Assembly (NCBI RefSeq): GCF_001696605.3
Contig: NZ_CP031716.1
Span: 1,984,001 to 2,048,000 of the forward strand
DNA length: 64,000 bases
Direction: 5' to 3'
Origin: Acinetobacter wuhouensis
GTDB taxonomy: Bacteria > Pseudomonadota > Gammaproteobacteria > Pseudomonadales > Moraxellaceae
Every line of letters begins with the position of its first letter. The stretch's first letter is position 1. The position numbers and the translations under genes were made by a program. The notes under the pieces are model-generated. The model was not told the DNA's origin, ran no database searches, and worked only from the letters and a program-made list of their open reading frames with translations. This document shows, in pieces, positions 1-64,000 of the stretch.

Positions 1-339
1 TATTTACAAACTTCAAATTTAGCCGCACAGATTTACCGTATGGAAGCTGAATGGGAAGCAGCGCGTTTATTAACGATTAAAGCAACATGGATGGCTGACA
101 ATAAAATGCCAAACTCGCGTGAAGCTTCTATTGCCAAAGCAAAAGCGGGTCGTATTTGTAATGAAATCACCCTGAAATGTGTCGAATTAGCTGCAAGTGT
201 CGGTTATAACGAAGATGAATTGTTAGAAAAATGGGCGCGTGATTCAAAAATTCTCGATATTTTTGAAGGTACACAGCAGATTCAACAGTTGATCATTGCA
301 CGCCGTGAACTGGGTAAATCTTCAAGTGAATTGAAATAA
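1..339 (+). CDS. Acyl-CoA dehydrogenase, C-terminal part (partial)
   Basis: The reading frame is open from the first base, so the 112 residues seen are the 3' end of a gene that starts outside the window. The tail contains a motif typical of acyl-CoA dehydrogenases, with RDSKILDIFEGTQQIQ followed by an R-rich end. These flavoproteins catalyse alpha,beta-dehydrogenation of acyl-CoA in fatty-acid or amino-acid catabolism. The motif belongs to the C-terminal helical domain that contacts FAD of the neighbouring subunit. The substrate class cannot be told from this fragment. A terminator follows within 90 bp, so the gene ends its transcription unit. Confidence 0.9.
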   Translation, partial: YLQTSNLAAQIYRMEAEWEAARLLTIKATWMADNKMPNSREASIAKAKAGRICNEITLKCVELAASVGYNEDELLEKWARDSKILDIFEGTQQIQQLIIARRELGKSSSELK

Positions 340-423
340 GATTTAACTTAATTTTCAATATAAGACCAGTAAATGCTTTATATTGATAAAATTTTAAGCA
401 GTTAAATTTTAAGCACAACACAA

Positions 424-460
424 GCGATGAGTTTTTTGATATAAAAATTCATCGCTTTTT
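424..460 (+). terminator. Rho-independent terminator after acyl-CoA dehydrogenase
   Basis: Seven-base arms GCGATGA (424-430) and TCATCGC (449-455) pair perfectly and are followed by TTTTT. The site lies between the dehydrogenase stop and the next start on the same strand. Confidence 0.75.
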
Positions 461-473
461 ATTTTCATTATTT

Positions 474-959
474 ATGTATTCAATTCGCCCCATACAACAG
501 CAAGACAATGCAGCAATTGCACAAGTCATTCGTGAGGTTTCTCAAGAATTTGGACTCGCTCCAGAGTCTGGCTTCGCCGTGGCAGATCCAATTTTGGATG
601 ATCTCTATCAAGTTTATTCTCAAAAAAATGCACAATACTGGGTAATTGAAGATCACAAAGGTCGTGTTGTCGGTGGTGGTGGCTTATCTCCACTCAAAGG
701 TGATACTTCAATTGCTGAAATTCAGAAAATGTATTTCTTATCAGAACTACGTGGTTTAGGCTTTGCTAAAAAAATTCTAGAAAATGCTTTTGAATTTGCA
801 AAGCAAAATGGTTTTAGCACTTGTTATTTAGAAACCACCAAAGACCTTTGGCAAGCGGTCAAACTCTATGAAAAACTGGGTTTTGAACATTTGGCTCAAC
901 CTAAAGGTGATACAGGTCATAGCCATGCATGTGAAATTTGGATGCTCAAAACACTTTAA
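474..959 (+). CDS. GNAT family N-acetyltransferase
   Basis: 161 residues, the usual length for a single-domain GNAT enzyme. The acetyl-CoA-binding motif A is visible around residues 85-110 (KMYFLSELRGLGFAKKIL, a variant of R/Q-x-x-G-x-G/A). The later segment with KLYEKLGFEHL is motif B, typical of the fold. Such proteins move an acetyl group from acetyl-CoA to an amine; the acceptor cannot be predicted. It stands alone between a terminator and a 275-bp spacer, so it looks monocistronic. The following spacer (960-1234) shows no further gene. Confidence 0.85.
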   Translation: MYSIRPIQQQDNAAIAQVIREVSQEFGLAPESGFAVADPILDDLYQVYSQKNAQYWVIEDHKGRVVGGGGLSPLKGDTSIAEIQKMYFLSELRGLGFAKKILENAFEFAKQNGFSTCYLETTKDLWQAVKLYEKLGFEHLAQPKGDTGHSHACEIWMLKTL

Positions 960-1234
960 TCCGCACATTTGAAAATATCCGTCATATTTTCCAAAATGAA
1001 CTTTGGTCGTATTTTCATTAGATTCAAGAATTTTCAAAATGCGATGTGATTAAAAGATTTGTGGAATGATATTGTCCAACACTTGGATAATGATTCACTT
1101 AAAAAAATAATGTATATGGTGGCAATACAGTCATTGAAATTGCATAACGACGATCTAAAATATTCAGATCATTTGTTTCATGCTTACAAAGTCATCATGT
1201 TTAGATATTGTATGTAAAAGGGAATGTATAAAAG

Positions 1235-1684
1235 ATGTTGTATTTAGAAGATTTAAATGTTGGTGATCATTTTCAAAGTCGTGAATATGAAATGACTTTA
1301 GAAGAAGTTTTAGAGTTTGCTGGTAAATACGACCCCCAAGTTTTTCATACAGATCCTGAAAAAGCCAAAGACCATCCTATTTTCCAAGGTTTAGCTGCTA
1401 GTGGTTGGCATACATCTGCTGTTACGATGCGTCTTTGGACAGAGTGCTTCCCTGTCGCTTATGGTTTAATAGGCTCTGAATCAAGTTTAAGGTGGCCAAA
1501 ACCAACACGTGTTGGCGATAAAATTCATGTCGATGTTGAAATTGTTTCAATCACGCCATCGAGAACAAAAAACGATCGTGCTATTGTCGCGTATGTCACT
1601 CAAGCGAAAAATCAATTTGATGATGTATTGCTTATTTCTACCACTAAAATTGTGGTTTTTAAACGTAATTTTGATGCACATTAA
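1235..1684 (+). CDS. MaoC-like dehydratase (hotdog fold)
   Basis: 149 residues, single hotdog domain. The hydratase signature is visible: FAGKYDPQVFHTDPEKA carries the catalytic Asp and His of the R-specific enoyl-CoA hydratase family, and GLAASGWHTSAVTMRL follows. The family hydrates enoyl-CoA in fatty-acid or polyhydroxyalkanoate metabolism. Its place near an acyl-CoA dehydrogenase fits lipid catabolism, though the two are in separate units. The AraC-type regulator 95 bp downstream reads the same way and may be related in function; that is inference. The start has only a modest ribosome site (AAGGGA about 14 bases upstream). Confidence 0.85.
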   Translation: MLYLEDLNVGDHFQSREYEMTLEEVLEFAGKYDPQVFHTDPEKAKDHPIFQGLAASGWHTSAVTMRLWTECFPVAYGLIGSESSLRWPKPTRVGDKIHVDVEIVSITPSRTKNDRAIVAYVTQAKNQFDDVLLISTTKIVVFKRNFDAH

Positions 1685-1779
1685 TCCTTAATTTGTCTTA
1701 CAATATTTAAGGTTTTTTCCATATTTCATGACAATATGATTAAAGAAATAGAAACAATCTTGAGCGCAATGGAAAGCAC

Positions 1780-2811
1780 ATGAAAACAGTCTCAGCTCGC
1801 CAAGATCAGGGAATTCCTGGTGTATATGGACTTTTATTATTAGATATCGTCTCTCGTTGGGGCTATAGTGCAGAGAGCCTTTTCGCTCCGTTTAATTTTA
1901 CCAGCGAACAACTTGCAGAGCCTGAATGTCGTATACCCACACCTATTGCCAATGAATTGGTCAAGCATGCATTAAAGCTGACAGGTGAAAGTACCCTGGG
2001 TTTCCATTTAGGGACTCAAATGCGTATTTCAATTCATGGTTTTATCGGCTATGCGATTATGACTGCCAATGACATTACTGATGCTTTGGTTTTGGCAAAT
2101 CGTTTTATTCAGTTACGTATGCCTTTTTTGCAATTGTATTTCTCAACTTTTGGTGAAAAAGCCACTTTACAACTACAATGTGATATTGAAATTGAACCTT
2201 TACGCACAGAAATTGTGATGGGGCTGACCTTTGGTATCATGACCATGGCAAAGGCGCTCACTGGCATTGATGATTTAAAAGGCGATATTGACTTCGATTT
2301 TCCGAAGCCAGATGGTTTCGATACTTACATCGAAAAACTTTCACCTTTATATAATATGCGTTTTGAACAACCACATTTAATCGCGAGTTTTGATAAATCC
2401 TATCTCGGCTTAAAAATGGTCAATGCTGACCCGATTGCCAGTCAAATTGCAATTAACCAGTGTGAAGCTGAGTTATCTGCCTTGGGGGAGCGCCGTCGTC
2501 TCGCTATGCGTGTACGCGATATTTTGACCCATTCAGAGCAACATTATCTCAGTATTGAAAATGTTGCTGATCGTTTGCATATGTCGGATCGAACATTAAA
2601 ACGTCAACTTGCAGCAGAAGGCACTTCGTTCTCAACCCTTGTCGATGAAGTGCGCTACCGCCATGCAACGTCTCTCCTTTCCCGAACGGATTACACCTTA
2701 GAGCAAATTGCTGATGAACTTGGCTATAGCGATGTTGCTAATTTCAGTCGTGCATTTAAACGCTGGAGTGGTCGTAGCCCGAGTAGTTGGCGCAAAGATC
2801 CTTATTTATAA
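1780..2811 (+). CDS. AraC/XylS family transcriptional regulator
   Basis: 343 residues. The N-terminal two thirds resemble the arabinose-binding-like sensor domain of the OruR/ArgR-type AraC group. The C-terminal 95 residues form the double helix-turn-helix: IENVADRLHMSDRTLKRQL is the first and LEQIADELGYSDVANFSRAFKRWSG the second. Regulators of this length usually sense a small ligand and activate adjacent catabolic genes. The closest same-strand gene upstream is the MaoC hydratase; target and ligand are unknown. The protein is complete and no frameshift is seen. Confidence 0.88.
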   Translation: MKTVSARQDQGIPGVYGLLLLDIVSRWGYSAESLFAPFNFTSEQLAEPECRIPTPIANELVKHALKLTGESTLGFHLGTQMRISIHGFIGYAIMTANDITDALVLANRFIQLRMPFLQLYFSTFGEKATLQLQCDIEIEPLRTEIVMGLTFGIMTMAKALTGIDDLKGDIDFDFPKPDGFDTYIEKLSPLYNMRFEQPHLIASFDKSYLGLKMVNADPIASQIAINQCEAELSALGERRRLAMRVRDILTHSEQHYLSIENVADRLHMSDRTLKRQLAAEGTSFSTLVDEVRYRHATSLLSRTDYTLEQIADELGYSDVANFSRAFKRWSGRSPSSWRKDPYL

Positions 2812-2955
2812 GGGGCAAATCATAGAGAATCTTTTACTGATTCGATGATCTTATTGGATTCTATGAATAAGATTATCAATATCTTTGCCTTTTGTTTTAA
2901 TGTAAAAACCTGTATAACGCTTAACAAAAATAAATGGATTAATTGAGGAGTCATT

Positions 2956-3330
2956 ATGAATCATCCTTCAGATTTGAAGTATGCAAGCACACATGAGTGG
3001 GTAAAAATTGAAGGTGATCTTGTGATTACTGGTATTTCTGATCATGCTCAAGATGCTTTAGGTGATTTAGTTTATGTTGAAGCACCAGAAGTTGGTAGCC
3101 AAGTTGTTTCAGGCGCACAAGCAGGTGTGGTTGAGTCTGTAAAAACTGCATCTGATATTCATGCACCTGTATCTGGTGAAGTGGTTGAAGTGAATACTGC
3201 ACTTGAAGATGACCCAGATTTTGTCAATGATGACCCATATGGCAAGGGTTGGATTTATAAAATCAAACCTAACAATATTGCGGATGTTGAAAAGTTATTG
3301 AGCAATAGCGAATACGAAGCAGGTCTTTAA
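2956..3330 (+). CDS. gcvH: Glycine cleavage system H protein
   Basis: 124 residues, full length for GcvH. The protein carries the lipoyl arm that shuttles the aminomethyl group between the P, T and L proteins in glycine cleavage. The lipoylation site is Lys63 in [12 protein letters not shown]. An excellent ribosome site (GAGGAG, 7 bases before ATG) supports the start. No gcvP or gcvT is adjacent in the window, so gcvH is an isolated gene here, ended by a strong terminator shared with aroG. Confidence 0.95.
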
Positions 3331-3358
3331 GCCTCAGGTTATTCGTAAATGTTCGCAA

Positions 3359-3391
3359 TAAAAAAGATCAGAATTATTCTGATCTTTTTTT
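3359..3391. terminator. Bidirectional terminator between gcvH and aroG
   Basis: Perfect 10-bp arms AGATCAGAAT (3365-3374) and ATTCTGATCT (3376-3385) are flanked by an A-run on the left and a T-run on the right. The hairpin can therefore stop transcription from both convergent genes. Confidence 0.9.
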
Positions 3392-3408
3392 GTTCCAATT
3401 TTCAATTA

Positions 3409-4464
3409 TTAAGCTGTTTCCAACAAAACTTTCGCAGATAATTGCTCTGCGACATCTAACAATAATTTTTCAGTTTTATCCCAGCCTAAACAACCATCAG
3501 TCACAGACTGACCATAAGTCATATCACAAGAAATCTTTTGATTGCCATCAACCAAATGACTTTCTAACATCACACCACGGACCTGAGTTAAATGACGTTC
3601 TTGAATAATTTGTTGTAGTACCAACGGTTGTTTGAGTGGGTCTTTATGGCTATTGCCATGACTACAATCAATCACCAAAGCAGGTAACTTTCCTTGATGT
3701 TTATTGCGAATATGTTGGATCGACACCGCATCATAATTTGTCCCAGTATTTGAACCACGTAGGATGATGTGCGCCAATGGATTACCTAGGCTCTGTAAAA
3801 TACTCGGTGTTCCCTTTTGGCTCATGCCTAAAAATTGATGAGGATGGCTTGCCGATTGAATTGCATCTAAAGCAATTTGAATTGAACCATCTGTACCATT
3901 CTTGAAGCCAATACTGTATGGCATATGGCTTGAAATTTCACGATGGATTTGTGATTCACTGGTACGTGCGCCAATCGCACCCCAAGCCAATAAATCATCA
4001 AAGTAACCTGTTGCCATCGGGCTTAAAATCTCACTTGCAATTGGCAAGCCCATTTCAATAATATCGAGATATAGCTGACGTGATTTTTCTAATCCGAGTT
4101 GCATATCAGCAGAACCATCTAAATGAGGGTCATATAAAAAGCCTTTCCAACCTACTGTTGTACGTGGTTTTTCAATATAAGTACGCATCACTATGAAGAT
4201 TTGATCTGCAACTTTTTCTTGAAGTTTTTTGAGTTTTGAAGCGTATTCAAGTGCTGATTTTTCATCATGGATTGAACATGGTCCTGTGATAACCATTAAA
4301 CGAGAATCCGTACCATTTAAAATATTTTGGATCGTTTGGCGTTGTTCTGCTATTTGCAATGCATAGTGTTGTTCTAATGGAAATTTTTCTTTTAATTGTG
4401 CAGGCAAACTAAGTTCAGTTTCTGTCGTTTGATTTTGTTGTAAAGCAATATTTAAAGCATTCAT
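3409..4464 (-). CDS. aroG: 3-deoxy-7-phosphoheptulonate (DAHP) synthase, class I
   Basis: 351 residues, normal for the AroFGH class. The enzyme condenses phosphoenolpyruvate and erythrose 4-phosphate, the first step of the shikimate pathway for Phe, Tyr and Trp. Recognisable segments are MVITGPCSIHDEKSALEYA near residue 60, IGARTSESQIHRE near 170 and VIDCSHGNSHKDP near 250, which hold substrate- and metal-binding residues. The start has a good ribosome site (AAAGGA). The feedback-specific isoform (Phe, Tyr or Trp) cannot be told from sequence alone, so the symbol is by class. The upstream leader (4501-4862) encodes two aromatic-rich peptides, suggesting control by aromatic aminoacyl-tRNA supply. 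Confidence 0.92.
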   Translation of the reverse strand: MNALNIALQQNQTTETELSLPAQLKEKFPLEQHYALQIAEQRQTIQNILNGTDSRLMVITGPCSIHDEKSALEYASKLKKLQEKVADQIFIVMRTYIEKPRTTVGWKGFLYDPHLDGSADMQLGLEKSRQLYLDIIEMGLPIASEILSPMATGYFDDLLAWGAIGARTSESQIHREISSHMPYSIGFKNGTDGSIQIALDAIQSASHPHQFLGMSQKGTPSILQSLGNPLAHIILRGSNTGTNYDAVSIQHIRNKHQGKLPALVIDCSHGNSHKDPLKQPLVLQQIIQERHLTQVRGVMLESHLVDGNQKISCDMTYGQSVTDGCLGWDKTEKLLLDVAEQLSAKVLLETA

Positions 4465-4500
4465 GATGTATTCCTTTGGACTCTTATTCAGTCCGAGCTT

Positions 4501-4605
4501 TTATTTGAGCGTCTGTGATCGTTTCGAATGGCGTATTAAAGTTTGCATTTGACTAAAATAAGACCAATAAAAGTTGCTAAAGTACACATCGTTAAATTTC
4601 ATCAT
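4501..4605 (-). CDS. Second aromatic-rich leader peptide upstream of aroG
   Basis: A 34-codon open frame with ATG-ATG start, preceded by a strong ribosome site (GGAGA, 6 bases before). Residues 7-17 read VYFSNFYWSYF: seven of eleven are Tyr, Phe or Trp. The stop lies 36 bases before the aroG start, with a short hairpin (GGACT/AGTCC) between stop and the aroG ribosome site. The composition and place are those of a leader peptide sensing charged aromatic tRNAs. Because no T-run follows, it may act on translation initiation of aroG rather than on termination; that is inference. It sits downstream of the terminator that follows the first leader peptide. Confidence 0.7.
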   Translation of the reverse strand: MMKFNDVYFSNFYWSYFSQMQTLIRHSKRSQTLK

Positions 4606-4662
4606 GATATTCTCCAAATTTTAAAACATATTTATTCAAGCTAAATTTTGACACATAGGCAT

Positions 4663-4693
4663 AAAAAAACCTGATCAGGGTTGCCGATCAGGT
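4663..4693 (-). terminator. Attenuator terminator in the aroG leader
   Basis: On the minus strand ACCTGATC and GATCAGGT pair perfectly (4686-4693 with 4669-4676) around a 9-base loop, followed by seven T. The loop GGCAACC (4679-4685) is the exact complement of GGTTGCC at 4706-4712 just upstream. That segment can also pair in part, through TGCCC, with GGGCA a few bases further upstream. The segments are mutually exclusive, as expected of an attenuator after the first leader peptide. Confidence 0.75.
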
Positions 4694-4742
4694 ATTAACT
4701 TGGTGGGCAACCATTTTTCAGTGCCCGAACGACTTCAGGCAA

Positions 4743-4814
4743 TTATCTAAAGTATTGCCAGAAATAATAAGAAGTAGCGATAACAGGTTGCTTTAACATC
4801 TTTATGTCGTTCAT
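4743..4814 (-). CDS. First aromatic-rich leader peptide of aroG
   Basis: A 24-codon frame (23 residues). Residues 15-22 read SYYFWQYF, with six of the eight being Tyr, Phe or Trp, immediately before the stop. Two bases after the stop a hairpin GCCTGAA/TTCGGGC begins, followed by the switch segments and the terminator. This is the arrangement of classical transcription-attenuation leaders such as pheL and trpL. The first ATG has no clear ribosome site. An internal ATG at codon 6 is preceded by ATAAAG and could be the real start. All three aromatic residues are represented, which suits a gene at the head of the common pathway. Confidence 0.7.
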   Translation of the reverse strand: MNDIKMLKQPVIATSYYFWQYFR

Positions 4815-4833
4815 AAAAAACTGTATTGAATTT

Positions 4834-4862
4834 AAAATACTCGTAGTACATCGAATTTACAA
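4834..4862 (-). promoter_or_regulatory. Probable aroG promoter
   Basis: On the minus strand TTGTAA (4857-4862) and TATTTT (4834-4839) are separated by exactly 17 bases. A transcript would begin near 4826, about a dozen bases before the first leader-peptide ATG. By-eye match only. Confidence 0.45.
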
Positions 4863-4930
4863 GTGTTTTTTAGATTATTTTCAAAACTTTCTGACCTAAA
4901 TAAACACGGGGTTAAAGAAGCCTTATATTA

Positions 4931-5195
4931 GGGTCTGTTGACAATTCGTCTATGTTTGCGATTTGTGTATTTTTTAGCTGATACTAGGCGTGAAATACGA
5001 AACTTAGTCATTCTAAGTGAGTAGTTCATAACGAAGTAGCAGCAAAAAATACACCAGTCCCGAAGGGTTGTGGCTAAAATTATCACAAACTTCGTTATGA
5101 AATTTAAAAATGGAACCACCATTCTTTTCATTTCATGCCTCGTTTGCTCTATTTTAGCCGACAACGCAAGCCATTTATGAAATGTCAACAGACCC
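4931..5195. mobile_element. MITE-like element, 265 bp, with 13-bp terminal inverted repeats
   Basis: GGGTCTGTTGACA (4931-4943) is repeated exactly in inverted orientation at 5183-5195. Both ends are flanked by TA (4929-4930 and 5196-5197), which would be the target duplication. The element has no transposase; the 86-codon frame inside matches nothing recognisable and spans nearly the whole repeat unit. A 2-bp TA duplication suggests mobilisation by an IS630-type or IS427-type transposase; that is inference. It lies 3 bp beyond the stop codon of the GGDEF-EAL gene and may supply or remove its 3' end structure. Confidence 0.75.
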
Positions 5196-5198
5196 TAA

Positions 5199-7307
5199 TT
5201 AAATTAACATTTGTTTAGCATCATCGGCACTGATAGCTTGGCTAAATAGAAAGCCTTGTCCAAATTTACAACCTGCTGCTCTTAAACTATCAAGTTGTTC
5301 AACCGTTTCAATACCTTCAGCAATAATATCCAATGATAAAATTGGTCCAAGTTTGGCAATCCCTTCGACAATGGCTTTGATTGACTTTTCTTCATGCATG
5401 CGATTGACAAAATTATAATCAATTTTCAATGAATCTACTGGATAATCACGTAAATGGGTCATTGAAGAATGCCCTGTACCAAAATCATCCAAGGCAATCC
5501 GTACTCCCGAATTTTTCAACTTTTTCAAAGCACGTACTACATATTCATAACCGCGATCAGCCAGAATATGTTCAGTAATTTCGATTTCAACTAAATCATG
5601 TGGAATTTTATAAGCAGCCAAACGCTTCAATAAAATTTCAGCATAATTATCACGCATAAATTCTACTGGCGAAGCATTGATTGAGATCGGAACAACATTA
5701 ATTCCTTGCGAAATCCACGCTGACATATCAGTAAAAATTTTGTTATGCATGGTTTCACTGATTTTGGTCGCTAACTCAAAATCATTAAAAGCTTCAACAA
5801 CTGTCGCTGGTGAATGTATATTGCTATCTTCATCACGCCATCTGAGTAAAGCTTCAAAGCCAATGATTGAGCAATCATCCAACTTAACTTTAGGTTGATA
5901 AAACGGTTCAATTTGATTATTACGGATAATCTGACGCGCCGTGTCGAGTTGCTTGGCTTTCATTTGGGCAATTTCAAACATATCTACGCCAAACATACGA
6001 ATGCCACCACGACCACGATCTTTTAAATCATTGAGTGCAGTATCTGCACATTTTAATAGACCAGAACCATCTTTAGCATCTACTGGGTAAACCGACCCAC
6101 CAATACTCATTCCCCCATTCAGCAACTTACCACTATATGTAATTGGTGCTTCGAGTTGCTTTAAGAGTTTTTTTGAAACATTTATAATTTGTTCATTACT
6201 TTCAATATTTTCAATCACAACAGCAAATTCATCACCACCCAATCTTGAAATATAAGCATTTTCATCTAAGCAATGTGCAAGTCGCTTAGACAATACTTTA
6301 AGCAAGTGGTCACCAGCAGAATGTCCCAATGTGTCATTAATATGTTTAAAGTGGTCTAAATCGATCAATAACAAACCAATTTGACCACGTTCGTCTTTTG
6401 CTTTCGTAATTGATGTTTTTAATTTCTTTTTAAATGCTCGACGGTTCATTAAGCCCGTCATTTCATCAAACTCACTGGTGATACGGAGTTTTTCTTCAGC
6501 AATTCTTTGTTTCGTGACATCACGAGATACACATAAAATACTGGTGGTTTGCCCTTCTTCATTCACCACAGGAGTCAGAATATTGTCCCAATACATGGTC
6601 AAATTACCAAAGACACTTTTTCCTGCAAAACGAGCATTCTTACCTTTCGCCGCTTGTTTGATTGCTTTCTTGCCTTGTTCACGAACTTCTGGTGGCAATA
6701 ATCCAAGCCATTCCATGCCAAAGGTTTTGACTTTTTCTTTACCAAGTAAAGCAATACAACCTGATTTGTTCATGTGAGAAACAAAACCATCGGGTGTAAT
6801 AATTTTGATACAGTCCACACTGACATCTAGCATATCTGTATTAGCACGTAACGACTCACTGGTTTCGCGTAATAACAATGCACGGTCATGAATATTGGTA
6901 CAAGTTATAGTCCAATCAAATTGTTTACGACCATATTCTGTACTTTGCGCAAGGAGTAAAAACCACTGATAGTGTCCATCTACATTACGGATGCGACATT
7001 CTTTTTCAAAATTTTGACCTGTTTTTTGTGCAGTGATCCAAATATTATAAATATGCTCCGCATCTTCAGGATGTAAATATTTAATCCAGTCGGTATCACA
7101 GATATTGTTCGACTCAATGCCAATAAATTGTTTGAGTGGAGTATTGCAATACCCCACGCCAAGCTTAGTCATCCACACTAAATGTGGCATTAAATCCAAA
7201 GCTTGTTTTACCTCATTGGAAATTTGTGCAACTTTTACAGGAATAGAATTGGCAGACGAATCCACTGGATTCAAATTCGAATCTAGAGGTAAAGTGATAC
7301 TCGCCAT
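5199..7307 (-). CDS. PAS-GGDEF-EAL cyclic-di-GMP signalling protein
   Basis: 702 residues, no membrane segments, so probably cytoplasmic. Two PAS-type sensor regions occupy about residues 30-280. GGDEF follows, with the intact active-site motif RLGGDEFAVV near residue 357, and then an EAL domain with intact IGFEALLRWR near 486 and DDFGTGHSS later. Both catalytic motifs are present, so it could make or degrade cyclic di-GMP; which activity prevails is not predictable. It is monocistronic and is preceded by a 488-bp AT-rich spacer. A MITE sits 3 bp after its stop codon. Confidence 0.9.
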   Translation of the reverse strand: MASITLPLDSNLNPVDSSANSIPVKVAQISNEVKQALDLMPHLVWMTKLGVGYCNTPLKQFIGIESNNICDTDWIKYLHPEDAEHIYNIWITAQKTGQNFEKECRIRNVDGHYQWFLLLAQSTEYGRKQFDWTITCTNIHDRALLLRETSESLRANTDMLDVSVDCIKIITPDGFVSHMNKSGCIALLGKEKVKTFGMEWLGLLPPEVREQGKKAIKQAAKGKNARFAGKSVFGNLTMYWDNILTPVVNEEGQTTSILCVSRDVTKQRIAEEKLRITSEFDEMTGLMNRRAFKKKLKTSITKAKDERGQIGLLLIDLDHFKHINDTLGHSAGDHLLKVLSKRLAHCLDENAYISRLGGDEFAVVIENIESNEQIINVSKKLLKQLEAPITYSGKLLNGGMSIGGSVYPVDAKDGSGLLKCADTALNDLKDRGRGGIRMFGVDMFEIAQMKAKQLDTARQIIRNNQIEPFYQPKVKLDDCSIIGFEALLRWRDEDSNIHSPATVVEAFNDFELATKISETMHNKIFTDMSAWISQGINVVPISINASPVEFMRDNYAEILLKRLAAYKIPHDLVEIEITEHILADRGYEYVVRALKKLKNSGVRIALDDFGTGHSSMTHLRDYPVDSLKIDYNFVNRMHEEKSIKAIVEGIAKLGPILSLDIIAEGIETVEQLDSLRAAGCKFGQGFLFSQAISADDAKQMLI

Positions 7308-7795
7308 AAATTAATCCTATAAAATCAGCACATTTACAAATATAAACTATTTTATAAAAATGTATATATTTTAAACATGCATATTCGATGACAACCCATA
7401 AAAAATGTATTTAAACACTCATATCAAAAATAATATATGATGAATATAACATTTTTACACCAGTTAGTGACATTATATACAGATAAATGTATGGAATCCA
7501 ATATTCAGACTACGACAATGGTCGAGATTGTTTTTATAAATATTTTTATCTAGTTTTCCATATTTTAAATCATATTTATTATCAAAAACTTAATCTAGAT
7601 AAAAATAAGAATAAATTAATTATTAATCAAAAATAAACAATATTTTTTGTTTTTTAAATTTTATTACAAAATATTGTACTCAATATGAAATTCCTATAAA
7701 AATATAATTATATTCATAAAAACATTATGCTTTTTTATAAAACTTTGAATCATGCTTAATTTACATTCATTTAATTAACTTAATGTGCCTAAAAA
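7308..7795. other. AT-rich intergenic region
   Basis: 488 bp between two leftward genes, with long A/T runs and no open frame I would call a gene. It must hold the promoter of the GGDEF-EAL gene near its left end and the 3' end of the metallo-hydrolase transcript at its right. I see no convincing terminator or repeat. Confidence 0.6.
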
Positions 7796-8668
7796 TCATC
7801 CATTAAAATAATTTAAAGGTAATTTTAAATAACGTAAACCATTGACTTCTGGTTCAGGAAATTTGCCACCATCCATATTAATTTGAATTGCAGGTAAAAT
7901 TAATTTCGGCATAGATAATGTTGCATCTCGTTGTTCACGCATGCTGATAAAATCTTGTTTGGTAATGCCTGTATGAATGTGTATATTTTCATCACGTTGA
8001 GTTTTAATCGTGGTTTGATATACATAATGTTGTCGTGACTCAGGCAAATAATCATGACATAAATACATCCGCATATGATCTGGAAGTTTATAGATTTCAT
8101 TGACTGAATCAAATAACTGAGAAGCACTGCCCTTTGGAAAGTCACAACGTGCAGTCCCATAATCAGGCATGAATAAGGTATCTCCAACAAATACAGCATC
8201 ACCAACCACATAGCTTAAACACGCAGGTGTATGCCCTGGCGTTGGAATATTGTACGCATCCATTTCACCAATCATAAAATGTTCATGATCTTTAAATAAA
8301 TGATCAAACGATTGATGAGAATTTAGCGCTTTAATATCGATGTTATAAATCTTTGAAAAAATATCTTGCACAATAGTGATTTTTTCGCTCATGGCGATTT
8401 GACCACCTAACTGTGCTTTTAAATATTGTGAAGCAGTTAAGTGATCTGCATGCACATGTGTTTCAAGTATCCACTGAACTTTAAACTGATTTTTATTGAT
8501 ATAGGCAATAATTTGATCTGCATGTGTCGTCTGCGTTGTTGCTGATGAGGCATCATAATCCAAAACACTGTCAATAATTGCACAATACTGAGTTTTAGGG
8601 TCTGTTACGACATAACTAAAGGTATTGGTATTTTCATCAAAAAAATCTTGAACCAGTGGATTCATCAT
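7796..8668 (-). CDS. MBL-fold hydrolase, probable persulfide dioxygenase (Blh/ETHE1-like)
   Basis: 290 residues. The metal-binding motif HVHADH is at residues 71-76 in ETHVHADHLTASQYL, the form seen in Blh and ETHE1 sulfur dioxygenases rather than beta-lactamases. Further ligands are in TPGHTPACL and VGDTLF. Family members oxidise glutathione persulfide to sulfite during sulfide detoxification. The start overlaps the stop of the upstream YeeE/YedE gene (TAATG), so the three genes form one operon, an arrangement known from bigR-type operons. The fold is certain; the exact substrate is inference from motif and context. Confidence 0.82.
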   Translation of the reverse strand: MMNPLVQDFFDENTNTFSYVVTDPKTQYCAIIDSVLDYDASSATTQTTHADQIIAYINKNQFKVQWILETHVHADHLTASQYLKAQLGGQIAMSEKITIVQDIFSKIYNIDIKALNSHQSFDHLFKDHEHFMIGEMDAYNIPTPGHTPACLSYVVGDAVFVGDTLFMPDYGTARCDFPKGSASQLFDSVNEIYKLPDHMRMYLCHDYLPESRQHYVYQTTIKTQRDENIHIHTGITKQDFISMREQRDATLSMPKLILPAIQINMDGGKFPEPEVNGLRYLKLPLNYFNG

Positions 8669-9078
8669 TATGCTCCAGCAACTTTACGGTGAATCAAAAC
8701 CCCAACTAACATTGCAATAATAAAATATGCAGCTTGATAATATCCCAAACCAATCAAAGTAAAAGCAGGTGCTGGACAAATCCCCGCAATTCCCCAACCG
8801 ATTCCGAAAATAAATGCACCTGAAAGTAGTTTTTTATCAAGTTGATTATTCTTTGGTAAATCAATCGGTTCATTGAACACTGTTACGGGTTTGCGGATCG
8901 CTAACTGAAACGGGATAAATGCAACAAGAATTGCACCAATCATTACAAATGCTAGACTTGGATCCCACTGTCCAAATAGATCAAGGAAACCGATTACTTT
9001 TGCAGGATTTGACATGCCTGAAATCATCAAACCTATGGAGAATAAGCCACCGAATACGAATGCTAGAATATTTTTCAT
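8668..9078 (-). CDS. YeeE/YedE family sulfur transporter subunit (second half)
   Basis: 136 residues with about four hydrophobic segments. The start MKNILAF is chosen because AGGAG lies 7 bases upstream; the frame is open further upstream but overlaps the preceding gene. The motif GIAGICPAPAFTLIG holds the conserved Cys of the YeeE/YedE (PmpB-like) family, thought to pass thiosulfate or persulfide sulfur across the membrane. It pairs with the preceding gene, which carries the matching half. Two separate half-length genes are usual in this operon type. Confidence 0.85.
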   Translation of the reverse strand: MKNILAFVFGGLFSIGLMISGMSNPAKVIGFLDLFGQWDPSLAFVMIGAILVAFIPFQLAIRKPVTVFNEPIDLPKNNQLDKKLLSGAFIFGIGWGIAGICPAPAFTLIGLGYYQAAYFIIAMLVGVLIHRKVAGA

Positions 9079-9080
9079 GA

Positions 9081-9497
9081 TCAAGCTCCTATCACATGGC
9101 GCATCACATAGACAGTCATAAATCCTGCGAGCATGAATGTACAAGTTGCGACGATTGAACGAACAGATAAACGACTCATTCCGCAAATACCGTGACCACT
9201 GGTACAACCTGAACCCAAGCGAGTCCCAAAACCGACCAACACCCCTGCGACGATCAATAAAATGGGTTCTGAATGCACCATGACAATTTCAGGCTTAAAA
9301 AATAGACCATACGCAAATGGCGTAATAAATAAACCCAATAAGAACCATAAAGCAGGGGTTTTAAACAAGCTTTGTGGATTCAGCACTTGTGCAATCAAGC
9401 CACTAATCCCTGCAATACGACCATTTACAAATAAATAGCCAACCACTGCGAGTCCAAGAAGAATCCCTCCTAAGAAGGCAAGTACAAAACTGTGCAT
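9081..9497 (-). CDS. YeeE/YedE family sulfur transporter subunit (first half)
   Basis: 138 residues, strongly hydrophobic. The signature GFGTRLGSGCTSGHGICGMSRL includes the conserved Cys of the SGCTSGHG motif that binds sulfur in YeeE homologues. It is the first gene of a three-gene operon with its partner half and a persulfide-dioxygenase-like enzyme. The AT-rich region upstream (9498-9626) includes ATAATATATAT at 9528-9538, a string that also occurs just before the sulP gene at 11750-11760. Confidence 0.85.
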   Translation of the reverse strand: MHSFVLAFLGGILLGLAVVGYLFVNGRIAGISGLIAQVLNPQSLFKTPALWFLLGLFITPFAYGLFFKPEIVMVHSEPILLIVAGVLVGFGTRLGSGCTSGHGICGMSRLSVRSIVATCTFMLAGFMTVYVMRHVIGA

Positions 9498-9626
9498 CGA
9501 TATAAACCAATAACAATATATGTTTTTATAATATATATTTAATTTAATTATTCAATCTTATTTTTGTATAAGTCTATACTTTAAAGTGCATACATTCTAA
9601 ATCTACAAGTAGAATCAGCTTTATTT

Positions 9627-9965
9627 TTACGCTTCACCATTATTTTTTTTAAAATAATTTTTTAAACGTATGGATAAAAGATCAACGACTTCATTTTGCT
9701 CTGAATGTGCGATTAAATCTTGAAGTTGCTGCACATTTAGGCTTTCTATCAAATGTAATATTGCCCATTCCACGCCAAAACAACCTATATTACTTGGTGG
9801 AGAAAGCTTAATTAAACGCTTTGCGATTTCTAAAGTTATTGGTAATTCAAAACTTTGTAAGTGCTGATCAAATTCCTCTAGTGGAAAATCATCTACATCT
9901 TGGCTACGCTCTGGAGGTAATTGCCCTATTTTTTCAAGTTTAGAGATCAAATCTAAGTTATTCAT
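9627..9965 (-). CDS. Hypothetical protein, 112 residues
   Basis: I do not recognise the family. The protein is acidic, soluble and helical in composition, with no signal peptide or membrane segment. Near the middle is SNIGCFGVEWAILHLIE. It is separated from the zeta-like kinase gene upstream by 86 bp on the same strand. It may belong to that accessory unit, since it splits the kinase/antitoxin pair from the sulfur operon. An immunity or regulator role is possible but unsupported. Confidence 0.6.
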   Translation of the reverse strand: MNNLDLISKLEKIGQLPPERSQDVDDFPLEEFDQHLQSFELPITLEIAKRLIKLSPPSNIGCFGVEWAILHLIESLNVQQLQDLIAHSEQNEVVDLLSIRLKNYFKKNNGEA

Positions 9966-10051
9966 TCCAAGTTCTCTGACTATAAATGGTTGCTTTATTA
10001 AAACTTCATAAAATGATCTTTGGTGTTTAAATGTATAGAAAATTTTCTATT

Positions 10052-10798
10052 TTAACTAAATTCATCCAAGACTTTTTCAACAAACCATTTTGGAAACAAC
10101 TCAACCGCAGGATTTAATTTTAATACTTCTGCTTTTTCAATCTCTGCAATAAAAGATGCTTTTTCACCATGACTAGAATTGTCAAAAATATAAGCGCGAT
10201 CTGATGCTTCAATCGCAGACATGAGTAAATCCAAACTTCGATAATAGCGCTCACGAATCTTTTGTTCAGGTACAGCATGCCCACCTGTATTGACTCGATA
10301 ATACACACGTCCAATATTAATCTCAGGATCTACTGTCGCGACATAGTACAAATAGGTTTTAAAACCATGCTCCTGTGCTTCACGTAAAAATTCAACCTTG
10401 CTGATATGTGACATCACCGTTTCAAAGGTAAAACTGATTTTTAGACGTAAAAATTCAAAACGAATAAAATCAATAATCCGTGCACATAAATAGGAATCTA
10501 TTTCCTGAATTTCAAAAATGATGAGGCTATCGTCAATGATTTTTGGCTCGGTCGATAATAAAGGAATGAATTTCTGATCTTTTTTGCGCTTTTTTTGTTT
10601 TAAAAATTCTAACAATGCTGATGCAGATAAATCACGATGAAAATCATCCAAAGCCAAACTTTGCGTTGCATAAAGCTGCTTTTCTAATTCATCTGCATTT
10701 AAGTACGCCCCGATTTGATGGGGCGCTAAATATTCTTTAATGGTGCTTTTACCTGATCCATTGGGACCAGCAAACATTCTTATTCTCGGTTGACGCAT
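10052..10798 (-). CDS. Zeta-toxin-like P-loop kinase
   Basis: 248 residues. A Walker A motif GPNGSGKST lies at residues 12-20, followed by YLNADELEKQL, the pattern of zeta toxin and related ATPases. Zeta toxins phosphorylate UDP-N-acetylglucosamine and block wall synthesis. The central SFTFETVMSH and the later VYYRVNTGGHAVPEQKIRERY are typical of the group annotated as zeta-toxin-family kinases. The start is 6 bp after the stop of the putative antitoxin gene, so the two are co-transcribed. Toxicity is not certain: several members of this family are harmless kinases. Confidence 0.75.
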   Translation of the reverse strand: MRQPRIRMFAGPNGSGKSTIKEYLAPHQIGAYLNADELEKQLYATQSLALDDFHRDLSASALLEFLKQKKRKKDQKFIPLLSTEPKIIDDSLIIFEIQEIDSYLCARIIDFIRFEFLRLKISFTFETVMSHISKVEFLREAQEHGFKTYLYYVATVDPEINIGRVYYRVNTGGHAVPEQKIRERYYRSLDLLMSAIEASDRAYIFDNSSHGEKASFIAEIEKAEVLKLNPAVELFPKWFVEKVLDEFS

Positions 10799-10804
10799 AG
10801 AACC

Positions 10805-11062
10805 TTATGCCATCACCTCTTGTTTTTTCTTACGTTTCAAAACACTACGCTTTAACTTTGGATCGACATAGGCATCTGAAAGATCTTTAACAATATGAAT
10901 CTGACCATCCACCCGTTCTACGAGCTGTTGATTTTGAGCATAAGTTACTTTTACAGTTGAATGGGTCGCTTGCACAAAAGACTGTGCAAACGCATCTACA
11001 GCAAGCATCGGAATCGTTGCTTCCTCACGTAGTGTGGTTTTCATCACTGTAAATGTACTCAT
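10805..11062 (-). CDS. Putative antitoxin partner of the zeta-like kinase
   Basis: 85 residues from the chosen start MSTFTVMKTTL, which has GGAA 8 bases upstream; the frame remains open 19 codons further. The C-terminus is very basic (KLKRSVLKRKKKQ). It is not a recognisable epsilon antitoxin, but its size, position just upstream of the kinase and tight 6-bp junction follow toxin-antitoxin layout. It may also bind its own promoter through the basic tail. Function is inferred from context only. Confidence 0.6.
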   Translation of the reverse strand: MSTFTVMKTTLREEATIPMLAVDAFAQSFVQATHSTVKVTYAQNQQLVERVDGQIHIVKDLSDAYVDPKLKRSVLKRKKKQEVMA

Positions 11063-11329
11063 TATGTATATTCCAACTGTTTTTAAAGCTGTTCTCAACA
11101 TATTATCATAAGTAGACAATTTGTCTATTTATTCAACGAATCAGTAATAAACTCATTATTTAACGAGAAAAAAATGAGTTTCTGGCTTATTCAAAATTGT
11201 GAATAAAATAGCCTGAATTGTTATATAGATAAAATTGATTTAGAACTTCATCAAAAAACATAAAGTTAGTATCATGCGATGATGATAGACACAGTTATAA
11301 TAGCGTAAATAATCAGGGAACCGTTATAT

Positions 11330-11641
11330 ATGTCTAATGATCTTGAAATTGATGTAATGCGTGAATCAGCATCATCCGTTGTGACTATTTTAAAATCTTT
11401 AGCCAATACAGATCGCTTACTCATTTTGTGTCATCTTGCTCAAGAAGAGCTGAATGTTTCGCAAATCGAAGAAAAAACTCAAATCAATCAGCCTACATTA
11501 TCCCAACAGCTCATGATGTTGCGTAAAAGTGATGCTGTATCTACTCGCCGTGATGGAAAGCAAATTTATTATTCCATCAAGGATGAAAAAATGACGGTAG
11601 TATTGACCACTTTATATGACTTATATTGCCCTAAAGTTTAA
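11330..11641 (+). CDS. ArsR-family regulator, BigR/SqrR-like persulfide sensor
   Basis: 103 residues, a winged helix of the ArsR/SmtB family: LANTDRLLILCHLAQEE then LNVSQIEEKTQINQPTLSQQL as the recognition helix-turn-helix. Cys34 (in LLILC) and Cys100 (in LYCPK) are 66 residues apart. From memory that is the spacing of the cysteine pair in SqrR and BigR, which sense sulfane sulfur by forming a tetrasulfide bridge. The classic ArsR metal box ELCVCDL is absent. This fits regulation of the nearby persulfide dioxygenase/YeeE operon and perhaps sulP. The identification is inference from residues and neighbourhood. Confidence 0.8.
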   Translation: MSNDLEIDVMRESASSVVTILKSLANTDRLLILCHLAQEELNVSQIEEKTQINQPTLSQQLMMLRKSDAVSTRRDGKQIYYSIKDEKMTVVLTTLYDLYCPKV

Positions 11642-11783
11642 CTTTGAGATATTTTCATTTAGATTAAGCAACAGACTAAATTTATACTAAAAACAAATTG
11701 TTAACTCCTTAAAGGATTATTTTAGCTGTTTTCTTAGCATTTTTTCTGCATAATATATATGAAAATGTGATAACAAAGCACTC

Positions 11784-13511
11784 ATGTCTGACTCCAAGAT
11801 TCATCTCAGTAAAATTTTTCCTGCTTGGCAATGGCTTCAAGATTATTCAAAGCCAAAATTTCGAGCTGATTTACTCGCAGCATTAATTGTCATTGCCATG
11901 TTGGTTCCGCAAGGCATGGCGTATGCGATGGTTGCTGGCTTACCTCCTGTAACAGGCTTATATGCCAGTATTTTACCGATGATTGTGTATGCAATGGTGG
12001 GTGGAAGTCCGACACTTTCAATCGGTCCAGTTGCGCTGATTTCAATGATGACCTTTGCAACACTTTCTCCCCTATACGAAGTTGGATCACCTGTTTATAT
12101 TCAAGCGGCATGTCTTTTAGCACTTTTGGTTGGCATACTTTCGACCTTATTGGGTATTTTCCGTTTTGGTTTTCTCATTCGTTTAATCAGTCATCCTGTG
12201 ATTAAAAGTTTTATTATTGCTTCTGCGGTATTAATCGCATTGAGTCAGGTCAAATTCCTCGTTGATGTTCCTTTAAAATCTGGAAATGTGGTTGAATTTA
12301 TACACAGTGCTTGGCAATACCTCAGTTTAACCAATCTTCAAACCTTGGTTTTTGGCTTATTCGCAATTCTATTTTTAATTTATGCACCAAAATTTTTAAA
12401 TAGCGACCTATTTAAATCTTTTGCGCATTCAATGCCTTTTTTAATCAAAGCACTACCCTTATTTTTGGTTTTTATTTCAATTGCTTTGGTACATTTTCTG
12501 CATATAGATCAATATGGGATTAAAACAGTTGGGGAAATTCCTTCTGGTTTTCCGCCTATTTCCATGCCGTTTTGGAGTTGGGACTTGCTGGTGCAGTTAT
12601 TGCCAGGTGCAGCCATGATCACCATGGTCAGTTTTGTTGAATCTATTTCGATTGCGCAAGCCACCGCTTTTCAACAACGTAGTGAATTAAATAGTAATCA
12701 AGAACTCGTTGCGCTGGGTTTAGCCAATTTTAGTGCAGGAATTACGGCTTCCTTCCCTGTTACGGGCAGTTTATCTCGTACAGTCGTCAATGCAGATGCA
12801 GGAGCCAGAACACCGATGGCAGGTGTATTGTCCTCTATTTTCATTGTGATCGTTAGCTTATATTTCACAGGTGTTTTTAAAGAGCTCCCTTTGGCAATAC
12901 TGGCAGCAACAATTATTGTTTCGATTTGGAAGTTGGTGGATTTTAAGCCCTTTGTCGATTCTTGGCGCTATTCCAAAGCAGATGGAATTGCCATGTGGGT
13001 GACATTCTTTGGTGTTTTGTGTATCGATATTTCAACAGGTCTAATCATTGGTATTGTTTCGACGTTTCTATTACTGTTATGGCGAATCAGTCGTCCACAT
13101 ATCGCCGTGATTGGTTTGGTTGAAGGTACACAGCATTTCCGTAATATTTCACGTCATGATGTGTTGACCAGTACCAATATCGTGTCGATCCGTATTGATG
13201 AAAACCTAACTTTTTTAAATGCCAATACGCTCAAAGAATTTGTCATTTCAGAAGTGAGTAAACATCCAGATTTGCACCATGTTGTGATCAATTGCTCAAG
13301 TATTAGTAATATTGATTTGAGCGCACTTGAAACCTTAGAAGAAATTAATAATGAGTTGAATAAACTCAATATTCTAACCCATCTTTCTGAAGTCAAAGGT
13401 CCTGTGATGGATCGCTTAAAACAATCAAACCTCATTGATGAGTTAAGCGGTAAAATTTATTTAACTCATTATCAAGCGATGCATGAGTTAGATGCACAAA
13501 CATTCTGTTAA
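11784..13511 (+). CDS. SulP family anion transporter with STAS domain
   Basis: 575 residues. The N-terminal 430 residues form the multi-spanning SulP core, starting with the signature VPQGMAYAMVAGLPPVTGLYAS. The C-terminal STAS domain (about 455-570) includes HHVVINCSSISNIDLSALETLEE. SulP proteins carry sulfate, bicarbonate or dicarboxylates; sulfate is favoured here by the sulfur-related neighbours, without proof. It lies 142 bp after the BigR-like gene on the same strand and may share its regulation. Confidence 0.88.
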   Translation: MSDSKIHLSKIFPAWQWLQDYSKPKFRADLLAALIVIAMLVPQGMAYAMVAGLPPVTGLYASILPMIVYAMVGGSPTLSIGPVALISMMTFATLSPLYEVGSPVYIQAACLLALLVGILSTLLGIFRFGFLIRLISHPVIKSFIIASAVLIALSQVKFLVDVPLKSGNVVEFIHSAWQYLSLTNLQTLVFGLFAILFLIYAPKFLNSDLFKSFAHSMPFLIKALPLFLVFISIALVHFLHIDQYGIKTVGEIPSGFPPISMPFWSWDLLVQLLPGAAMITMVSFVESISIAQATAFQQRSELNSNQELVALGLANFSAGITASFPVTGSLSRTVVNADAGARTPMAGVLSSIFIVIVSLYFTGVFKELPLAILAATIIVSIWKLVDFKPFVDSWRYSKADGIAMWVTFFGVLCIDISTGLIIGIVSTFLLLLWRISRPHIAVIGLVEGTQHFRNISRHDVLTSTNIVSIRIDENLTFLNANTLKEFVISEVSKHPDLHHVVINCSSISNIDLSALETLEEINNELNKLNILTHLSEVKGPVMDRLKQSNLIDELSGKIYLTHYQAMHELDAQTFC

Positions 13512-13690
13512 TTTTAGATTGAATTTGCTTAATTAATAAGCAATATTAAAGCTTGATTTTCAAAAAACCTACATGTTTTTTAATATCTTAGTTTTTACAA
13601 AGCATTTGTATGATTTAAGTTATTCATTTTAGGTATAGAATAGTCAGCTTGTTCATTGATTTTAGACCAATTTAGGCAAAAAGGTTCAAC

Positions 13691-14887
13691 ATGTTTGCTG
13701 CCCTAGCACGTTTAAGTTTAGTCACACGTATTATTATTGCCATTATTCTTGGTTTTATAGTGGCGTTTGCATTTCCAAGTTCAGCTGAATATTTCAATAT
13801 TTTAGGTGAATTATTCATTAAGGCGTTGAAATCTGTTGCGCCAATTTTGGTCTTTGTATTGGTACTTGCCTCTATTGCCAATTTTAAAGTCGGTAGTGGT
13901 GCGGGAAATTTAAAACCTATTTTGGGTTTATACACCATTGGAATGTTACTTGCTGCAATCAGTGCAGTGATCGCAAGTACGATATTTCCAAGTACATTGG
14001 TATTTACCCATGCCTCTGATGCGGCTTTGCAACCACCAGGTAGTGTAGCTGAAGTTTTAAAGAATTTACTTTTAAGCTTTATTACCAATCCTATTACAGC
14101 TTTACATGAAGCAAACTTCATTGGGATTTTAGCTTGGGCTGTGGGTTTGGGTGCTGCATTACGTCATGGTTCAGATACTACCAAGCGTGTGATTACAGAT
14201 GTTGCAGATGCAGTAAATTCAATCATTCGTATTGTGATTGCTTTTGCACCGATTGGTATTTTCGGTTTAGTTGTGGCAACTTTTGCACAAGCTGGACTCG
14301 ATACTTTGAAAAATTACGCACAATTGATTGCAGTTCTAGTTGGCACAATGTTCTTTGTGGCTTTGGTAATCAATCCATTGATCGTGGGTTTCGTCATGCG
14401 TAAAAACCCATACCCTTTGGTTTTAAAATGTTTAAGAGAAAGTGGAATCACCGCATTCTTCACTCGTAGTTCGGCTGCCAATATTCCAGTGAACTTAGAC
14501 TTGGCGAAACGCTTAGGTGTTAATGAAACCACAGCGAACGTTGCGATTCCATTAGGTGCAACGATTAACATGGCAGGTGCTGCTGTTACAATTACGGTGC
14601 TTACCCTTGCTGCTGTACATACGCTAGGTATTCAAGTTGATGCTGTGACCATGATTATTTTATCCGTGGTTTCTGTAATTACAGCATGCGGTGCTTCTGG
14701 TGTTGCTGGTGGTTCATTATTATTGATTCCGATTGCTTGTGGTCTGTTTGGTATCCCTTCTGAAATTGCTATGCAAGTAGTTGCAATTGGTATGGTGATC
14801 AGTGTGCTTCAAGATTCAACTGAAACTGCATTGAACTCTTCTACTGACGTCTTATTTACAGCAGCGGTAGATCTTTCTAAAAAGTAG
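13691..14887 (+). CDS. sstT: Serine/threonine:Na+ symporter
   Basis: 398 residues, full length for SstT of the dicarboxylate/amino acid:cation symporter family. Membrane segments run throughout; the family signatures [14 protein letters not shown] and [19 protein letters not shown] in the transport core are clear, as is [20 protein letters not shown] near the end. It imports serine and threonine with sodium. It appears monocistronic, 180 bp after the SulP gene; the next gene starts 68 bp later. Confidence 0.93.
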
Positions 14888-14955
14888 TATATTGCGCTGT
14901 GAGTAGTAAATGTTCTATTCACAGTCTCAAAAGTATATGAAAAATAGAAGTTACT

Positions 14956-15633
14956 ATGCCTTTACAACATTTACCCGTCTGGATTCAACTTGGTGCTTTC
15001 ATGCTTGCAGTCAATGCAGGCATGATTAATGTTTTAGGTTTAATCACCGTTTTACATCAGTCTATCTCTCACATGACGGGGAATGCCAGTCTGCTTGCTC
15101 AAGCGCTGATTCATCAACAGTTTGATATACTTATTTATCTAACGCTGATTCTGCTCAGTTATATACTGGGTTCAAGTTATAGTGGTTTTATCTTGGGCAA
15201 TAGCCATTTTGAGCTTGGGCGTCGTTATGGCGTACCACTCAGTTTGGTCGGCATTTTTATTTTCCTATGCTGGTTATTTATTCCCAATTACCCGAAATAT
15301 GCCCTACTTTGGGCAAGTGCTGCGATGGGAATGCAAAATGCGATGGTTAGCCATTATAAAGGCACGATTATTCGTACAACTCATCTTTCAGGTGTTTTAA
15401 CTGACCTCGGATTGGCTTTGGGTTATTATTTCCGAGGATTCTCAAGTGAAAAACGCCGTGTCATACTACATTTGCTTATTCTTTTTGGATTTATTATCGG
15501 TGGAATGATTGCCACCATCATTCATCCTTATTTACAATTGAATGCATTTCTTATTCCCGCAGGCTTAAGTTTGAGTTTAAGTCTGGTGTATTGGTTCATT
15601 TATTTTCGGCATGGTTCGAAACATCATTCATAG
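14956..15633 (+). CDS. YoaK family (DUF1275) membrane protein
   Basis: 225 residues with about six hydrophobic segments. The N-terminal AVNAGMINVLGLITVLHQSISHMTGNAS and the later GMQNAMVSHYKGTIIRTTHLSGVLTDLG are signatures of the DUF1275/YoaK family, whose transport role is not established. The gene ends 13 bp before the next chosen start, so the two may be co-transcribed. Confidence 0.85.
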   Translation: MPLQHLPVWIQLGAFMLAVNAGMINVLGLITVLHQSISHMTGNASLLAQALIHQQFDILIYLTLILLSYILGSSYSGFILGNSHFELGRRYGVPLSLVGIFIFLCWLFIPNYPKYALLWASAAMGMQNAMVSHYKGTIIRTTHLSGVLTDLGLALGYYFRGFSSEKRRVILHLLILFGFIIGGMIATIIHPYLQLNAFLIPAGLSLSLSLVYWFIYFRHGSKHHS

Positions 15634-15646
15634 TTGGTTAAGTGTT

Positions 15647-16180
15647 ATGGTCAAAAATGCATTGCAAGCACAGTTATTAAAAGCTGGCTTAGTTGACAAT
15701 AAAAAGGCAAAAAAATTGTCAAAACAGGCTCAACATGAGCAACGCACTGGTCAAAGTAATGAAGCGGAATTAAAAGCAAAAATTGAGCAAGATAAACAAG
15801 AAAAAATTTCTAAAGATCAAGCGTTAAACCAAGAGAAACAAAAGGTTTTAGATGAAAAAGCCTTAAAAGCATCGATCATTCAAATGATTGCACAGCATAA
15901 AATTAAAGATACGGATGGTGAAGTTGTTTATCAATTTATTGATGGTACGATTAAAAAAGTTTATTTGAATCAGCAAATATATAATGCTCTTGTTTCAGGT
16001 AGCTTAGTGATTGCCAAAGAAAGTGATCATTATGCATTTTTACCAAAAGCTTTGGCAGAACGTATCAATGAGAAAATGACCGGCTTTATCATTAGCACCA
16101 ATGCAGAGAAAAATGAACAAGTTACAGATGAAGAAGATCCATACGCAGCCTATGTCATTCCTGATGATTTAATGTGGTAA
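15647..16180 (+). CDS. DUF2058 (YaiL-like) nucleic-acid-associated protein
   Basis: 177 residues from the chosen start MVKNALQAQLLKAGLVDNKK, which aligns with YaiL family N-termini; an upstream in-frame ATG would overlap the previous gene. Residues 10-75 are lysine/glutamine-rich and helical, probably coiled coil. The C-terminal half carries YQFIDGTIKKVYLNQQIYNALVSGSL, typical of the family. YaiL is described as a nucleoprotein or polynucleotide-associated enzyme; its function is poorly known. A strong terminator follows. Confidence 0.85.
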   Translation: MVKNALQAQLLKAGLVDNKKAKKLSKQAQHEQRTGQSNEAELKAKIEQDKQEKISKDQALNQEKQKVLDEKALKASIIQMIAQHKIKDTDGEVVYQFIDGTIKKVYLNQQIYNALVSGSLVIAKESDHYAFLPKALAERINEKMTGFIISTNAEKNEQVTDEEDPYAAYVIPDDLMW

Positions 16181-16209
16181 ATCCCCTTTAAAATCGCAGC
16201 GTCTTATTC

Positions 16210-16240
16210 AGCCAATTATTTTCGAATGATTGGCTTTTTT
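16210..16240 (+). terminator. Terminator after the DUF2058 gene
   Basis: AGCCAAT (16210-16216) pairs perfectly with ATTGGCT (16229-16235), followed by TTTTT. Confidence 0.85.
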
Positions 16241-16361
16241 ACGCCCGATTAAGAATATAAATACAATTGATAATTATTTAGTATTTCTTGTGATCTCCAC
16301 AATATTTCTCCACAATTTTCGGTTAACCTTACGCGAAATTACATAAACGGAATTCTGCAAC

Positions 16362-18431
16362 ATGCACCGTACAAAACTTTACTGGGGTACGCTCAACACA
16401 TTAAGTATCGCTATCTTTGCGATAAATTCAGCAAGTTTTGCTGAAGATCTTATCGCTGAAACTCAACAACCAACCAATAATACTGCCGAACAACCACAAC
16501 AATTAAAAACCATCGTAGTGACAGGTTCGAATGCACAACCCAAAGATCCAGATATCAGTGCTGTTGCAAAAACTATCGTAACACGTGATGAAATGCTGAA
16601 ATATGGCGATCAATCAGTCAACGATGCGTTACGTCGTGCAGCAGGTTTCCAAATGCCGACGCCTGGACAAGGTCCTCGTGGTGGCTCAGGTAGTATGCGT
16701 TTCCGTGGTGGTGGTGCGCCAATTTTCCTGATCAATGGTGAACCTGTACAAGGTGGTCCGCGTGGTGGCATGTCGGTCGTCGATTCAATCACCCCAGAAA
16801 TGATTGAACGCATCGAAATCACCAAACAACCGAGTGTTGCGCAAGCTTCAGTTGCCTCTTCTGCTGTGATTAATATCATCCTAAAAGAACCATTAGATGA
16901 TGCACGAATTAGCGGTTCGGTAAAATTAGGCTACGGACTCACTGAATCAGATAAAAAAGAAGAAGAACGTAAGAATGTCAGTGTGCAAGCGGATGGACGT
17001 GATGGTGCATGGATTTATAGCGTATCAGCTAATCAAATGTGGAATGACTCAACCTCAACGACTGAGGTTGAAAATGCCAATGGTATTCGCCAACAAACTC
17101 GTAATACTGATCGTACCAGTACCATGTTTACACCACGTGTAGAATATCAATTGGATGATCAGCAAAAATTAGTGGCTGAAATTTTCTATCGTAATAATGA
17201 AACAGATGGCAATAGCGGCAATCAAATTCAAAATGATAAGAATGACAGTATCCGATTGAATACGCGTTATGAGCGTAAAGATAAAGGCGACTCAGACAAA
17301 GTCCGTTTTACTGTAGAAAAGCAGAATGAAACTGAGTCAACCAAGTCGAGCCAATATAGTTCTTATATTGATGAAACAGTAACAGAATATGGGCTTGCCT
17401 ACGACGGTGTACGTAAGTTTGATGAAACAAAACAAGTTAAATTTGGCGTGGATTCTCGTTTTAATGAGCTTGAAAGTAATATTGCAGAAACTCTAGATGA
17501 ACAACGCTATGCGCTTTATTTAGAAGGCAGTTGGAAATTCACACCACGTCAAACGATTACTTTGGGAGCGCGTCAAGAGTGGTTGGATCGTTCAGGCTTA
17601 GTTGAATATACTGATCAAAATTTTAGCCCTGTACTTGCACACCGCTTTGATTTTACAGATACATGGTCATTACAAACCAATATCAGTCGTGCCGTAAAAA
17701 GCCCAAATAGCAATAATTTAATGCCAACGGTATCCGTATCGACCGATGCCGATGCAGGAACAATGAACAATCCTGATCGTGGTGGTAATCCAAACCTTTT
17801 GCCAGAAAAAATTACCGCATTTGAAACTACTTTAGGCTATAACATGGAGTCTGGTGGTGTAAATATTACAGCCTATCATCGTGATATTGATGACTATATT
17901 GAAAAAGTCATTCGCCTTGAAAATGGTCGCTATGTCGAGCGCCCTTATAACCAAGATCAAGCCACAACCTATGGTGTAGAGCTTGCAGGACGTTATGCAT
18001 TAAAACAAACGGCAAAAGGTCACTCACTGATGTTAACAGGTCAAGTATCTACAGTACGTGCCAAAATTGAAGATGCTGATCACAATGAACGCTTAGTCAG
18101 TGATGTAGCACCGTATACCGCAAGTACAGGGCTTTCTTACAACTTTCAGCCGTGGCGTCTTGCGACCAGTATCAATGTTAATTATACCCCAGAATTTACA
18201 CGTGCCTTAGACTATCTGCCTTATGACCGTACCAGTAATGAACGTGTCAATGTTGATATTAGTGCAACCAAACGCTTTGACAAAGGTTGGGCTACAACGT
18301 TCAGCGCACGTAATATTTTAAGTACCGATTATAAAGAACGCTTGAATCATCAGTCTGATGGTAGTTTGTACGAAGCACGTGTGAATGATGCGATTCCAAG
18401 CTTCCTATTTACCGTAGAAAAGAAATTTTGA
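16362..18431 (+). CDS. TonB-dependent outer-membrane receptor, ligand unknown
   Basis: 689 residues with an N-terminal signal peptide ending near ASFAED. A TonB-box-like segment (KTIVVTGSNA) is followed by the plug domain, about residues 60-175, with FRGGGAPIFLINGEPV and MIERIEITKQPS. The beta-barrel ends in a terminal Phe (FTVEKKF). The plug is Gly/Arg-rich near residues 100-115. The region upstream contains TGATAATTATTTAG, weakly like a Fur site, and no cobalamin riboswitch was recognised. The cob cluster lies downstream on the other strand, so vitamin B12 is possible but not shown; iron-siderophore uptake is equally likely. Confidence 0.85.
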   Translation: MHRTKLYWGTLNTLSIAIFAINSASFAEDLIAETQQPTNNTAEQPQQLKTIVVTGSNAQPKDPDISAVAKTIVTRDEMLKYGDQSVNDALRRAAGFQMPTPGQGPRGGSGSMRFRGGGAPIFLINGEPVQGGPRGGMSVVDSITPEMIERIEITKQPSVAQASVASSAVINIILKEPLDDARISGSVKLGYGLTESDKKEEERKNVSVQADGRDGAWIYSVSANQMWNDSTSTTEVENANGIRQQTRNTDRTSTMFTPRVEYQLDDQQKLVAEIFYRNNETDGNSGNQIQNDKNDSIRLNTRYERKDKGDSDKVRFTVEKQNETESTKSSQYSSYIDETVTEYGLAYDGVRKFDETKQVKFGVDSRFNELESNIAETLDEQRYALYLEGSWKFTPRQTITLGARQEWLDRSGLVEYTDQNFSPVLAHRFDFTDTWSLQTNISRAVKSPNSNNLMPTVSVSTDADAGTMNNPDRGGNPNLLPEKITAFETTLGYNMESGGVNITAYHRDIDDYIEKVIRLENGRYVERPYNQDQATTYGVELAGRYALKQTAKGHSLMLTGQVSTVRAKIEDADHNERLVSDVAPYTASTGLSYNFQPWRLATSINVNYTPEFTRALDYLPYDRTSNERVNVDISATKRFDKGWATTFSARNILSTDYKERLNHQSDGSLYEARVNDAIPSFLFTVEKKF

Positions 18432-18546
18432 TTAAAAAATTAGAGTGCTTGTAAAAGTAATTTTTCAGTCTGACTTAATCAATATTGGTCGTACCCTTTC
18501 CTGAGCAAGTTTTAAAGCACTGCTTTAAAATAAAGCGCACGTGAGG

Positions 18547-18581
18547 GTTAGGGAGAGGTTTTCTTAAAGCCTCTCCCTAAC
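18547..18581. repeat. 12-bp inverted repeat, REP-like, between convergent genes
   Basis: GTTAGGGAGAGG (18547-18558) and CCTCTCCCTAAC (18570-18581) are perfect inverted copies around an 11-base loop. The stem lies between the convergent TonB receptor and cobS genes. There is no T-run, so it may be a REP-like repeat or an RNA-stabilising stem rather than a true terminator. Confidence 0.6.
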
Positions 18582-18666
18582 CATGATGATCTATGAGAAA
18601 AAACGCCCAAAGCAATCTTTATAGACGATGCACTAAATATCACAGTTAAAATTAAAGATAAAAACA

Positions 18667-19407
18667 TTAAAGATAAAAACTCAATACCACAAAACTCAAA
18701 AGACTCACCGCTTCAACAATTTCAATACTCGCTCCCACTGTATCGCCTGTAATACCATCAATTCGTTGAACAAATTTATGGCGTAAATAGATTAAAGTGA
18801 GAATAAAAATAATCGCTGTCGCCAAACCAGTCCAGACAAAATAACCTGTCGCTAAAAGTGTCAGCGCAAAAACAATCATTGCCCATGTTTTGGGAATATA
18901 TTGCGCAATAGAATACCCTAAGCCTTTTGCACGTACATATTCAGTCGTAAGGAATAAGAAGAGTGGTGCTAAACGCCCTAAAATCGGGAATAAAATTAAA
19001 GCCAAATATAATTTTTTCTCTAAAAGTACATACAGTGCTGCCCATTTGATTAAACAAAGAATGATTAGACTTAATACCCCAATCGGACCACATGCAGGGT
19101 CTTTCATGATGCTTAAAGTTCGTTCTTTGTCACCAAAACCACCAACCCATGCATCCGCAGTATCAGCCAAACCATCTAAATGCAAACCACCAGTTAACCA
19201 AATCCATAACACTAAAATCAATGTACTAAGTAAAATAATCGGTAAAGTATTTAGAAAATAAGCAGTTACAAATAAAATCAGCCCTATCAATAAACCAATG
19301 ATCGGATAGAACAATAAGGATTGTGCATTTTGTTGTGGGCTTGGCATTGCCTTAAGTTGAATTGGAAACGTGGTTAAAAACTGCAATGCGATTAAAAAAG
19401 GTGTCAT
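18667..19407 (-). CDS. cobS: Adenosylcobinamide-GDP ribazoletransferase (cobalamin synthase)
   Basis: 246 residues, an integral membrane protein with six or more hydrophobic segments. The signature GGLHLDGLADTADAWVGG followed by IMKDPACGPIGVL identifies CobS. It joins adenosylcobinamide-GDP with alpha-ribazole (phosphate), the last assembly step of adenosylcobalamin. The start overlaps the cobC stop by 4 bases (ATGA), so the two are translationally coupled. It is the last gene of the cob cluster. Confidence 0.93.
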   Translation of the reverse strand: MTPFLIALQFLTTFPIQLKAMPSPQQNAQSLLFYPIIGLLIGLILFVTAYFLNTLPIILLSTLILVLWIWLTGGLHLDGLADTADAWVGGFGDKERTLSIMKDPACGPIGVLSLIILCLIKWAALYVLLEKKLYLALILFPILGRLAPLFLFLTTEYVRAKGLGYSIAQYIPKTWAMIVFALTLLATGYFVWTGLATAIIFILTLIYLRHKFVQRIDGITGDTVGASIEIVEAVSLLSFVVLSFYL

Positions 19408-20030
19408 TTTTTATTCTCTATCCATTTCAATTGCATCATTTCACTGTCCAATATAAAACAATTGAGCTGCCCTAACTCTGCCGACATTTTTAAAATATCA
19501 TCTAAAGGTTGTTGCAAAGCCAGACATTTCAAAAGTTTAATCACCCCACCATGCGTCACAATCAAGGCATTTTGATGATTCTTTTGTTGCATTTCCAAAC
19601 CAACATCTGTGATAGCCGTTAAAACTCGCTGTTGAAAACCTATCAATTTTTCTGCATTGGGTGGTGTAAATCGTGTTGGAAATTGCCAAAAATTTGCCAA
19701 TAATTCAGGATTTTCATCATAGATTTGCTGTGTAGAAATTCCTTCCCAATCACCAAAATGCATTTCTTGTAAATGAGGATCTGTGATCAATCCTAAATCT
19801 AAATCAGTTGCTAACTTTTCTGCAAATTTAAAACAGCGTTGTAAAGGCGAGGTAAATATGACATTCCAAGGTTTATAAATTGAAGATTGATGATCAACAA
19901 TCGTATGCTGATCAATTGTCTGTTGCATTTGTTGCCAACCCAATTCGGTTAATTCATCATCCGTTGAACCACGTAATGTGTGACTTAACGTGGTTTCACC
20001 ATGACGAAGTAAATCAATCCTCAATTTCAT
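19404..20030 (-). CDS. cobC: Alpha-ribazole phosphatase-like histidine phosphatase
   Basis: 208 residues. The phosphoglycerate-mutase-type RHG motif is at residues 10-12 (LLRHGETTLSHTLRGSTDDELT), and the second catalytic His is in LIVTHGGVIKLL. Members next to cobS and cobT remove the phosphate from alpha-ribazole 5'-phosphate or from cobalamin phosphate. Assignment rests on family motif plus location between cobT and cobS, with which it is co-transcribed. Confidence 0.88.
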   Translation of the reverse strand: MKLRIDLLRHGETTLSHTLRGSTDDELTELGWQQMQQTIDQHTIVDHQSSIYKPWNVIFTSPLQRCFKFAEKLATDLDLGLITDPHLQEMHFGDWEGISTQQIYDENPELLANFWQFPTRFTPPNAEKLIGFQQRVLTAITDVGLEMQQKNHQNALIVTHGGVIKLLKCLALQQPLDDILKMSAELGQLNCFILDSEMMQLKWIENKK

Positions 20031-20067
20031 TTAGTTACCTTTGTTCACATGCAAATCGTGAATTGTT

Positions 20068-21120
20068 TTAAACCTTCTCACCAATCACCGCTGCTTCTGC
20101 AAATGTCGCCATGTTGTTATGCAAACTACACGCCAGTTTAATTACACCAAGCGCTGCCCCCGCACCACTGCCTTCACCCAGACGTAGATTCAGTTTTAAT
20201 AATGGATCAGCACCCAATTCTTGCAACAAGCGTTGATGACCATATTCCGCAGATTGGTGTCCAAATAGCATCCATTGACGCACTTGTGGATTTATTTTTA
20301 CCGCAAGTAATGCCGAAACAGTGCTAATAAAACCATCGACGATCATTGGCAAGCCACGTTGAGCACAGCGAATATAGGCACCAGTCATTGCTGCAATTTC
20401 TAAACCACCTACGGCGCATAAGGCTTTAAAAGCATCATCCGCCACATAGTCTTGGTGAAGTTGAATTGCTTGCTGAATAATATTTTTCTTATGTGCCAAT
20501 TGTTCTGCGCGAATCCCTGTGCCGACACCTGTTAATTTTTCAGCAGGCTCATTCAATAGAAAACAGGCGACTGCCGATGCAGAACAGGTATTACCAATGC
20601 CCATTTCACCTGCAATATAAATCGAAGCGCCATTGGCAATGGCTTTTTCTACACTATCATGACCAAGGTTCATGGCTTGAATACACTGTTCTTCAGTCAT
20701 TGCCACCTGTTGTGCAAAGTTTGCTGTACCTTGTGCGATGCAGTGACGTTCAACACCAACATATTCATAAGCTTCGCCCACTGAGCCACAGTCGATCACT
20801 TGAAGCGTTGCATGATACTCTTTGGCAATTACACTAATACAAGCACCGCCAGTGGCAAAGTTTTGTAGCATTTGCCGAGTCACCGCTTGAGGATAGGCTG
20901 AAATATTTTCCGCCATCACACCATGATCACCTGCAAAAATCGTGATCCACGGCGCATCTACATTTGGCTTTACTCTGCCCTGTAAACCTGCCAATTGCAC
21001 CGCAACATTTTCCAAAACAGAAAGTGAACCTGTTGGTTTCGTCAGTTGTAATTGACGTTGTTCAGCCTGTTGTTGCATTTCAGTATTGGGAACTTGACAT
21101 GCATCTAACCACCAATTCAT
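20068..21120 (-). CDS. cobT: Nicotinate-nucleotide-dimethylbenzimidazole phosphoribosyltransferase
   Basis: 350 residues, full length. Signatures include IFAGDHGVMAENISAYPQAVT near the N-terminus, GEMGIGNTCSASAVACFLL in the middle, VGTGIRAEQLAHKK, and GEGSGAGAALGVIKLA near the end, where the catalytic Glu lies. The enzyme makes alpha-ribazole phosphate, the lower-ligand nucleotide of cobalamin. cobC follows after 37 bp. The 100-bp gap before it shows no recognisable riboswitch. Confidence 0.95.
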   Translation of the reverse strand: MNWWLDACQVPNTEMQQQAEQRQLQLTKPTGSLSVLENVAVQLAGLQGRVKPNVDAPWITIFAGDHGVMAENISAYPQAVTRQMLQNFATGGACISVIAKEYHATLQVIDCGSVGEAYEYVGVERHCIAQGTANFAQQVAMTEEQCIQAMNLGHDSVEKAIANGASIYIAGEMGIGNTCSASAVACFLLNEPAEKLTGVGTGIRAEQLAHKKNIIQQAIQLHQDYVADDAFKALCAVGGLEIAAMTGAYIRCAQRGLPMIVDGFISTVSALLAVKINPQVRQWMLFGHQSAEYGHQRLLQELGADPLLKLNLRLGEGSGAGAALGVIKLACSLHNNMATFAEAAVIGEKV

Positions 21121-21220
21121 TTTCTATTCCTACTCATTTTTACTTCAAAAATAATTTGTTCAAAGCTGATCACAATAGATGTTACATTTATTGAAACAGC
21201 CGTGTGAAAAGCCTGATATA

Positions 21221-21745
21221 TTAACCTTTTAAGGTCATCGGGAAACCTGCAACGCAGAACATGACTTTGTCCGAAATTTGCCCGAGCTGTTGGTGCAAAC
21301 GACCAGATTCATCGACAAATTTACGGGTAATTTCACCCATTGGAACTACGCCCAACCCTGTTTCATTGCTGACTAAAATAATTTCTGACTTTAATTTTGG
21401 CAAAACAGCTAACAGCTTCTGACATTCTGCCAATTGTAAATTTTGATCTTCATTCATCAATAAATTACTCATCCACAAGGTCAAGCAATCCACTAGAATA
21501 ACTTGCCCTGTTTCAGGTGCATTCTGATCGATGCGTTGTAAACATTCTGCTAAATATAGTGGTTCTTCAATCAGTTGCCATTCTTGCGGACGTTGAGCTT
21601 GATGATGATCAATTCGATCACGCATTTCGTCATCCCAAATCTGCGCAGTCGCAACATAAGTCACTGTGAGTTTTGAATCTTTGGCAATCTGTTCCGCCAA
21701 ACGGCTCTTACCAGAACGTGCTCCACCCAAGATTAATTGCAACAT
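21221..21745 (-). CDS. cobU: Adenosylcobinamide kinase / guanylyltransferase
   Basis: 174 residues (called CobU or CobP). The P-loop LILGGARSGKSRLAEQ is at the N-terminus and VDCLTLWMSNLL follows. The His that carries GMP in the guanylyltransferase step is expected in DRIDHHQAQRPQEW. The enzyme phosphorylates adenosylcobinamide and attaches GMP for CobS. Its start lies 13 bases inside the upstream 2H phosphoesterase gene, so the two are tightly coupled. Confidence 0.94.
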   Translation of the reverse strand: MLQLILGGARSGKSRLAEQIAKDSKLTVTYVATAQIWDDEMRDRIDHHQAQRPQEWQLIEEPLYLAECLQRIDQNAPETGQVILVDCLTLWMSNLLMNEDQNLQLAECQKLLAVLPKLKSEIILVSNETGLGVVPMGEITRKFVDESGRLHQQLGQISDKVMFCVAGFPMTLKG

Positions 21746-22491
21746 GAATGAATCTCCTGAGAATTTTCCCTATGATGTTGAATCAACGGAAACTGATGTA
21801 AGGTGATCAACTGACCTTGTAAAACGTTGGCTTGGTAAATACCAAAACTGAGTTGATCGATACTGATTTCAAAAGTTTTCGGTGGTATAGAATCAATTAT
21901 TTTAAAAATTTCATCTGATTCAAACTCTTGTGAATACAGCCCCAGTGTAATATGTGGGCAATAATTGAGTGCAGCAATTTCTTGAGAAGACTTAGAAAAT
22001 GAATTTCTAATTTTGCTTAGGCTATTTTCATTATCTTCTATTTCTAAAAATAAGGCACTACTGAAACTATTCAAGCGTCCAACTTTTAATTGGAATGGTT
22101 TAAGTTCAAGTACTTTTAAACGTTCCATTTGCTGTTGAAATTGTTGCTGTGAAAAATCATCGTCAAAATGTACTTGAGCTTTATTTTCAAGTAAAAAACC
22201 ACAAATATATAAGGTGATATGAAACTGGCGGGTATTCGGTTGAAACAAATACGGCGCAAATTGATTCCGAAGTTGAGTTAAATAATCTAATAATTCAGGA
22301 TCTTGTATTTCCAAATACCACAATGCGTAATGCGCTCTCCCTTTGTGCCACTCGGGATAGTCATGTGCTTCTGTTGGAACTGTTAGACTGTTGGGTTGTA
22401 AAAACACCTGAAAATTCACATCGAATTCAATCGCATTATTAAACCATGTATTGAGATTTTTTTGATCTTGAATTGAATGAGTGTTGTGCAA
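21733..22491 (-). CDS. 2H phosphoesterase (DUF1868 / 2'-5' RNA ligase-like)
   Basis: 252 residues. Two H-x-T/S-x motifs, HITLY at residue 91 and HITLG at residue 180, are spaced as in the 2H phosphoesterase fold. The N-terminal KGRAHYALWYLEI resembles the DUF1868 subgroup. Known members open cyclic phosphodiesters or ligate RNA 2'-5'. Here the gene overlaps cobU by 13 bases, so a role in cobalamin nucleotide salvage, for example a cyclic phosphate intermediate, is conceivable but unproven. It ends in a Cys-Cys-Asn tail. Confidence 0.7.
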   Translation of the reverse strand: MHNTHSIQDQKNLNTWFNNAIEFDVNFQVFLQPNSLTVPTEAHDYPEWHKGRAHYALWYLEIQDPELLDYLTQLRNQFAPYLFQPNTRQFHITLYICGFLLENKAQVHFDDDFSQQQFQQQMERLKVLELKPFQLKVGRLNSFSSALFLEIEDNENSLSKIRNSFSKSSQEIAALNYCPHITLGLYSQEFESDEIFKIIDSIPPKTFEISIDQLSFGIYQANVLQGQLITLHQFPLIQHHRENSQEIHSCCN

Positions 22492-22521
22492 TTAATCTTG
22501 AATTTTATTCAGTTTAAATCC

Positions 22522-23781
22522 TTAACCATACTTTTCAGTTTTTAATCTTAATACGACGAAATATCCTGAAAATAGAATAAAGATTCCGATCAGCATGTAA
22601 TAAGGAAAAATCATATCGAATTGGTATAAAGCTGTACTCAATAATGGTGCGACGACCAAACTTAAACCTTGAACCATAGTGCAAAGTGCTGCAATTTTAG
22701 TTTGTAAATTCAATGCGACAGATTGTGCTGCACCTGTGGTAAAAGCAGGCATTAAACACGCCACTGCAATTCCATAAAAAATATAAGCACTTTGAAAAAT
22801 GAAAATATTGGCACTGATGATGGAAATTCCTAAACCAAGCAACATGCTACTCAGCCCGACAAAAAGCAGTTGTTGTAATGACCATTTTAACCATTTAGAA
22901 ATAGCGATTTGCATCATGACCAATGCGATTCCCACAATGAGTGAACATTGTGAAAAATAAATCGCACTTTGTGGAATACTCAGTTGAAATTTATCCTGAA
23001 TATAAAATCCAGCAGTTAAATTTAAGGTCACAATCGCGATATATAAGCTAAATCCTAGAATTAACCAAATGATTGCTTTGTTTATGCTGTCTTGTTGAAG
23101 CTTAATCTGTTTTAAGTTTGCAACGACATCACCCTCTTGTTGTAAATAAGTCTCTTGTTTTTGATGAATCTTAGCTTGATGATTCAACTGTTCTTTTGGA
23201 TATAAACATACAATGACAATACTCATCAGCGCTAAAATTATCACCGCCAACCACATCGGAACAAGAATCCCCCATCCGATCAATAAAGTCGTGACCAATG
23301 GACCAAGAATTAAGCCCACACTATTTAATGATCCAAATTTCGCCATCATTTGACTACGTTGTTTCTCCTCAGTACATGAGGTCATGACAAAACTTTGTAG
23401 CGCGATTTGTGGCATTGCCATAAAAATTCCTGTACTGGCTCGAGTCACTAAAAGTAAGCTGAATAGCAGACTCATCGCGATGCTATAAGTAACACCATAA
23501 CTCAGCACAGCAGAAAATAATCCCCACGTGATGGTCATCCCAATAAAGCCAATACTGAGCAAATAGAATTGATTTTGCCACTGCGCTTTTTTTGAAATCC
23601 ACATTGCAGTCAAACTCATCAATAAAGCGCTGACTGAAACCAAAAGCCCTGCTTGAAACTCTGTCATGTGTAATTGGCGAATAAGTGGGGCAAGTAAAGG
23701 TAAAATCATTGAAAAGCTAACACCATTCGCCAGACTTGCAGATAATAAAATCCACAGTGTTTTATCATTATTTTTATTCAT
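22522..23781 (-). CDS. actD: MFS transporter, probable siderophore exporter (ActD-like)
   Basis: 419 residues with about twelve hydrophobic segments and a long basic central loop (about residues 195-240), the normal MFS layout. It is the last gene of the eight-gene leftward siderophore cluster, after the TonB receptor. In the acinetoferrin cluster as I recall it (acbABCD actBCAD) this position is held by actD, an exporter-type carrier. The symbol rests on gene order, not on a distinctive motif. It lies 30 bp before the cob cluster on the same strand, so read-through is possible. Confidence 0.65.
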   Translation of the reverse strand: MNKNNDKTLWILLSASLANGVSFSMILPLLAPLIRQLHMTEFQAGLLVSVSALLMSLTAMWISKKAQWQNQFYLLSIGFIGMTITWGLFSAVLSYGVTYSIAMSLLFSLLLVTRASTGIFMAMPQIALQSFVMTSCTEEKQRSQMMAKFGSLNSVGLILGPLVTTLLIGWGILVPMWLAVIILALMSIVIVCLYPKEQLNHQAKIHQKQETYLQQEGDVVANLKQIKLQQDSINKAIIWLILGFSLYIAIVTLNLTAGFYIQDKFQLSIPQSAIYFSQCSLIVGIALVMMQIAISKWLKWSLQQLLFVGLSSMLLGLGISIISANIFIFQSAYIFYGIAVACLMPAFTTGAAQSVALNLQTKIAALCTMVQGLSLVVAPLLSTALYQFDMIFPYYMLIGIFILFSGYFVVLRLKTEKYG

Positions 23782-23878
23782 TTCATCTCAGTACATAGAA
23801 ATATTAAACATAAATTTAAAAGTTAAAAACCGCGTTTAAAAAGAAAGCCCCTTCCAAATATGAAAGAGGCTTTGAAAA

Positions 23879-26140
23879 TTAATACTTCATGGTATATGTC
23901 AGACCATAAGTACGACCCTGTGCAGGTAAACTTGAGATTGCACCATAAACCGTTGACACGGCTTGGCTATAAACTGATTTATAATCTTTATTCCAAACGT
24001 TATACACACCAAAACCTAAAGTCCCCAAACCGACTTTAGCATTGGTAATCACATCCATGGTGGTAAAACCTTTGATTTCCGCAGGTGGACGTGTCGAACC
24101 GTTGTCGATTGCATCTTGGCGTGCTTTATCTGTACCACCAATAGCAAGCGCTTGAACACGAAGCCCTAAACCATCATTGAACTGCCAGTCTGAATATACT
24201 GTCCCTTTTAACGGCGCTACACGAATTGCATCCAGTTCTTGCCATTTACCATGACTATTTTTATATTGTCCTGAAGTATAGGCAGCTGTACCGCCGACTG
24301 TCCAATTTGGTGATACTGGATAAGCAATATTGGCTTCTGCCCCATAAACACGTTCATCAGTATCTAAGACTTCAATGGTGTAATTAGGTGCGCCAAATTT
24401 CAGACTTTTATCAGAGTCATTATAAAACGCAGTTAAACCTGCATTAATTCCTTTAGGCGTTTGAATACGCCAACCCAACTCATAGTTATTCACTTTAATT
24501 GGATCAATGGTTTGGCTATTTACAACAAAGTTTGCAGGAACATCACGTAACATACGCTGTACGTCTGGTAAATTCGATCCTTGAGAGAAGTTGGCAAAGA
24601 CTTGTTGAGCATCAGTCAGATGATAAACCGCTCCGATATTAAATAATGTCGCATCATGTTTCACCGTACCACCATTTAAAGATTTGGCTTGATAATCGGC
24701 AACATCATGAGCAATGATCGCTTCTGTATAAGGTACTGAACTCGATACATCACTCTCTACTCGTTCATGACGTATTCCTGCTTGTAAACCAATACGATCC
24801 GTCAAATCATAGTGACTTTGGATAAACGCTCCAAATTTACTGGTTTCAACATCGGGTCCAAAACCATAACGCTGTTGCGGTTTAAATTTAAGACCATTAC
24901 TTGCCATAAAAGTGGCTAAATCATAGCGTTGAATATTTTGTCGATCTTGTTCATTTTCATAATCAAGACCATAAGTCAGTCCAAGTTTTCGCCCCTGTAA
25001 ATCAAAATCCTTTTGCAGTGCTAAACGTGCGCCCCAAACATCAATATCCGTATCAGATTGATATACCAAGTAGTTATTCTTACTATCTTTTGGTAATGCA
25101 CTATGTGCAATTGGGTTTACAGCAGGATACCAACGAGCCTGTTCATTGCGATAATACGCTTCTGCATTTAAAATTTGAGTGAAGAAATCATCATTTTGAT
25201 ATTGAGTGTTAAAACTATAACGCTCAGTTTGTGGTTGGGTATCGAGTTGCAAACCTTTCACAGCTTTTTGACTTGGCGCAGCACCAAATAGTACTGCTAA
25301 ATTTTTACCATAATCTGGACCATAGTCACTGTCTTGTTCATCATTGTAATACTGCGCTCCAAAACTTAAGCTCTGACCATCTGCAATTTTCCACGTTAAA
25401 CGACCATTGACATCGATCGTATCGGTATCTTGACGATCTGTTTGTGCAACTTCAGGGCCTATTCGGTCACCATGACTGTCTTGAATTTCACCACGTTTGG
25501 CATAACCTACACCCAAAGAACCTTTTAAAGCGCCTTGATTGAATGAAACCGACTGTGACGCTTCATACGCCATTGCATCACTTTTAAAATTATCACCTGA
25601 AGTTACACCAAGTTTAGTTTCAAAACTTAAAGGTTCTTCGCCACCATTCTTGGTGATGATATTGATAATCCCACCTGTCGCCCCTGAACCATAAATGCTA
25701 CTTGCTCCTGACACCACCTCGATACGTTCAATCATGGTTGGACTAATACTATTGAGCTGTCTTGAGCCATCGCGATAGCCAGTTTGGGGTACACCATCAA
25801 TCATATATTGCACCACACGACCACGCATGCTCATGCCATAGTTCGAGGTTGTTCCACTGCTTGGGGTTAATGACGGCACCAATAAACCTAAAATATCTGC
25901 GGTACTTTTACCTGCATTGGCTTGTTTTTCAATTTGTGTACGGTCAATGCTGTAAACCGTCCCTGCAATATCAGCAATGCTTTGTGCAGATCGAGTCGCT
26001 GTCACCACAATCGGTGCAAGTTGAGTCACTGAACTTTCAGTATGACTACTTGAATTAGCTGTTGAGTCCTGAGCATACAGTTGTGTGCAAATCGCCAAAC
26101 TTAAGCAAGTTACTTGGAATTGAATTGATATTTTTTTCAT
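23879..26140 (-). CDS. actA: TonB-dependent siderophore receptor (acinetoferrin-type)
   Basis: 753 residues with signal peptide ending near QLYAQDS. The TonB box is APIVVTATRSAQS; the plug carries SMRGRVVQYMIDGVPQ, MIERIEVVSGASSIYGSGATGGIINIIT, a classic siderophore-receptor segment. The barrel ends in YGLTYTMKY with terminal aromatic. It imports the ferric siderophore made by the upstream genes. It follows the MFS gene with a gap of 18 bp and is thus in the same operon, or operon pair. Confidence 0.82.
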   Translation of the reverse strand: MKKISIQFQVTCLSLAICTQLYAQDSTANSSSHTESSVTQLAPIVVTATRSAQSIADIAGTVYSIDRTQIEKQANAGKSTADILGLLVPSLTPSSGTTSNYGMSMRGRVVQYMIDGVPQTGYRDGSRQLNSISPTMIERIEVVSGASSIYGSGATGGIINIITKNGGEEPLSFETKLGVTSGDNFKSDAMAYEASQSVSFNQGALKGSLGVGYAKRGEIQDSHGDRIGPEVAQTDRQDTDTIDVNGRLTWKIADGQSLSFGAQYYNDEQDSDYGPDYGKNLAVLFGAAPSQKAVKGLQLDTQPQTERYSFNTQYQNDDFFTQILNAEAYYRNEQARWYPAVNPIAHSALPKDSKNNYLVYQSDTDIDVWGARLALQKDFDLQGRKLGLTYGLDYENEQDRQNIQRYDLATFMASNGLKFKPQQRYGFGPDVETSKFGAFIQSHYDLTDRIGLQAGIRHERVESDVSSSVPYTEAIIAHDVADYQAKSLNGGTVKHDATLFNIGAVYHLTDAQQVFANFSQGSNLPDVQRMLRDVPANFVVNSQTIDPIKVNNYELGWRIQTPKGINAGLTAFYNDSDKSLKFGAPNYTIEVLDTDERVYGAEANIAYPVSPNWTVGGTAAYTSGQYKNSHGKWQELDAIRVAPLKGTVYSDWQFNDGLGLRVQALAIGGTDKARQDAIDNGSTRPPAEIKGFTTMDVITNAKVGLGTLGFGVYNVWNKDYKSVYSQAVSTVYGAISSLPAQGRTYGLTYTMKY

Positions 26141-26158
26141 TACGAATGCCCCATTTAT

Positions 26159-27403
26159 TTATGGATTTAGAGTTTTTTGTGATTTGAAAATAATGATTTG
26201 TGAAAGCGCCACACTCAGTACAGATACCAGTGCAAGAACGATATAGAACTTTCCATAGCCCAACGATTGCGCTAGAAAGCCTGATGTCGCACCGCCAATG
26301 AAATAGACCAATAATTCAAAGCAAACAAGGATCGTGAAATCCGTCCCTGCTTGTTCCTTAGAACTACTTTGCATGAAATAGGCGTAGAGCGAAGTCATCG
26401 CGATATAGCGTATAGCAAGGAATGCAACAACAAAGACGCCCAATAATAAGTGCCATTGATTCAGCCATCCAAAGATGATCGCCATGCCCAGTAACCCATA
26501 AACCACAGTTCTACACCAACCAGCCCAGACCAGTAATTGTGTTGCTTTGAGTTTTTTAAGGAGAAATGCGGCAGATACCGCTGCCAGTAAACCTACACCC
26601 GCTCCAACAACTGACATCAATACGCCAATCTGTGACAGTGACCATTTTTGATCAATCAACATTGGATTGAGCATTGCCATTGCAGGTGCTTCAACAAAGC
26701 GGTAACAAATAATCAGCAATAATGCCCATCGAATTTCAGGTCGTTTAAATGCTCGGATTAAACTCGGTGCTGTTTTGGCTATTTGAGCATCTGTTTTTTC
26801 TTGAATCTTAAATACTGCCAACATGGTCAAAGCTGTCATCGTGGCGAGACAAGTCAGCGCAATTTTCCAGCCATAATATTGGTATAACCACAAAGTCACG
26901 GCACCACCAACCATGCTTCCTAAAGCTACACCGATACTTTGCGCCATACTCCCCAAACGATAATCAGACTCGGAAAAAGCTTCGATGGTATAACCATCAA
27001 TGGCAATATCTTGTGTGGCAGCAAAAGTAGAAATCCATAACCCAATCACAATGAAAACGGTGAAACCATAGGAGAATTGGGTAAATGCCAGTGCTAAAAC
27101 ACCGATCACTAAAGCAATTTGAGTGAACAACAACCATGTTTTGCGCTTACCTAATTTTTTAAGATAAAAACGATCAATCAGTGGCGCCCAAAAGAATTTA
27201 AATGCCCAAGGAATATAAAGCAGTGACAACATCCCAATCCAACGGAGATCCACACCTTGATGTCTTAGAATCGCGGGTAAAGCCACATTATAAAAATACA
27301 ATGGTAAGGCATGTGCCAAATAAAGAATGATGACAACCGTCAGGCTCATTCTTGAAAGTTGGGTGACTGAAATAGCCGTACGATTCGAATTTATTTTTTG
27401 CAT
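26159..27403 (-). CDS. actC: MFS transporter in siderophore cluster (AmpG-like, ActC position)
   Basis: 414 residues from the start MQKINSNRT, which has GGGGCGATGG just upstream; longer in-frame starts would lie further inside the preceding gene. About twelve membrane segments. The sequence resembles AmpG/acetyl-CoA-transporter-like MFS proteins (IDRFYLKKLGKRKTWLL; FAATQDIAIDGYTIEAF), a type often found beside NIS siderophore genes, where it imports or recycles the siderophore at the inner membrane. The symbol is by synteny. Confidence 0.7.
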   Translation of the reverse strand: MQKINSNRTAISVTQLSRMSLTVVIILYLAHALPLYFYNVALPAILRHQGVDLRWIGMLSLLYIPWAFKFFWAPLIDRFYLKKLGKRKTWLLFTQIALVIGVLALAFTQFSYGFTVFIVIGLWISTFAATQDIAIDGYTIEAFSESDYRLGSMAQSIGVALGSMVGGAVTLWLYQYYGWKIALTCLATMTALTMLAVFKIQEKTDAQIAKTAPSLIRAFKRPEIRWALLLIICYRFVEAPAMAMLNPMLIDQKWSLSQIGVLMSVVGAGVGLLAAVSAAFLLKKLKATQLLVWAGWCRTVVYGLLGMAIIFGWLNQWHLLLGVFVVAFLAIRYIAMTSLYAYFMQSSSKEQAGTDFTILVCFELLVYFIGGATSGFLAQSLGYGKFYIVLALVSVLSVALSQIIIFKSQKTLNP

Positions 27404-27771
27404 GACCATCGCCCCATTGCCCATTGCAAAGCATCTGCGTGATCTAAAGTGACATAATAAGGAACACGCCAAGCAGCATGTAATGCAGGAGTATTTAAGC
27501 GTTCACGATCTGCTTTATCTTGCGCTAAACGGACTAAACCAATGCAATATTTAAAAAAATCGCTTTTAAATTTCTTATACCACGCTGCTTGCAATGCTCG
27601 ATATTGTTCAGGAAATGTTGTTTCAACATCCGTTTGCATCACTAAAACAAAATCTTGTTTTTGTACAATCAATGTTTCGACTTGAGTGAGCCACAGTTGA
27701 AATTCCTCGACAGATACATTTCCTGAAAAATGCATGTCGATGATTTGAATATGGGTTGAACGATAGCTCAT
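27391..27771 (-). CDS. actB: Small conserved protein of siderophore cluster (ActB position)
   Basis: 126 residues, soluble, with an alternating N-terminal pattern (IQIIDMHFSGNVSVEEFQLWL, then DFVLVMQTDV) that suggests a small alpha/beta, STAS-like fold. No catalytic motif is visible. The start overlaps the acyltransferase stop by 4 bases and its end overlaps the next MFS gene. It is the unnamed-function member seen between acyltransferase and MFS in acinetoferrin-type clusters. The symbol is by position only. Confidence 0.6.
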   Translation of the reverse strand: MSYRSTHIQIIDMHFSGNVSVEEFQLWLTQVETLIVQKQDFVLVMQTDVETTFPEQYRALQAAWYKKFKSDFFKYCIGLVRLAQDKADRERLNTPALHAAWRVPYYVTLDHADALQWAMGRWSCKK

Positions 27772-28451
27772 AAACTTGTTTCAACCTGCTTCGTAGTATC
27801 ACGTTCATGTTGAGTTTTTTTAGCGCCACCTTTTTGAACTGTGTCTAAATATTTTGTAGATTCAATTAAATAGTGACCAAATTTGCTATAAAAAGTATCT
27901 CGGAAGCAGTAATAGAGCATGGCATCTTTTTCAGGCATCGGGATAATGCCCTGTGCTTCATAGCAAAGTTCTTCAACCACAGCAGCATAAGGTTTTACTT
28001 TAGAATCAGGCTCGCCCACGATTTTGAGAGACCCTGCATTTTCAAAAATATAGAAACTTAATAAGCGCATCACAGCACGAAGATAACCTTTGCCAAAAGC
28101 TGATTTTTCCCCAAAAAGTAAATGCCAACCTAGATCTAATTCATGCCCATCATAATAGCGTCCTAAACGATCACGCTTGCCCTCATAAATTTCGGTATAT
28201 CCCACATCTTGACCATCTACACCGACAATCAAAATACGATGATGATCATCTGAAAGCATTTTTTCGTAGTAGACTTTCAAATCAGTTTCAGATTTGTTTA
28301 ATTGCCATTGTGGAATCACATGGGGTTCATGCATCCAACGATGTACCATTGCCATGTCTTCAGGATATTGCATTTGCCGCAAGTAGAATTGCGTCTCATT
28401 CTCATAGTATTCATAAAAATCTGGCAGTTGCTGTGATAATGTTTTCATCAT
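27768..28451 (-). CDS. acbD: Siderophore N-acyltransferase (IucB/AlcB-type GNAT)
   Basis: 227 residues. GNAT fold of the siderophore acetylase type: WMHEPHVIPQW near the N-terminus and GWHLLFGEKSAFGKGYLRAVMRLLSFYIFEN in the acyl-CoA-binding core, followed by VGEPDSKVKPYAAV. Such enzymes acylate N-hydroxylated diamines. In acinetoferrin the acyl group is an octenoyl chain on N-hydroxy-1,3-diaminopropane; whether this enzyme uses that chain is inferred from cluster type. Confidence 0.78.
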   Translation of the reverse strand: MMKTLSQQLPDFYEYYENETQFYLRQMQYPEDMAMVHRWMHEPHVIPQWQLNKSETDLKVYYEKMLSDDHHRILIVGVDGQDVGYTEIYEGKRDRLGRYYDGHELDLGWHLLFGEKSAFGKGYLRAVMRLLSFYIFENAGSLKIVGEPDSKVKPYAAVVEELCYEAQGIIPMPEKDAMLYYCFRDTFYSKFGHYLIESTKYLDTVQKGGAKKTQHERDTTKQVETSL

Positions 28452-28520
28452 CTGTCCTTATTTCAATCTAGAATTTATTTAAATCACTTACTTAAATCGG
28501 TTGTTATTCAATATTGATGA

Positions 28521-30365
28521 TTAGCTCAGTTCTGTTTGGCGCTTTGCTGATGTTTGTATAGGAGAAGATTGTGTTTTATTTAAACTTTCCCAATTTTTAA
28601 GCGTATTGGGACTCACAGGATTTGCGATCGGATCTAAAAAGACTGGGACTGGACGCTCGGCTTCATCGTTATAACTGGTGGTGAATAGGCGAACACGATT
28701 CAGACAAATTTTGTCGTATTCATTTCTAAACATCGTAAATTTGGCAATTCTCTCTGCCAGTTCAGGATGTTGCTCATGAAATTCGGCGATGACATTTGAA
28801 ACAGTTTGCCAAAACTCTAGTTCTGAATGTTGCGGATAATCTTGCAGAAATACATTACAGATATAACGGTAATGCACCATAAACAAACCAGTGAAGATAA
28901 AATGGCTGAGTTCTTGTGCTGAATGACGAAGAAGAATTTTGCCTTCTTCGGGTAAATCGTGGAGTTCAGGAAAATCCTCATCAACTAAATTTACATCGTC
29001 TATGAAATCTTTCAGCACCATCGCTTTCGGAACACCATCTTCATGAATCAACATGGTATTTTCACCGTGCGGTGAGAATGCAAGTCCATATTTATAAAGG
29101 CAAATAAGTAAAGGTGTAACACTCACTTCAACAAACTTTTTTAACCATGCCAAAGGAGATAAACCAGAAGCTTGAATTAAAACATCAAGGATGGATTGTC
29201 CTAGAATATCTCGATGTAAAAGCCCTGCTTGTGAAAATACCTGTTGACCTTGTTTTAAATAAGGATCAACACTTTCTCGCCACAAACAACCGAATAACTC
29301 TTTAAACTGATACGGCGCACCATCTATTTGGTCATAGCACGGTTGTTGAATAGTTAAAGTCGCAACTTCGCCAAGGAATACCACACCTGTTTTTTGTAAA
29401 TCGGTATCATTTTTGAGAATATTTTTGAGCCATCCCGTAACAGCAGGTGCAGCTAAGTTACGTTTAGAGGGTAAGCCACGATAAACTGCTGTATTAAAAA
29501 TGCTGACAGGCAACTTAATGTAATGACGTTGTGAGTTCGTTGTATTGCATAATGTGCGAATTGACTGCATTGGCACATAATCATCTTGCCCAATATCTAA
29601 CTCAACAATTCTTTGATCCACAATTTCATTGCTGTATGTAGGAACAATCCATTGGTGCCATTGCCACGCATGGACTGGAATTAAATAATAATTTTCAGGG
29701 TTAAGCGCTAAAGTTTGCATTTTTTCACGGAACTTGAGCAACTCCTCTTGATCAAATTCATGTTGATAAAGTTCACCCGCTTGCCACTCAGTGGTCGAAC
29801 GAAACTCGGCTAAATCTTGATGAACTGCTAACCATAAAACTTTAACGTTTGGAGAAAGCTCTGGTGCTGAACTGAGATAGTCATCATAGCCAAAGCCCAT
29901 CCGCCCCTTACTCATAATCAACCAAGGATGACCACGTAACATTCCTTCAATACGATGATGCGGTTCAGTCAGGACTGCATGACTCGTGAATCGATTTTCA
30001 TCAAATACATGTGCTTCTGCGAGCCACGTATTGTTCATTTCTTTGATTAAATAAGCTTTAGTAAAAGGTTTCACTTCAGCTTGTTTGGAAAAAGCAGCAA
30101 TAAATTGATGTAAATTCCAAGCAGGATTTTCCAAATCCCTTGATTCTCGAACTGAACCTTCTTCGATCAGCCAATGCCCCAATAGATACTGTTTAGCTTT
30201 GAATTGATAAGTACATTCAGCCAGTGTCAATTGAAATGCATTTTCAGTTAAATGCTCAACCTGAATAATTTCTTCATATAAGAACTCTGCAATCGCCATT
30301 TCAATTAAACGTTGCCCTGCACTACGCCACTGTTTTTGCGTAATTTGTAATTTAGCAAATGTCAT
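28521..30365 (-). CDS. acbC: IucA/IucC family NIS siderophore synthetase (second)
   Basis: 614 residues, full length. Family motifs are present: GHPWLIMSKGRMGFGYDDY near residue 145, HAWQWHQW near 235, and the ATP site segment AFSPHGENTMLI near 430, then VLKDFIDD and an FHEQHPELAERI end. It condenses citrate with an amine or hydroxamate using ATP. Two such synthetases in one cluster fit a symmetric dihydroxamate of citrate such as acinetoferrin. The start overlaps the monooxygenase stop by 4 bases. Confidence 0.85.
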   Translation of the reverse strand: MTFAKLQITQKQWRSAGQRLIEMAIAEFLYEEIIQVEHLTENAFQLTLAECTYQFKAKQYLLGHWLIEEGSVRESRDLENPAWNLHQFIAAFSKQAEVKPFTKAYLIKEMNNTWLAEAHVFDENRFTSHAVLTEPHHRIEGMLRGHPWLIMSKGRMGFGYDDYLSSAPELSPNVKVLWLAVHQDLAEFRSTTEWQAGELYQHEFDQEELLKFREKMQTLALNPENYYLIPVHAWQWHQWIVPTYSNEIVDQRIVELDIGQDDYVPMQSIRTLCNTTNSQRHYIKLPVSIFNTAVYRGLPSKRNLAAPAVTGWLKNILKNDTDLQKTGVVFLGEVATLTIQQPCYDQIDGAPYQFKELFGCLWRESVDPYLKQGQQVFSQAGLLHRDILGQSILDVLIQASGLSPLAWLKKFVEVSVTPLLICLYKYGLAFSPHGENTMLIHEDGVPKAMVLKDFIDDVNLVDEDFPELHDLPEEGKILLRHSAQELSHFIFTGLFMVHYRYICNVFLQDYPQHSELEFWQTVSNVIAEFHEQHPELAERIAKFTMFRNEYDKICLNRVRLFTTSYNDEAERPVPVFLDPIANPVSPNTLKNWESLNKTQSSPIQTSAKRQTELS

Positions 30366-31822
30366 ATTCTGTTCTTCTCAAAAAATGGGTGTGTTGTATG
30401 TTTGATCTCTTTGGAATGAGGCTGTTGGTTTTTGACTTGCTGAAAAGCTTGATTGGTCTGAGCCATGCTTAACTGTGAAATAGACTTTGCTTGATAAGCA
30501 TTGACTTCAGGATTTTGGAATGGATTAAAGTGTTGGAAACATTGTGCTGTATTGCCTAAATCATATTGCGTATAACCGAGCAATTGATTGGCGATCGTCG
30601 CTGCACGATGCGCTCCTAAACCTAGATCAGGCACACCAACACCATGAGTATGCATTTCCATGTTTTGTACAAATATTTCACCGACTGCATCATGTACCAC
30701 ACGGTAGTCTTCACTGATCTGCCAACGCCCTTGCGCATTGGCTTGAATATGCGTTTTGAGTTGTTTCAAAAACTCAAATTCAGGGGTGTGATAGCCTGTC
30801 GCACTGACGACAAAATCAGCATCTATTGAAAATTGTTTTAAAGTCACACGGTCTTGAAACACCAACTTGACCTGATCTAAACCCGTAAAAGTGGCATCTA
30901 TGAGATTCGCTTGGCTATGTAGATGCGTAGATGATGGTTGCCCACCGATACTACGGTGATACAGCTTTTGATAAATCTCATGAATGGTTTGCGCACTAAT
31001 CCCTTTATATAACAACGATTGTTTGCCTAACTGGAGATCTTTATTTAATTCATCAAACTGATAAAAGTGTCGTAAATAGTCAGGGCTAAAATGCTCCAAT
31101 CCTAAAGGTGCATATTCCATTGGGAAAAAACCACTGGCACGGGTGAGCCAATGCAGATTGAATTGTGCTTTCTGCTGACGATCATAGTCATATTGTTGAT
31201 CGAATAAATCTAAAAAAACTTCCGCTGCGGATTGTCCAGACCCAAGTACCACAATATTGCCTTTTAAGGCTCGATGAGAATCATCTAAATACTGTGAAGA
31301 ATGGATACATCGCTCAGGATGAGCTTTTATCAAACTTTGTAAACACTTGGGCAGATAAGGAATATTGCCGACACCCAATACAAGATTACGGCATAAATAT
31401 TGATTTTCTGTACCATCTTGAACCACACAAACTGCAAAACCATTTTCAACGGGCTGAATCGAAATCACTGTCGACAAATATTCAATTTGCTCAATTTGAT
31501 CGGCAACCCATTGACAATAATGATTATATTCACGACGAGGAATATGTGTCTGTTCTAGAAAATAAAACTTGTATAACCGTTGTTGTGCTTTGAGATAATT
31601 CAGAAAACTAAAGGGACTGGTTGGATCAACCATTGACACCAAATCTGCCATGAACGGCACTTGCAAAACGGTATGTGGAAGTTGCATCCCTGCATGCCAG
31701 TCGAATTGTGCTTTTTTCTCAAAAAATAGATAGTCTAAATCTGACTTATGATGTAACAAACTCGCTAAACTTAAATTAAATGGCCCTAGACCTACACCTA
31801 TAAAATCAAGCATATACAGCAT
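30362..31822 (-). CDS. acbB: Siderophore amine N-monooxygenase (IucD/SidA family)
   Basis: 486 residues. The FAD-binding GVGLGPFNLSLASLL is at the N-terminus, the NADPH-binding VVLGSGQSAAEVFLDL near residue 200, and the C-terminal VVSATGYHTPEF with GVGVPDLGLGAHRAATIAN. The enzyme hydroxylates a terminal amine, probably 1,3-diaminopropane in this cluster. No diaminopropane-forming genes (dat, ddc) are in the window. The start lies 17 bases inside acbA. Confidence 0.87.
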   Translation of the reverse strand: MLYMLDFIGVGLGPFNLSLASLLHHKSDLDYLFFEKKAQFDWHAGMQLPHTVLQVPFMADLVSMVDPTSPFSFLNYLKAQQRLYKFYFLEQTHIPRREYNHYCQWVADQIEQIEYLSTVISIQPVENGFAVCVVQDGTENQYLCRNLVLGVGNIPYLPKCLQSLIKAHPERCIHSSQYLDDSHRALKGNIVVLGSGQSAAEVFLDLFDQQYDYDRQQKAQFNLHWLTRASGFFPMEYAPLGLEHFSPDYLRHFYQFDELNKDLQLGKQSLLYKGISAQTIHEIYQKLYHRSIGGQPSSTHLHSQANLIDATFTGLDQVKLVFQDRVTLKQFSIDADFVVSATGYHTPEFEFLKQLKTHIQANAQGRWQISEDYRVVHDAVGEIFVQNMEMHTHGVGVPDLGLGAHRAATIANQLLGYTQYDLGNTAQCFQHFNPFQNPEVNAYQAKSISQLSMAQTNQAFQQVKNQQPHSKEIKHTTHPFFEKNRI

Positions 31823-33599
31823 CCTTTTCAGTTTGAACCATTTGAAATAAAGGATTCGGAAGCTGGATATAAATAGACTGTTGTTCTACAGGTGCAGTAA
31901 GTTCATCTAATTCATACAAACGAGTAAGTAAATTACCTTTATAGGGCAATGTCGGTTGATACAATAAACTGCTTAACAAGCTACTTTCAGGATATTGTTC
32001 TAATAAATCAGTAATTTGATCACGCAAAATATCGAGTAACTGTTGTTCGTGAACAGTACCTGTTGCACCGATCGCATTGATAATGCCAAATAAAGTATTG
32101 CCAAAGAAATAATAACTAAAACGCTCATCAACAAAGGCTTTCGAACCCACTGCATGCGCTTTAACATCAAGTTCAGGAAATTCTTTTAAAATTTCTGTGG
32201 CATATTCTTCTATATAGTAAAAGCCTTGATTATCACGTAACCATAAATTCTTTGGCTGATTATGTTCCAACTCAACTAAAACATTTTGCTGATGAGACTC
32301 AAACGCCATACCGTAGCGATGATACAGATACATCATTGGTACTAAGCTGATTCCTAAAAATTGTTTAAACCAATTCAATGCAATCTGTTCTAAGCTCAAT
32401 TCAGGTTGAGCATGTGCGATATTTTCAAATAAATGATCAAAACGATTTAGATCCTGACTTGGATGGTCTTGGCACAGTGAGGCAATACAAGTCACTTGCT
32501 GTTGTTTGTCAAATGGCTGATCTCGAAAAATACAGATGGTTTCATTGATAATCTTTCCATCTATTGTTAATGCTGTCCAAGCAGGATCATTGACGGCTTT
32601 TAACGTTGGACAATGTTTTAGAATGTTCTTACCGAATCGACCATTCCACAAACGATGTGTCATTTCACCACGATGACACTCCTTGGCTAAATTAACTCGT
32701 ATAGAATTGGTAATCATCACGGATAATGATGGTTTTACCATCCACGGCGCTTGATAACTTGCTAAAGTTCGCACCGATGTCGTTGGTGAAAATTGCCATG
32801 CTTTCTCACCGAAATCGATGATTTTGTTCTTGGTTTTAAGTGCTTTATACCAATCTTTACTTTGTAAATAGCGTGCTTGCCAAGGATGAAATGTGAGTAA
32901 TTGATAATTTGAATAGGTTCGTAGTTGCTCTAATTCTACTTCATTCAAATACCAACGAATTTCTTGCTTGAGTTGTTTCGAAATTTGCGTTTCTTCAGCA
33001 GAACCTTCTGCAAAATATTCTTGATCAACCAACCAGAAATACAGTTGTGTTATACCTTTATTTTCTGGTGAATATTTCAGCCAATCTTCATGAATAAAAC
33101 CTAATCTACTCTTTGGCGCTGGGTGCATACTGTGCCCTAAAATTAAGGCTTGTTCTGTGTAAATAAAATCTTGTTTGGCTTGAATGAGTGAATCAAAATC
33201 ATGTTCACGATGTGTTAAAAATGCTGTTAATGCGTCACGACTTTGTATCCACTTTTCAACAAGTGATGATGCGTCTAATGTAACTTCTGAATTTTGTACT
33301 AATTCGTCTAAAAGTAATGCGACTATTGCGATGTGGCTGTATTTTTGTACCTGCCCTTTGTTTAGGATCTGTGGCAGTTTCGCGATACGGTGTCGTCCAA
33401 CTAAACTGCTATAAGACAACGGGACATATAATTGAGATTGGATTGAATCCAAAGGGATCATTAATAACGTCATGCCTTGGCTAAACGTCAATTGGGTTGA
33501 ATTTTGTTGATATTTTTCAAGCAAAATTCCACAACCTGTTTCTTGTGAATATGCATTGATTAGGTGCTGCATCGCCAAACGGCTGGCAAGCTCTTTCAT
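31806..33599 (-). CDS. acbA: IucA/IucC family NIS siderophore synthetase (first)
   Basis: 597 residues, full length. Motifs GHSMHPAPKSRLGF near residue 155, TFHPWQARYLQ near 245 and AFESHQQNVLVEL near 430 mark the NIS synthetase fold. It is the first gene of the leftward cluster and follows a 419-bp spacer holding a 19-bp Fur-like palindrome (33694-33712), so iron repression is expected. The ribosome site AGAGGA is about 12 bases before ATG. Gene symbols in this cluster follow the acinetoferrin order as I remember it. Confidence 0.85.
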   Translation of the reverse strand: MKELASRLAMQHLINAYSQETGCGILLEKYQQNSTQLTFSQGMTLLMIPLDSIQSQLYVPLSYSSLVGRHRIAKLPQILNKGQVQKYSHIAIVALLLDELVQNSEVTLDASSLVEKWIQSRDALTAFLTHREHDFDSLIQAKQDFIYTEQALILGHSMHPAPKSRLGFIHEDWLKYSPENKGITQLYFWLVDQEYFAEGSAEETQISKQLKQEIRWYLNEVELEQLRTYSNYQLLTFHPWQARYLQSKDWYKALKTKNKIIDFGEKAWQFSPTTSVRTLASYQAPWMVKPSLSVMITNSIRVNLAKECHRGEMTHRLWNGRFGKNILKHCPTLKAVNDPAWTALTIDGKIINETICIFRDQPFDKQQQVTCIASLCQDHPSQDLNRFDHLFENIAHAQPELSLEQIALNWFKQFLGISLVPMMYLYHRYGMAFESHQQNVLVELEHNQPKNLWLRDNQGFYYIEEYATEILKEFPELDVKAHAVGSKAFVDERFSYYFFGNTLFGIINAIGATGTVHEQQLLDILRDQITDLLEQYPESSLLSSLLYQPTLPYKGNLLTRLYELDELTAPVEQQSIYIQLPNPLFQMVQTEKDAVYA

Positions 33600-33693
33600 C
33601 TGACCAGATTCCTCTGTACAAGACTTTTTACTGCACTAAAAAGTTTCAAATTAATTTATGATTTTTCTCAAATGTGCTCTAAAACACATCAAT

Positions 33694-33712
33694 AATGCTA
33701 ATGATTCTCATT
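33694..33712. promoter_or_regulatory. Fur box upstream of acbA
   Basis: AATGCTAATGATTCTCATT is a near-symmetric 19-mer of the form AATG-NN-AAT-N-ATT-NN-CATT and matches the Fur consensus at most positions. It lies about 95 bp before acbA, where it could cover the promoter. Confidence 0.7.
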
Positions 33713-33830
33713 TTTAAACGCAAGTTTGTATCATTTCTGTTTTCTTGTGATTAACTAAATGAATTTAAAAAAATTAAAATTTATATTTATTTTTTCTAAT
33801 ATTTTTATCACTAAAATTGTCATAGTTATA

Positions 33831-33848
33831 AATGATAATATTCTCATT
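33831..33848. promoter_or_regulatory. Second Fur-like site
   Basis: AATGATAATATTCTCATT is an 18-mer palindrome with one less central base than the 19-mer at 33694, followed at once by TATCATT, so overlapping dimers could bind. It lies 230 bp before acbA and 170 bp before the rightward membrane-protein gene at 34019. Confidence 0.55.
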
Positions 33849-34018
33849 TATCATTGGTAGATTTCATCTAATTATTCATTTTTTTTGAAATATCTTTGCT
33901 AAACCAATTTATTCTGAGTTGCGAAATAATGAATCAACTATCGTAAAATCAAAAAATTACTTAAAATTCTTTTAATATTTCAACATAATTTGAATATCTT
34001 TTTTAAGATTGCTTAGAT

Positions 34019-34714
34019 ATGGAAAACTTTTTAAAAAGACTCTCATTTTTCTTAATATATTTACCCGCTCTAATTTTTGCTTGTCAATTTGCGTATTTTT
34101 CTGGTTTATGCGAACCACTAGAAGTTCAGATTGCTTCTTTAGGGCTTAACTATAGTGAAGTGTCACTTCTAGGTTATTTGAATACCTCAGTTTTATTTCT
34201 AGAAACTTTTAATAAAATTGCGTGGGCAGTTATTATTTTGATACTTTTTTTAGTAATAGCTTTAATATTCCATATATTTGCTATCCATCCGTCGGAACGT
34301 AAAAATGAAAGCTATAGATTAGAGGCTATTTTTTATCAACTGAAATTTAATGTCCCACAATGGCTATTCAGCATAAGTCGATTTTTCAACACATTTTTAG
34401 GACTACTCTTAACATATTCAATAATTTTTATATTTACTATTTTTTTGATCATGCATTATTACAATAAAGGTAAAAAGGATCTTTTATCAGAATACAAACA
34501 AATTTCTGAAAGCACTGAATGTTCATATAGAGAAGGTTATGTTTCATTAAATAATAACTTACTCAGAACTCAACCAATACTATGTGGTAATCAAAAGTGC
34601 TATGGTATTGACCTTGATAACCATATGGTCATCACTTATCTCCCTGAAAACTATTCAAAACCTTTATTTTTAAGAGAATCAATTGAAAATAAAATGCTTA
34701 ATGAACATAAATAA
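34019..34714 (+). CDS. Hypothetical membrane protein
   Basis: 231 residues, not recognised. Three hydrophobic stretches (about residues 9-29, 62-90 and 118-148) alternate with polar parts. The C-terminal 80 residues are soluble and contain three Cys (TECSYR; LCGNQKCYGID), suggesting a domain held by disulfides on the outer face. The ribosome site is poor. The next gene begins 16 bp after its stop on the same strand, so the two probably form one unit. A Fur-like site lies 170 bp upstream. Confidence 0.65.
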   Translation: MENFLKRLSFFLIYLPALIFACQFAYFSGLCEPLEVQIASLGLNYSEVSLLGYLNTSVLFLETFNKIAWAVIILILFLVIALIFHIFAIHPSERKNESYRLEAIFYQLKFNVPQWLFSISRFFNTFLGLLLTYSIIFIFTIFLIMHYYNKGKKDLLSEYKQISESTECSYREGYVSLNNNLLRTQPILCGNQKCYGIDLDNHMVITYLPENYSKPLFLRESIENKMLNEHK

Positions 34715-34729
34715 ATATAGAGAACTTAC

Positions 34730-35140
34730 ATGCCAGATTTCTTTCACTTCTTAATCCTCGGCTCATACGATATGATCTCTGAAGGATCTTTCATCGTTAA
34801 ATTAGTTGGAATCGGATACTTTATAACCCAATTAATGATTCTCTATCTCATTTTTTATTACATTTATCAAAAGATCAATTTTTCTGAAAGTATTTTAGAA
34901 GTTGATTCTGCAAAGATCAAAGACAAGTACTATATTCCAGAATTCAAAGCACCTGCTGCCAATGTGACATCACCAGCAAAGTACCGCTTAACTTTTGAAA
35001 TTTCAAATGGAAAATCAGGCGTTTTCTTTGCTGAGAAACAATTATATGAAAAGGTAAAGATAGGCGATATAAAAATGATTGAATATAGATCGGGAAAATT
35101 TGGTTCAAATATTCTTGTCGAAAATATTATTGAATCTTAA
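34730..35140 (+). CDS. Hypothetical membrane-anchored protein
   Basis: 136 residues, not recognised. One long hydrophobic segment lies at about residues 22-46. A soluble C-terminal domain follows, with YRLTFEISNGKSGVFFAEKQLY and KIGDIKMIEYRSGKFGSN, a beta-rich pattern like small DUF2500-type domains. It is co-directional with the previous gene at 16 bp and convergent with ybaK. Role unknown. Confidence 0.65.
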   Translation: MPDFFHFLILGSYDMISEGSFIVKLVGIGYFITQLMILYLIFYYIYQKINFSESILEVDSAKIKDKYYIPEFKAPAANVTSPAKYRLTFEISNGKSGVFFAEKQLYEKVKIGDIKMIEYRSGKFGSNILVENIIES

Positions 35141-35147
35141 ATGATTA

Positions 35148-35471
35148 TTAAATATCCAAAACATCAACAAAACTTGCACCTAAAACTTTTGCCAAATCTT
35201 GTGGTTTTAGCCCAATATCCAAGCCACGCTTACCACCACTGACATAGATTTTAGCTAAGGATTCAGCAGTTGCATCGATCACCGTTTTTAAACGCTTTTT
35301 CTGTCCTACTGGACTAATACCACCGACTAAATAACCTGTTAAACGCTCAGCATCTTTAGGATCTGCCATGTGCAATTTTTTACAACCAAAAGCACTGGCA
35401 ACTTTCTTTAAATTCAACTGATGATTAACAGGTAATACCGCAACAAAATAATTTTTATCGTCAGAAAACAT
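35148..35471 (-). pseudogene. ybaK: YbaK/EbsC-type Cys-tRNA(Pro) deacylase, 5'-truncated
   Basis: 107 residues starting [15 protein letters not shown]; complete family members have about 155. The preserved part contains [25 protein letters not shown] and the C-terminal FVDVLDI. The family hydrolyses Cys-tRNA(Pro). The missing part is the N-terminal ~48 residues. Upstream codons in the same frame run to a stop at about 35541 and do not read as YbaK. The break lies at the prophage edge, 170 bp from the integrase, so phage integration probably cut the gene. The 5' part may sit at the other prophage end outside this window. Confidence 0.7.
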
Positions 35472-35582
35472 TACTTTTAAAATCTTTACAAATCTAGCGA
35501 AATTTATAAAACCTATATAACTTTTAGAATCATAAACTTGTCAAATTAAAACAAATATAAGCAAATTATGCAAAATCATTAT

Positions 35583-35642
35583 TTGTGAGTACAATTGTGA
35601 GTACCACTCCAATTAATCATTCTTTTTTTAAAGTTACTCACA
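35583..35642. repeat. Repeats before the integrase, possible Int arm sites
   Basis: TTGTGAGTAC occurs at 35583-35592 and 35595-35604. Its reverse complement core TACTCACA is at 35635-35642, directly before the int start. Three copies between the truncated ybaK and int could be integrase or excisionase arm sites, or an autoregulatory operator. No experimental link; by-eye only. Confidence 0.45.
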
Positions 35643-35643
35643 C

Positions 35644-36864
35644 ATGCTGACTGATACTAAAATTAAAAGCCTTAAACCTCGTGACAAAGCTTATAGAGTA
35701 GCTGATCATAATGGACTCTGCATTGAGATTCGACCTAGTGGAACCAAATTATGGCGTTACCGCTATCGGTTTAATGATAAAGCCTCGATGTTAAGTCTTG
35801 GTGAATACCCTCTTGTAGGTCTGGCTGATGCTAGAAAAGCTCGTGATCAAGCTAGATTGCTTCTTGATAAAGGCATTAATCCATCTCAAAATCGAAAGCA
35901 AGAAAAAATCGAAGCTCAATATCTAAGTGTAAACACATTTGAATTAGTTGCTAATGAGTATATTGCAGAAATTTTAATTGATAGGTCAAGTGGCTATATC
36001 AGCAAATTTAGAAAAGCCTTGGAACTTGATGTCTTCCCTGTTATTGGTGACAAGAATGTAAGGGATATAACTTCCGCTGATATCTTGCATATCGTTAAAT
36101 CCACGGTTAAACGTGTTAGGGAAACTGGAAAAAGAGGAAGTGGTGAAGTTACTGCATTAAATAATCAGAAATTTATTGGTGCCGTAATGCGCTACGCTAT
36201 CGCAACACTAAGAGCAGATGTTGACCCGACATATGCTGTGCGAGGTGCTATTGTTCGCCCAGAGATTGAACATGCTAGACCTTTAACAAATCAAGAGCAA
36301 AAGCTTTTTAGATCTGGCTTGGATACATTTAAAGGCTCAAATACTGTTAGAAATGCACTGCTAACCATGGCTTATACAATGTTACGCTCAATTGAGATTC
36401 GTCGCATGAAATGGAGTTATATTGACTTCGATCAAAAAATTATAAATTTCCCAATTTCAACCAAAAGCAACAACCAAGAACGAACAACAAAGAAAAATCG
36501 ATTGCACCTTGTGCCAATGTCAGATCAATTATTTGATTTGTTAAAAATGCAATATGTGGAATCTGGCAACAAAGAATATGTATTCCCTAGCATTTACGGC
36601 CATAGTGATGGTGAGATTGGTAATTCAACAATCAATGTTGCTCTTAAGAATATGGGGCTTAAAACTGTTACAGCCCATGATTTTAGGGCTACAGCATCAA
36701 CGATTTTAAATGAAAAAGATTTTGATGAAAATTGGATTGAAAAACAACTAGCTCATGCAGACCAGAATAAAACAAGAGCATCATATAACCATGCTAAATA
36801 CATGGAACAACGTAGAGATATGTTGCAACAATGGGCTGATATTGTGGATGGGTGGAAAGGTTAG
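35644..36864 (+). CDS. int: Phage tyrosine integrase (P4-type, DUF4102 N-terminus)
   Basis: 406 residues. The N-terminal DUF4102 region (about 1-90) has LTDTKIKSLKPRDKAYRVAD and LSLGEYPLVGLADARKARD. The catalytic domain has Arg near 247 (MLRSIEIRRMKW), HDFRAT near 345, a later His (LAHADQNKTRASY) and the Tyr of KYMEQRR near 387. All active-site positions are present, so it should be functional. It inserts and excises the prophage. It is the only rightward gene of the lysis end. Confidence 0.93.
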   Translation: MLTDTKIKSLKPRDKAYRVADHNGLCIEIRPSGTKLWRYRYRFNDKASMLSLGEYPLVGLADARKARDQARLLLDKGINPSQNRKQEKIEAQYLSVNTFELVANEYIAEILIDRSSGYISKFRKALELDVFPVIGDKNVRDITSADILHIVKSTVKRVRETGKRGSGEVTALNNQKFIGAVMRYAIATLRADVDPTYAVRGAIVRPEIEHARPLTNQEQKLFRSGLDTFKGSNTVRNALLTMAYTMLRSIEIRRMKWSYIDFDQKIINFPISTKSNNQERTTKKNRLHLVPMSDQLFDLLKMQYVESGNKEYVFPSIYGHSDGEIGNSTINVALKNMGLKTVTAHDFRATASTILNEKDFDENWIEKQLAHADQNKTRASYNHAKYMEQRRDMLQQWADIVDGWKG

Positions 36865-37011
36865 GTTTGGTTTAGTCAGCCACATAGCATTTAAGTGGTA
36901 GTTGGGGGTTAAGGTTTTTATATCTAATTTCCGACTAAGTTAAAGCGGGTGTGATTGATTGACAAATCCAAGATTAAGTAATAAATCTTGGTTGACAGAT
37001 TTCTACTTTAG

Positions 37012-37037
37012 CAACAAAGCCCTCTAGAGGGCTTTTT
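37012..37037. terminator. Bidirectional terminator between int and lysozyme
   Basis: AAAGCCCTCTAGAGGGCTTT (37016-37035) is a perfect palindrome flanked by A- and T-runs. The stop codon of the lysozyme gene (37024-37026) is inside it. It ends the leftward late operon and could also end int. Confidence 0.88.
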
Positions 37038-37725
37038 CAAACAATTTCTTTTCACTTAAACGACGATTTGTAAGACCATTCACCACTTTACCTTTCACTT
37101 TATTCCAGCGCGGGAATTGTTCGGCGGCACCTTTATAATCGCCTGCATTCAGTTTTTTAAGCAATGTAGAATTTAGAAAAGCACTTACACCAATGTTGTA
37201 AGTCAATGAAACCAATGCATCGAACTGATTTTGATTAAGCTGAACTTTGACTTTATTGACAGCATTTTCAAATGATTTTAAATCATATGCCATATATGCT
37301 TTGGCTTGCTCAAGCGTACATTTATCACCTTTTTTAACCCGCACCCCATTCGGGTATTTGATTGTTCCAAAACCGATCGTCCAAACGCCTCCGCTATCGG
37401 GATAAGCTTCATTTTCAAAGCCCTCATACCCACAGATTCGATCAATACCAGCCTTGCTTATCACTTGTTGAATTTTAGCAAACTGTTGAATATGAAATTC
37501 AGGTTGTGCTTTTAAGCGAGCTAAGATCATAGCCACACCAACAAATGCACCAACGTATTCTTTCCATTGCTCAGGAATTGAATTTTTCACATCCTGAGGA
37601 ATCAAATTCCAGAATGTTAAAAAGTGCTCAGAGAATAAACTCAAGACAAAAAAAATGGCGCTTAATGCGCCTACTTGTACTGACTTGAGTTTCCAAGCCT
37701 GTTTCCAGTTATAAATTAATTTCAT
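37024..37725 (-). CDS. Holin-lysozyme fusion (GH24 endolysin)
   Basis: 233 residues. Residues 1-75 look like a small phage holin: LIYNWKQAWKLKSVQVGALSAIF, then LIPQDVKNSIPEQWKEYVGAFVGVAMILARL, two membrane segments with the same layout as free-standing 70-residue holins. Residues 90-233 are a T4-type lysozyme: catalytic Glu in GYEGFENEAYPDSGGVWTIGFGT, with the following Asp and Thr of the triad, and QFDALVSLTYNIG. Usually holin and endolysin are separate genes; here one frame holds both. It could act as an N-terminally membrane-held (SAR-like) endolysin. Confidence 0.85.
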   Translation of the reverse strand: MKLIYNWKQAWKLKSVQVGALSAIFFVLSLFSEHFLTFWNLIPQDVKNSIPEQWKEYVGAFVGVAMILARLKAQPEFHIQQFAKIQQVISKAGIDRICGYEGFENEAYPDSGGVWTIGFGTIKYPNGVRVKKGDKCTLEQAKAYMAYDLKSFENAVNKVKVQLNQNQFDALVSLTYNIGVSAFLNSTLLKKLNAGDYKGAAEQFPRWNKVKGKVVNGLTNRRLSEKKLFEKAL

Positions 37726-38036
37726 TTACGATCCTCTCTATGGCTCTGAATAATTGCCGTGTCTTGCTTAAGTTGATTGATTGTATTAATGGTCCATGTG
37801 CCACCCGAAACAGCTATACCGAGCAATATCGCTGCCCCCCACTTCAATAAACCGATAGCGCCTTGAGCTTGATGGTTTTGCTGTTCAAGCGCTTCAATTT
37901 TGACTCGTTGCTGATCAAGTGCTTGGTGATACCCTTTATTAATTGCATTTGATTCAATGAGTTGTTCAGATACTTTTTGCAATTTATCTGTCACTTCATT
38001 TAATTTTTTCCAAAGTGATGCACTTGGTTCATTCAC
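37722..38036 (-). CDS. Coiled-coil membrane protein of the lysis module
   Basis: 104 residues. About residues 5-65 are helical and Gln-rich with heptad-like spacing (coiled coil), followed by one membrane segment (GLLKWGAAILLGIAVSGGTW) and a short polar tail. This is the build of XhlA-like or i-spanin-like lysis accessories. It overlaps the lysozyme start by 4 bases (ATGA). The exact class is uncertain. Confidence 0.65.
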   Translation of the reverse strand: MNEPSASLWKKLNEVTDKLQKVSEQLIESNAINKGYHQALDQQRVKIEALEQQNHQAQGAIGLLKWGAAILLGIAVSGGTWTINTINQLKQDTAIIQSHREDRK

Positions 38037-38060
38037 TTGCGCCCCCTAAATTTTGGCAAT

Positions 38061-38082
38061 AAAAAAGCACCTTATTGGGCGC
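38061..38082 (-). terminator. Terminator after tail fibre gene
   Basis: On the minus strand GCGCC pairs with GGTGC (one G-T) around CAATAA, followed by TTTTTT. It separates the fibre gene from the lysis genes. Confidence 0.6.
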
Positions 38083-38087
38083 ATTAG

Positions 38088-39413
38088 TTAGTGTAAATTA
38101 ATCCATGATGTGCCGTCATAGCACCGTAATTTTTTTAAAGTTGAATCAAAATAGACATCACCCTCACTAACATCAACTGTTGGAGCTGAAGCTAGTGGTA
38201 CATAATTAACCTGACCAGAAGACTTTATTCGTAATCTTTCTTGTCTTATTACAGAGTTTACTGCTGTTGTTCCAAACCCAATATATGTACTTTGATTTGT
38301 ATCACTCCATACTGTATTGGAATGGAAAGACATTATAGCTTTTGCACCAGAAGCCCAACCGGATGTAGAGTACCCTTGACCAGTAATAAAACCAATCATA
38401 GTATTAGCTGGTGTTGCTGATGGGGATTCAACACTACCACCAGTAGTTGCACAACGAATACCAGCAGATGCAGAAGCACCATAATTAACAACATTAATGT
38501 TTGATTGCACACCACCAGACGAACTTACAGTCAATGCAGCGTCATTAATATTGGAAATTGGACTTGTATGCAAGTCATTAGAAGCATCCCAAGTGCCACT
38601 TGCAGAATGTACAAATATACCGCCATGATGTGGCATTATAACTCGTTCTTGACGAACATTTGAGCCTTTTGGTGTTGTAAGGAATCTTAAATAAGAACCA
38701 TAATTAGTCGGTGTTTGATTTTCTGCTGCAACCCAGTGGATAGAAACAGGAGATGAAGCCTGAAAGTCTCCACCAGAATGGTAGGCTCGACCACCAACAC
38801 CTGAAAATATATCACCTTTTAAAACACCTGTTGGTGCAGCTGGTGTACCTCTTGCGTATCTACCATGTAGTATTCCACCGCCATTTATACCGTATGTTGT
38901 GGCTGTAATATCTGCTTGCTTGCTCAGATCTCCAACATTTGTCAGGTTTAATTTTGCATCCTTACCAAGCGTCATAACCTCGGAATCATTTAGAATGAAA
39001 GACATATTTACAGCTTGTCCTGTACCAGCACTACTTGCGTTAAGCCTGCACTGACTGCCAACTACTGAAATCTGCATATAGTTTGAGTTATTAGGATCAG
39101 ATGAACTAAATGCAGTAAAGGTACTTATATTAGATGTGCCAGATGGTATAGCGCCTACAGATGTTTGACTGTCATCATCAATTGTTTGAAAAAGTGTTCT
39201 ATCTGAAATTGGAGAACCAGAAAACCTTGATAGAATACGCCTGGCAACACCTTCAATATTTAAGTTGCTGTTTATAGTTCCGCTAGACGACCCTCCACCG
39301 CCAAGGTTATTTGAAGCAACTTGTTTACTTACGCCGCCCTGAACAACCTCGATAAGCTCAGTTCCGTCCAACGGTGTTGTAGCTGCTGGTAATTCTGAAA
39401 TCTTTTTAGCCAT
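38088..39413 (-). CDS. Phage tail fibre / receptor-binding protein
   Basis: 441 residues. The start MAKKISELPAATTPLDGTELIEVVQGG is the N-terminal module common to many tail fibres. The middle is rich in Gly, Ser, Thr and Asn, typical of beta-structured fibres, and includes a glycine-rich hinge near residue 38. The end VYFDSTLKKLRCYDGTSWINLH is a frequent C-terminal cap of such proteins. It should recognise the host surface. It lies directly downstream of the J-like gene. Confidence 0.85.
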   Translation of the reverse strand: MAKKISELPAATTPLDGTELIEVVQGGVSKQVASNNLGGGGSSSGTINSNLNIEGVARRILSRFSGSPISDRTLFQTIDDDSQTSVGAIPSGTSNISTFTAFSSSDPNNSNYMQISVVGSQCRLNASSAGTGQAVNMSFILNDSEVMTLGKDAKLNLTNVGDLSKQADITATTYGINGGGILHGRYARGTPAAPTGVLKGDIFSGVGGRAYHSGGDFQASSPVSIHWVAAENQTPTNYGSYLRFLTTPKGSNVRQERVIMPHHGGIFVHSASGTWDASNDLHTSPISNINDAALTVSSSGGVQSNINVVNYGASASAGIRCATTGGSVESPSATPANTMIGFITGQGYSTSGWASGAKAIMSFHSNTVWSDTNQSTYIGFGTTAVNSVIRQERLRIKSSGQVNYVPLASAPTVDVSEGDVYFDSTLKKLRCYDGTSWINLH

Positions 39414-39431
39414 GATGAGCTCCTCTAAATT

Positions 39432-42140
39432 CTAAATAATTAATATTTCGCCAGCCTCGGTTACGCGGGTTTCACCCGACTCCGTAATGCGCGTTTCACG
39501 CAAAGAAAGCACATGCTCAAAACTCTGAAAGCTCAAAAATCCATCTCGCTCGGATGAGATTTTTACTTTTATCGCGTCGGTAGTGATGTTTGAAATGTCT
39601 ATCGTATGTGAATTCACAACACCAACATTTTGAGTTAAAAGTAGCGTCTCGGAATTATTAGAATAATCAAATGCGTAGATGGAAATAATGTAAGTGGTCC
39701 CGCTTTCCAGTGTTACACTGCCTTCATACCACCCAAGAATTTCACCACCGGTTTGCTGTATGCGGTTTCGATCTACCCATGTTAAAATCAGATCCGTTTC
39801 AATATCTACAGGCCAATATTCACCATTAATTTTTACATTGGCTGGTGGGTAAGGGCGGATTGCACGCGCAGCGCAGGTCAAGTCGTGTGCTGTTGCTTCG
39901 CTAACATCAAGTACATCCGATCCGGTCAGTGTTAATGCCTTAAGTGAAACATTCTCTCCGCTTAAATACTCTAAATCATCAAGACCTGAATAATTATCCC
40001 AACCAAACACTTTTGAACCCGCATCATGCTTTTGCGGTACTGTGTCAAAACATCCACGTTTCACATTGACCACATTTGTTACTGCATTAAAACTAACAAA
40101 AGCCATGATTTCATCATTGACTTGGATTCGATGATTTACGTCAAGCAATTCAAATTCAGCAACATTTTCAAGTTCAAAACTCGAATCCATATATCCGATG
40201 TCATTTTTCAAAGAAGCACTTGGACAGAAATCTAAAGTCGTTCTTTCATCGTAACCCGCACCCGCATCCACATATAAACTTGCATTTACATGTTGGTTAT
40301 TTGGACGGATTGCTGCCATTCCGACATAACCAAGTTCAGGATAATTTGAAAGTTTGGCATCTACTTCATCCTGCCCATACTGCTCAACGAGCTCAATGTA
40401 CGGCACTTCAAATGCAATGGCTGTCGCGTTTTTTGCAGTGCTATCGCCACTGGTGATCGGTGGCACATATTCAACAACAGACTGCATTGGACTGCTAAAA
40501 GAGTCTTCAATTGCTTCGACATAAACTGTGTTATTGATCCCATCGCCACGTTTTATTGTTCGGATACGCATTACAGCTTCAGATAGCCCATAGCTTTCAT
40601 CAGATAGCTTAAACGGCATACCTTCGTGCCAGTTTTCAGAAAAACTTTCATCCACATCAAATGATACTGATGCCAATGTGCTGGATAGTGTTTTCAGATC
40701 ACGCAATGAAACACGACTAGCCAAATCACTATTGGTAAACCCTTTATAATCAACTGACTGAGAAATGACCCCACCTTGTTGTGCAATCCGAGCGATGTCT
40801 TGAACTGTCACAGTTGAATCTTTTGCACGCTCACGATCCCAATACGTCACAGTGACTGAATTGACACATTCAGCTAGAGTGCGACGTTCAAAGTCAAGAT
40901 TACGAATATTACTTTCATCCAATAAAATTAAATTAACATCATCATAGTCATCACGAATTAAATAAAGCTTCCACTTGTTTGTGACACGATCCAAATATAG
41001 CTGTGCATTAATGTGCTCTTTGATGTTATCAACAAACTCATTAATTGAAGTTGAATCAGTCCATTTGATCGACATCCCCATTTGTTCATCATAGAGAGTA
41101 TCAGCTGCATGTCTAAAAGATGCATCGTCAATATTCGATTCTGAAACGCCTACCCCCCATACTTGATTTGTCAAACATTCACGTATGATATGTGCTGGAT
41201 TAATGTCTGCTTCTTTCATTGATCGATTTTTTAACCTTAAATCAAACCAAATCCAATTACCTGGACGCTCTCCAAAACCATCATCAATACATTTAATAGT
41301 GATTCTATTTGAACCAAGTTTGAAAAATGAAGCACTCAACTCTTTCGAATAATAGTGAGCGTTCACATTGTAATCAGATAAAGTTAGGATCCCATTCACC
41401 CAGACTGTTATTCCATTATCTAAAAAACATTCAAATAAAAAACTTTGATTCAATGAATCAATATCAACGAATGTTTCAGCCCACAAAATTGTTTGTTGTT
41501 CAATTACTGTAGCTGGTGATGTAGGAAAACCATAGTGCCCAGGACCTGCAAAAAATTTATCACCAAACGGTGATGCACCACTGTTCCATAAGCTTTTATC
41601 TACATCTGTATAATCTGCCGAATCTGACGCTGAAACACTTTTATATTTCCAAATCGTATCTTCAGGTTTAAATAAATACTGTTTTGTATTGATTTCCGCT
41701 TTTTCGTCATACCACTGAACTTGACCATCATGCCGTGTATGAATCCGCTTCACACGCCATTTTGAGTCAGGCATGTTTGGTGCAGTACCGATGTAAACAT
41801 TATCAAAAACAACCGAACACACCCCACGATACGCAGAAATCAATCCACCAAAGGCATTCGAAATTTTTGCGCAAATACGCTGTAAAGTACTGCTTTTCTG
41901 CTGATCTGAACGTCCAAATAAAAGCTCAATATTTCCTTGGATACCACCTGATTGCTCATCTCCACCAAATAAGCTTGGCTTATTGATATAGATAGTTTTA
42001 TTTGTATTCTCTTCTGCCAAATAAGCATCTTTGTCTTGAAATGAAATTTTGGTGATTGCATCGATTGGGCCATGACATAAAACAAAATGAGCACTAGCAA
42101 AATACTTATAACCTATCGTTTGCTTTTTCTTTTTAGCCAT
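39432..42140 (-). CDS. Tail tip / host-specificity protein (gpJ-like)
   Basis: 902 residues. Matches the large tail-tip proteins of lambda-like and GTA-like tails: KYFASAHFVLCHGPIDAI near the N-terminus, a central tip domain with ISQSVDYKGFTNSDLASR, and fibronectin-like C-terminal parts (PPANVKINGEYWPVDIETDLILTW). It ends with a short internal duplication, ETRITESGETRVTEAGE. It forms the tip under the tape measure and carries the fibre encoded next. The start overlaps the previous small gene. Confidence 0.82.
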   Translation of the reverse strand: MAKKKKQTIGYKYFASAHFVLCHGPIDAITKISFQDKDAYLAEENTNKTIYINKPSLFGGDEQSGGIQGNIELLFGRSDQQKSSTLQRICAKISNAFGGLISAYRGVCSVVFDNVYIGTAPNMPDSKWRVKRIHTRHDGQVQWYDEKAEINTKQYLFKPEDTIWKYKSVSASDSADYTDVDKSLWNSGASPFGDKFFAGPGHYGFPTSPATVIEQQTILWAETFVDIDSLNQSFLFECFLDNGITVWVNGILTLSDYNVNAHYYSKELSASFFKLGSNRITIKCIDDGFGERPGNWIWFDLRLKNRSMKEADINPAHIIRECLTNQVWGVGVSESNIDDASFRHAADTLYDEQMGMSIKWTDSTSINEFVDNIKEHINAQLYLDRVTNKWKLYLIRDDYDDVNLILLDESNIRNLDFERRTLAECVNSVTVTYWDRERAKDSTVTVQDIARIAQQGGVISQSVDYKGFTNSDLASRVSLRDLKTLSSTLASVSFDVDESFSENWHEGMPFKLSDESYGLSEAVMRIRTIKRGDGINNTVYVEAIEDSFSSPMQSVVEYVPPITSGDSTAKNATAIAFEVPYIELVEQYGQDEVDAKLSNYPELGYVGMAAIRPNNQHVNASLYVDAGAGYDERTTLDFCPSASLKNDIGYMDSSFELENVAEFELLDVNHRIQVNDEIMAFVSFNAVTNVVNVKRGCFDTVPQKHDAGSKVFGWDNYSGLDDLEYLSGENVSLKALTLTGSDVLDVSEATAHDLTCAARAIRPYPPANVKINGEYWPVDIETDLILTWVDRNRIQQTGGEILGWYEGSVTLESGTTYIISIYAFDYSNNSETLLLTQNVGVVNSHTIDISNITTDAIKVKISSERDGFLSFQSFEHVLSLRETRITESGETRVTEAGEILII

Positions 42141-42369
42141 CTTCTTTAGCCCTCATAATCACTTGCTGCGCCATTGCATCATGGCCAAACAGTTCCTCAA
42201 AACGCGCTATTGGCATTCCGTTATCAAAAAAATCTTTTATCTCAGCATTGGTTAAGCCGTGATTCAAAAAAAAGCGTCTTGCTTTGATCGTACACATGCT
42301 GCAAGCACGTATATGATGGACAAAAATAAAGCCCGCATTTTGCGAGCAATGGTCATTTTCAGATTGCAT
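42133..42369 (-). CDS. Small tail-tip assembly protein
   Basis: 78 residues with RACSMCTIKARRFFLNHGL near residue 21 and ELFGHDAMAQQVI near the end, a pattern seen in small proteins between DUF2163-type and gpJ-type genes. The start has a good site (GGTGATCT before ATG). A terminator-like hairpin (GCTCGC/GCGGGC then TTTATTTTT) lies inside the first third of the frame. A later start at Met25 is therefore possible but has no ribosome site. Confidence 0.7.
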   Translation of the reverse strand: MQSENDHCSQNAGFIFVHHIRACSMCTIKARRFFLNHGLTNAEIKDFFDNGMPIARFEELFGHDAMAQQVIMRAKEDG

Positions 42370-42376
42370 AGATCAC

Positions 42377-42592
42377 CTATTTTTTGATTGCCTTCGGTGT
42401 TTCAGCTAAAAATGCTGTAACGTTTGGTGCAACATCACAAGTGCCAAAAATAACAGGAATTGATCCCCCTTCATCAGCAGCAGTTAAATCAAGCTCACCT
42501 GGTGATAGCTTTGTTTTTTGACCCTTTCTCATCATTAGATATGAGTACGCAGCTGATGCGATTGATATTACTACAGCTATAATCGGGAACAT
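42377..42592 (-). CDS. Small phage tail protein with membrane segment
   Basis: 71 residues. An N-terminal hydrophobic stretch (FPIIAVVISIASAAYSYLMM) is followed by a polar part with TAADEGGSIPVIFGTCDVAPNVT, a phrase shared by small proteins in this tail region. The stop is 7 bp before the next start and the start overlaps the larger tail gene by one base. Function unknown; probably tail-tip assembly. Confidence 0.65.
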   Translation of the reverse strand: MFPIIAVVISIASAAYSYLMMRKGQKTKLSPGELDLTAADEGGSIPVIFGTCDVAPNVTAFLAETPKAIKK

Positions 42593-43557
42593 TACACAAT
42601 CCTAGTTGTCGTCGGGTTATCTTCTGGCATATACGGAAAGCCGAGAAAATTATTAGTGTTACCAAATCGATGGCATGCAGTTAATGATTTCATGCAACCG
42701 GGATAGACTGTCACAAAAAATACTGATTGAGCTGCTAAATCAAATACAACTTGCTTTTGTTCTACAATATTCTTTGCATTTTGAAAATCTTGCTCATAAG
42801 TCGGACTCAATGGATCTAAAGCATCACGATTTGCAATAGCTTGCTCAAGTTCAATTTTGGCAATGTTATATTCAGATAAAGCCACATCTGTTGTTATTTG
42901 ACTAGACAGCGTATCTAAGCGACGAATCAAAGTGACTGATTGTCCAGTGCTCGATTCAATTGCTACATTTACACCTGCATTACTTTGCAACATACCAAGC
43001 CTAAAATAATTATCATCAACAGATAAATTACGTAGTTGTACATTTAATTTATCTACTGATTTGACTGTTGTTTGAATACCCCAAAGCAACTTGTCTAGCT
43101 TACAACCCTTTCCGTACAAGTCGTGACAACAAGTTCGTTGATACTTATAACGCGCACCAGCTCGCCCCAAACTTGTATAGTCTGTTTCACACTTCAGTGT
43201 AATTTCTACACCTTCGGGCTTAACAGCAGTTACACGTCCCTGCCACAACGTTGAAATCGTGCCGAACTGCAACTTGCTTACTTTAACAAGAATGTTTTCT
43301 TCAAGTGCTGAACGTAGACAATCTTGTGCAAACTCACTATTCAAAGCAAAAATAATATCGATTGAATTTTTCTCTAAATCACTACTTGAATCAATTGATG
43401 ATCTAGTGAGTGTAATTGCTTCATAAATAGTCTCGCCATCTTGAACAGGCTTATCACCAGATGTGTAGTAAAACTTACTTTCACCTCTTGTGAACTCGTA
43501 CAATTCACGACGAACAGCAGAGTTGGTTAGTGATTGAAAAAATTTACTCAATCCCAT
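42592..43557 (-). CDS. Tail protein, DUF2163/BR0599-like
   Basis: 321 residues. The core YKYQRTCCHDLYGKGCKLD and the end VYPGCMKSLTACHRFGNTNNFLGFPYMPEDNP are signatures of the DUF2163/BR0599 family, tail-hub proteins in GTA-like tails. An internal helical insert (about residues 230-275, with IAKIELEQAIANRDALDPLSP) is a probable coiled coil not common to the family. It lies between the tail-hub gene upstream and a small membrane protein. Confidence 0.78.
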   Translation of the reverse strand: MGLSKFFQSLTNSAVRRELYEFTRGESKFYYTSGDKPVQDGETIYEAITLTRSSIDSSSDLEKNSIDIIFALNSEFAQDCLRSALEENILVKVSKLQFGTISTLWQGRVTAVKPEGVEITLKCETDYTSLGRAGARYKYQRTCCHDLYGKGCKLDKLLWGIQTTVKSVDKLNVQLRNLSVDDNYFRLGMLQSNAGVNVAIESSTGQSVTLIRRLDTLSSQITTDVALSEYNIAKIELEQAIANRDALDPLSPTYEQDFQNAKNIVEQKQVVFDLAAQSVFFVTVYPGCMKSLTACHRFGNTNNFLGFPYMPEDNPTTTRIV

Positions 43558-43560
43558 TTT

Positions 43561-44706
43561 TCAAACCCCTATTTCTAAAATTGAAACTGAAGCCTCAACA
43601 ATATCAGCACCTTGAAAATTTAAATCAATAGAATCAGCATCTAATCGATGTAGGCTTAAATATGAAATGCGTTGAATAGATGAAGCATTCTTATTCAACG
43701 CAGGCGTTATCGTGATTTGTACAGTGCTTCCCGAAACCAGTGCAGATGCGGTGATAGTGTGAGCCGTCCAGATGCCATTACTCTTGATTGCAATATGTTT
43801 GCGAACATCACTAAGCTGCTTATACTGATCGGATTCAATCAGCATGACTGATGAAATGAATCCTGTGCTTTTACAGCGCATATTAGCTTCATACGTTGGC
43901 AACCAGAACGGACGGTATTTTCCTCGTCTGCGAAATAGAAATTGCCGATATGCATACAGATCTTCAGCACTATGAATCACCGCTCGGTACTGCTTTGAAT
44001 ATCGCGCAAAATTCCAATCTGAGTTTTGAAAAATCACTCCAACTTCGTTATTAATCATGTTCTGTTGCTGCACCAAGGTAGATTCCATGGAGTCACCAGA
44101 ATAAGTTAGGCAAAACCAATACAAATCATTTCCTAAAAATTGTTGCGGCACACTTTCAGCAACTTCAGGTTCATCAATTACGATAAATGTAATGGATGAC
44201 TGTGTATGTAGGCTGCTAATCTGTCGCGAAATATCTCCGCTAATAAAACATACTCGCACTGGGTAAAGCTTCGCATTCGAGATATTCACGACATTAGTAA
44301 GCACCAAGCGGTCGACTTCAACTGTTTCAACTTTAACCAATACTTGCTCAGAGTTGTTTTTCAACAATGCAAGGCAGCCATCATAAAAAGAGAAAATATC
44401 AGTCCGACACATCACAAAATCAGCAGATACATCACCAACAAATTGAGATTCCTGAAACAATGGAACAGCCCAGTTTTTACGTATTCCGCCCCATTGAGTA
44501 TTGAAATGCTGTGCAATTTCATTACGTAATACAACTGAAGAAAAGCCCAGCGTTTGCCGGGCTTTATCTTTGAGCGGAGTTCTGACTTCTGTACCATTTT
44601 TAGACTCAAACACATCAGTTTTAAACCCTAATGTTTCAGTCCCTCCAACCAATGCTGGCGAAGTTAACAAAATTACCTCACCGAAATTTTCCGTTGTTAA
44701 TTTCAT
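43561..44706 (-). CDS. Tail hub / distal tail protein
   Basis: 381 residues, with TENFGEVILLTSPALVGGTETLGF at the start and FRRRGKYRPFWLPTYEANM in the middle, the latter resembling the distal tail proteins next to DUF2163 genes. No enzymatic motif. Start overlaps the tape-measure stop by 4 bases, so expression is coupled. The assignment is mostly by position. Confidence 0.7.
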   Translation of the reverse strand: MKLTTENFGEVILLTSPALVGGTETLGFKTDVFESKNGTEVRTPLKDKARQTLGFSSVVLRNEIAQHFNTQWGGIRKNWAVPLFQESQFVGDVSADFVMCRTDIFSFYDGCLALLKNNSEQVLVKVETVEVDRLVLTNVVNISNAKLYPVRVCFISGDISRQISSLHTQSSITFIVIDEPEVAESVPQQFLGNDLYWFCLTYSGDSMESTLVQQQNMINNEVGVIFQNSDWNFARYSKQYRAVIHSAEDLYAYRQFLFRRRGKYRPFWLPTYEANMRCKSTGFISSVMLIESDQYKQLSDVRKHIAIKSNGIWTAHTITASALVSGSTVQITITPALNKNASSIQRISYLSLHRLDADSIDLNFQGADIVEASVSILEIGV

Positions 44707-47700
44707 GCAATCATCGCCTTAATCGAAGATCGATTATTTTTAATGAAATTCATAAAGGTTTTAGTACCAGATGAAGTGCCCATGAAATCACCTACAATCG
44801 AAGGATCTAAGATGTTATTGATTTGTAGATGCTGTAAATTTGCTTGTTGTTTTTGTTGCGCCTCCTCCATATATCCGCTAATAGTTGGACTTTGAGCATT
44901 TATCAATTTAGGCGCATCCAACGCTAATCCACCATCAGCGAACCCATTACGAATTGAATCTCGCAATGCATAGAAGCCAGCCGGCCCACCTAGTGCAGCG
45001 ATTTCTTCTTGCGTTAAAACCCCTTCACCTTTGTGGACAATACCAGCCGGCTCATATTTACCACCGAATCCAGTAAAACCACCAGTTGCATAGCCAACAG
45101 GACTCAATGCTGAAACAGCAGCTTGAAGCAATCCAGTTTCCATTGTTGCAATACCAACTGCTGGCAAATTATATGGGAAAGGTGCTGATGCCCAAGCTGC
45201 TGAAATTGCTTGATAACTATTCATTGCAGTAGAGAACAATGCAAAGCCTTTTTGAACACTACCAAGAATGGCATAAGCCGAACTTGATGAATCAACTAAG
45301 CCCATCATCATGCCTGCAAAATCTGCACCGTACTGGGCACCGTATGACATCTGCATAGCCAAACGCTGTTGTTGATACTCCTCTTCTGTCAATAGCATGT
45401 GCTTACGTGCTTCTGCAAGCAAATCTATGTCTTGCTGATATGGAGACTTTTCAAGCCCCATCATGGACTGATAATCACTCCAAACCTGTTCACGCTTGGA
45501 GTTTTCTTCTACTCCCTGCTGAATATTCGCCTGCTTTACTAGCGCATTTTTCATCTCAGGTGAATATTTCGCAGTATTAAGAATTTCTTCTCGTACTAAT
45601 GCGTAATATTCTTTGGCATAGTCTTCAGTAGATATCCAGTGGCGCTTAGCTTCAAGGAGTTGTTTTTTATCACTCAGCTCTTTTTGTTTCTGAGCTTCCT
45701 GATATTCAGCAACGTCTTTTTGATACGCAGCATTTTGCATTTCAGTGTATTTCTTGATTGCAGAATCATCGCCTGCAAATGCAAGTTCAATAGCTTTGAT
45801 TTTTTCCTTATGATCAAAGGCTAACTGCTGATCTTCGGTAAAATAGGTTTGCTGAACAGTCTGTTGATTTTCTAGAGCTTGTTTGCGAACCTCCTCTAGC
45901 TCGCCCCAATATTCAGTCCAATCTTTAAGATTTGCAGCAGCATCGTTAGCTAAAATACCAGCAGATTTATTTGATGTTCCACCCAGTCCAACAAGCCACT
46001 TGTCAACCAAACCAGAGTAGGCGGATGCCTCTTTGGTTTTAGCAGATGACCCAGTAAATCCTTTTGACTTTAGATCTTTAGTTCCTTTAACCCCAGCGTT
46101 ATATGCGGTTACAGCATCACTCCAGTTCCCAAAAATCTTGAATGACTCGGCTAGGTCCTTAGCCGCCACTTCTGCCGACTTTTTGACATCATATGAATCA
46201 GCTACAGAGAGACCATATTGCTTTCGATAAATACCCGTTGTTTGAAATGGTCCAATCGCACCAGTCTGACTTTTTGCATTTACATTCCCTTTGGATTCTT
46301 GAGCCATTACAGCAGCAAGCATATTTTCAGGAATACCGTACTTTGAGCCAATCTCATTTAATCCATACTTTGAATTAATTTCTGCAACTTTTTGAAGCAT
46401 TTTTAGCTCTGCGTTGCTATATGAATACTGCTTCTGGCTTAATTCAATCTGCTTGCGCTTTGCCTCCTCAATTTTCTTTTCAGACTCTTCACGAGCCTTA
46501 GTTTGTTGCTGAAGTTTGTACCCAGCCTCAACCTGCAAAAACCAAGCTTTAGATGAAGTTTCTGAAAAACTCATGCCCGAATCTTCTCGCGCATCAGCAA
46601 AATAGTTTGCCTTATCACGACTCCAACCTTTTGCAATGTTTGCAACAATGTAGTTTTCGCGGGCTATATCAGCACTTATATTTTTAAGTGCCTCTCTTTG
46701 CTTCTGAGTGAACCCAAGAAGTGCTTGCTCTTGAGCTGAGATCGACTTCGCATTTTCATTATTCAGTCTAGTATTTTCTTGAACCTTTCCTGAATAAATA
46801 CCTAAGACTTTTCGTGCATCATCAACTGCTGATTTTTCTTTACCCACTGACTCAGCTTTTTTATCAATACTAGACTTTGCAGTATCACTTATCGTTGCTA
46901 GGCTGTTCACGGCTGTAGCAAGTTCGTTCGAATTTATTTTACCTAAACGATATTGCTCAAATAATCTAGATGCTGAATCACGATCTTTTTCAGATACCTC
47001 TGAATTTCGAGTAACAGCATCAATAAGCCCGAGAAGCTCATTCTTTTGCTCACGGAAAAGTTTATTTGCTTCATTTAACTCGTCTGTAGCTTTACGAGTA
47101 AGTACACGCTGTTGGGTTGTATCTAACTTCTCATATTCAACACGTAGCTCTGCAACTGTTTTCCCTTGGGTGCTTAATGATGGATCTAGTGTATCGCTAG
47201 ACTTTTTCATATAAAGAAAAGCAGAGCCGGCAGCAATCCCCTGAACAGCTAACATAGCCAAACCAGCAGGGCCACCAAGAAAAGCCATTGCGCCACGTAA
47301 TGCAACCATTGCGCCGGTGGTTGTAGATGCTGATGCAGACAGCCCAATTAATCCAGCACCAGCACGAACCGAAAATGCAGCTAATTGGGCTAATTGAATA
47401 CTTGTTGCAACAACAGTTGGCACCAATTTAACTGCCATGGCGGCAGTTAATGCTAAGGCAACCGCTTTGATATCATCCATATTATCTGATACCAGTTGCA
47501 CTACAGGAACCACGTTATTTACAAGTGTTGCTTTTAATCCATCCCATTGCAGATTTAACAGCTGCACATTTTCTTTTGCCAGCGCCAAGGTCTCAATCAT
47601 CTCATCTGACATGATTGCATTAGCGCGTTCTGCCGCATCACCCCATTTTTTAAAACCCTCACCTCCATTTTCTAATAACGGGATAAGCAAGGAGGAGTCT

Positions 47701-48251
47701 GAAATAATGGCCTCCATATAGAACTTCAGGTCATTTTGAGAGGCACCGACTTTCTGCAAAGAATCATAATAAAGCTGAAGTGCTTCTGGTCCTGACAGCT
47801 TTTGGAATTGCTGAATAGTTACACCAACAAGAGGAGCAATATTTTCAAAGAAGTCAGCTAAAGGCCCACCACCAGTCTGTTGGAAATCACCAATACGGTC
47901 TTGCATGTCTTTCATCTTATCAGCGAAAGACTCCATGCTAATCCCAGCAGTTTCCGCACCTTTTGCGTAAAACTGAAAGTCTCGAACTGAAGTATTGGCA
48001 AGTTGGGCGAATTTTTTAATTTCACTTCCGGTTTGAATAGTTTGGTCTGCAAAGGCAGCCATGCCGCCAATCGAAATCCCCGCAACCGCAGCACCAAATG
48101 CGGTCGCTGCGATACTCGCAACACTAAAGCTATTTGCAATATTTTTACTTGAGCTTTTGGCTTGGCGTTCAGCCTGTGTCATTGGGCCCGTAAAATTGCC
48201 AATTTTTGTAACCAAATCTAGGGTTAAACGACCCAATGATGCTGTTGCCAT
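44703..48251 (-). CDS. Tape measure protein with transglycosylase domain
   Basis: 1182 residues. The N-terminal LGRLTLDLVTKIGNFTGPMTQAERQAK is a standard tape-measure start. Hydrophobic, Ala-rich segments lie at about 250-350. Long helices (EQQTKAREESEKKIEEAKRK) follow. A lytic transglycosylase (SLT) domain occupies about residues 620-760, with catalytic Glu in PENMLAAVMAQESKGN and then GAIGPFQTT and AVTAYNAGVKG. It sets tail length and probably opens peptidoglycan during DNA entry. The C-terminus has AGIVHKGEGVLTQEEIAALGG, common in these proteins. Confidence 0.9.
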   Translation of the reverse strand: MATASLGRLTLDLVTKIGNFTGPMTQAERQAKSSSKNIANSFSVASIAATAFGAAVAGISIGGMAAFADQTIQTGSEIKKFAQLANTSVRDFQFYAKGAETAGISMESFADKMKDMQDRIGDFQQTGGGPLADFFENIAPLVGVTIQQFQKLSGPEALQLYYDSLQKVGASQNDLKFYMEAIISDSSLLIPLLENGGEGFKKWGDAAERANAIMSDEMIETLALAKENVQLLNLQWDGLKATLVNNVVPVVQLVSDNMDDIKAVALALTAAMAVKLVPTVVATSIQLAQLAAFSVRAGAGLIGLSASASTTTGAMVALRGAMAFLGGPAGLAMLAVQGIAAGSAFLYMKKSSDTLDPSLSTQGKTVAELRVEYEKLDTTQQRVLTRKATDELNEANKLFREQKNELLGLIDAVTRNSEVSEKDRDSASRLFEQYRLGKINSNELATAVNSLATISDTAKSSIDKKAESVGKEKSAVDDARKVLGIYSGKVQENTRLNNENAKSISAQEQALLGFTQKQREALKNISADIARENYIVANIAKGWSRDKANYFADAREDSGMSFSETSSKAWFLQVEAGYKLQQQTKAREESEKKIEEAKRKQIELSQKQYSYSNAELKMLQKVAEINSKYGLNEIGSKYGIPENMLAAVMAQESKGNVNAKSQTGAIGPFQTTGIYRKQYGLSVADSYDVKKSAEVAAKDLAESFKIFGNWSDAVTAYNAGVKGTKDLKSKGFTGSSAKTKEASAYSGLVDKWLVGLGGTSNKSAGILANDAAANLKDWTEYWGELEEVRKQALENQQTVQQTYFTEDQQLAFDHKEKIKAIELAFAGDDSAIKKYTEMQNAAYQKDVAEYQEAQKQKELSDKKQLLEAKRHWISTEDYAKEYYALVREEILNTAKYSPEMKNALVKQANIQQGVEENSKREQVWSDYQSMMGLEKSPYQQDIDLLAEARKHMLLTEEEYQQQRLAMQMSYGAQYGADFAGMMMGLVDSSSSAYAILGSVQKGFALFSTAMNSYQAISAAWASAPFPYNLPAVGIATMETGLLQAAVSALSPVGYATGGFTGFGGKYEPAGIVHKGEGVLTQEEIAALGGPAGFYALRDSIRNGFADGGLALDAPKLINAQSPTISGYMEEAQQKQQANLQHLQINNILDPSIVGDFMGTSSGTKTFMNFIKNNRSSIKAMIA

Positions 48252-48267
48252 AGCTTTTCCTCAGGCA

Positions 48268-48292
48268 ATAAAAAACCCCGCAAATGCAGGGT
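48268..48292 (-). terminator. Terminator after the secreted moron protein
   Basis: On the minus strand ACCCTGC and GCGGGGT (one wobble) pair around ATTT, followed by TTTTTT. It lies between the 48314-48892 gene and the tape measure gene. Confidence 0.8.
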
Positions 48293-48313
48293 TTGTTGAT
48301 GTTTAATATTTAC

Positions 48314-48892
48314 TTAAAGGCCACGTGAATCCTTTATCGTCTTTTCTGAATAACATGCATCACTGTTAGAAAGTTCATAGGCTAAAGTAATGTATCCAGA
48401 ATTTAAATTTTTAGCTTTTGCCTTTAGCATAATATTTTTTACACCATTAGTTTCCAATGGCCCCCATGCTACTGCTAAAATACGCTCTTCTTTAAGTAAG
48501 CTCATTGTCCATTCATTTGAGTCTTTCCAAATACTACCGCTTCTTAGGAAATTAAAATCACCCTCAGGTTTCCCGTACTTGGAGATTAGTGACTCTTTTG
48601 TGCTCGAAAACTCATCTCTAATTGCATCACCATAAACGCTAGTAGCAATAGGCTTTCCAAAACCTATTACCTTGCAAAGCCCATTTTGCGGTGTTATAAC
48701 CATTAAATAGTCTGCAAATCCTGCGTATGGAATAGGTACCTTTTTAAAAGAATAAGAATTATCCCCAAGCTTTTCTGGCTGCCCACTAACTTTGATTACA
48801 TCAGCCAACGACATCCCAACTTTAAGCCCAAACGGAGCATCTGCGAAAGCATTAGTTGTTAATAGCGCTAAGATAAATAGTATTTTTTTCAT
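48314..48892 (-). CDS. Exported protein, probable prophage moron
   Basis: 192 residues with a clear signal peptide (MKKILFILALLTTNAFADAPFG), so periplasmic. The mature part contains GLKVGMSLADVIKVSGQPEKLG and SLISKYGKPEGDF, a repeated pattern like small lipoprotein-type SmpA/OmlA folds. The two Cys could form a disulfide. It is bounded by terminators at 48938-48964 and 48268-48292, with ribosome site GAGGG. Possible roles are envelope change or superinfection exclusion; function is unknown. Confidence 0.7.
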   Translation of the reverse strand: MKKILFILALLTTNAFADAPFGLKVGMSLADVIKVSGQPEKLGDNSYSFKKVPIPYAGFADYLMVITPQNGLCKVIGFGKPIATSVYGDAIRDEFSSTKESLISKYGKPEGDFNFLRSGSIWKDSNEWTMSLLKEERILAVAWGPLETNGVKNIMLKAKAKNLNSGYITLAYELSNSDACYSEKTIKDSRGL

Positions 48893-48937
48893 GCGAATGC
48901 CCTCTTATAAGTAAATATAAGATACTAATTTATAGTA

Positions 48938-48964
48938 CAAAAAGAAACCCACCGAAGTGGGTTT
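48938..48964 (-). terminator. Terminator after the KilA-N gene
   Basis: On the minus strand AAACCCAC and GTGGGTTT pair perfectly around a TTCG tetraloop, followed by CTTTTTG. It ends the arc-like/ant-like unit. Confidence 0.85.
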
Positions 48965-48968
48965 GTGT

Positions 48969-49853
48969 TTATTTGCGCTTGTAATCTAATGCCATGCGTT
49001 CGGCGCAATTTAAATGCCATTGATAATATTCAGATCGCTCACGCTGTCTTTTTAAATCATCTTTATCTATAAAGTGGAATGCAAACATCGCTCCATCAGT
49101 AAAATGATCATGTACAGCCGCAGCCATATTTGGGCTAAGTGTTCTAAGTGGCTCACCAAACTGCCTCCACCACTCTCGAATCCAAAGCATATGCCATGCT
49201 AAACCTTGAACATTATTGTGATAATTTTTATCTATTTGAATTAAATTATCTTGCTTAGTTGAAACCTTAGCCTTTAACTCCATTGTTTCCAGATAATGAA
49301 CAGCCTCTGGAAAATGAATTTCTAAAAGCTCTGCATAGCGCGGGATTTTAAAATGTCGATTATGGCGCGCCCACATTTCAGCAAAGATTTTACGTTCACC
49401 TTGAGAGCGACGCGCCACAATCTCATGAAGTAATGCTTGCTGTTCTGGTGAGATGGCTTGGCGCGCCTTAACTCTGAATTGCATCACCATTGCGTCGTAA
49501 GCCCGAATAACCTGTAAATGGAATTTTGCAGAAATCCACATTGCGTACGAGTAAACCAATTCTTTCACAACATATGTGCCTTGTTCTTTACCTCTACCAC
49601 GAATTATATTTACTGCTTTCTTACATGATGCAGGATTTCCTGCATCATAATTTTCATCCTCAATTGCAGCTATCAACTCTTGAGTTTTTTCATTCTCAAT
49701 AAAAAATCCGGGCCGATCCTTACGCAAATCCCCACCAGCCTTATGAAGATCATTCAAGCAATAGCGTCCATCTTCATCCTGACGAATTGAAAACTCACCA
49801 ATAACCAACGGTTGAGTATTTGGATTTACTAGATTTTGTGTTAAATTAGACAT
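48969..49853 (-). CDS. KilA-N domain antirepressor-like protein (ant position)
   Basis: 294 residues. The N-terminal KilA-N domain spans about residues 15-125 (RYCLNDLHKAGGD; KELVYSYAMWISAKFHLQVIRAYD). The C-terminal part has QALLHEIVARRSQGERKIF and HFKIPRYAELLEIHFPEAVHYLE, like antirepressor C-terminal domains. Such proteins bind phage repressors and cause induction. It follows an arc-like gene on the same strand, while a mnt-like gene reads the other way, as in P22 immI. A terminator follows closely. Role is inferred from domain and order. Confidence 0.8.
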   Translation of the reverse strand: MSNLTQNLVNPNTQPLVIGEFSIRQDEDGRYCLNDLHKAGGDLRKDRPGFFIENEKTQELIAAIEDENYDAGNPASCKKAVNIIRGRGKEQGTYVVKELVYSYAMWISAKFHLQVIRAYDAMVMQFRVKARQAISPEQQALLHEIVARRSQGERKIFAEMWARHNRHFKIPRYAELLEIHFPEAVHYLETMELKAKVSTKQDNLIQIDKNYHNNVQGLAWHMLWIREWWRQFGEPLRTLSPNMAAAVHDHFTDGAMFAFHFIDKDDLKRQRERSEYYQWHLNCAERMALDYKRK

Positions 49854-49916
49854 AGTTACTTCTCATTAGTAATGACATCAATTAAGCCCTTGCCGTCGAA
49901 AGTCTGGGCTTTTTTG
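49854..49916 (+). ncRNA. Possible sar-like antisense RNA between arc-like and ant-like genes
   Basis: On the plus strand, opposite to the flanking genes, AAGCCC (49884-49889) and GGGCTT (49906-49911) form a stem followed by TTTTT, with no plus-strand gene to end. A promoter-like pair TTGGAT (49820-49825) and TAAATT (49842-49847) with 16-base spacing would start RNA near 49854, just outside the ant-like ATG. The RNA would be about 60 bases and complementary to the ant-like ribosome site. P22 has such an RNA (sar) at this place. The stem is only 6 bp with a 16-base loop, so this is tentative. Confidence 0.4.
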
Positions 49917-49929
49917 TTGTCTGTTAAAT

Positions 49930-50094
49930 TCATGCTTTCGCACTCTTTTGGTTTTCTCGCTTTTCTAACCATTCTTCAATGATCATATTTAGCTGAGCTG
50001 TGATAGTTCTGCGGTCTTTCTGAGTTTCCTCTTTAAATCGCTCTAAAGTTTTTTCAGGTATACGCACGTTTACCTGTGGATCTTGTCTTGCCAT
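49930..50094 (-). CDS. Arc-like ribbon-helix-helix repressor
   Basis: 54 residues from MARQDPQVNVRIPEK, chosen because GGAG lies 6 bases upstream and because the frame before it overlaps operator repeats. It is a complete RHH fold: QVNVRIPEKTLERFKEETQKDRRTI then a second helix ending in a basic tail, same size as Arc of P22 (53 residues). It should repress the divergent intergenic promoters and the arc-like/ant-like transcript. It lies 76 bp before the KilA-N gene. Confidence 0.8.
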   Translation of the reverse strand: MARQDPQVNVRIPEKTLERFKEETQKDRRTITAQLNMIIEEWLEKRENQKSAKA

Positions 50095-50111
50095 TTTCAA
50101 CTCCATCTCAA

Positions 50112-50187
50112 TGTTAGCACTAGCTAACAATTGCTAACATAGCAAACAATTCAAACTTGTGTCAACATATTTTGCTAACAATTGCTA
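50112..50187. promoter_or_regulatory. Operator/promoter region of the RHH genes
   Basis: GCTAACAATTGCTA occurs twice (50123-50136 and 50174-50187), and TGTTAGC-ACTA-GCTAACA (50112-50129) is a perfect 7-bp inverted repeat. These repeated TGTTAGCA half-sites lie between the divergent arc-like and mnt-like starts, as expected for Arc/Mnt-type operators. Confidence 0.7.
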
Positions 50188-50208
50188 TCAAAATATTAGG
50201 ACTAGAAA

Positions 50209-50553
50209 ATGTCTGAAGATGTTCAATTTAACTTACGCATACCATCTGAGCTAAAACAGCAGATAGTTGATGCTGCCAAGCGAAATAGCAGATCTATTAA
50301 TGCTGAGGCTCAATTGCGACTAGAGAGAACATTTGAACTCGATAGCCTCCCCGAGCCAACCAATCCAAAAAATATTACTGACCCCGATAAGCTCGAAGCT
50401 TGGGCTAAATCGGTGCTTAATGAGCTATTAAAACTTAAAGATATAAGCAACCGAGTCGATCGACTAGAGGGTGATATGGAGAAAATGGAGGCTAATAATT
50501 ATGATGTTGAAAATAGATTAAATGATCTGGATGGTCGAGGATATGAGCCTTAA
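50209..50553 (+). CDS. Mnt-like Arc-family repressor with C-terminal coiled coil
   Basis: 114 residues. The N-terminal RHH (VQFNLRIPSELKQQIVDAAKR, then SRSINAEAQLRLERTFE) is typical of Arc/Mnt. The C-terminal half (about 65-105, LLKLKDISNRVDRLEGDMEKME) is a coiled coil, as in Mnt, which uses one for tetramers. It reads opposite to the arc-like gene from the shared operator region. It is the only rightward gene inside the structural region. It would keep the antirepressor off in the lysogen; inference by analogy with P22. Confidence 0.8.
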   Translation: MSEDVQFNLRIPSELKQQIVDAAKRNSRSINAEAQLRLERTFELDSLPEPTNPKNITDPDKLEAWAKSVLNELLKLKDISNRVDRLEGDMEKMEANNYDVENRLNDLDGRGYEP

Positions 50554-50588
50554 CTCAAATTCCAAGTCTCACATCTAATCCTTGCTTC

Positions 50589-50611
50589 CAGAGCCTCAAT
50601 TTGAGGCTCTG
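50589..50611. repeat. Perfect inverted repeat after the mnt-like gene
   Basis: CAGAGCCTCAA (50589-50599) and TTGAGGCTCTG (50601-50611) are perfect 11-base arms with a single base between, so the stem must open a small loop. There is no T-run. The right arm with flanks, CAATTTGAGGCTCTGA (50597-50612), also occurs at 61531-61546. Confidence 0.6.
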
Positions 50612-50702
50612 AATATGATATGTACTAGCTCAAATCTAAGCATCAAACTCTGCAAATTTGCAGAGTACTTCTCATATATGAGGTTTGGGAAACCAACCCA
50701 AG

Positions 50703-51358
50703 TCAGCTTCCCCCGAAACTTTGCATCATGTATTCCTCAAGCGACAATTCCTGTGGTTGATCCTCATGCGGCATAAATGACTGTGCTTTTACATCCTTAG
50801 CGCCTTTTGAACTCAAGTATGTAGCCATTAGATTTCCAATGGCTTGCTCAATGCGACGACCAATAAAAAGAGAGCCTCGCTTTTGACGAAAGGCTCTCCA
50901 AATTAAATACTCTTGGCGAGTTATTCTTTGTTTGGCTTCAGCAATTGTTCTTCCTCCAATTCCATTGATGACGAGTTCACACCATCCTTCTTCTTCTTCG
51001 CTAAGATCCAATTCTTTCCCGCAAAATCTAAAACCTCGTCAGCAGCGGTATACATAGCCTCAATTACTTCAGTTGAAATCGAGCCAGTCTCTGAAAGTTT
51101 TGGAAAAAACTTTGTATCTTCATCTTCGTGTACAACCAAAAATACTAAAGCTTTTTTTAACTGATCCAGTGTAAGGTCTTGCTTGTTTTTAAGCTTCCAA
51201 ACATCTGAAGCATTAACAATCTCATCATGTGATGCAATCTTAATAAGGATTTCACCACCGACTTCAGCGCCATCTTTATCGCGGAACTGAATTGTTTTTT
51301 CAACAAAACTACCTACACCAATCACCTGCTTGGTTGCTGTTAATGTTAATTTAGCCAT
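50703..51358 (-). CDS. Tail assembly chaperone fusion (gpG-T-like, -1 frameshift product)
   Basis: The 50703-51013 frame has no ATG start and overlaps the 3' end of the gpG-like gene in the -1 frame. A ribosome slipping back at GGGAAAG (51014-51020) would join residues 1-115 of the first frame to 103 residues of the second, giving about 218 residues. The second part carries ELDLSEEEEGWCELVING and RQEYLIWRAFRQKRGS. In lambda the G-T fusion recruits tail tube to tape measure. Order (tube gene before, tape measure after) fits. Confidence 0.82.
50921..51358 (-). CDS. Tail assembly chaperone (gpG-like)
   Basis: 145 residues in the unshifted frame. Starts MAKLTLTATKQVIGVGSFVEKTIQF, ends in an acidic stretch (SSSMELEEEQLLKPNKE). 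The region before the slip site, EVLDFAGK, is followed in frame by NWILAKKKKDG. It is short, soluble and placed between tail tube and tape measure genes, the constant position of such chaperones. It starts next to the tube gene stop (51358). Confidence 0.82.
   Translation of the reverse strand: MAKLTLTATKQVIGVGSFVEKTIQFRDKDGAEVGGEILIKIASHDEIVNASDVWKLKNKQDLTLDQLKKALVFLVVHEDEDTKFFPKLSETGSISTEVIEAMYTAADEVLDFAGKNWILAKKKKDGVNSSSMELEEEQLLKPNKE
51014..51020 (-). promoter_or_regulatory. Programmed -1 frameshift site GGGAAAG
   Basis: In the zero frame the site reads G-GGA-AAG, identical to the lambda G/G-T slippery heptamer and in the correct phase. The -1 frame is open from here to 50703. Confidence 0.85.
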
Positions 51359-51828
51359 TATGGAGTCACCACGCGTGGAGTTGTTACAACTGCTGAAGTA
51401 CGAACAAGGGTGAACGTATAGCCAACCAATGCATCTTGTTCAACTGTTGGTGCGGCTGGGTTGATATAACCCTCAAATGACCACCAAATACGATCTTCAG
51501 GTAGGTCGATACCAGCAACAGCCTCATAAGTAGGTGGTGTTTTAGAGTGGCTTGAACCTACATGCCACTTCACCTTTTCACCTGATTCAGCAAGCTCAAT
51601 TAGTTTCAAATGGCTTGTGTTTGTATCATCAAGATCAATTTGAATAGAACCTTCACCCGGATCACGCAGACCGCGCTCATAATCTTTAGTGTCCGAATCT
51701 AGGCAGGTTGAATCAATCTTTGAGAACGAATCCTCACCGAATGAAAATGCTTTAGGGCAAGTGAAACGAACCACTGCACCATCGACAACAGCAAAAATCT
51801 GTGTCCCGTTGGATTTAATACGCGCCAT
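51358..51828 (-). CDS. Major tail tube protein
   Basis: 156 residues. Pattern of siphovirus tail tube proteins: IDSTCLDSDTKDYERGLRDPGEGSIQID near residue 40, the immunoglobulin-free short form, and WWSFEGYINPAAPTVEQDALVGYTFTLV near the end. It lies directly upstream of the tail chaperones. A terminator (51857-51879) separates it from the accessory gene before it, so late read-through or a promoter in 51829-51856 must supply its transcript. Confidence 0.82.
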   Translation of the reverse strand: MARIKSNGTQIFAVVDGAVVRFTCPKAFSFGEDSFSKIDSTCLDSDTKDYERGLRDPGEGSIQIDLDDTNTSHLKLIELAESGEKVKWHVGSSHSKTPPTYEAVAGIDLPEDRIWWSFEGYINPAAPTVEQDALVGYTFTLVRTSAVVTTPRVVTP

Positions 51829-51856
51829 GAGTAGCTACTCCTCAAATTTTTGGCAT

Positions 51857-51879
51857 AAAAAAAGCCACCGAGTGGTGGC
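51857..51879 (-). terminator. Terminator after the PD-(D/E)XK-like moron
   Basis: On the minus strand GCCACC and GGTGGC pair perfectly around ACTC, followed by seven T. Confidence 0.85.
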
Positions 51880-51934
51880 ATTGGTTTGAAATTAATTTAT
51901 TTATTCAAATAGGCATGGTTATCAGATGAAGTAA

Positions 51935-52486
51935 TCAATCCTCATCGAGCATCCACATCTTTGGAACAATAATCTTGGTAATATTATCTGGAAGGTCAAC
52001 CTTGAAATCGCAAGCAATCGCATATCCAGATTTCACATTCATTTCATGCATGTATTCAAGCAGCTGAGCGAGTGATTTGCTAGTGAATGACTTTTTACAC
52101 TCAACTGGAACAGTTTCACCCTCAAGCTCTGCAAAAAAATCTGGGCGCTTCCCACTTGCCAATGGTTTCCCTTTTACTATTTTTATTCCATTTCTCTGCC
52201 CATATATTTTCATCCAGCTGTGAACTACTGAATACTCATCTTCTCCGAGTTTCTTTTCTGGTGAGACAGAAAGCTTGTAATTGAAAATACAGGCATCTTG
52301 CACAGCCATTCGCAGCATTGAGAATGTTACAGATTTACCATCATCATTTTTTTCTGTAAATTTCAGCAAGCTAATCATTGTCTCAAAATCTTGCTCCAAT
52401 GATGCATCATAAGCATGAGCCAATACATCAGCAAATGTGAAGTTTGCGCTATCACTGTCAGTTATCTTAGAATTGATATCAGTCAT
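51935..52486 (-). CDS. Moron protein with PD-(D/E)XK-like nuclease motif
   Basis: 183 residues, no known family recalled. A stretch near residues 118-135 reads GKRPDFFAELEGETVPVECKK: Asp in RPDF, then Glu-Cys-Lys with hydrophobic residues before it, which is the D-x(n)-(D/E)-x-K pattern of restriction-endonuclease-like folds. After it comes SLAQLLEYMHEM, like the helix that carries the conserved Gln. The gene has its own promoter-like site and terminator and interrupts the head-tail order. A role in defence or phage competition is inference; catalysis is unproven. Confidence 0.6.
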   Translation of the reverse strand: MTDINSKITDSDSANFTFADVLAHAYDASLEQDFETMISLLKFTEKNDDGKSVTFSMLRMAVQDACIFNYKLSVSPEKKLGEDEYSVVHSWMKIYGQRNGIKIVKGKPLASGKRPDFFAELEGETVPVECKKSFTSKSLAQLLEYMHEMNVKSGYAIACDFKVDLPDNITKIIVPKMWMLDED

Positions 52487-52557
52487 TTTGTTAGCCTTAA
52501 TAACATTATGATTAGAGCCCGTTTTGTGCTTCCAACACTTATCGGGCTTGTTTATTT

Positions 52558-52566
52558 ATTATACCA
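52558..52566 (-). promoter_or_regulatory. Extended -10 promoter of the moron
   Basis: TGGTATAAT on the minus strand is a full -10 hexamer with the extended TGn element, 72 bases before the gene start. No good -35 is visible. The 5' leader can form a stem with AGCCCG/CGGGCT arms. Confidence 0.6.
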
Positions 52567-52601
52567 AAATTAAAGATAATTTAATATAAAACAACAACTA
52601 A

Positions 52602-52973
52602 CTATCTATCCAAAAACCAATTCGCATCAAAGCCGCGACCAAAAATATTGGTATCAGCTATGCGTTCGAAATGGTTTGGGTGAATATTGGTGACATAACA
52701 GTGTGGGTCTAAAGCCTTTCTGATTGCAGCACGGATATCGGATGCTCTTTTCTGCTGAGTGTCGTAAACTACAATCTGAAATGAAACATGGTCTATAGCG
52801 GCTGGGCAATCCAAGTGGTTTTCAGGATTGGCTGTGACCACTGACCAGACTGCATAGGGATATGGCGTTTTGTGTGGCGCTACATCTTCAAATACTCTTA
52901 AAGGATTAGTGCCGAGCAATGTTGTGACCGCTGAAGCCAATTTCAGCGTCGGAACTACGGGTAAAATGTTCAT
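52602..52973 (-). CDS. Tail completion protein (DUF3168-like)
   Basis: 123 residues. PYPYAVWSVVTANPENHLDCP and the following VSFQIVVYDTQQKRASDIRAAIRKAL match the DUF3168 type of tail terminator proteins that close the tail tube end. The start overlaps the previous gene stop by 4 bases. Assigned by motif and order. Confidence 0.8.
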   Translation of the reverse strand: MNILPVVPTLKLASAVTTLLGTNPLRVFEDVAPHKTPYPYAVWSVVTANPENHLDCPAAIDHVSFQIVVYDTQQKRASDIRAAIRKALDPHCYVTNIHPNHFERIADTNIFGRGFDANWFLDR

Positions 52974-53428
52974 AATTTTGCGAGTTCCTTGTCGATTTCT
53001 TTATTGAAGTTTTCAGCAAAGCTATTGGTCACGGCTTGGATGTTGTTTTGCAGTGCTGGGCGCATGAATGGTGTGCCTGGATTGTTGGCACTTGGGTACT
53101 CAATAAAGCGCCAATGTCGAGTGTCGCCACCTGGTGTTTTAGGTGGATTTTTGTTTGAGAATGACGCACCACCACGAACACCGACACGCATCACCACTTC
53201 ATTCGGGTTTCGTGTTTTCCCCGCAGCAATAGCAATGTTTTTCCAGATCTTTTCTGCGGTTTCTGGATCATCCAGAGTTTTTGCATTGGCCCTTGCCGCA
53301 TCCCGGACAATCGCCATAGCTTTACGAGCAGAACGTCGAGCAGCGTTCTTCATCAAGCGAGGATTGCCAAGTCTTTTAAGTTTTTCTTGAACCTCATCCA
53401 ATCCTTCAATATTGAATTCTACTGACAT
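52970..53428 (-). CDS. HK97 gp10-like head-tail protein
   Basis: 152 residues. EFNIEGLDEVQEKLKRLGNPRLMKNAARRSARKAM is the N-terminal signature of HK97 gp10-type proteins; FIEYPSANNPGTPFMRPALQNN follows near the end. It acts in head-tail joining or tail completion. It lies three bases after the head-closure gene. Confidence 0.85.
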   Translation of the reverse strand: MSVEFNIEGLDEVQEKLKRLGNPRLMKNAARRSARKAMAIVRDAARANAKTLDDPETAEKIWKNIAIAAGKTRNPNEVVMRVGVRGGASFSNKNPPKTPGGDTRHWRFIEYPSANNPGTPFMRPALQNNIQAVTNSFAENFNKEIDKELAKL

Positions 53429-53431
53429 GGC

Positions 53432-53761
53432 TTACTCCACTAACGACAACTCCAGCGTCATGTAAATACGACCATTCTCGTTGTCAGGTTTAGGTGGTGA
53501 TACAATCTGGAAAGTCTGTCCATCGAATAAAACACGCATGCTTGAGTCAATATCATCACGCTTGCGTAGTTTTAGCCTCGCTGTTGTTTCTGATCCTGCA
53601 GCTTTGGCATTAATGGAGTCTTTAACAGATAGAAATTCAAGCTTGCCCCAAAGCTTTTTATATTCAATCCAAGCTTCGGTTTCATAGTTGTATTCATCAT
53701 AGGTCGTGGTTTTATGCTGAATCGTCACACGGTGGCATAGTTCGCCTGCACGTTGGGACAT
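53432..53761 (-). CDS. Head closure / head-tail adaptor (SPP1 gp16-like)
   Basis: 109 residues from MSQRAGELCHRVTIQHKTTT, chosen because GGGGG lies upstream and the ATG follows the previous stop by one base; the open frame extends further but overlaps that gene. Contains WIEYKKLWGKLEFLS and MRVLFDGQTFQIVSPPKPDN, usual for the phage head-tail joining family. Confidence 0.85.
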   Translation of the reverse strand: MSQRAGELCHRVTIQHKTTTYDEYNYETEAWIEYKKLWGKLEFLSVKDSINAKAAGSETTARLKLRKRDDIDSSMRVLFDGQTFQIVSPPKPDNENGRIYMTLELSLVE

Positions 53762-53762
53762 A

Positions 53763-54068
53763 TCACACCCCCATATCACGATAAGGCTGGATGCAGTTCC
53801 AGTAACCAAGTGGCAACTCAGTAATCCCTTGAGATGTTGCCTCTCGGTTTTTATACAGATGCCCCACGTAGAGAAGTCGAGCAGCATCAAGCAAGCTGTT
53901 ATCAACTAGATCGTTTTCATTTACTCGCTCAGCCTCGGTTGCGATAACTTTGCGATCTAGGTTTATTTGAATTTGCTCATTGGCAGCATCGATATATGTC
54001 TGTATCAAAGTATCTTCATCATCATGATCTACATGACAATGCAACTTAGCTTTTGCGAGATCAATCAT
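53763..54068 (-). CDS. Head-tail connector (HK97 gp6-like)
   Basis: 101 residues. IDLAKAKLHCHVDHDDEDTLIQTYIDAANEQI is the typical start of gp6-type connectors, and LLDAARLLYVGHLYKNRE lies in the second helix pair. The protein forms the ring under the portal. It overlaps the preceding small gene by 4 bases. Confidence 0.86.
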   Translation of the reverse strand: MIDLAKAKLHCHVDHDDEDTLIQTYIDAANEQIQINLDRKVIATEAERVNENDLVDNSLLDAARLLYVGHLYKNREATSQGITELPLGYWNCIQPYRDMGV

Positions 54069-54247
54069 TCTGGTTTCGCCCGTTTTGCTGTGGTTTTGGT
54101 TGTTTTAGGTTTTGGTTCTTCCACAGGTTCAACCAAAACACCTTTATCTACTAAGTGCTTTACATCCGCTGGATTAGCTGTGCGTTTGTCACCAGTTTGG
54201 TAATACTTATCGCCATAGTGCTCACGCTTAACGTCGTACTCAGTCAT
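54065..54247 (-). CDS. Small head-region protein
   Basis: 60 residues; ribosome site GGAG 6 bases upstream. The first part (NPADVKHLVDKGVLVE) resembles short proteins found after capsid genes. The end is Lys/Thr/Pro-rich (KPKTTKTTAKRAKPE). Function unknown; possible capsid accessory. Confidence 0.65.
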   Translation of the reverse strand: MTEYDVKREHYGDKYYQTGDKRTANPADVKHLVDKGVLVEPVEEPKPKTTKTTAKRAKPE

Positions 54248-54262
54248 GACTATCTCCTAATA

Positions 54263-54290
54263 AATAAGGGCCAGCAATTTGGCCCTTATT
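54263..54290 (-). terminator. Hairpin after the capsid gene
   Basis: AATAAGGGCC (54263-54272) and GGCCCTTATT (54281-54290) are perfect 10-bp arms. The minus strand follows with TATTAGG, a weak T-run, so it may be a partial terminator or mRNA-end stem. Confidence 0.6.
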
Positions 54291-54300
54291 GGATTTTGGA

Positions 54301-55503
54301 TTAACCGCCAGCAACTGCTGGAGTAATATCTCCATATATAAATGCTTCAGGACGATACACAGCAAGCGCCAGACGCTCTTCCGCAAGAATGGTTACTAAG
54401 TTCTTAACGAAATCATCTTCGTTCTCAGTTGCCACCTCTACACGAGACTGCCAGCGATCAAAGATTTGAGCACCCATTGAGAAGGCACCAGTCAGGAATT
54501 TACCCGCAGCAATCGCCTGTGTTTCTGCAACCGGAAGACCCCACAGAGTCGGGTTTAAGTTGCCTTGTGGATTGCCAATGATGTACTGACCAGATGTGTC
54601 TTTCAGGGTTTCGATTGCAGCCCAGTCAATCGGGTTTAGCACATGGCCGCTTGCAGGGTATTCAGCAAGAATTGCCTGAAGCATTGCGAAGCGCAGAGTA
54701 TCAAGCTTGCTTTCTGCTGTAGTGGTTACACCTGTAGGGCGAACATAGGCAGATGCTTGCGGAATAATACCTAACAAGTTTTGACCAGTACCATCACCAT
54801 TTAAAATTTGCTGTTCTTCTTTGAAAGCCAAGCCGTAGCGTAAGCGACCATCAATGTACGACTGCAATTGTGATGCATCATCCAAGATTTGGCGTGATGC
54901 CTTCATGTAATGAGCAATAACTTTTGCGGTAGTCGATTTAAGATCGAATTTGATATCCGATTCAGGTTTTTTCGCACCCTCAGCAACCATTCCAGCGTTG
55001 TTTGTGAAGCCAGTTTCTTGAACAAATTCAAGAGCATTACCATCCATGCGACCCTGCATCAACAGGTCACGAATCGTAAGCTTACGATCCTGTGGAGCAA
55101 TAATGCCTGGAATGCGTGTGGCTTGTACTAGATCGCCAGCCGAACCCGCAGCATCCGTGGTTGCTGAAGTAATGGTGGCTTTAATTTCAAGGTTTGCTTT
55201 GCCGCGCTGTCCAGCCGAACCAACCAGTGATTTAAACTGATCAGATTCCACAAATTGACGACCAAGAGATTTAACCTCTTCATTACCTTCATGCGGGCGA
55301 CGGGCAGCTTTCTGCTCAACTTCATCGATGCGAGCTTTAAGCTCGTTTAATTTAGTGATTGCTTCATCTGCAGCCTGCTTTGCGCCTTCGGCAATTTTGT
55401 CGCCATGCTCACGCTTGCCTTTGAAGTCTTCAGCAATACCTTTAACTTCATCGACTTGTTTTTTAAACTCTTGAGCGAGTTGTTCTAAATTTTGATCAGT
55501 CAT
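54301..55503 (-). CDS. Major capsid protein (HK97 fold)
   Basis: 400 residues. The N-terminal ~110 residues are helical and charged (the delta/scaffold domain), removed by the protease in this family. From about 115 the capsid fold: ATRIPGIIAPQDRKLTIRDLL, HYMKASRQILDDASQLQSYID, GLAFKEEQQILNGDGTGQN, LWGLPVAETQAIAAGKFL and RVEVATENEDDF. Good match to the HK97 gp5 class. It follows the protease gene with an 8-base overlap. Confidence 0.92.
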   Translation of the reverse strand: MTDQNLEQLAQEFKKQVDEVKGIAEDFKGKREHGDKIAEGAKQAADEAITKLNELKARIDEVEQKAARRPHEGNEEVKSLGRQFVESDQFKSLVGSAGQRGKANLEIKATITSATTDAAGSAGDLVQATRIPGIIAPQDRKLTIRDLLMQGRMDGNALEFVQETGFTNNAGMVAEGAKKPESDIKFDLKSTTAKVIAHYMKASRQILDDASQLQSYIDGRLRYGLAFKEEQQILNGDGTGQNLLGIIPQASAYVRPTGVTTTAESKLDTLRFAMLQAILAEYPASGHVLNPIDWAAIETLKDTSGQYIIGNPQGNLNPTLWGLPVAETQAIAAGKFLTGAFSMGAQIFDRWQSRVEVATENEDDFVKNLVTILAEERLALAVYRPEAFIYGDITPAVAGG

Positions 55504-56167
55504 TTTGACTTCCTCTTAAAATATTTAATGCGGTAGAAATAGATTTCGCTTGTAGTTTTTCATCTTCAGACTCGCTCAAAAGATGGCGCAGACCCTTGCC
55601 AGCGATTGCAGTGGCTTGCGTTTTTGAAAAGCCTGACTCTCTCAGGAACTTTTCAAATTCAGGTAAAGTTGGCAGTTCGCCTTCTTCTAATTTGGATTTC
55701 ACAGAAATAACTGTGCTTTTCTCATTGGCTGGCGTGGTGACAATTGAGATTTCACCCAAATCCAACTCAATCAACTCACGAATATCTGTGTTTTCGTTGT
55801 AGCTGGATTTAACTGTGCGGTAGCCAATGCTTAGACCATCGATTGCACCAGCCTTTAAAAGAGCATGTGTAGACTTTGCTTTTGGAACATCATCAACCAG
55901 TAATTTACCTTCGACATACAAGCCTTTTTCATCTTCGACCAGCTTGGTATAAACCCCGATAGGCTCATTGGTGCTGTGATTCCATAGCACTGGCGGGAAT
56001 TTCCCCTTGTCAGACCACTTGGCCAGCGTATTCTTAAATGCACCCGGCAAAATAATGTCGTTGTACCAGTCCAGATTCCCAAAAACCGCACCGTAACCCG
56101 AAAAAAAACCGTCCTCTTGGACGGCTTTAATATCTAAATTAAAACTTTTTCTATTCATTTGTTTCAC
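55496..56167 (-). CDS. Prohead protease (HK97 family, S78-like)
   Basis: 223 residues. GYGAVFGNLDWYNDIILPGAF, then VLWNHSTNEPIG with the catalytic His, then GAIDGLSIGYRT with the catalytic Ser, then ISIVTTPANEKS. It cleaves the capsid delta domain during maturation. The long C-terminal tail (about 160-223) is helical. It lies between portal and capsid, with the portal end overlapping its start by 17 bases. Confidence 0.9.
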   Translation of the reverse strand: MKQMNRKSFNLDIKAVQEDGFFSGYGAVFGNLDWYNDIILPGAFKNTLAKWSDKGKFPPVLWNHSTNEPIGVYTKLVEDEKGLYVEGKLLVDDVPKAKSTHALLKAGAIDGLSIGYRTVKSSYNENTDIRELIELDLGEISIVTTPANEKSTVISVKSKLEEGELPTLPEFEKFLRESGFSKTQATAIAGKGLRHLLSESEDEKLQAKSISTALNILRGSQND

Positions 56168-57386
56168 CTTTTTCGGCGCCCAATGGGACCATTTGCATCT
56201 GAACCATCAACTTGTCTGCGGTTGGATCATCAGCCCTTGGCATATCCTCAAGCTCTCGCACTTCATTGCGGGTGTATAGGCCATTCTGAGTCATCTTCAC
56301 GTAGAAGTCAGCTCTTGCTGTATTGTTGGCACGTAGCAACCCATCAACCGCAAATTTAGGGCGATAAAGATACTTCTCGTGTGGTAGCAACAACTTCCGA
56401 GCGATTGTCTGCTCATATCGAACCAGTTGTGGGTTTAATGAGTAAGTAAGAAAGCCCTGATTGGTTTGTTCAAGGCTTGATGCCCATGAGCTGGCTTTGT
56501 TTGTGTGTCCAATCAGTTGAGGCGGCACACCAAAGGCCCGACAAATTTCCTCAATACCGAAATAACGACTTTCAAGAAGCTGTGCATCAACCGGATTAAT
56601 TCGGATATTTGCAGCACTAGCCACTTTCATTCCTGCCTCAAGCACCATGTATTTTCCAGCATTCTCGGGTCGGCTGAACATAGAAAGGCTTTCACGTAAA
56701 GAATGGCGCTGCTCTTTGGTTAGCGTTGTTTCTCCACTCTCAAGAAAACCACCGACCTTCAAGCCATTCTTGAACCAGTCCTGCGCCTGATTATTTGCAT
56801 CAAACTGCATACCAATCGTCTGTGCAAAAAACTGAATTGCCGATAAGCCCACATAACCATCCAAAGTAAATCCCTTAAAGTGCAGAATTTCATCATCGGT
56901 ATAGATCTTAACTTTGCCGTTTTCCGTGTAATGGTATTCAAAGCTTCCGTCTTTCAGGCGCTTTTTAACCATTTCACTAGGAAACAATGGCTCTAAAGAA
57001 ATAACACTGCGATTATTGCGGCGAGCAATATAACTGTACGCATTACCCCATAAATCTAAGCATGCAGATTGAATCTGCCAAAATTCACTGGCGCACATAT
57101 CTGCATTGGGTGAATCATGCAAGATTCGATACAGTTCGTGGTCCTTGGCAATCTTTTTTTCAGTGTCGTATAGGTGAAGTGGCAATGTTGAAATAGTTTC
57201 AGCGCGTAGTTTTACACATGCCCAAACTGCCGATAACTTCAGGGATGTTTCAGGGCTGACCACCGCACCACCAGAAGACATGTAACTATCTACCGGATAG
57301 GAAGCATCCCCTTTCTTTAATTGAGTTTTTCCAGTCAATCGTGACCAGAAGCGAGACCAGAATCCCGTGTCTTGTAAGTCGCTCAT
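56151..57386 (-). CDS. Portal protein (HK97 family)
   Basis: 411 residues. Signatures: LSAVWACVKLRAETISTLPLHLYD near residue 55, LDLWGNAYSYIARR near 110, EILHFKGFTLDGYVGLSAIQF near 170 and GIEEICRAFGVPPQLIGH near 275. Forms the dodecameric DNA gate. It overlaps terminase large by 4 bases (ATGA). Confidence 0.92.
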   Translation of the reverse strand: MSDLQDTGFWSRFWSRLTGKTQLKKGDASYPVDSYMSSGGAVVSPETSLKLSAVWACVKLRAETISTLPLHLYDTEKKIAKDHELYRILHDSPNADMCASEFWQIQSACLDLWGNAYSYIARRNNRSVISLEPLFPSEMVKKRLKDGSFEYHYTENGKVKIYTDDEILHFKGFTLDGYVGLSAIQFFAQTIGMQFDANNQAQDWFKNGLKVGGFLESGETTLTKEQRHSLRESLSMFSRPENAGKYMVLEAGMKVASAANIRINPVDAQLLESRYFGIEEICRAFGVPPQLIGHTNKASSWASSLEQTNQGFLTYSLNPQLVRYEQTIARKLLLPHEKYLYRPKFAVDGLLRANNTARADFYVKMTQNGLYTRNEVRELEDMPRADDPTADKLMVQMQMVPLGAEKGETNE

Positions 57387-58903
57387 GCTATCACGATGTC
57401 CTCTAAATATCCGTCAATGTCATAGTTGACTGTTTCATCTTTAAAATTGGAAACACCACAGGCCATTGCTAGGGCCACGATAGGGTCAATTCGGTTAGTG
57501 GCTTTTGATTTATCCAGTTTTCGACCGCCTGCTGGATCCTTAACCACTACAGCATTTGCTGCTGCAAGCTCCAAAACAGGGTTGTCGTTATGCACAATCC
57601 TGGCATTTAACAGTTCAGCTTCTAATGTATCTAACGCTGGAGACATGTCTTTAAATCCCTGTCCAAATGGGACTAGTGGCAACTCTAAGCCTATTAGGTC
57701 GCACTCCTTCTTAAACACATCAATACGCCATCTATCAAATGCAATCGAATGAAGTATTTTTAACTCAGATGCTATTTCACCAATCATTTGTGCCACAAAA
57801 CCATAATCTACAGTTGCGCCTGGCGTGGTGAACATGTGCCCTTGTTTCACAAACAGGTCGTACGGCACACGGTCACGTTTTGCTCTGTCATCTAGTCCAA
57901 TACTTGGAGTCCAGATATACGGGTAAACATAAAACTTGTTGTCTTTTTTTCCTAAAAACACGCAAGCAGTCAAGTCGGTACGAGCCGACAAATCCAGTCC
58001 TGCCCATACTTCATCACACTCATAAATTGGCGGTAATTCATCAAGGCATGTATCCCAAGTCTGTTTGGCAATAAACGGTGACACGGTGGAAACACGCTGA
58101 TTCAAGTTTAGGTTTCGGAAAGTGTTTTCAGCACTCGGCATCCGACTGGCCTTTTCTGCTAATTTTTGCATATCAGGCTCCGACCTAAACTTGCCCAATG
58201 CTGGATTGGATAGCTTCCATGAGTTCTTATCTAAAATATCGCTATCCATTGGTGTGGTGTATAGGTGGCACACTGTCTTTGGATCTTCACCCTTTAGCGC
58301 ATCATCAATCCAGATACTCAGCAGGTCTGCATCAGTGGCAGCCTGCGTACTAATCACCATCAAGAGTGGTGCTTCATGTGCGCCCTGAGCTGTCACCACC
58401 GCATCAACAAATTCATCTTGCGGCCCTTTTACCTGTCCCGTTTCATCAAGAATTGCCAAAATAGGCGATAGACCGTGTGTTGTTTTTCCTTCTGCTGATA
58501 ACGCCCTGAACTCGACGTTTTTCGCCAAGCCTACGAGCGTTTTTGTCGATGGAATGATATGAACCAAGTCTTGCAAGTCTTCATTCAGATTAATCATCTT
58601 CACGGCCAGTTTGAAAACAATGGCTGCCTGATCTCGCGACAATGCGCCACTGACGATCTGGCTGTTCTGCTTTGCTTCTGGGCCAATCAAGTGAGCTAAA
58701 AGGATGCCTGCGATTAAAGCGGTTTTACCATTCTTTCGTGCGATGCTCAAAATTGCTGTGTGTGTTCCATGCGGATTGTCATAAACATCCAAAATAAATT
58801 TCTTTTGAAAATCCTCAAGAATGATCGGCTGACCAACATGCGCACCCTCTGGTGCTTTGCAGTATCTTTCGATAAATGCAATTACTCGTTCACCGCGTGT
58901 CAT
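57383..58903 (-). CDS. Terminase large subunit
   Basis: 506 residues from the ATG with AGGTGG upstream (the frame has a GTG three codons earlier). The ATPase part holds LSIARKNGKTALIAG as Walker A-like and ILAILDETGQVKGP as Walker B. The nuclease part starts with WAGLDLSARTDLTACVFL; further acidic residues are in IAFDRWRIDVFKKE. It pumps and cuts DNA. Of the HK97/Phi-type cos-packaging class by overall similarity; the packaging type is not proven. Confidence 0.92.
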   Translation of the reverse strand: MTRGERVIAFIERYCKAPEGAHVGQPIILEDFQKKFILDVYDNPHGTHTAILSIARKNGKTALIAGILLAHLIGPEAKQNSQIVSGALSRDQAAIVFKLAVKMINLNEDLQDLVHIIPSTKTLVGLAKNVEFRALSAEGKTTHGLSPILAILDETGQVKGPQDEFVDAVVTAQGAHEAPLLMVISTQAATDADLLSIWIDDALKGEDPKTVCHLYTTPMDSDILDKNSWKLSNPALGKFRSEPDMQKLAEKASRMPSAENTFRNLNLNQRVSTVSPFIAKQTWDTCLDELPPIYECDEVWAGLDLSARTDLTACVFLGKKDNKFYVYPYIWTPSIGLDDRAKRDRVPYDLFVKQGHMFTTPGATVDYGFVAQMIGEIASELKILHSIAFDRWRIDVFKKECDLIGLELPLVPFGQGFKDMSPALDTLEAELLNARIVHNDNPVLELAAANAVVVKDPAGGRKLDKSKATNRIDPIVALAMACGVSNFKDETVNYDIDGYLEDIVIA

Positions 58904-58938
58904 ACATTCCACCTATAAGACGATAGGCATTAAAAAAA

Positions 58939-59403
58939 TCAGCTCGGTCGAGCCAGTAAATCATCTGATTCTTTGGTTTTTTCAGCAGTCTGTCTGCCTT
59001 TCGCTGCTGCTGAGTTTTTCCCGCGTTGCTTGTCTGACTCACCAACCGTTGCCACTGCATGAACTTGAATATGTTTTGACAGTGCGATTGATCTGCGACT
59101 AAGCGTTTCCAGTAGCGAATGCTTAGGGTTTAGAACAACCGTCCCACGATCATTGGTTAGCGTGTCACCCTCCTCAAGAATCTCTTGCTGGATGCGCTCA
59201 ATGTCTGCCTGACAGCGAGCTAGGTTTGCTGCATGTTGCAGGTCTACCGTGTTCCAACTTTCCTTTACGCGCGCGCGCACAAGTGCATACCAAAACGGCA
59301 TGTCAATATCTCGAAGTTGAACGTGTCCTGGTGGTGCAATATCCTGATCATCTACTAATTGCGTTTTGACATGAGTGCTGTCTGACCGCTTTCTTCCCGC
59401 CAT
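58939..59403 (-). CDS. Terminase small subunit (P27 family)
   Basis: 154 residues. MPFWYALVRARVKESWNTVDLQHAANLARCQADIE and GTVVLNPKHSLLETLSRRSIALSKHI are typical of the P27-type small terminase that recognises the packaging site. It has a Lys/Ala-rich tail. The gene lies 110 bp after the HNH gene, a gap that in related phages holds the cos site. Confidence 0.88.
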   Translation of the reverse strand: MAGRKRSDSTHVKTQLVDDQDIAPPGHVQLRDIDMPFWYALVRARVKESWNTVDLQHAANLARCQADIERIQQEILEEGDTLTNDRGTVVLNPKHSLLETLSRRSIALSKHIQVHAVATVGESDKQRGKNSAAAKGRQTAEKTKESDDLLARPS

Positions 59404-59513
59404 GTGTTCCAGCCTTTAAAATCCCAATAGAACTAAAAGTGAGTTTCGGGGGCGGTTCCTAAAGGCAAAACTCCTGAAGAATACCCATCCCCCACCATCT
59501 AATTGATTTTGTT

Positions 59514-59846
59514 CTATTTATTCCAGTGATGATTAGGATCAAGCGGAATACCACGCTCATCACAACCAATGATTACTTCACGCTTTTCTTGTCTCTGAAT
59601 GGTGGAGTCATGATGTAATTTGCACACCGCTTGCCAGTTGCTCTTATCCCAAAACAAAGACTGATCACCCTTATGCGGAATGATGTGATTGACTACGGTT
59701 GCAACCACAATCTTATTTTGTTCTTCACACATGACACACAAAGGATGTGACCTTAGATACGACTCTCTGGCCTTGCGCCATCTTGAGTTATATCCACGTT
59801 CGCTTGATGTTCGCTTGTCGCTGCGCCATGATGGAGTGTTGCTCAT
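59514..59846 (-). CDS. HNH endonuclease next to terminase
   Basis: 110 residues. The HNH core is VVNHIIPHKGDQSLFWDKSNWQAVCKLHHDS with a Zn pair (CVMC, then C in VCKLHH). An N-terminal SSERGYNSRWRKARESYL is typical of the terminase-associated HNH proteins that assist cos cleavage. Ribosome site AGGTGGTG. It precedes the terminase small subunit. Confidence 0.9.
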   Translation of the reverse strand: MSNTPSWRSDKRTSSERGYNSRWRKARESYLRSHPLCVMCEEQNKIVVATVVNHIIPHKGDQSLFWDKSNWQAVCKLHHDSTIQRQEKREVIIGCDERGIPLDPNHHWNK

Positions 59847-59906
59847 ATCACCACCTATTTGCCTTCGGTGTCATTGCCTGCAATTTGGTTTGGAGTCTCG
59901 GGAGTT

Positions 59907-60107
59907 TCATGAATCAAGGTACTCATGTTGGCTTGGCTCGTCCTCGTCGGGATTTAACTGGAGCAACAGCTCCTGTATCTGACTGCTCTGTGTTACCAGC
60001 ATCTGAATAAGCTGACTGTTCTGCTGCAACACTTGATTATTCTGCTTTACGATCTCGGTTAGTAAGTCGAGCAATTGCTTTTGTGATGGATTCTTTTGAG
60101 TTGTCAT
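59907..60107 (-). CDS. Small Gln-rich coiled-coil protein
   Basis: 66 residues with heptad-like LLDLLTEIVKQNNQVLQQNSQLIQMLVTQ, probably a coiled coil; no other recognisable element. ATG preceded by AAAGG. It overlaps the 39-codon frame at 60037-60156 in another phase. Function unknown. Confidence 0.6.
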   Translation of the reverse strand: MTTQKNPSQKQLLDLLTEIVKQNNQVLQQNSQLIQMLVTQSSQIQELLLQLNPDEDEPSQHEYLDS

Positions 60108-60156
60108 ACATTGCCTTTAGTTTTTGTCTGCGTTGTTCACAACCTTCACATGCCAT
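60037..60156 (-). CDS. Small Cys-containing phage protein, 39 residues
   Basis: Short frame with a strong ribosome site (GAGGG, 7 bases before ATG), starting 2 bases after the NinB stop. It begins MACEGCEQRRQKLKAMYDN, with a CxxC pair and basic helix. The pattern of tight packing with NinB supports translation. Function unknown. Confidence 0.55.
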   Translation of the reverse strand: MACEGCEQRRQKLKAMYDNSKESITKAIARLTNRDRKAE

Positions 60157-60158
60157 AG

Positions 60159-60662
60159 TTATTCCCTCAAATACATCAAATCATCAGGTGTATTCAACCA
60201 ACACCCATGTTTATTACAAAATGCATGAATGTCATTCAAATACTCGGTGAACTGATCGATCGTTGCATCCGTTGTGCTAATCAATTCATTCAAGCCATCT
60301 GCCACTTGTTGGTATTGCGGGTGCTTTTGATCTTTCAAAACCTTGACTGCTGCAAACGTCTTTCTGTATTGACCCACATCATCACGATGATAAATACGTG
60401 CTAGGAATTGCTTCTTGAAAAATAAATGCTCTGTGTCTTTATCGGTGCCCTGATGTTTTGCCCACTGCGACACCCATAGCCAATAAAGTCTGTTCTGCGC
60501 CTTGCTTCGATCTTCTTGCTTTTGATCTATCCGAACAACTAAAGGCTTGCCATCACTTAACGCATTCGCATGATGTCTATGCATGTAGGCAATTGCTTTA
60601 CCCACTTCTTCAAACGACTTAATGACGAATGTTGCAGGTTCGAGTTTAAAAGTATTCTTCAT
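60159..60662 (-). CDS. ninB: NinB-like recombination protein
   Basis: 167 residues. VVRIDQKQEDRSKAQNRLYWLWVSQWAKHQG and KKQFLARIYHRDD in the middle match NinB (Orf of lambda), which binds SSB and single-stranded DNA and helps phage recombination. Length and helical end (DATIDQFTEYLNDIHAFCNKHGCWL) also agree. Overlaps the previous gene by 17 bases. Confidence 0.85.
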   Translation of the reverse strand: MKNTFKLEPATFVIKSFEEVGKAIAYMHRHHANALSDGKPLVVRIDQKQEDRSKAQNRLYWLWVSQWAKHQGTDKDTEHLFFKKQFLARIYHRDDVGQYRKTFAAVKVLKDQKHPQYQQVADGLNELISTTDATIDQFTEYLNDIHAFCNKHGCWLNTPDDLMYLRE

Positions 60663-60921
60663 CCCTTTTACCCACCATCAACTCAGTCTTGACTAGCCAT
60701 TGTTCGAATAGCTTTTCACTTTCTGCCCGATTACCCAACTCAAACCGATCAAACGCAGCATGGCATTTAAAGCAAAGGGGAATTACAAATAGGTCAGAAC
60801 TTTTGATTCCCCTGCCTTTACCATGCTTTGCTGAATTACTGTGAGCAGCTTGTGAATTAGGATTACCGCACCTTACACACGGAAGCTTTCTGATCTCAGC
60901 CAGCCGCTTAGGACTTCGCAT
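60646..60921 (-). CDS. Small Zn-binding HNH-like phage protein
   Basis: 91 residues with PCVRCGNPNSQAAHSNSAKHGKGRGIKSS then VIPLCFKCHAAFD: two CxxC pairs and a His between them, a treble-clef/HNH pattern as in small recombination nucleases placed next to NinB. The exact family (NinG-like, DUF1364-like, Ref-like) is not settled. Confidence 0.75.
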   Translation of the reverse strand: MRSPKRLAEIRKLPCVRCGNPNSQAAHSNSAKHGKGRGIKSSDLFVIPLCFKCHAAFDRFELGNRAESEKLFEQWLVKTELMVGKRDEEYF

Positions 60922-61087
60922 TGAGCTGCTTCTCTATGCTTGCAATCTGTTTGCCAATCTTTCTTAACTCACCAATACAGTCTTGTTTAAATGCATGGCT
61001 TGAAAAGAGATGGTTGTAATTCATTAACCGCGCTTGGTTTGCTTTAAGTATTTCTAAGTTTTTATATGCTTCTACACGATCAACCAT
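60908..61087 (-). CDS. Small helical phage protein, 59 residues
   Basis: Start ATG chosen with GGTGGTGG upstream; the frame has non-ATG codons before it. Two helices (EAYKNLEILKANQARLMNYN; ELRKIGKQIASIEKQL) suggest a small coiled coil. Overlaps the following Zn-binding gene by 14 bases. Not recognised. Confidence 0.55.
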   Translation of the reverse strand: MVDRVEAYKNLEILKANQARLMNYNHLFSSHAFKQDCIGELRKIGKQIASIEKQLNAKS

Positions 61088-61104
61088 GACCACCACCAAT
61101 AAGA

Positions 61105-61142
61105 AAAGAAAAACCCCACTCAGTTATTTAGTTGAGCAGGGT
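61105..61142 (-). terminator. Terminator before the ninB-region operon
   Basis: On the minus strand ACCCTGCTCA pairs with TGAGTGGGGT (two wobbles), followed by TTTTTCTTTT. Confidence 0.75.
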
Positions 61143-61187
61143 TATGTGCCGTAATACGTTCAGCAAAATGCCACCGAAGTGGCGGGG

Positions 61188-61292
61188 TTACTTTTTCAAT
61201 TTGCCACACTTACGGCATTCAATTTGCACAAAAATATCTGATTCGTACTCATATTCGTGAACGCAGAACAATTGTTTCAATAATCTAAGCAT
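61188..61292 (-). CDS. Small Zn-ribbon-like protein, 34 residues
   Basis: Frame with ribosome site AAGAGA. Its start is MLRLLKQLFCVHEYEYE and its end has IECRKCGKLKK, so a His and three Cys are placed to bind zinc. It lies 20 bp after the tRNA-like gene and before a terminator. Small proteins with this HEY...CxxCG layout occur in other phages; function unknown. Confidence 0.6.
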   Translation of the reverse strand: MLRLLKQLFCVHEYEYESDIFVQIECRKCGKLKK

Positions 61293-61312
61293 ATTGATCT
61301 CTTGAATATTAG

Positions 61313-61374
61313 TGCGCCATGTAGGACTTGAACCTACGACCCAAAACGGCTCTTACCAACTGAGCTAATGGCGC
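61313..61374 (-). tRNA. tRNA-like gene lacking the anticodon arm
   Basis: On the minus strand GCGCCAT and ATGGCGC form a perfect 7-bp acceptor stem, GCTC-AGTTGGTAA-GAGC a D arm, and GTAGG-TTCAAGT-CCTAC a perfect T arm. Between D and T arms only 11 bases (CGTTTTGGGTC) remain instead of about 23, so there is no anticodon stem. No CCA follows. It is either a decayed phage tRNA or a tRNA mimic. It lies between a terminator and a small Zn-protein gene. Confidence 0.7.
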
Positions 61375-61405
61375 AAAAAAAGGACGTGGTGATCAGCCAC
61401 ATCCT
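61375..61405 (-). terminator. Terminator directly before the tRNA-like gene
   Basis: On the minus strand AGGATGTGG and CCACGTCCT pair (one G-T) around CTGATCA, followed by TTTTTT that abuts the tRNA-like 5' end. Confidence 0.8.
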
Positions 61406-61480
61406 TGCCTTAGATTACGATATTGATCAACTCGGCAACTGATCTACCGCTACTCAACACGACAAACATCTCAAAGTTAG

Positions 61481-61689
61481 CTATTGATTTGCTTTGTGTC
61501 TTTCAATTCCATTGGTCGGGGAGTCACCCACAATTTGAGGCTCTGAGGCTAACTCAATGTGTGACGAAATCACATTGGATTCAAACCGATTTATACGGCT
61601 GGTTTCTGCATCCCACCGTTTGCGCTTATAGCTGAGCAAATTGCACAGCGTCACAAATCCAAGTTCTTTTAAAGCTAACAGTCTTTCAT
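61481..61689 (-). pseudogene. Small phage gene with frameshift after the start
   Basis: ATG at 61687-61689 has a good ribosome site (GAGG, 8 bases upstream) but stops after four codons. In the neighbouring frame a 67-codon reading runs on as RLLALKELGFVTLCNLL and later RKRWDAETSRINRFES. A single lost base after the ATG (ATG-GAA to ATG-AA) would restore a 69-residue protein. The composition looks coding. It may be a real mutation or a sequencing error. Confidence 0.55.
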
Positions 61690-61751
61690 GAGTCGATCCT
61701 CAATTGATCACTTGTGTATGTCACAAGCACCTTTATAAAATTTTAGACAAC

Positions 61752-61775
61752 AAAAAAGCCCACATTTCTGTGAGC
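61752..61775 (-). terminator. Terminator after the Lar-like gene
   Basis: On the minus strand GCTCACA pairs with TGTGGGC (one wobble) around GAAA, followed by TTTTTT. The stem begins at the gene's stop codon. Confidence 0.8.
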
Positions 61776-62090
61776 CTATTGTCTACAATTCCAAACCTTG
61801 ACTGCAAAATTCACGACTTCACGCTCATTTTCCCAATCCAATTGATTGTATTCATCTTCCAGTGGATGTGGCCATGGTCCAATATCACTACTTGGAGAAG
61901 ATGCACCACATTCATGACAGCTTGCTTGTGCACTCCATTGAGTTTGTTTTTCTCCACAAACCTCGAAATTCATGATCTTAGAATCAATAACAATAAACTG
62001 CTCTGAACCTTCACCACACCAAGGACAAGGTAAAGCTTTTACATCAGGACGCATATTGTTTTCTTGATCAGAATGCCAACGATTTTCCAT
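61776..62090 (-). CDS. Lar-like restriction alleviation protein
   Basis: 104 residues from MENRWHSDQ, chosen because a terminator (62113-62147) lies just upstream, which excludes the longer frame. ALPCPWCGEGSEQF near the start, ASCHECGASSP in the middle and VKVWNCR at the end follow the Lar pattern (CPFCG...CxxCGA...WNxR), a zinc protein known from Rac prophage to alleviate type I restriction. A later Met (MRPDVKALPCPW) is an alternative start. Function by similarity only. Confidence 0.7.
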   Translation of the reverse strand: MENRWHSDQENNMRPDVKALPCPWCGEGSEQFIVIDSKIMNFEVCGEKQTQWSAQASCHECGASSPSSDIGPWPHPLEDEYNQLDWENEREVVNFAVKVWNCRQ

Positions 62091-62112
62091 GTAAGCCCCA
62101 TGAGTATTCAGA

Positions 62113-62147
62113 CAAAAAAATACCCACGAGATGGAGTCAGTGGGTAT
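62113..62147 (-). terminator. Terminator downstream of the Q-like gene
   Basis: On the minus strand ATACCCAC and GTGGGTAT pair perfectly around a 12-base loop, followed by TTTTTTT. Confidence 0.85.
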
Positions 62148-62230
62148 GGAAACTGCAAAACGGTAGTGAATTACTATAACTTCGTCCACTGTAACAGAAA
62201 TATGCCATATCGTGGCATGCCAGTCAAACA

Positions 62231-62671
62231 CTATTCGATTCTTAATCTTTTATCATGACCTGAAACATAGAAAGCACCACAGCTCACCATGCTTCTTAAA
62301 CAGTTACGCCCCAACTTAAACTCTATTTCCATTCTTCGGTCAGATAGATTACGCATATTTTTTTCAATAAACAGCATAACTGCACGCTTAGCAGATTCAC
62401 AAACTCTTGATGTTTTCTTAAAATCCACAATCCACTTGCGCACTTCTTCAGCTTCAAAATCACTTATTTCACAAATGATCTGGTCTTTCCGCAATGCTAC
62501 ACCTTTATTATTTTCACATATCATCCAGTAAATTTGATTCACACCAAGACTATCAGGCTCATTGCCGCTTTTCATGCGATTGATTAAAACGTATGCGCCA
62601 TACTGTTTAAACCAATCCTCGGCTGTAAACTTGCTCCAATCCATCGTTTCAATTCTCACCGCTGCATTCAT
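62231..62671 (-). CDS. Possible Q-like late antiterminator
   Basis: 146 residues. Typical of a protein kept in this place in Acinetobacter prophages: METMDWSKFTAEDWFKQYGAYVL-type N-terminus, ISDFEAEEVRKWIVDF in the middle and LRSMVSCGAFYVSGHDKRLR at the end, where a helix-turn-helix may lie. Its position, after nucleases and before a run of terminators that precede all late genes, fits a Q-type antiterminator. No catalytic motif. Identity is a guess from location and memory. Confidence 0.5.
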   Translation of the reverse strand: MNAAVRIETMDWSKFTAEDWFKQYGAYVLINRMKSGNEPDSLGVNQIYWMICENNKGVALRKDQIICEISDFEAEEVRKWIVDFKKTSRVCESAKRAVMLFIEKNMRNLSDRRMEIEFKLGRNCLRSMVSCGAFYVSGHDKRLRIE

Positions 62672-62680
62672 AATTGACCC

Positions 62681-62758
62681 TTATTTCCCAAATACACCCA
62701 AAATCATCATCGTGAAAAGAAATGCAACCAACACGATCATTTCGTTTCTATCCATCAT
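62681..62758 (-). CDS. Small membrane protein, 25 residues
   Basis: ATG-ATG start overlapping the stop of the RuvC-like gene (ATGA), with GGGGG upstream. One hydrophobic helix, MIVLVAFLFTMMILGVF. Function unknown; tight coupling supports translation. Confidence 0.5.
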   Translation of the reverse strand: MMDRNEMIVLVAFLFTMMILGVFGK

Positions 62759-63186
62759 CCCATCCCCCAAATCAACATACCCGCATCACGCTGCTCTTGA
62801 TTCGTTCGACCTTGCCAGCCAGTAATGCGATTAAATTCTTCTGAATTCTTTTTGGTTTTGGTTGGTCTTACCAGCACCACTGCCAAACCCAATGATTCAG
62901 CCATTTCAGAAAGTAAAATACCTGTCGCATGATTCAAACCAACACGACGTGATATTTGCTCACTAACTTGTCTCGAATGATTCCCGCCTGTTCTAAAGTT
63001 AGCCTTCTTGTTATGCCACCCTGCCTCGATCACCACTTTCTTAATCTGATCTTGGTGACTGCGAAATAACTCAACAGTTTCAGCAAAGGTCAAATTCTTC
63101 AGCTCAAATGACTGTCCTAAGATGGCCACCCCTGATTTTTCTAAGTCTGGATCAATGCCGATGATGAGGGGTTTAGGAATTTGCAT
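62755..63186 (-). CDS. RuvC-like Holliday junction resolvase
   Basis: 143 residues. RNase H fold acidic residues are visible: IIGIDPDLEKSGVAIL with the first Asp, KKVVIEAGW with the Glu, and QEQRDAGMLIWG with the last Asp. Phages of this kind use it to resolve recombination intermediates. It begins at the stop of a 30-residue membrane protein gene. Confidence 0.78.
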   Translation of the reverse strand: MQIPKPLIIGIDPDLEKSGVAILGQSFELKNLTFAETVELFRSHQDQIKKVVIEAGWHNKKANFRTGGNHSRQVSEQISRRVGLNHATGILLSEMAESLGLAVVLVRPTKTKKNSEEFNRITGWQGRTNQEQRDAGMLIWGMG

Positions 63187-63279
63187 TTAACCCCCAATCA
63201 ATTTGGTTAATGGCTCTTTGAACCACCAAGCTAAAAGCAAGATAATCAAACAGACGTATGAAATGGATTCGCTATTCAT
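63187..63279 (-). CDS. Small membrane protein, 30 residues
   Basis: GAGGTG lies just before ATG, inside the end of the previous gene. One hydrophobic helix, ISYVCLIILLLAWWF, then KEPLTKLIGG. The stop touches the ATG of the RuvC-like gene. Function unknown. Confidence 0.5.
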   Translation of the reverse strand: MNSESISYVCLIILLLAWWFKEPLTKLIGG

Positions 63280-63553
63280 GCTCACCTCGCAAAGCTTTCT
63301 GAATCTCATAAGCCATACTTGGCCGCATGGTTGTGTACTCATCATCAATCAATTTTTGAAGCAAAGCTTTTAGATCCTTGTCTTCGCCTTGATAAGTTTT
63401 AATGCTTTGAGCTTGATTTGAATTCCATTCTTCAAGCCGATCAATCTCAGCCTGTCTTGATCTCTGACCCATCGAAAATGCTTCAAGTCTTGTGCAATTT
63501 CTTGAATGTTGATTTTTCTTGCAATATTCATCAAAAGTCATTTGTTTATCCAT
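63272..63553 (-). CDS. Hypothetical helical phage protein
   Basis: 93 residues from MDKQMTFDEYCKKNQHS, chosen since GGAGG lies upstream and the ATG overlaps the HNH stop. Helical with RQAEIDRLEEWNSNQAQSIK; possible coiled coil. Not recognised. Confidence 0.6.
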   Translation of the reverse strand: MDKQMTFDEYCKKNQHSRNCTRLEAFSMGQRSRQAEIDRLEEWNSNQAQSIKTYQGEDKDLKALLQKLIDDEYTTMRPSMAYEIQKALRGEHE

Positions 63554-63944
63554 GACGTTCCGCCTCCAAGATTGCTTGAGGAATCCCCATCTTTTCAAAA
63601 TAAAAAACTATTGGCTCTTGTATGAATTTAACCAACCCAAAACGAACTAAATGACGCACTTGGGAGCAATCCCTAATAACCTGAACATCTCGATAGTGAG
63701 CAAGCAAATCACGCCAAGCCTCTAGCGACATTGATCGCTTGTTGTGATTGCATGCTGTGCAAGCTGGTACAAGATTCTCAATAACATCATTTTCAGGTTT
63801 AGATGGCTTACCAGTTTCAATGTCACGTACGACCGCAATCAAATGATCCGCATGCCATTTATCACCAAGCAATTCGCCACAATAAGCACAATGACCGCCA
63901 AATTTTTGCTTTAATTCAGCACGTTGAATTTTGGTTAATTTCAT
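63546..63944 (-). CDS. HNH endonuclease (second)
   Basis: 132 residues. FGGHCAYCGELLGDKWHADHLIAV and LVPACTACNHNKRSMSLEAW give the HNH core with two CxxC pairs. The frame is open upstream of the ATG to the window end, so a longer product cannot be excluded, but GGAG lies near the ATG. Such free-standing HNH genes occur in phage early regions. Confidence 0.85.
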   Translation of the reverse strand: MKLTKIQRAELKQKFGGHCAYCGELLGDKWHADHLIAVVRDIETGKPSKPENDVIENLVPACTACNHNKRSMSLEAWRDLLAHYRDVQVIRDCSQVRHLVRFGLVKFIQEPIVFYFEKMGIPQAILEAERHG

Positions 63945-64000
63945 AACTCCATCACCTTCAATTTTCTCATGGCTTAACTCTGCATAAGCTGCAAGTTCTT

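Follow-up and report, generated by a model that had tools for sequence, protein, structure and literature searches.

The described systems that most resemble the locus analyzed here are the immI region of phage P22 and its counterpart in Emek, a P22-like Salmonella phage. P22 is annotated (NC_002371) with mnt on the minus strand, the operators Oarc and Omnt, arc on the plus strand, sar on the minus strand (15021-15090), and ant on the plus strand (15091-15993), and repression by Mnt, the block by sar, and the action of Ant on the repressor have been described (PMC11016777, PMC12197685). When complexed with the repressor, P22 Ant shields it from proteolysis induced by RecA, and P22 with immI deleted shows a lower frequency of lysogeny (PMC11016777); several phages have repressors on which P22 Ant acts, and what it does in the phage life cycle has been described as incompletely understood (PMC3121763). 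For P22-like phages, the “ant moron”—a high-flux cassette of the late operon that often carries immI with sar—and its flux have already been published (PMC2629481), and sar has previously been described in several phage genomes (PMC13397905). The Emek record (NC_018275) reads mnt (-), arc (+), orf73 (+), and ant (+), and tags its KilA-N Ant “(Defective?).” A putative antirepressor gene is listed for an A. baumannii prophage (PMC3978071), in Acinetobacter phage TCUAN1 (ON531988) an Arc-like gene is divergent from a run of genes whose last member is an annotated anti-repressor, and Psychrobacter phage Y8A has, some 0.8 kb ahead of its tape measure gene, the Arc-like ORF43 divergent from the KilA-N ORF44, a pair that the available part of the source paper does not name immI (PMC10434257). 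Among the matches listed from titles and abstract openings of the open-licence literature, we found no description of an immI-type module or of a sar RNA in Acinetobacter phages.

In this study, we examined a three-gene module within a 64,000-nucleotide stretch of Acinetobacter wuhouensis DNA (the window). We propose, with a probability of roughly 0.85, that this module is an immI-type antirepressor cassette, or “ant moron,” carried by a siphovirus prophage of Acinetobacter in its late tail region. The preliminary description had placed a Mnt-like gene reading rightward and an Arc-like and a KilA-N gene reading leftward from a shared operator region; the three reading frames are open at the coordinates and strands it gave, and strands and domains agree with that layout. 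The antirepressor candidate ant (48969-49853, minus strand, 294 aa) combines a KilA-N domain (Pfam E 5.1e-22) with an ORF6C-type region that scores slightly below the cutoff (E 2.5e-4, 21.4 versus 22 bits) and matches the anti-repressor family phrog_2127 (E 1.5e-56); a terminator-like hairpin, by consensus match only and on both strands, lies 3′ of it (48945-48964). The arc-like gene (49930-50094, minus strand) encodes a ribbon-helix-helix (RHH) protein of 54 aa that matches Pfam Arc just above the cutoff (E 2.2e-4, 21.4 versus 20.4 bits) and has counterparts in other modules at up to 100% identity. The mnt-like gene (50209-50553, plus strand) encodes an RHH protein of 114 aa (Pfam Arc, E 1.6e-8) with a longer C-terminal part, which by eye is probably a coiled coil and has a weak match to TolA_bind_tri (E 0.037). 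The names mnt-like and arc-like were given by position and length and not by nearest sequence: the RHH part of the mnt-like protein is closest in sequence to P22 Arc (top PDB hits 1u9p, 1myk, and 1arq, with 1mnt at 0.03), and the arc-like protein is closest to P22 Mnt (1mnt, E 0.018).

The order and orientation of these genes, which had been likened to P22 mnt and arc-ant, agree with P22 immI and more closely still with Emek. With P22 immI the module shares mnt divergent from arc-ant over a common operator region, two RHH proteins of which one is longer, a sar promoter inside ant with its extended -10 element at -12 to -7 from the ant start, a sar terminator (predicted in the window) at the end of arc, and a location among late virion genes. 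It differs in its Ant, which is of the KilA-N/ORF6C type in the window and of the P22_AR type in P22, in its operator, which has several repeated half-sites instead of the one annotated Omnt, and in its slot, which lies among siphovirus tail genes and not between genes 16 and 9. Emek additionally shares a KilA-N Ant at the ant position, preceded by a sar-like hairpin and -10 element, but carries orf73 between arc and the sar region, unlike the window. A protein search with Ant against 50,697 phage records returned 146 matching records, all below 60% identity, and the 25 that cover at least 80% of Ant comprise 23 Vibrio phage records with two-piece matches and two Emek records with one-piece matches; Emek, with an Ant 32.7% identical to that of the window over residues 1 to 250, is the only phage among these records with a single-piece match of that coverage. 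In TCUAN1, the anti-repressor lies two genes from the tail chaperone and a sar element lies behind the arc position; unlike the window, a 128-aa protein separates arc from the anti-repressor, and the tail is of another type. The ant moron is known from P22-like phages (PMC2629481), whereas the module described here occupies other phages and another slot. A possible distant analogue is found in Vibrio phage p41 (MK672799), where a pair of KilA-N-type genes set among the tail genes diverges from a small gene (L004:2854-4447).

The surroundings of the module are those of a prophage. As had been claimed, it sits between the tape measure gene (44703-48251, minus strand; phrog_1506, 4.5e-187) and the T- and G-type tail assembly chaperone genes (50703-51358, minus strand), which are followed by the tail tube gene (51358-51828), the chaperone and tube genes being identified by Pfam and PHROG; an integrase is encoded at 35644-36864. 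The preliminary description had also placed the main repressor outside the window, and a CI protein with a helix-turn-helix (HTH) and a peptidase S24 domain is indeed encoded past the window end, in the lysogeny region about 18 kb from the module (L008:7229-7918, equivalent to window positions 68229-68918). This CI, which has Cys-Gly at residues 100 and 101, is the likely target of Ant, by analogy with P22; because it has an S24 domain of its own, the switch need not be required for induction. The early region next to CI also holds another gene of antirepressor type (ANT/KilAC, E 5.5e-19, and a weak match to Rha; L008:5868-6608), at whose start an RHH gene ends, the pair spanning L008:5868-6931 (window equivalent 66868-67931). 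Between ant and the tape measure gene, a 192-aa protein with a start that by eye resembles a signal peptide (48314-48892, minus strand) is unmatched in phage records; some other modules also have small genes for secreted or lipoprotein-like products nearby, and this one is perhaps a superinfection exclusion gene, as sieA is in P22. Elsewhere in the same genome, beside transposase-like genes, is a second, reduced module (L110:8553-9868; G000:C8:2148552-2149867) with an Ant-like start (MNSLTF), a divergent RHH-like gene, and a sar-type hairpin and -10 element, in which we saw no arc. Two further observations concern the window itself: a 183-aa protein in the tail operon (51935-52486) has weak, sub-cutoff nuclease-fold matches to Tox-REase-9 and PDDEXK_3, and at 61313-61578 (minus strand) Rfam gives a tRNA and a Pseudomonadales-1 RNA where ARAGORN lists no tRNA.

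A search of Acinetobacter prophages for the same module and for variable content, as the preliminary description had proposed, returned many modules with swapped parts. Of 175 genomes of the genus, 57 match the KilA-N Ant at 1e-10 and 32 match the Mnt-like protein at 1e-6, and many of the weaker matches to either cover only part of the protein. Divergent RHH pairs collected from these genomes and from viral contigs gave 161 rows and 66 distinct modules, of which 56 were kept after one truncated module and nine with an RHH protein longer than 300 aa were dropped. Since divergence was itself the criterion for entering this list, an unbiased figure was taken from 51 viral loci selected by Ant alone: the immI arrangement with both RHH genes is present in 41, a divergent RHH gene alone in 7, and neither in 3, meaning that none was detected by the RHH profile used. 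With both RHH genes adjoining ant in 41 of 51 loci, the grouping is not a matter of chance, and this speaks against the RHH proteins pairing with other genes elsewhere. Nor is the tail slot an oddity of the window phage, since 31 of 55 modules (Emek being left out of this count) have a tape-measure-like gene on the Ant side and a tail-tube- or chaperone-like gene on the Mnt side. Only the tape measure side was found in 8 of the 55 and only the tail tube side in 2; 6 had flanks that were too short, 8 lacked both tail flanks although 3.5 kb or more was available on each side, and none had the reversed arrangement. Tape-measure-like genes were recognized by tblastn with the tape measures of the window and of fEg-Aba01 and with long ORFs of L071, L078, and L105, which are 21 to 24% identical to the window tape measure, and two unlike tail types, the window type and the TCUAN1 type, host the module. 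Beyond the genus, a profile of KilA-N Ants at 1e-10 matched 73 of 299 genomes of the wider family, in 6 of 16 genera, and the loci sampled there have an RHH gene nearby in some cases and none in others. Phage-plasmid-like Acinetobacter replicons of 50 to 60 kb also carry the module (L271, L272, and further plasmid records), with RefSeq labeling their Arc “plasmid partition protein ParG” or “HicB family antitoxin.” In other genomes, a Mnt-type RHH heads proteins of 314 to 337 aa and is divergent from a small RHH gene (L051, L053-L061, and L063), which is possibly another RHH-controlled element.

The protein at the ant position is itself exchanged between modules. Per-family totals for the N-terminal domains, which add to the 41 Ants scanned with Pfam, were 19 KilA-N, 12 Bro-N, 6 P22_AR_N, 3 ORF6N, and 1 AntA, and ORF6C was matched by 11 of the 41; the scan took 41 of the 42 Ants of at least 150 aa (L125, cut off by a contig end, was left out) and excluded five modules whose first gene after arc encodes a different protein of 125 to 128 aa. 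There is no toxin family among the six Pfam families that these Ants reached at 1e-3, and the domain type of P22 Ant itself, P22_AR_N, occurs in those 6 of 41 Ants from modules related to that of the window. This exchange bears on an alternative in which the KilA-N protein would serve as a late regulator that binds DNA, or be some other moron, and Mnt, Arc, and sar would merely silence it in the lysogen. KilA-N is known as a DNA-binding domain (PMC10434257), and the weak fold matches of the AlphaFold model of Ant (mean pLDDT 69) include the Mbp1 DNA-binding domain (TMt 0.54, E 0.74), no match falling below E 0.001 and the best being DdrC at 0.012. However, P22_AR_N, AntA, and Bro-N proteins interchange with KilA-N proteins under the same controls, and the KilA-N protein of Emek is annotated as ant, so we consider a role as late regulator or other moron unlikely.

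The control region itself points to Mnt as the protein that sets operator specificity. The 114-bp divergent operator and promoter region (50095-50208) contains repeated GCTAAC/GTTAGC half-sites starting at 50113, 50123, 50133, 50174, and 50184. Allowing at most one mismatch, the 14-mer GCTAACAATTGCTA has two sites in the entire 3.96-Mb genome, both within this region, compared to one site in the genome for the reversed control pattern. A predicted arc-ant promoter on the minus strand (50136-50165), by consensus match only, consists of TTGACA, an 18-nt spacer, and TATGTT preceded by TG. When intergenic identity was regressed on the identity of the Mnt RHH part, the Mnt C-terminal part, and Arc across 45 redundancy-thinned modules, the standardized coefficients were 0.62, 0.08, and 0.04, and these were reached by 0, 25, and 358 of 2,000 label permutations, respectively; a small effect of the Mnt C-terminal part is thus also apparent. 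Pairs with Arc at least 85% identical and Mnt RHH below 70% have a median core identity of 0.54 (15 pairs), against a background of 0.57 (688 pairs), whereas pairs with Mnt RHH at least 85% identical and Arc below 70% reach 0.84 (16 pairs), although neither set is made of independent pairs, because related modules supply many of them. In the natural chimera L105, a Mnt RHH part like that of L072 is joined to a C-terminal part like that of the window Mnt; the L105 operator belongs to the L072 type, and the L105 Arc shares 96% identity with the window Arc. As far as sequence comparison reaches, covariation and natural recombinants together show that operators track the RHH domain of Mnt and not Arc. 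Joining cores at 72% identity sorted 55 modules (Emek left out) into 14 operator groups, 8 of them with a single member, and in the larger groups the Mnt beta-strand is nearly uniform and Arc kinds are mixed. No operator specific to Arc could be located: modules that share an Arc but differ in Mnt RHH are no more alike in this region than background pairs, and by eye modules with near-identical Arc have nothing in common except the -35 element. In this respect the modules, in which no Oarc was found, differ from P22, in which Oarc is annotated.

The best evidence for the P22 reading is one that the preliminary description did not consider: at the place where sar is annotated in P22, sequence signals predict a sar-like RNA of about 63 nt on the plus strand (49854-49916), which would span the ribosome-binding region of ant and the greater part of the gap between arc and ant. 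Its predicted promoter lies inside ant (49819-49847) and consists of TTTGGA (49819-49824) and, in ant codons 3 to 5, an extended -10, TG.TAAATT, with TG at 49839-49840 and the hexamer at 49842-49847; the predicted terminator (49884-49915), near the end of arc, has AAGCCC, a 16-nt loop, GGGCTT, and a T-run. Relatives preserve no reading frame in the arc-ant gap but do preserve a hairpin whose T-run lies on the strand opposite ant. We rejected a 25-aa ORF (49856-49933) as a leader peptide, since its frame is shifted, cut short, or extended in relatives that retain the hairpin. These signals were tested in 48 of the 56 modules, six without an ant start 45 to 135 nt after arc (including Emek) having been dropped and L045 and L052, in which we saw no sar-type element, set aside; in L047, L027, and L029, ant begins directly after arc without a sar gap. 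Of the 48 modules, 45 have a terminator on the sar strand and 3 have one on the opposite strand, compared to a mean of 0.3 and a maximum of 2 in 20 rounds of dinucleotide shuffling. Relative to the ant start, the -10 columns are T-12 (45/48), A-11 (47/48), and T-7 (46/48), preceded by T-15 (42/48) and G-14 (44/48). Of 38 distinct sequences, 35 have TAnnnT exactly at the P22 -10 position, compared to an average of 0.71 sequences for the other offsets. Counted from the ant start, this position is occupied by TGCTATACT in P22 and by TGCTAAGCT in Emek. In the three exceptions (MTLNSL, MTSMSL, and MTTMSL), TAAACT or TAGACT lies six bases farther upstream. The -10 element is kept where the ant residues differ (MLNIPF, MGTIPF, MTIVAE, and MTTIQQ) and therefore does not merely reflect protein conservation. 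Of the Ant-selected loci without the full arc and mnt set, 9 of 10 have a sar-type hairpin and -10 element under a slightly laxer T-run rule.

The predicted window RNA folds into a 5′ hairpin and a terminator hairpin, like P22 sar. Against shuffles, its fold is moderately stable (z -2.4), compared to a weak signal for L019 (z -1.4) and z -5.3 for P22 sar. Stem types vary among modules (GCCC/GGGC, CCTTG/CAAGG, and GCAGA/TCTGC), the stems having been located by a search that inflates pairing, and RNAalifold found no consensus pair in an unanchored MAFFT alignment of 47 modules (L024 left out for length), probably because the different stem types do not line up; the Rfam matches obtained were no better than chance. 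The moderate fold score and the missing consensus would suit a hairpin that is a plain terminator or an mRNA structure and not the end of an antisense RNA, yet the T-run favors the sar strand (45 modules against 3), an extended -10 stands at a constant position just upstream, and the annotated sar of P22 occupies the same place. We hold a plain terminator or mRNA structure to be quite improbable. The loop core CCGCCAAGA occurs in 13 of 47 sar hairpins and its reverse complement TCTTGGCGG in 7 of 47, so that pairing between the sar RNAs of different prophages is conceivable. We give little credence to the further idea that the sar RNA of one resident prophage could pair with that of another and free its ant mRNA, which, if true, would add RNA cross talk between co-resident prophages to the immunity groups set by Mnt and its operators; duplex energies are uninformative here because the stems are palindromic. 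Elsewhere in the genome, the loop 11-mer occurs at three sites that by eye lack such a hairpin and at a fourth, which is the second module.

A toxin-antitoxin or partition pair, with the RHH proteins as antitoxin or ParG-like protein and the KilA-N protein as toxin or cargo, is very improbable: the HicB and ParG labels in Acinetobacter plasmid records, the PHROG name “partition protein ATPase,” and a weak ParG match of the Arc-like protein (E 0.0046) speak for it, but RHH similarity is nondiscriminating, the partner at the ant position is swapped among five antirepressor-type domains, the sar signals and the divergent Mnt fit immI, and the host element is a prophage with an integrase and CI. 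For an immI-type cassette, architecture, linkage between Mnt and operator, sar signals, and exchange of Ant domains provide support at the sequence level, and we propose the following mechanism. In the lysogen, the Mnt-like protein would bind the repeated operators in the 114-bp region and keep the arc-ant promoter off, as the recombinants suggest, and sar RNA, judging from its position and conservation, would pair with the ant ribosome-binding region and block translation of any leak. The Arc-like protein, if it acts as in P22, would be a second, co-transcribed brake. When control fails, for instance on entry into a Mnt-free cell or through late read-through, Ant would be made and, given its domain type and the P22 precedent, may inactivate the CI-type repressor of its own or of a co-resident prophage.

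Our results place the logic of P22 immI, sar signals included, in many phages of another host genus, where its parts are naturally shuffled, with 14 operator groups among 55 modules, many Arc kinds, and five antirepressor-type domains. The module also suggests better labels for public records that name such genes ParG or HicB antitoxin. Because the parts have been shuffled in nature, changes of RHH specificity, a second immunity group through immI, and the targets of Ant become testable.
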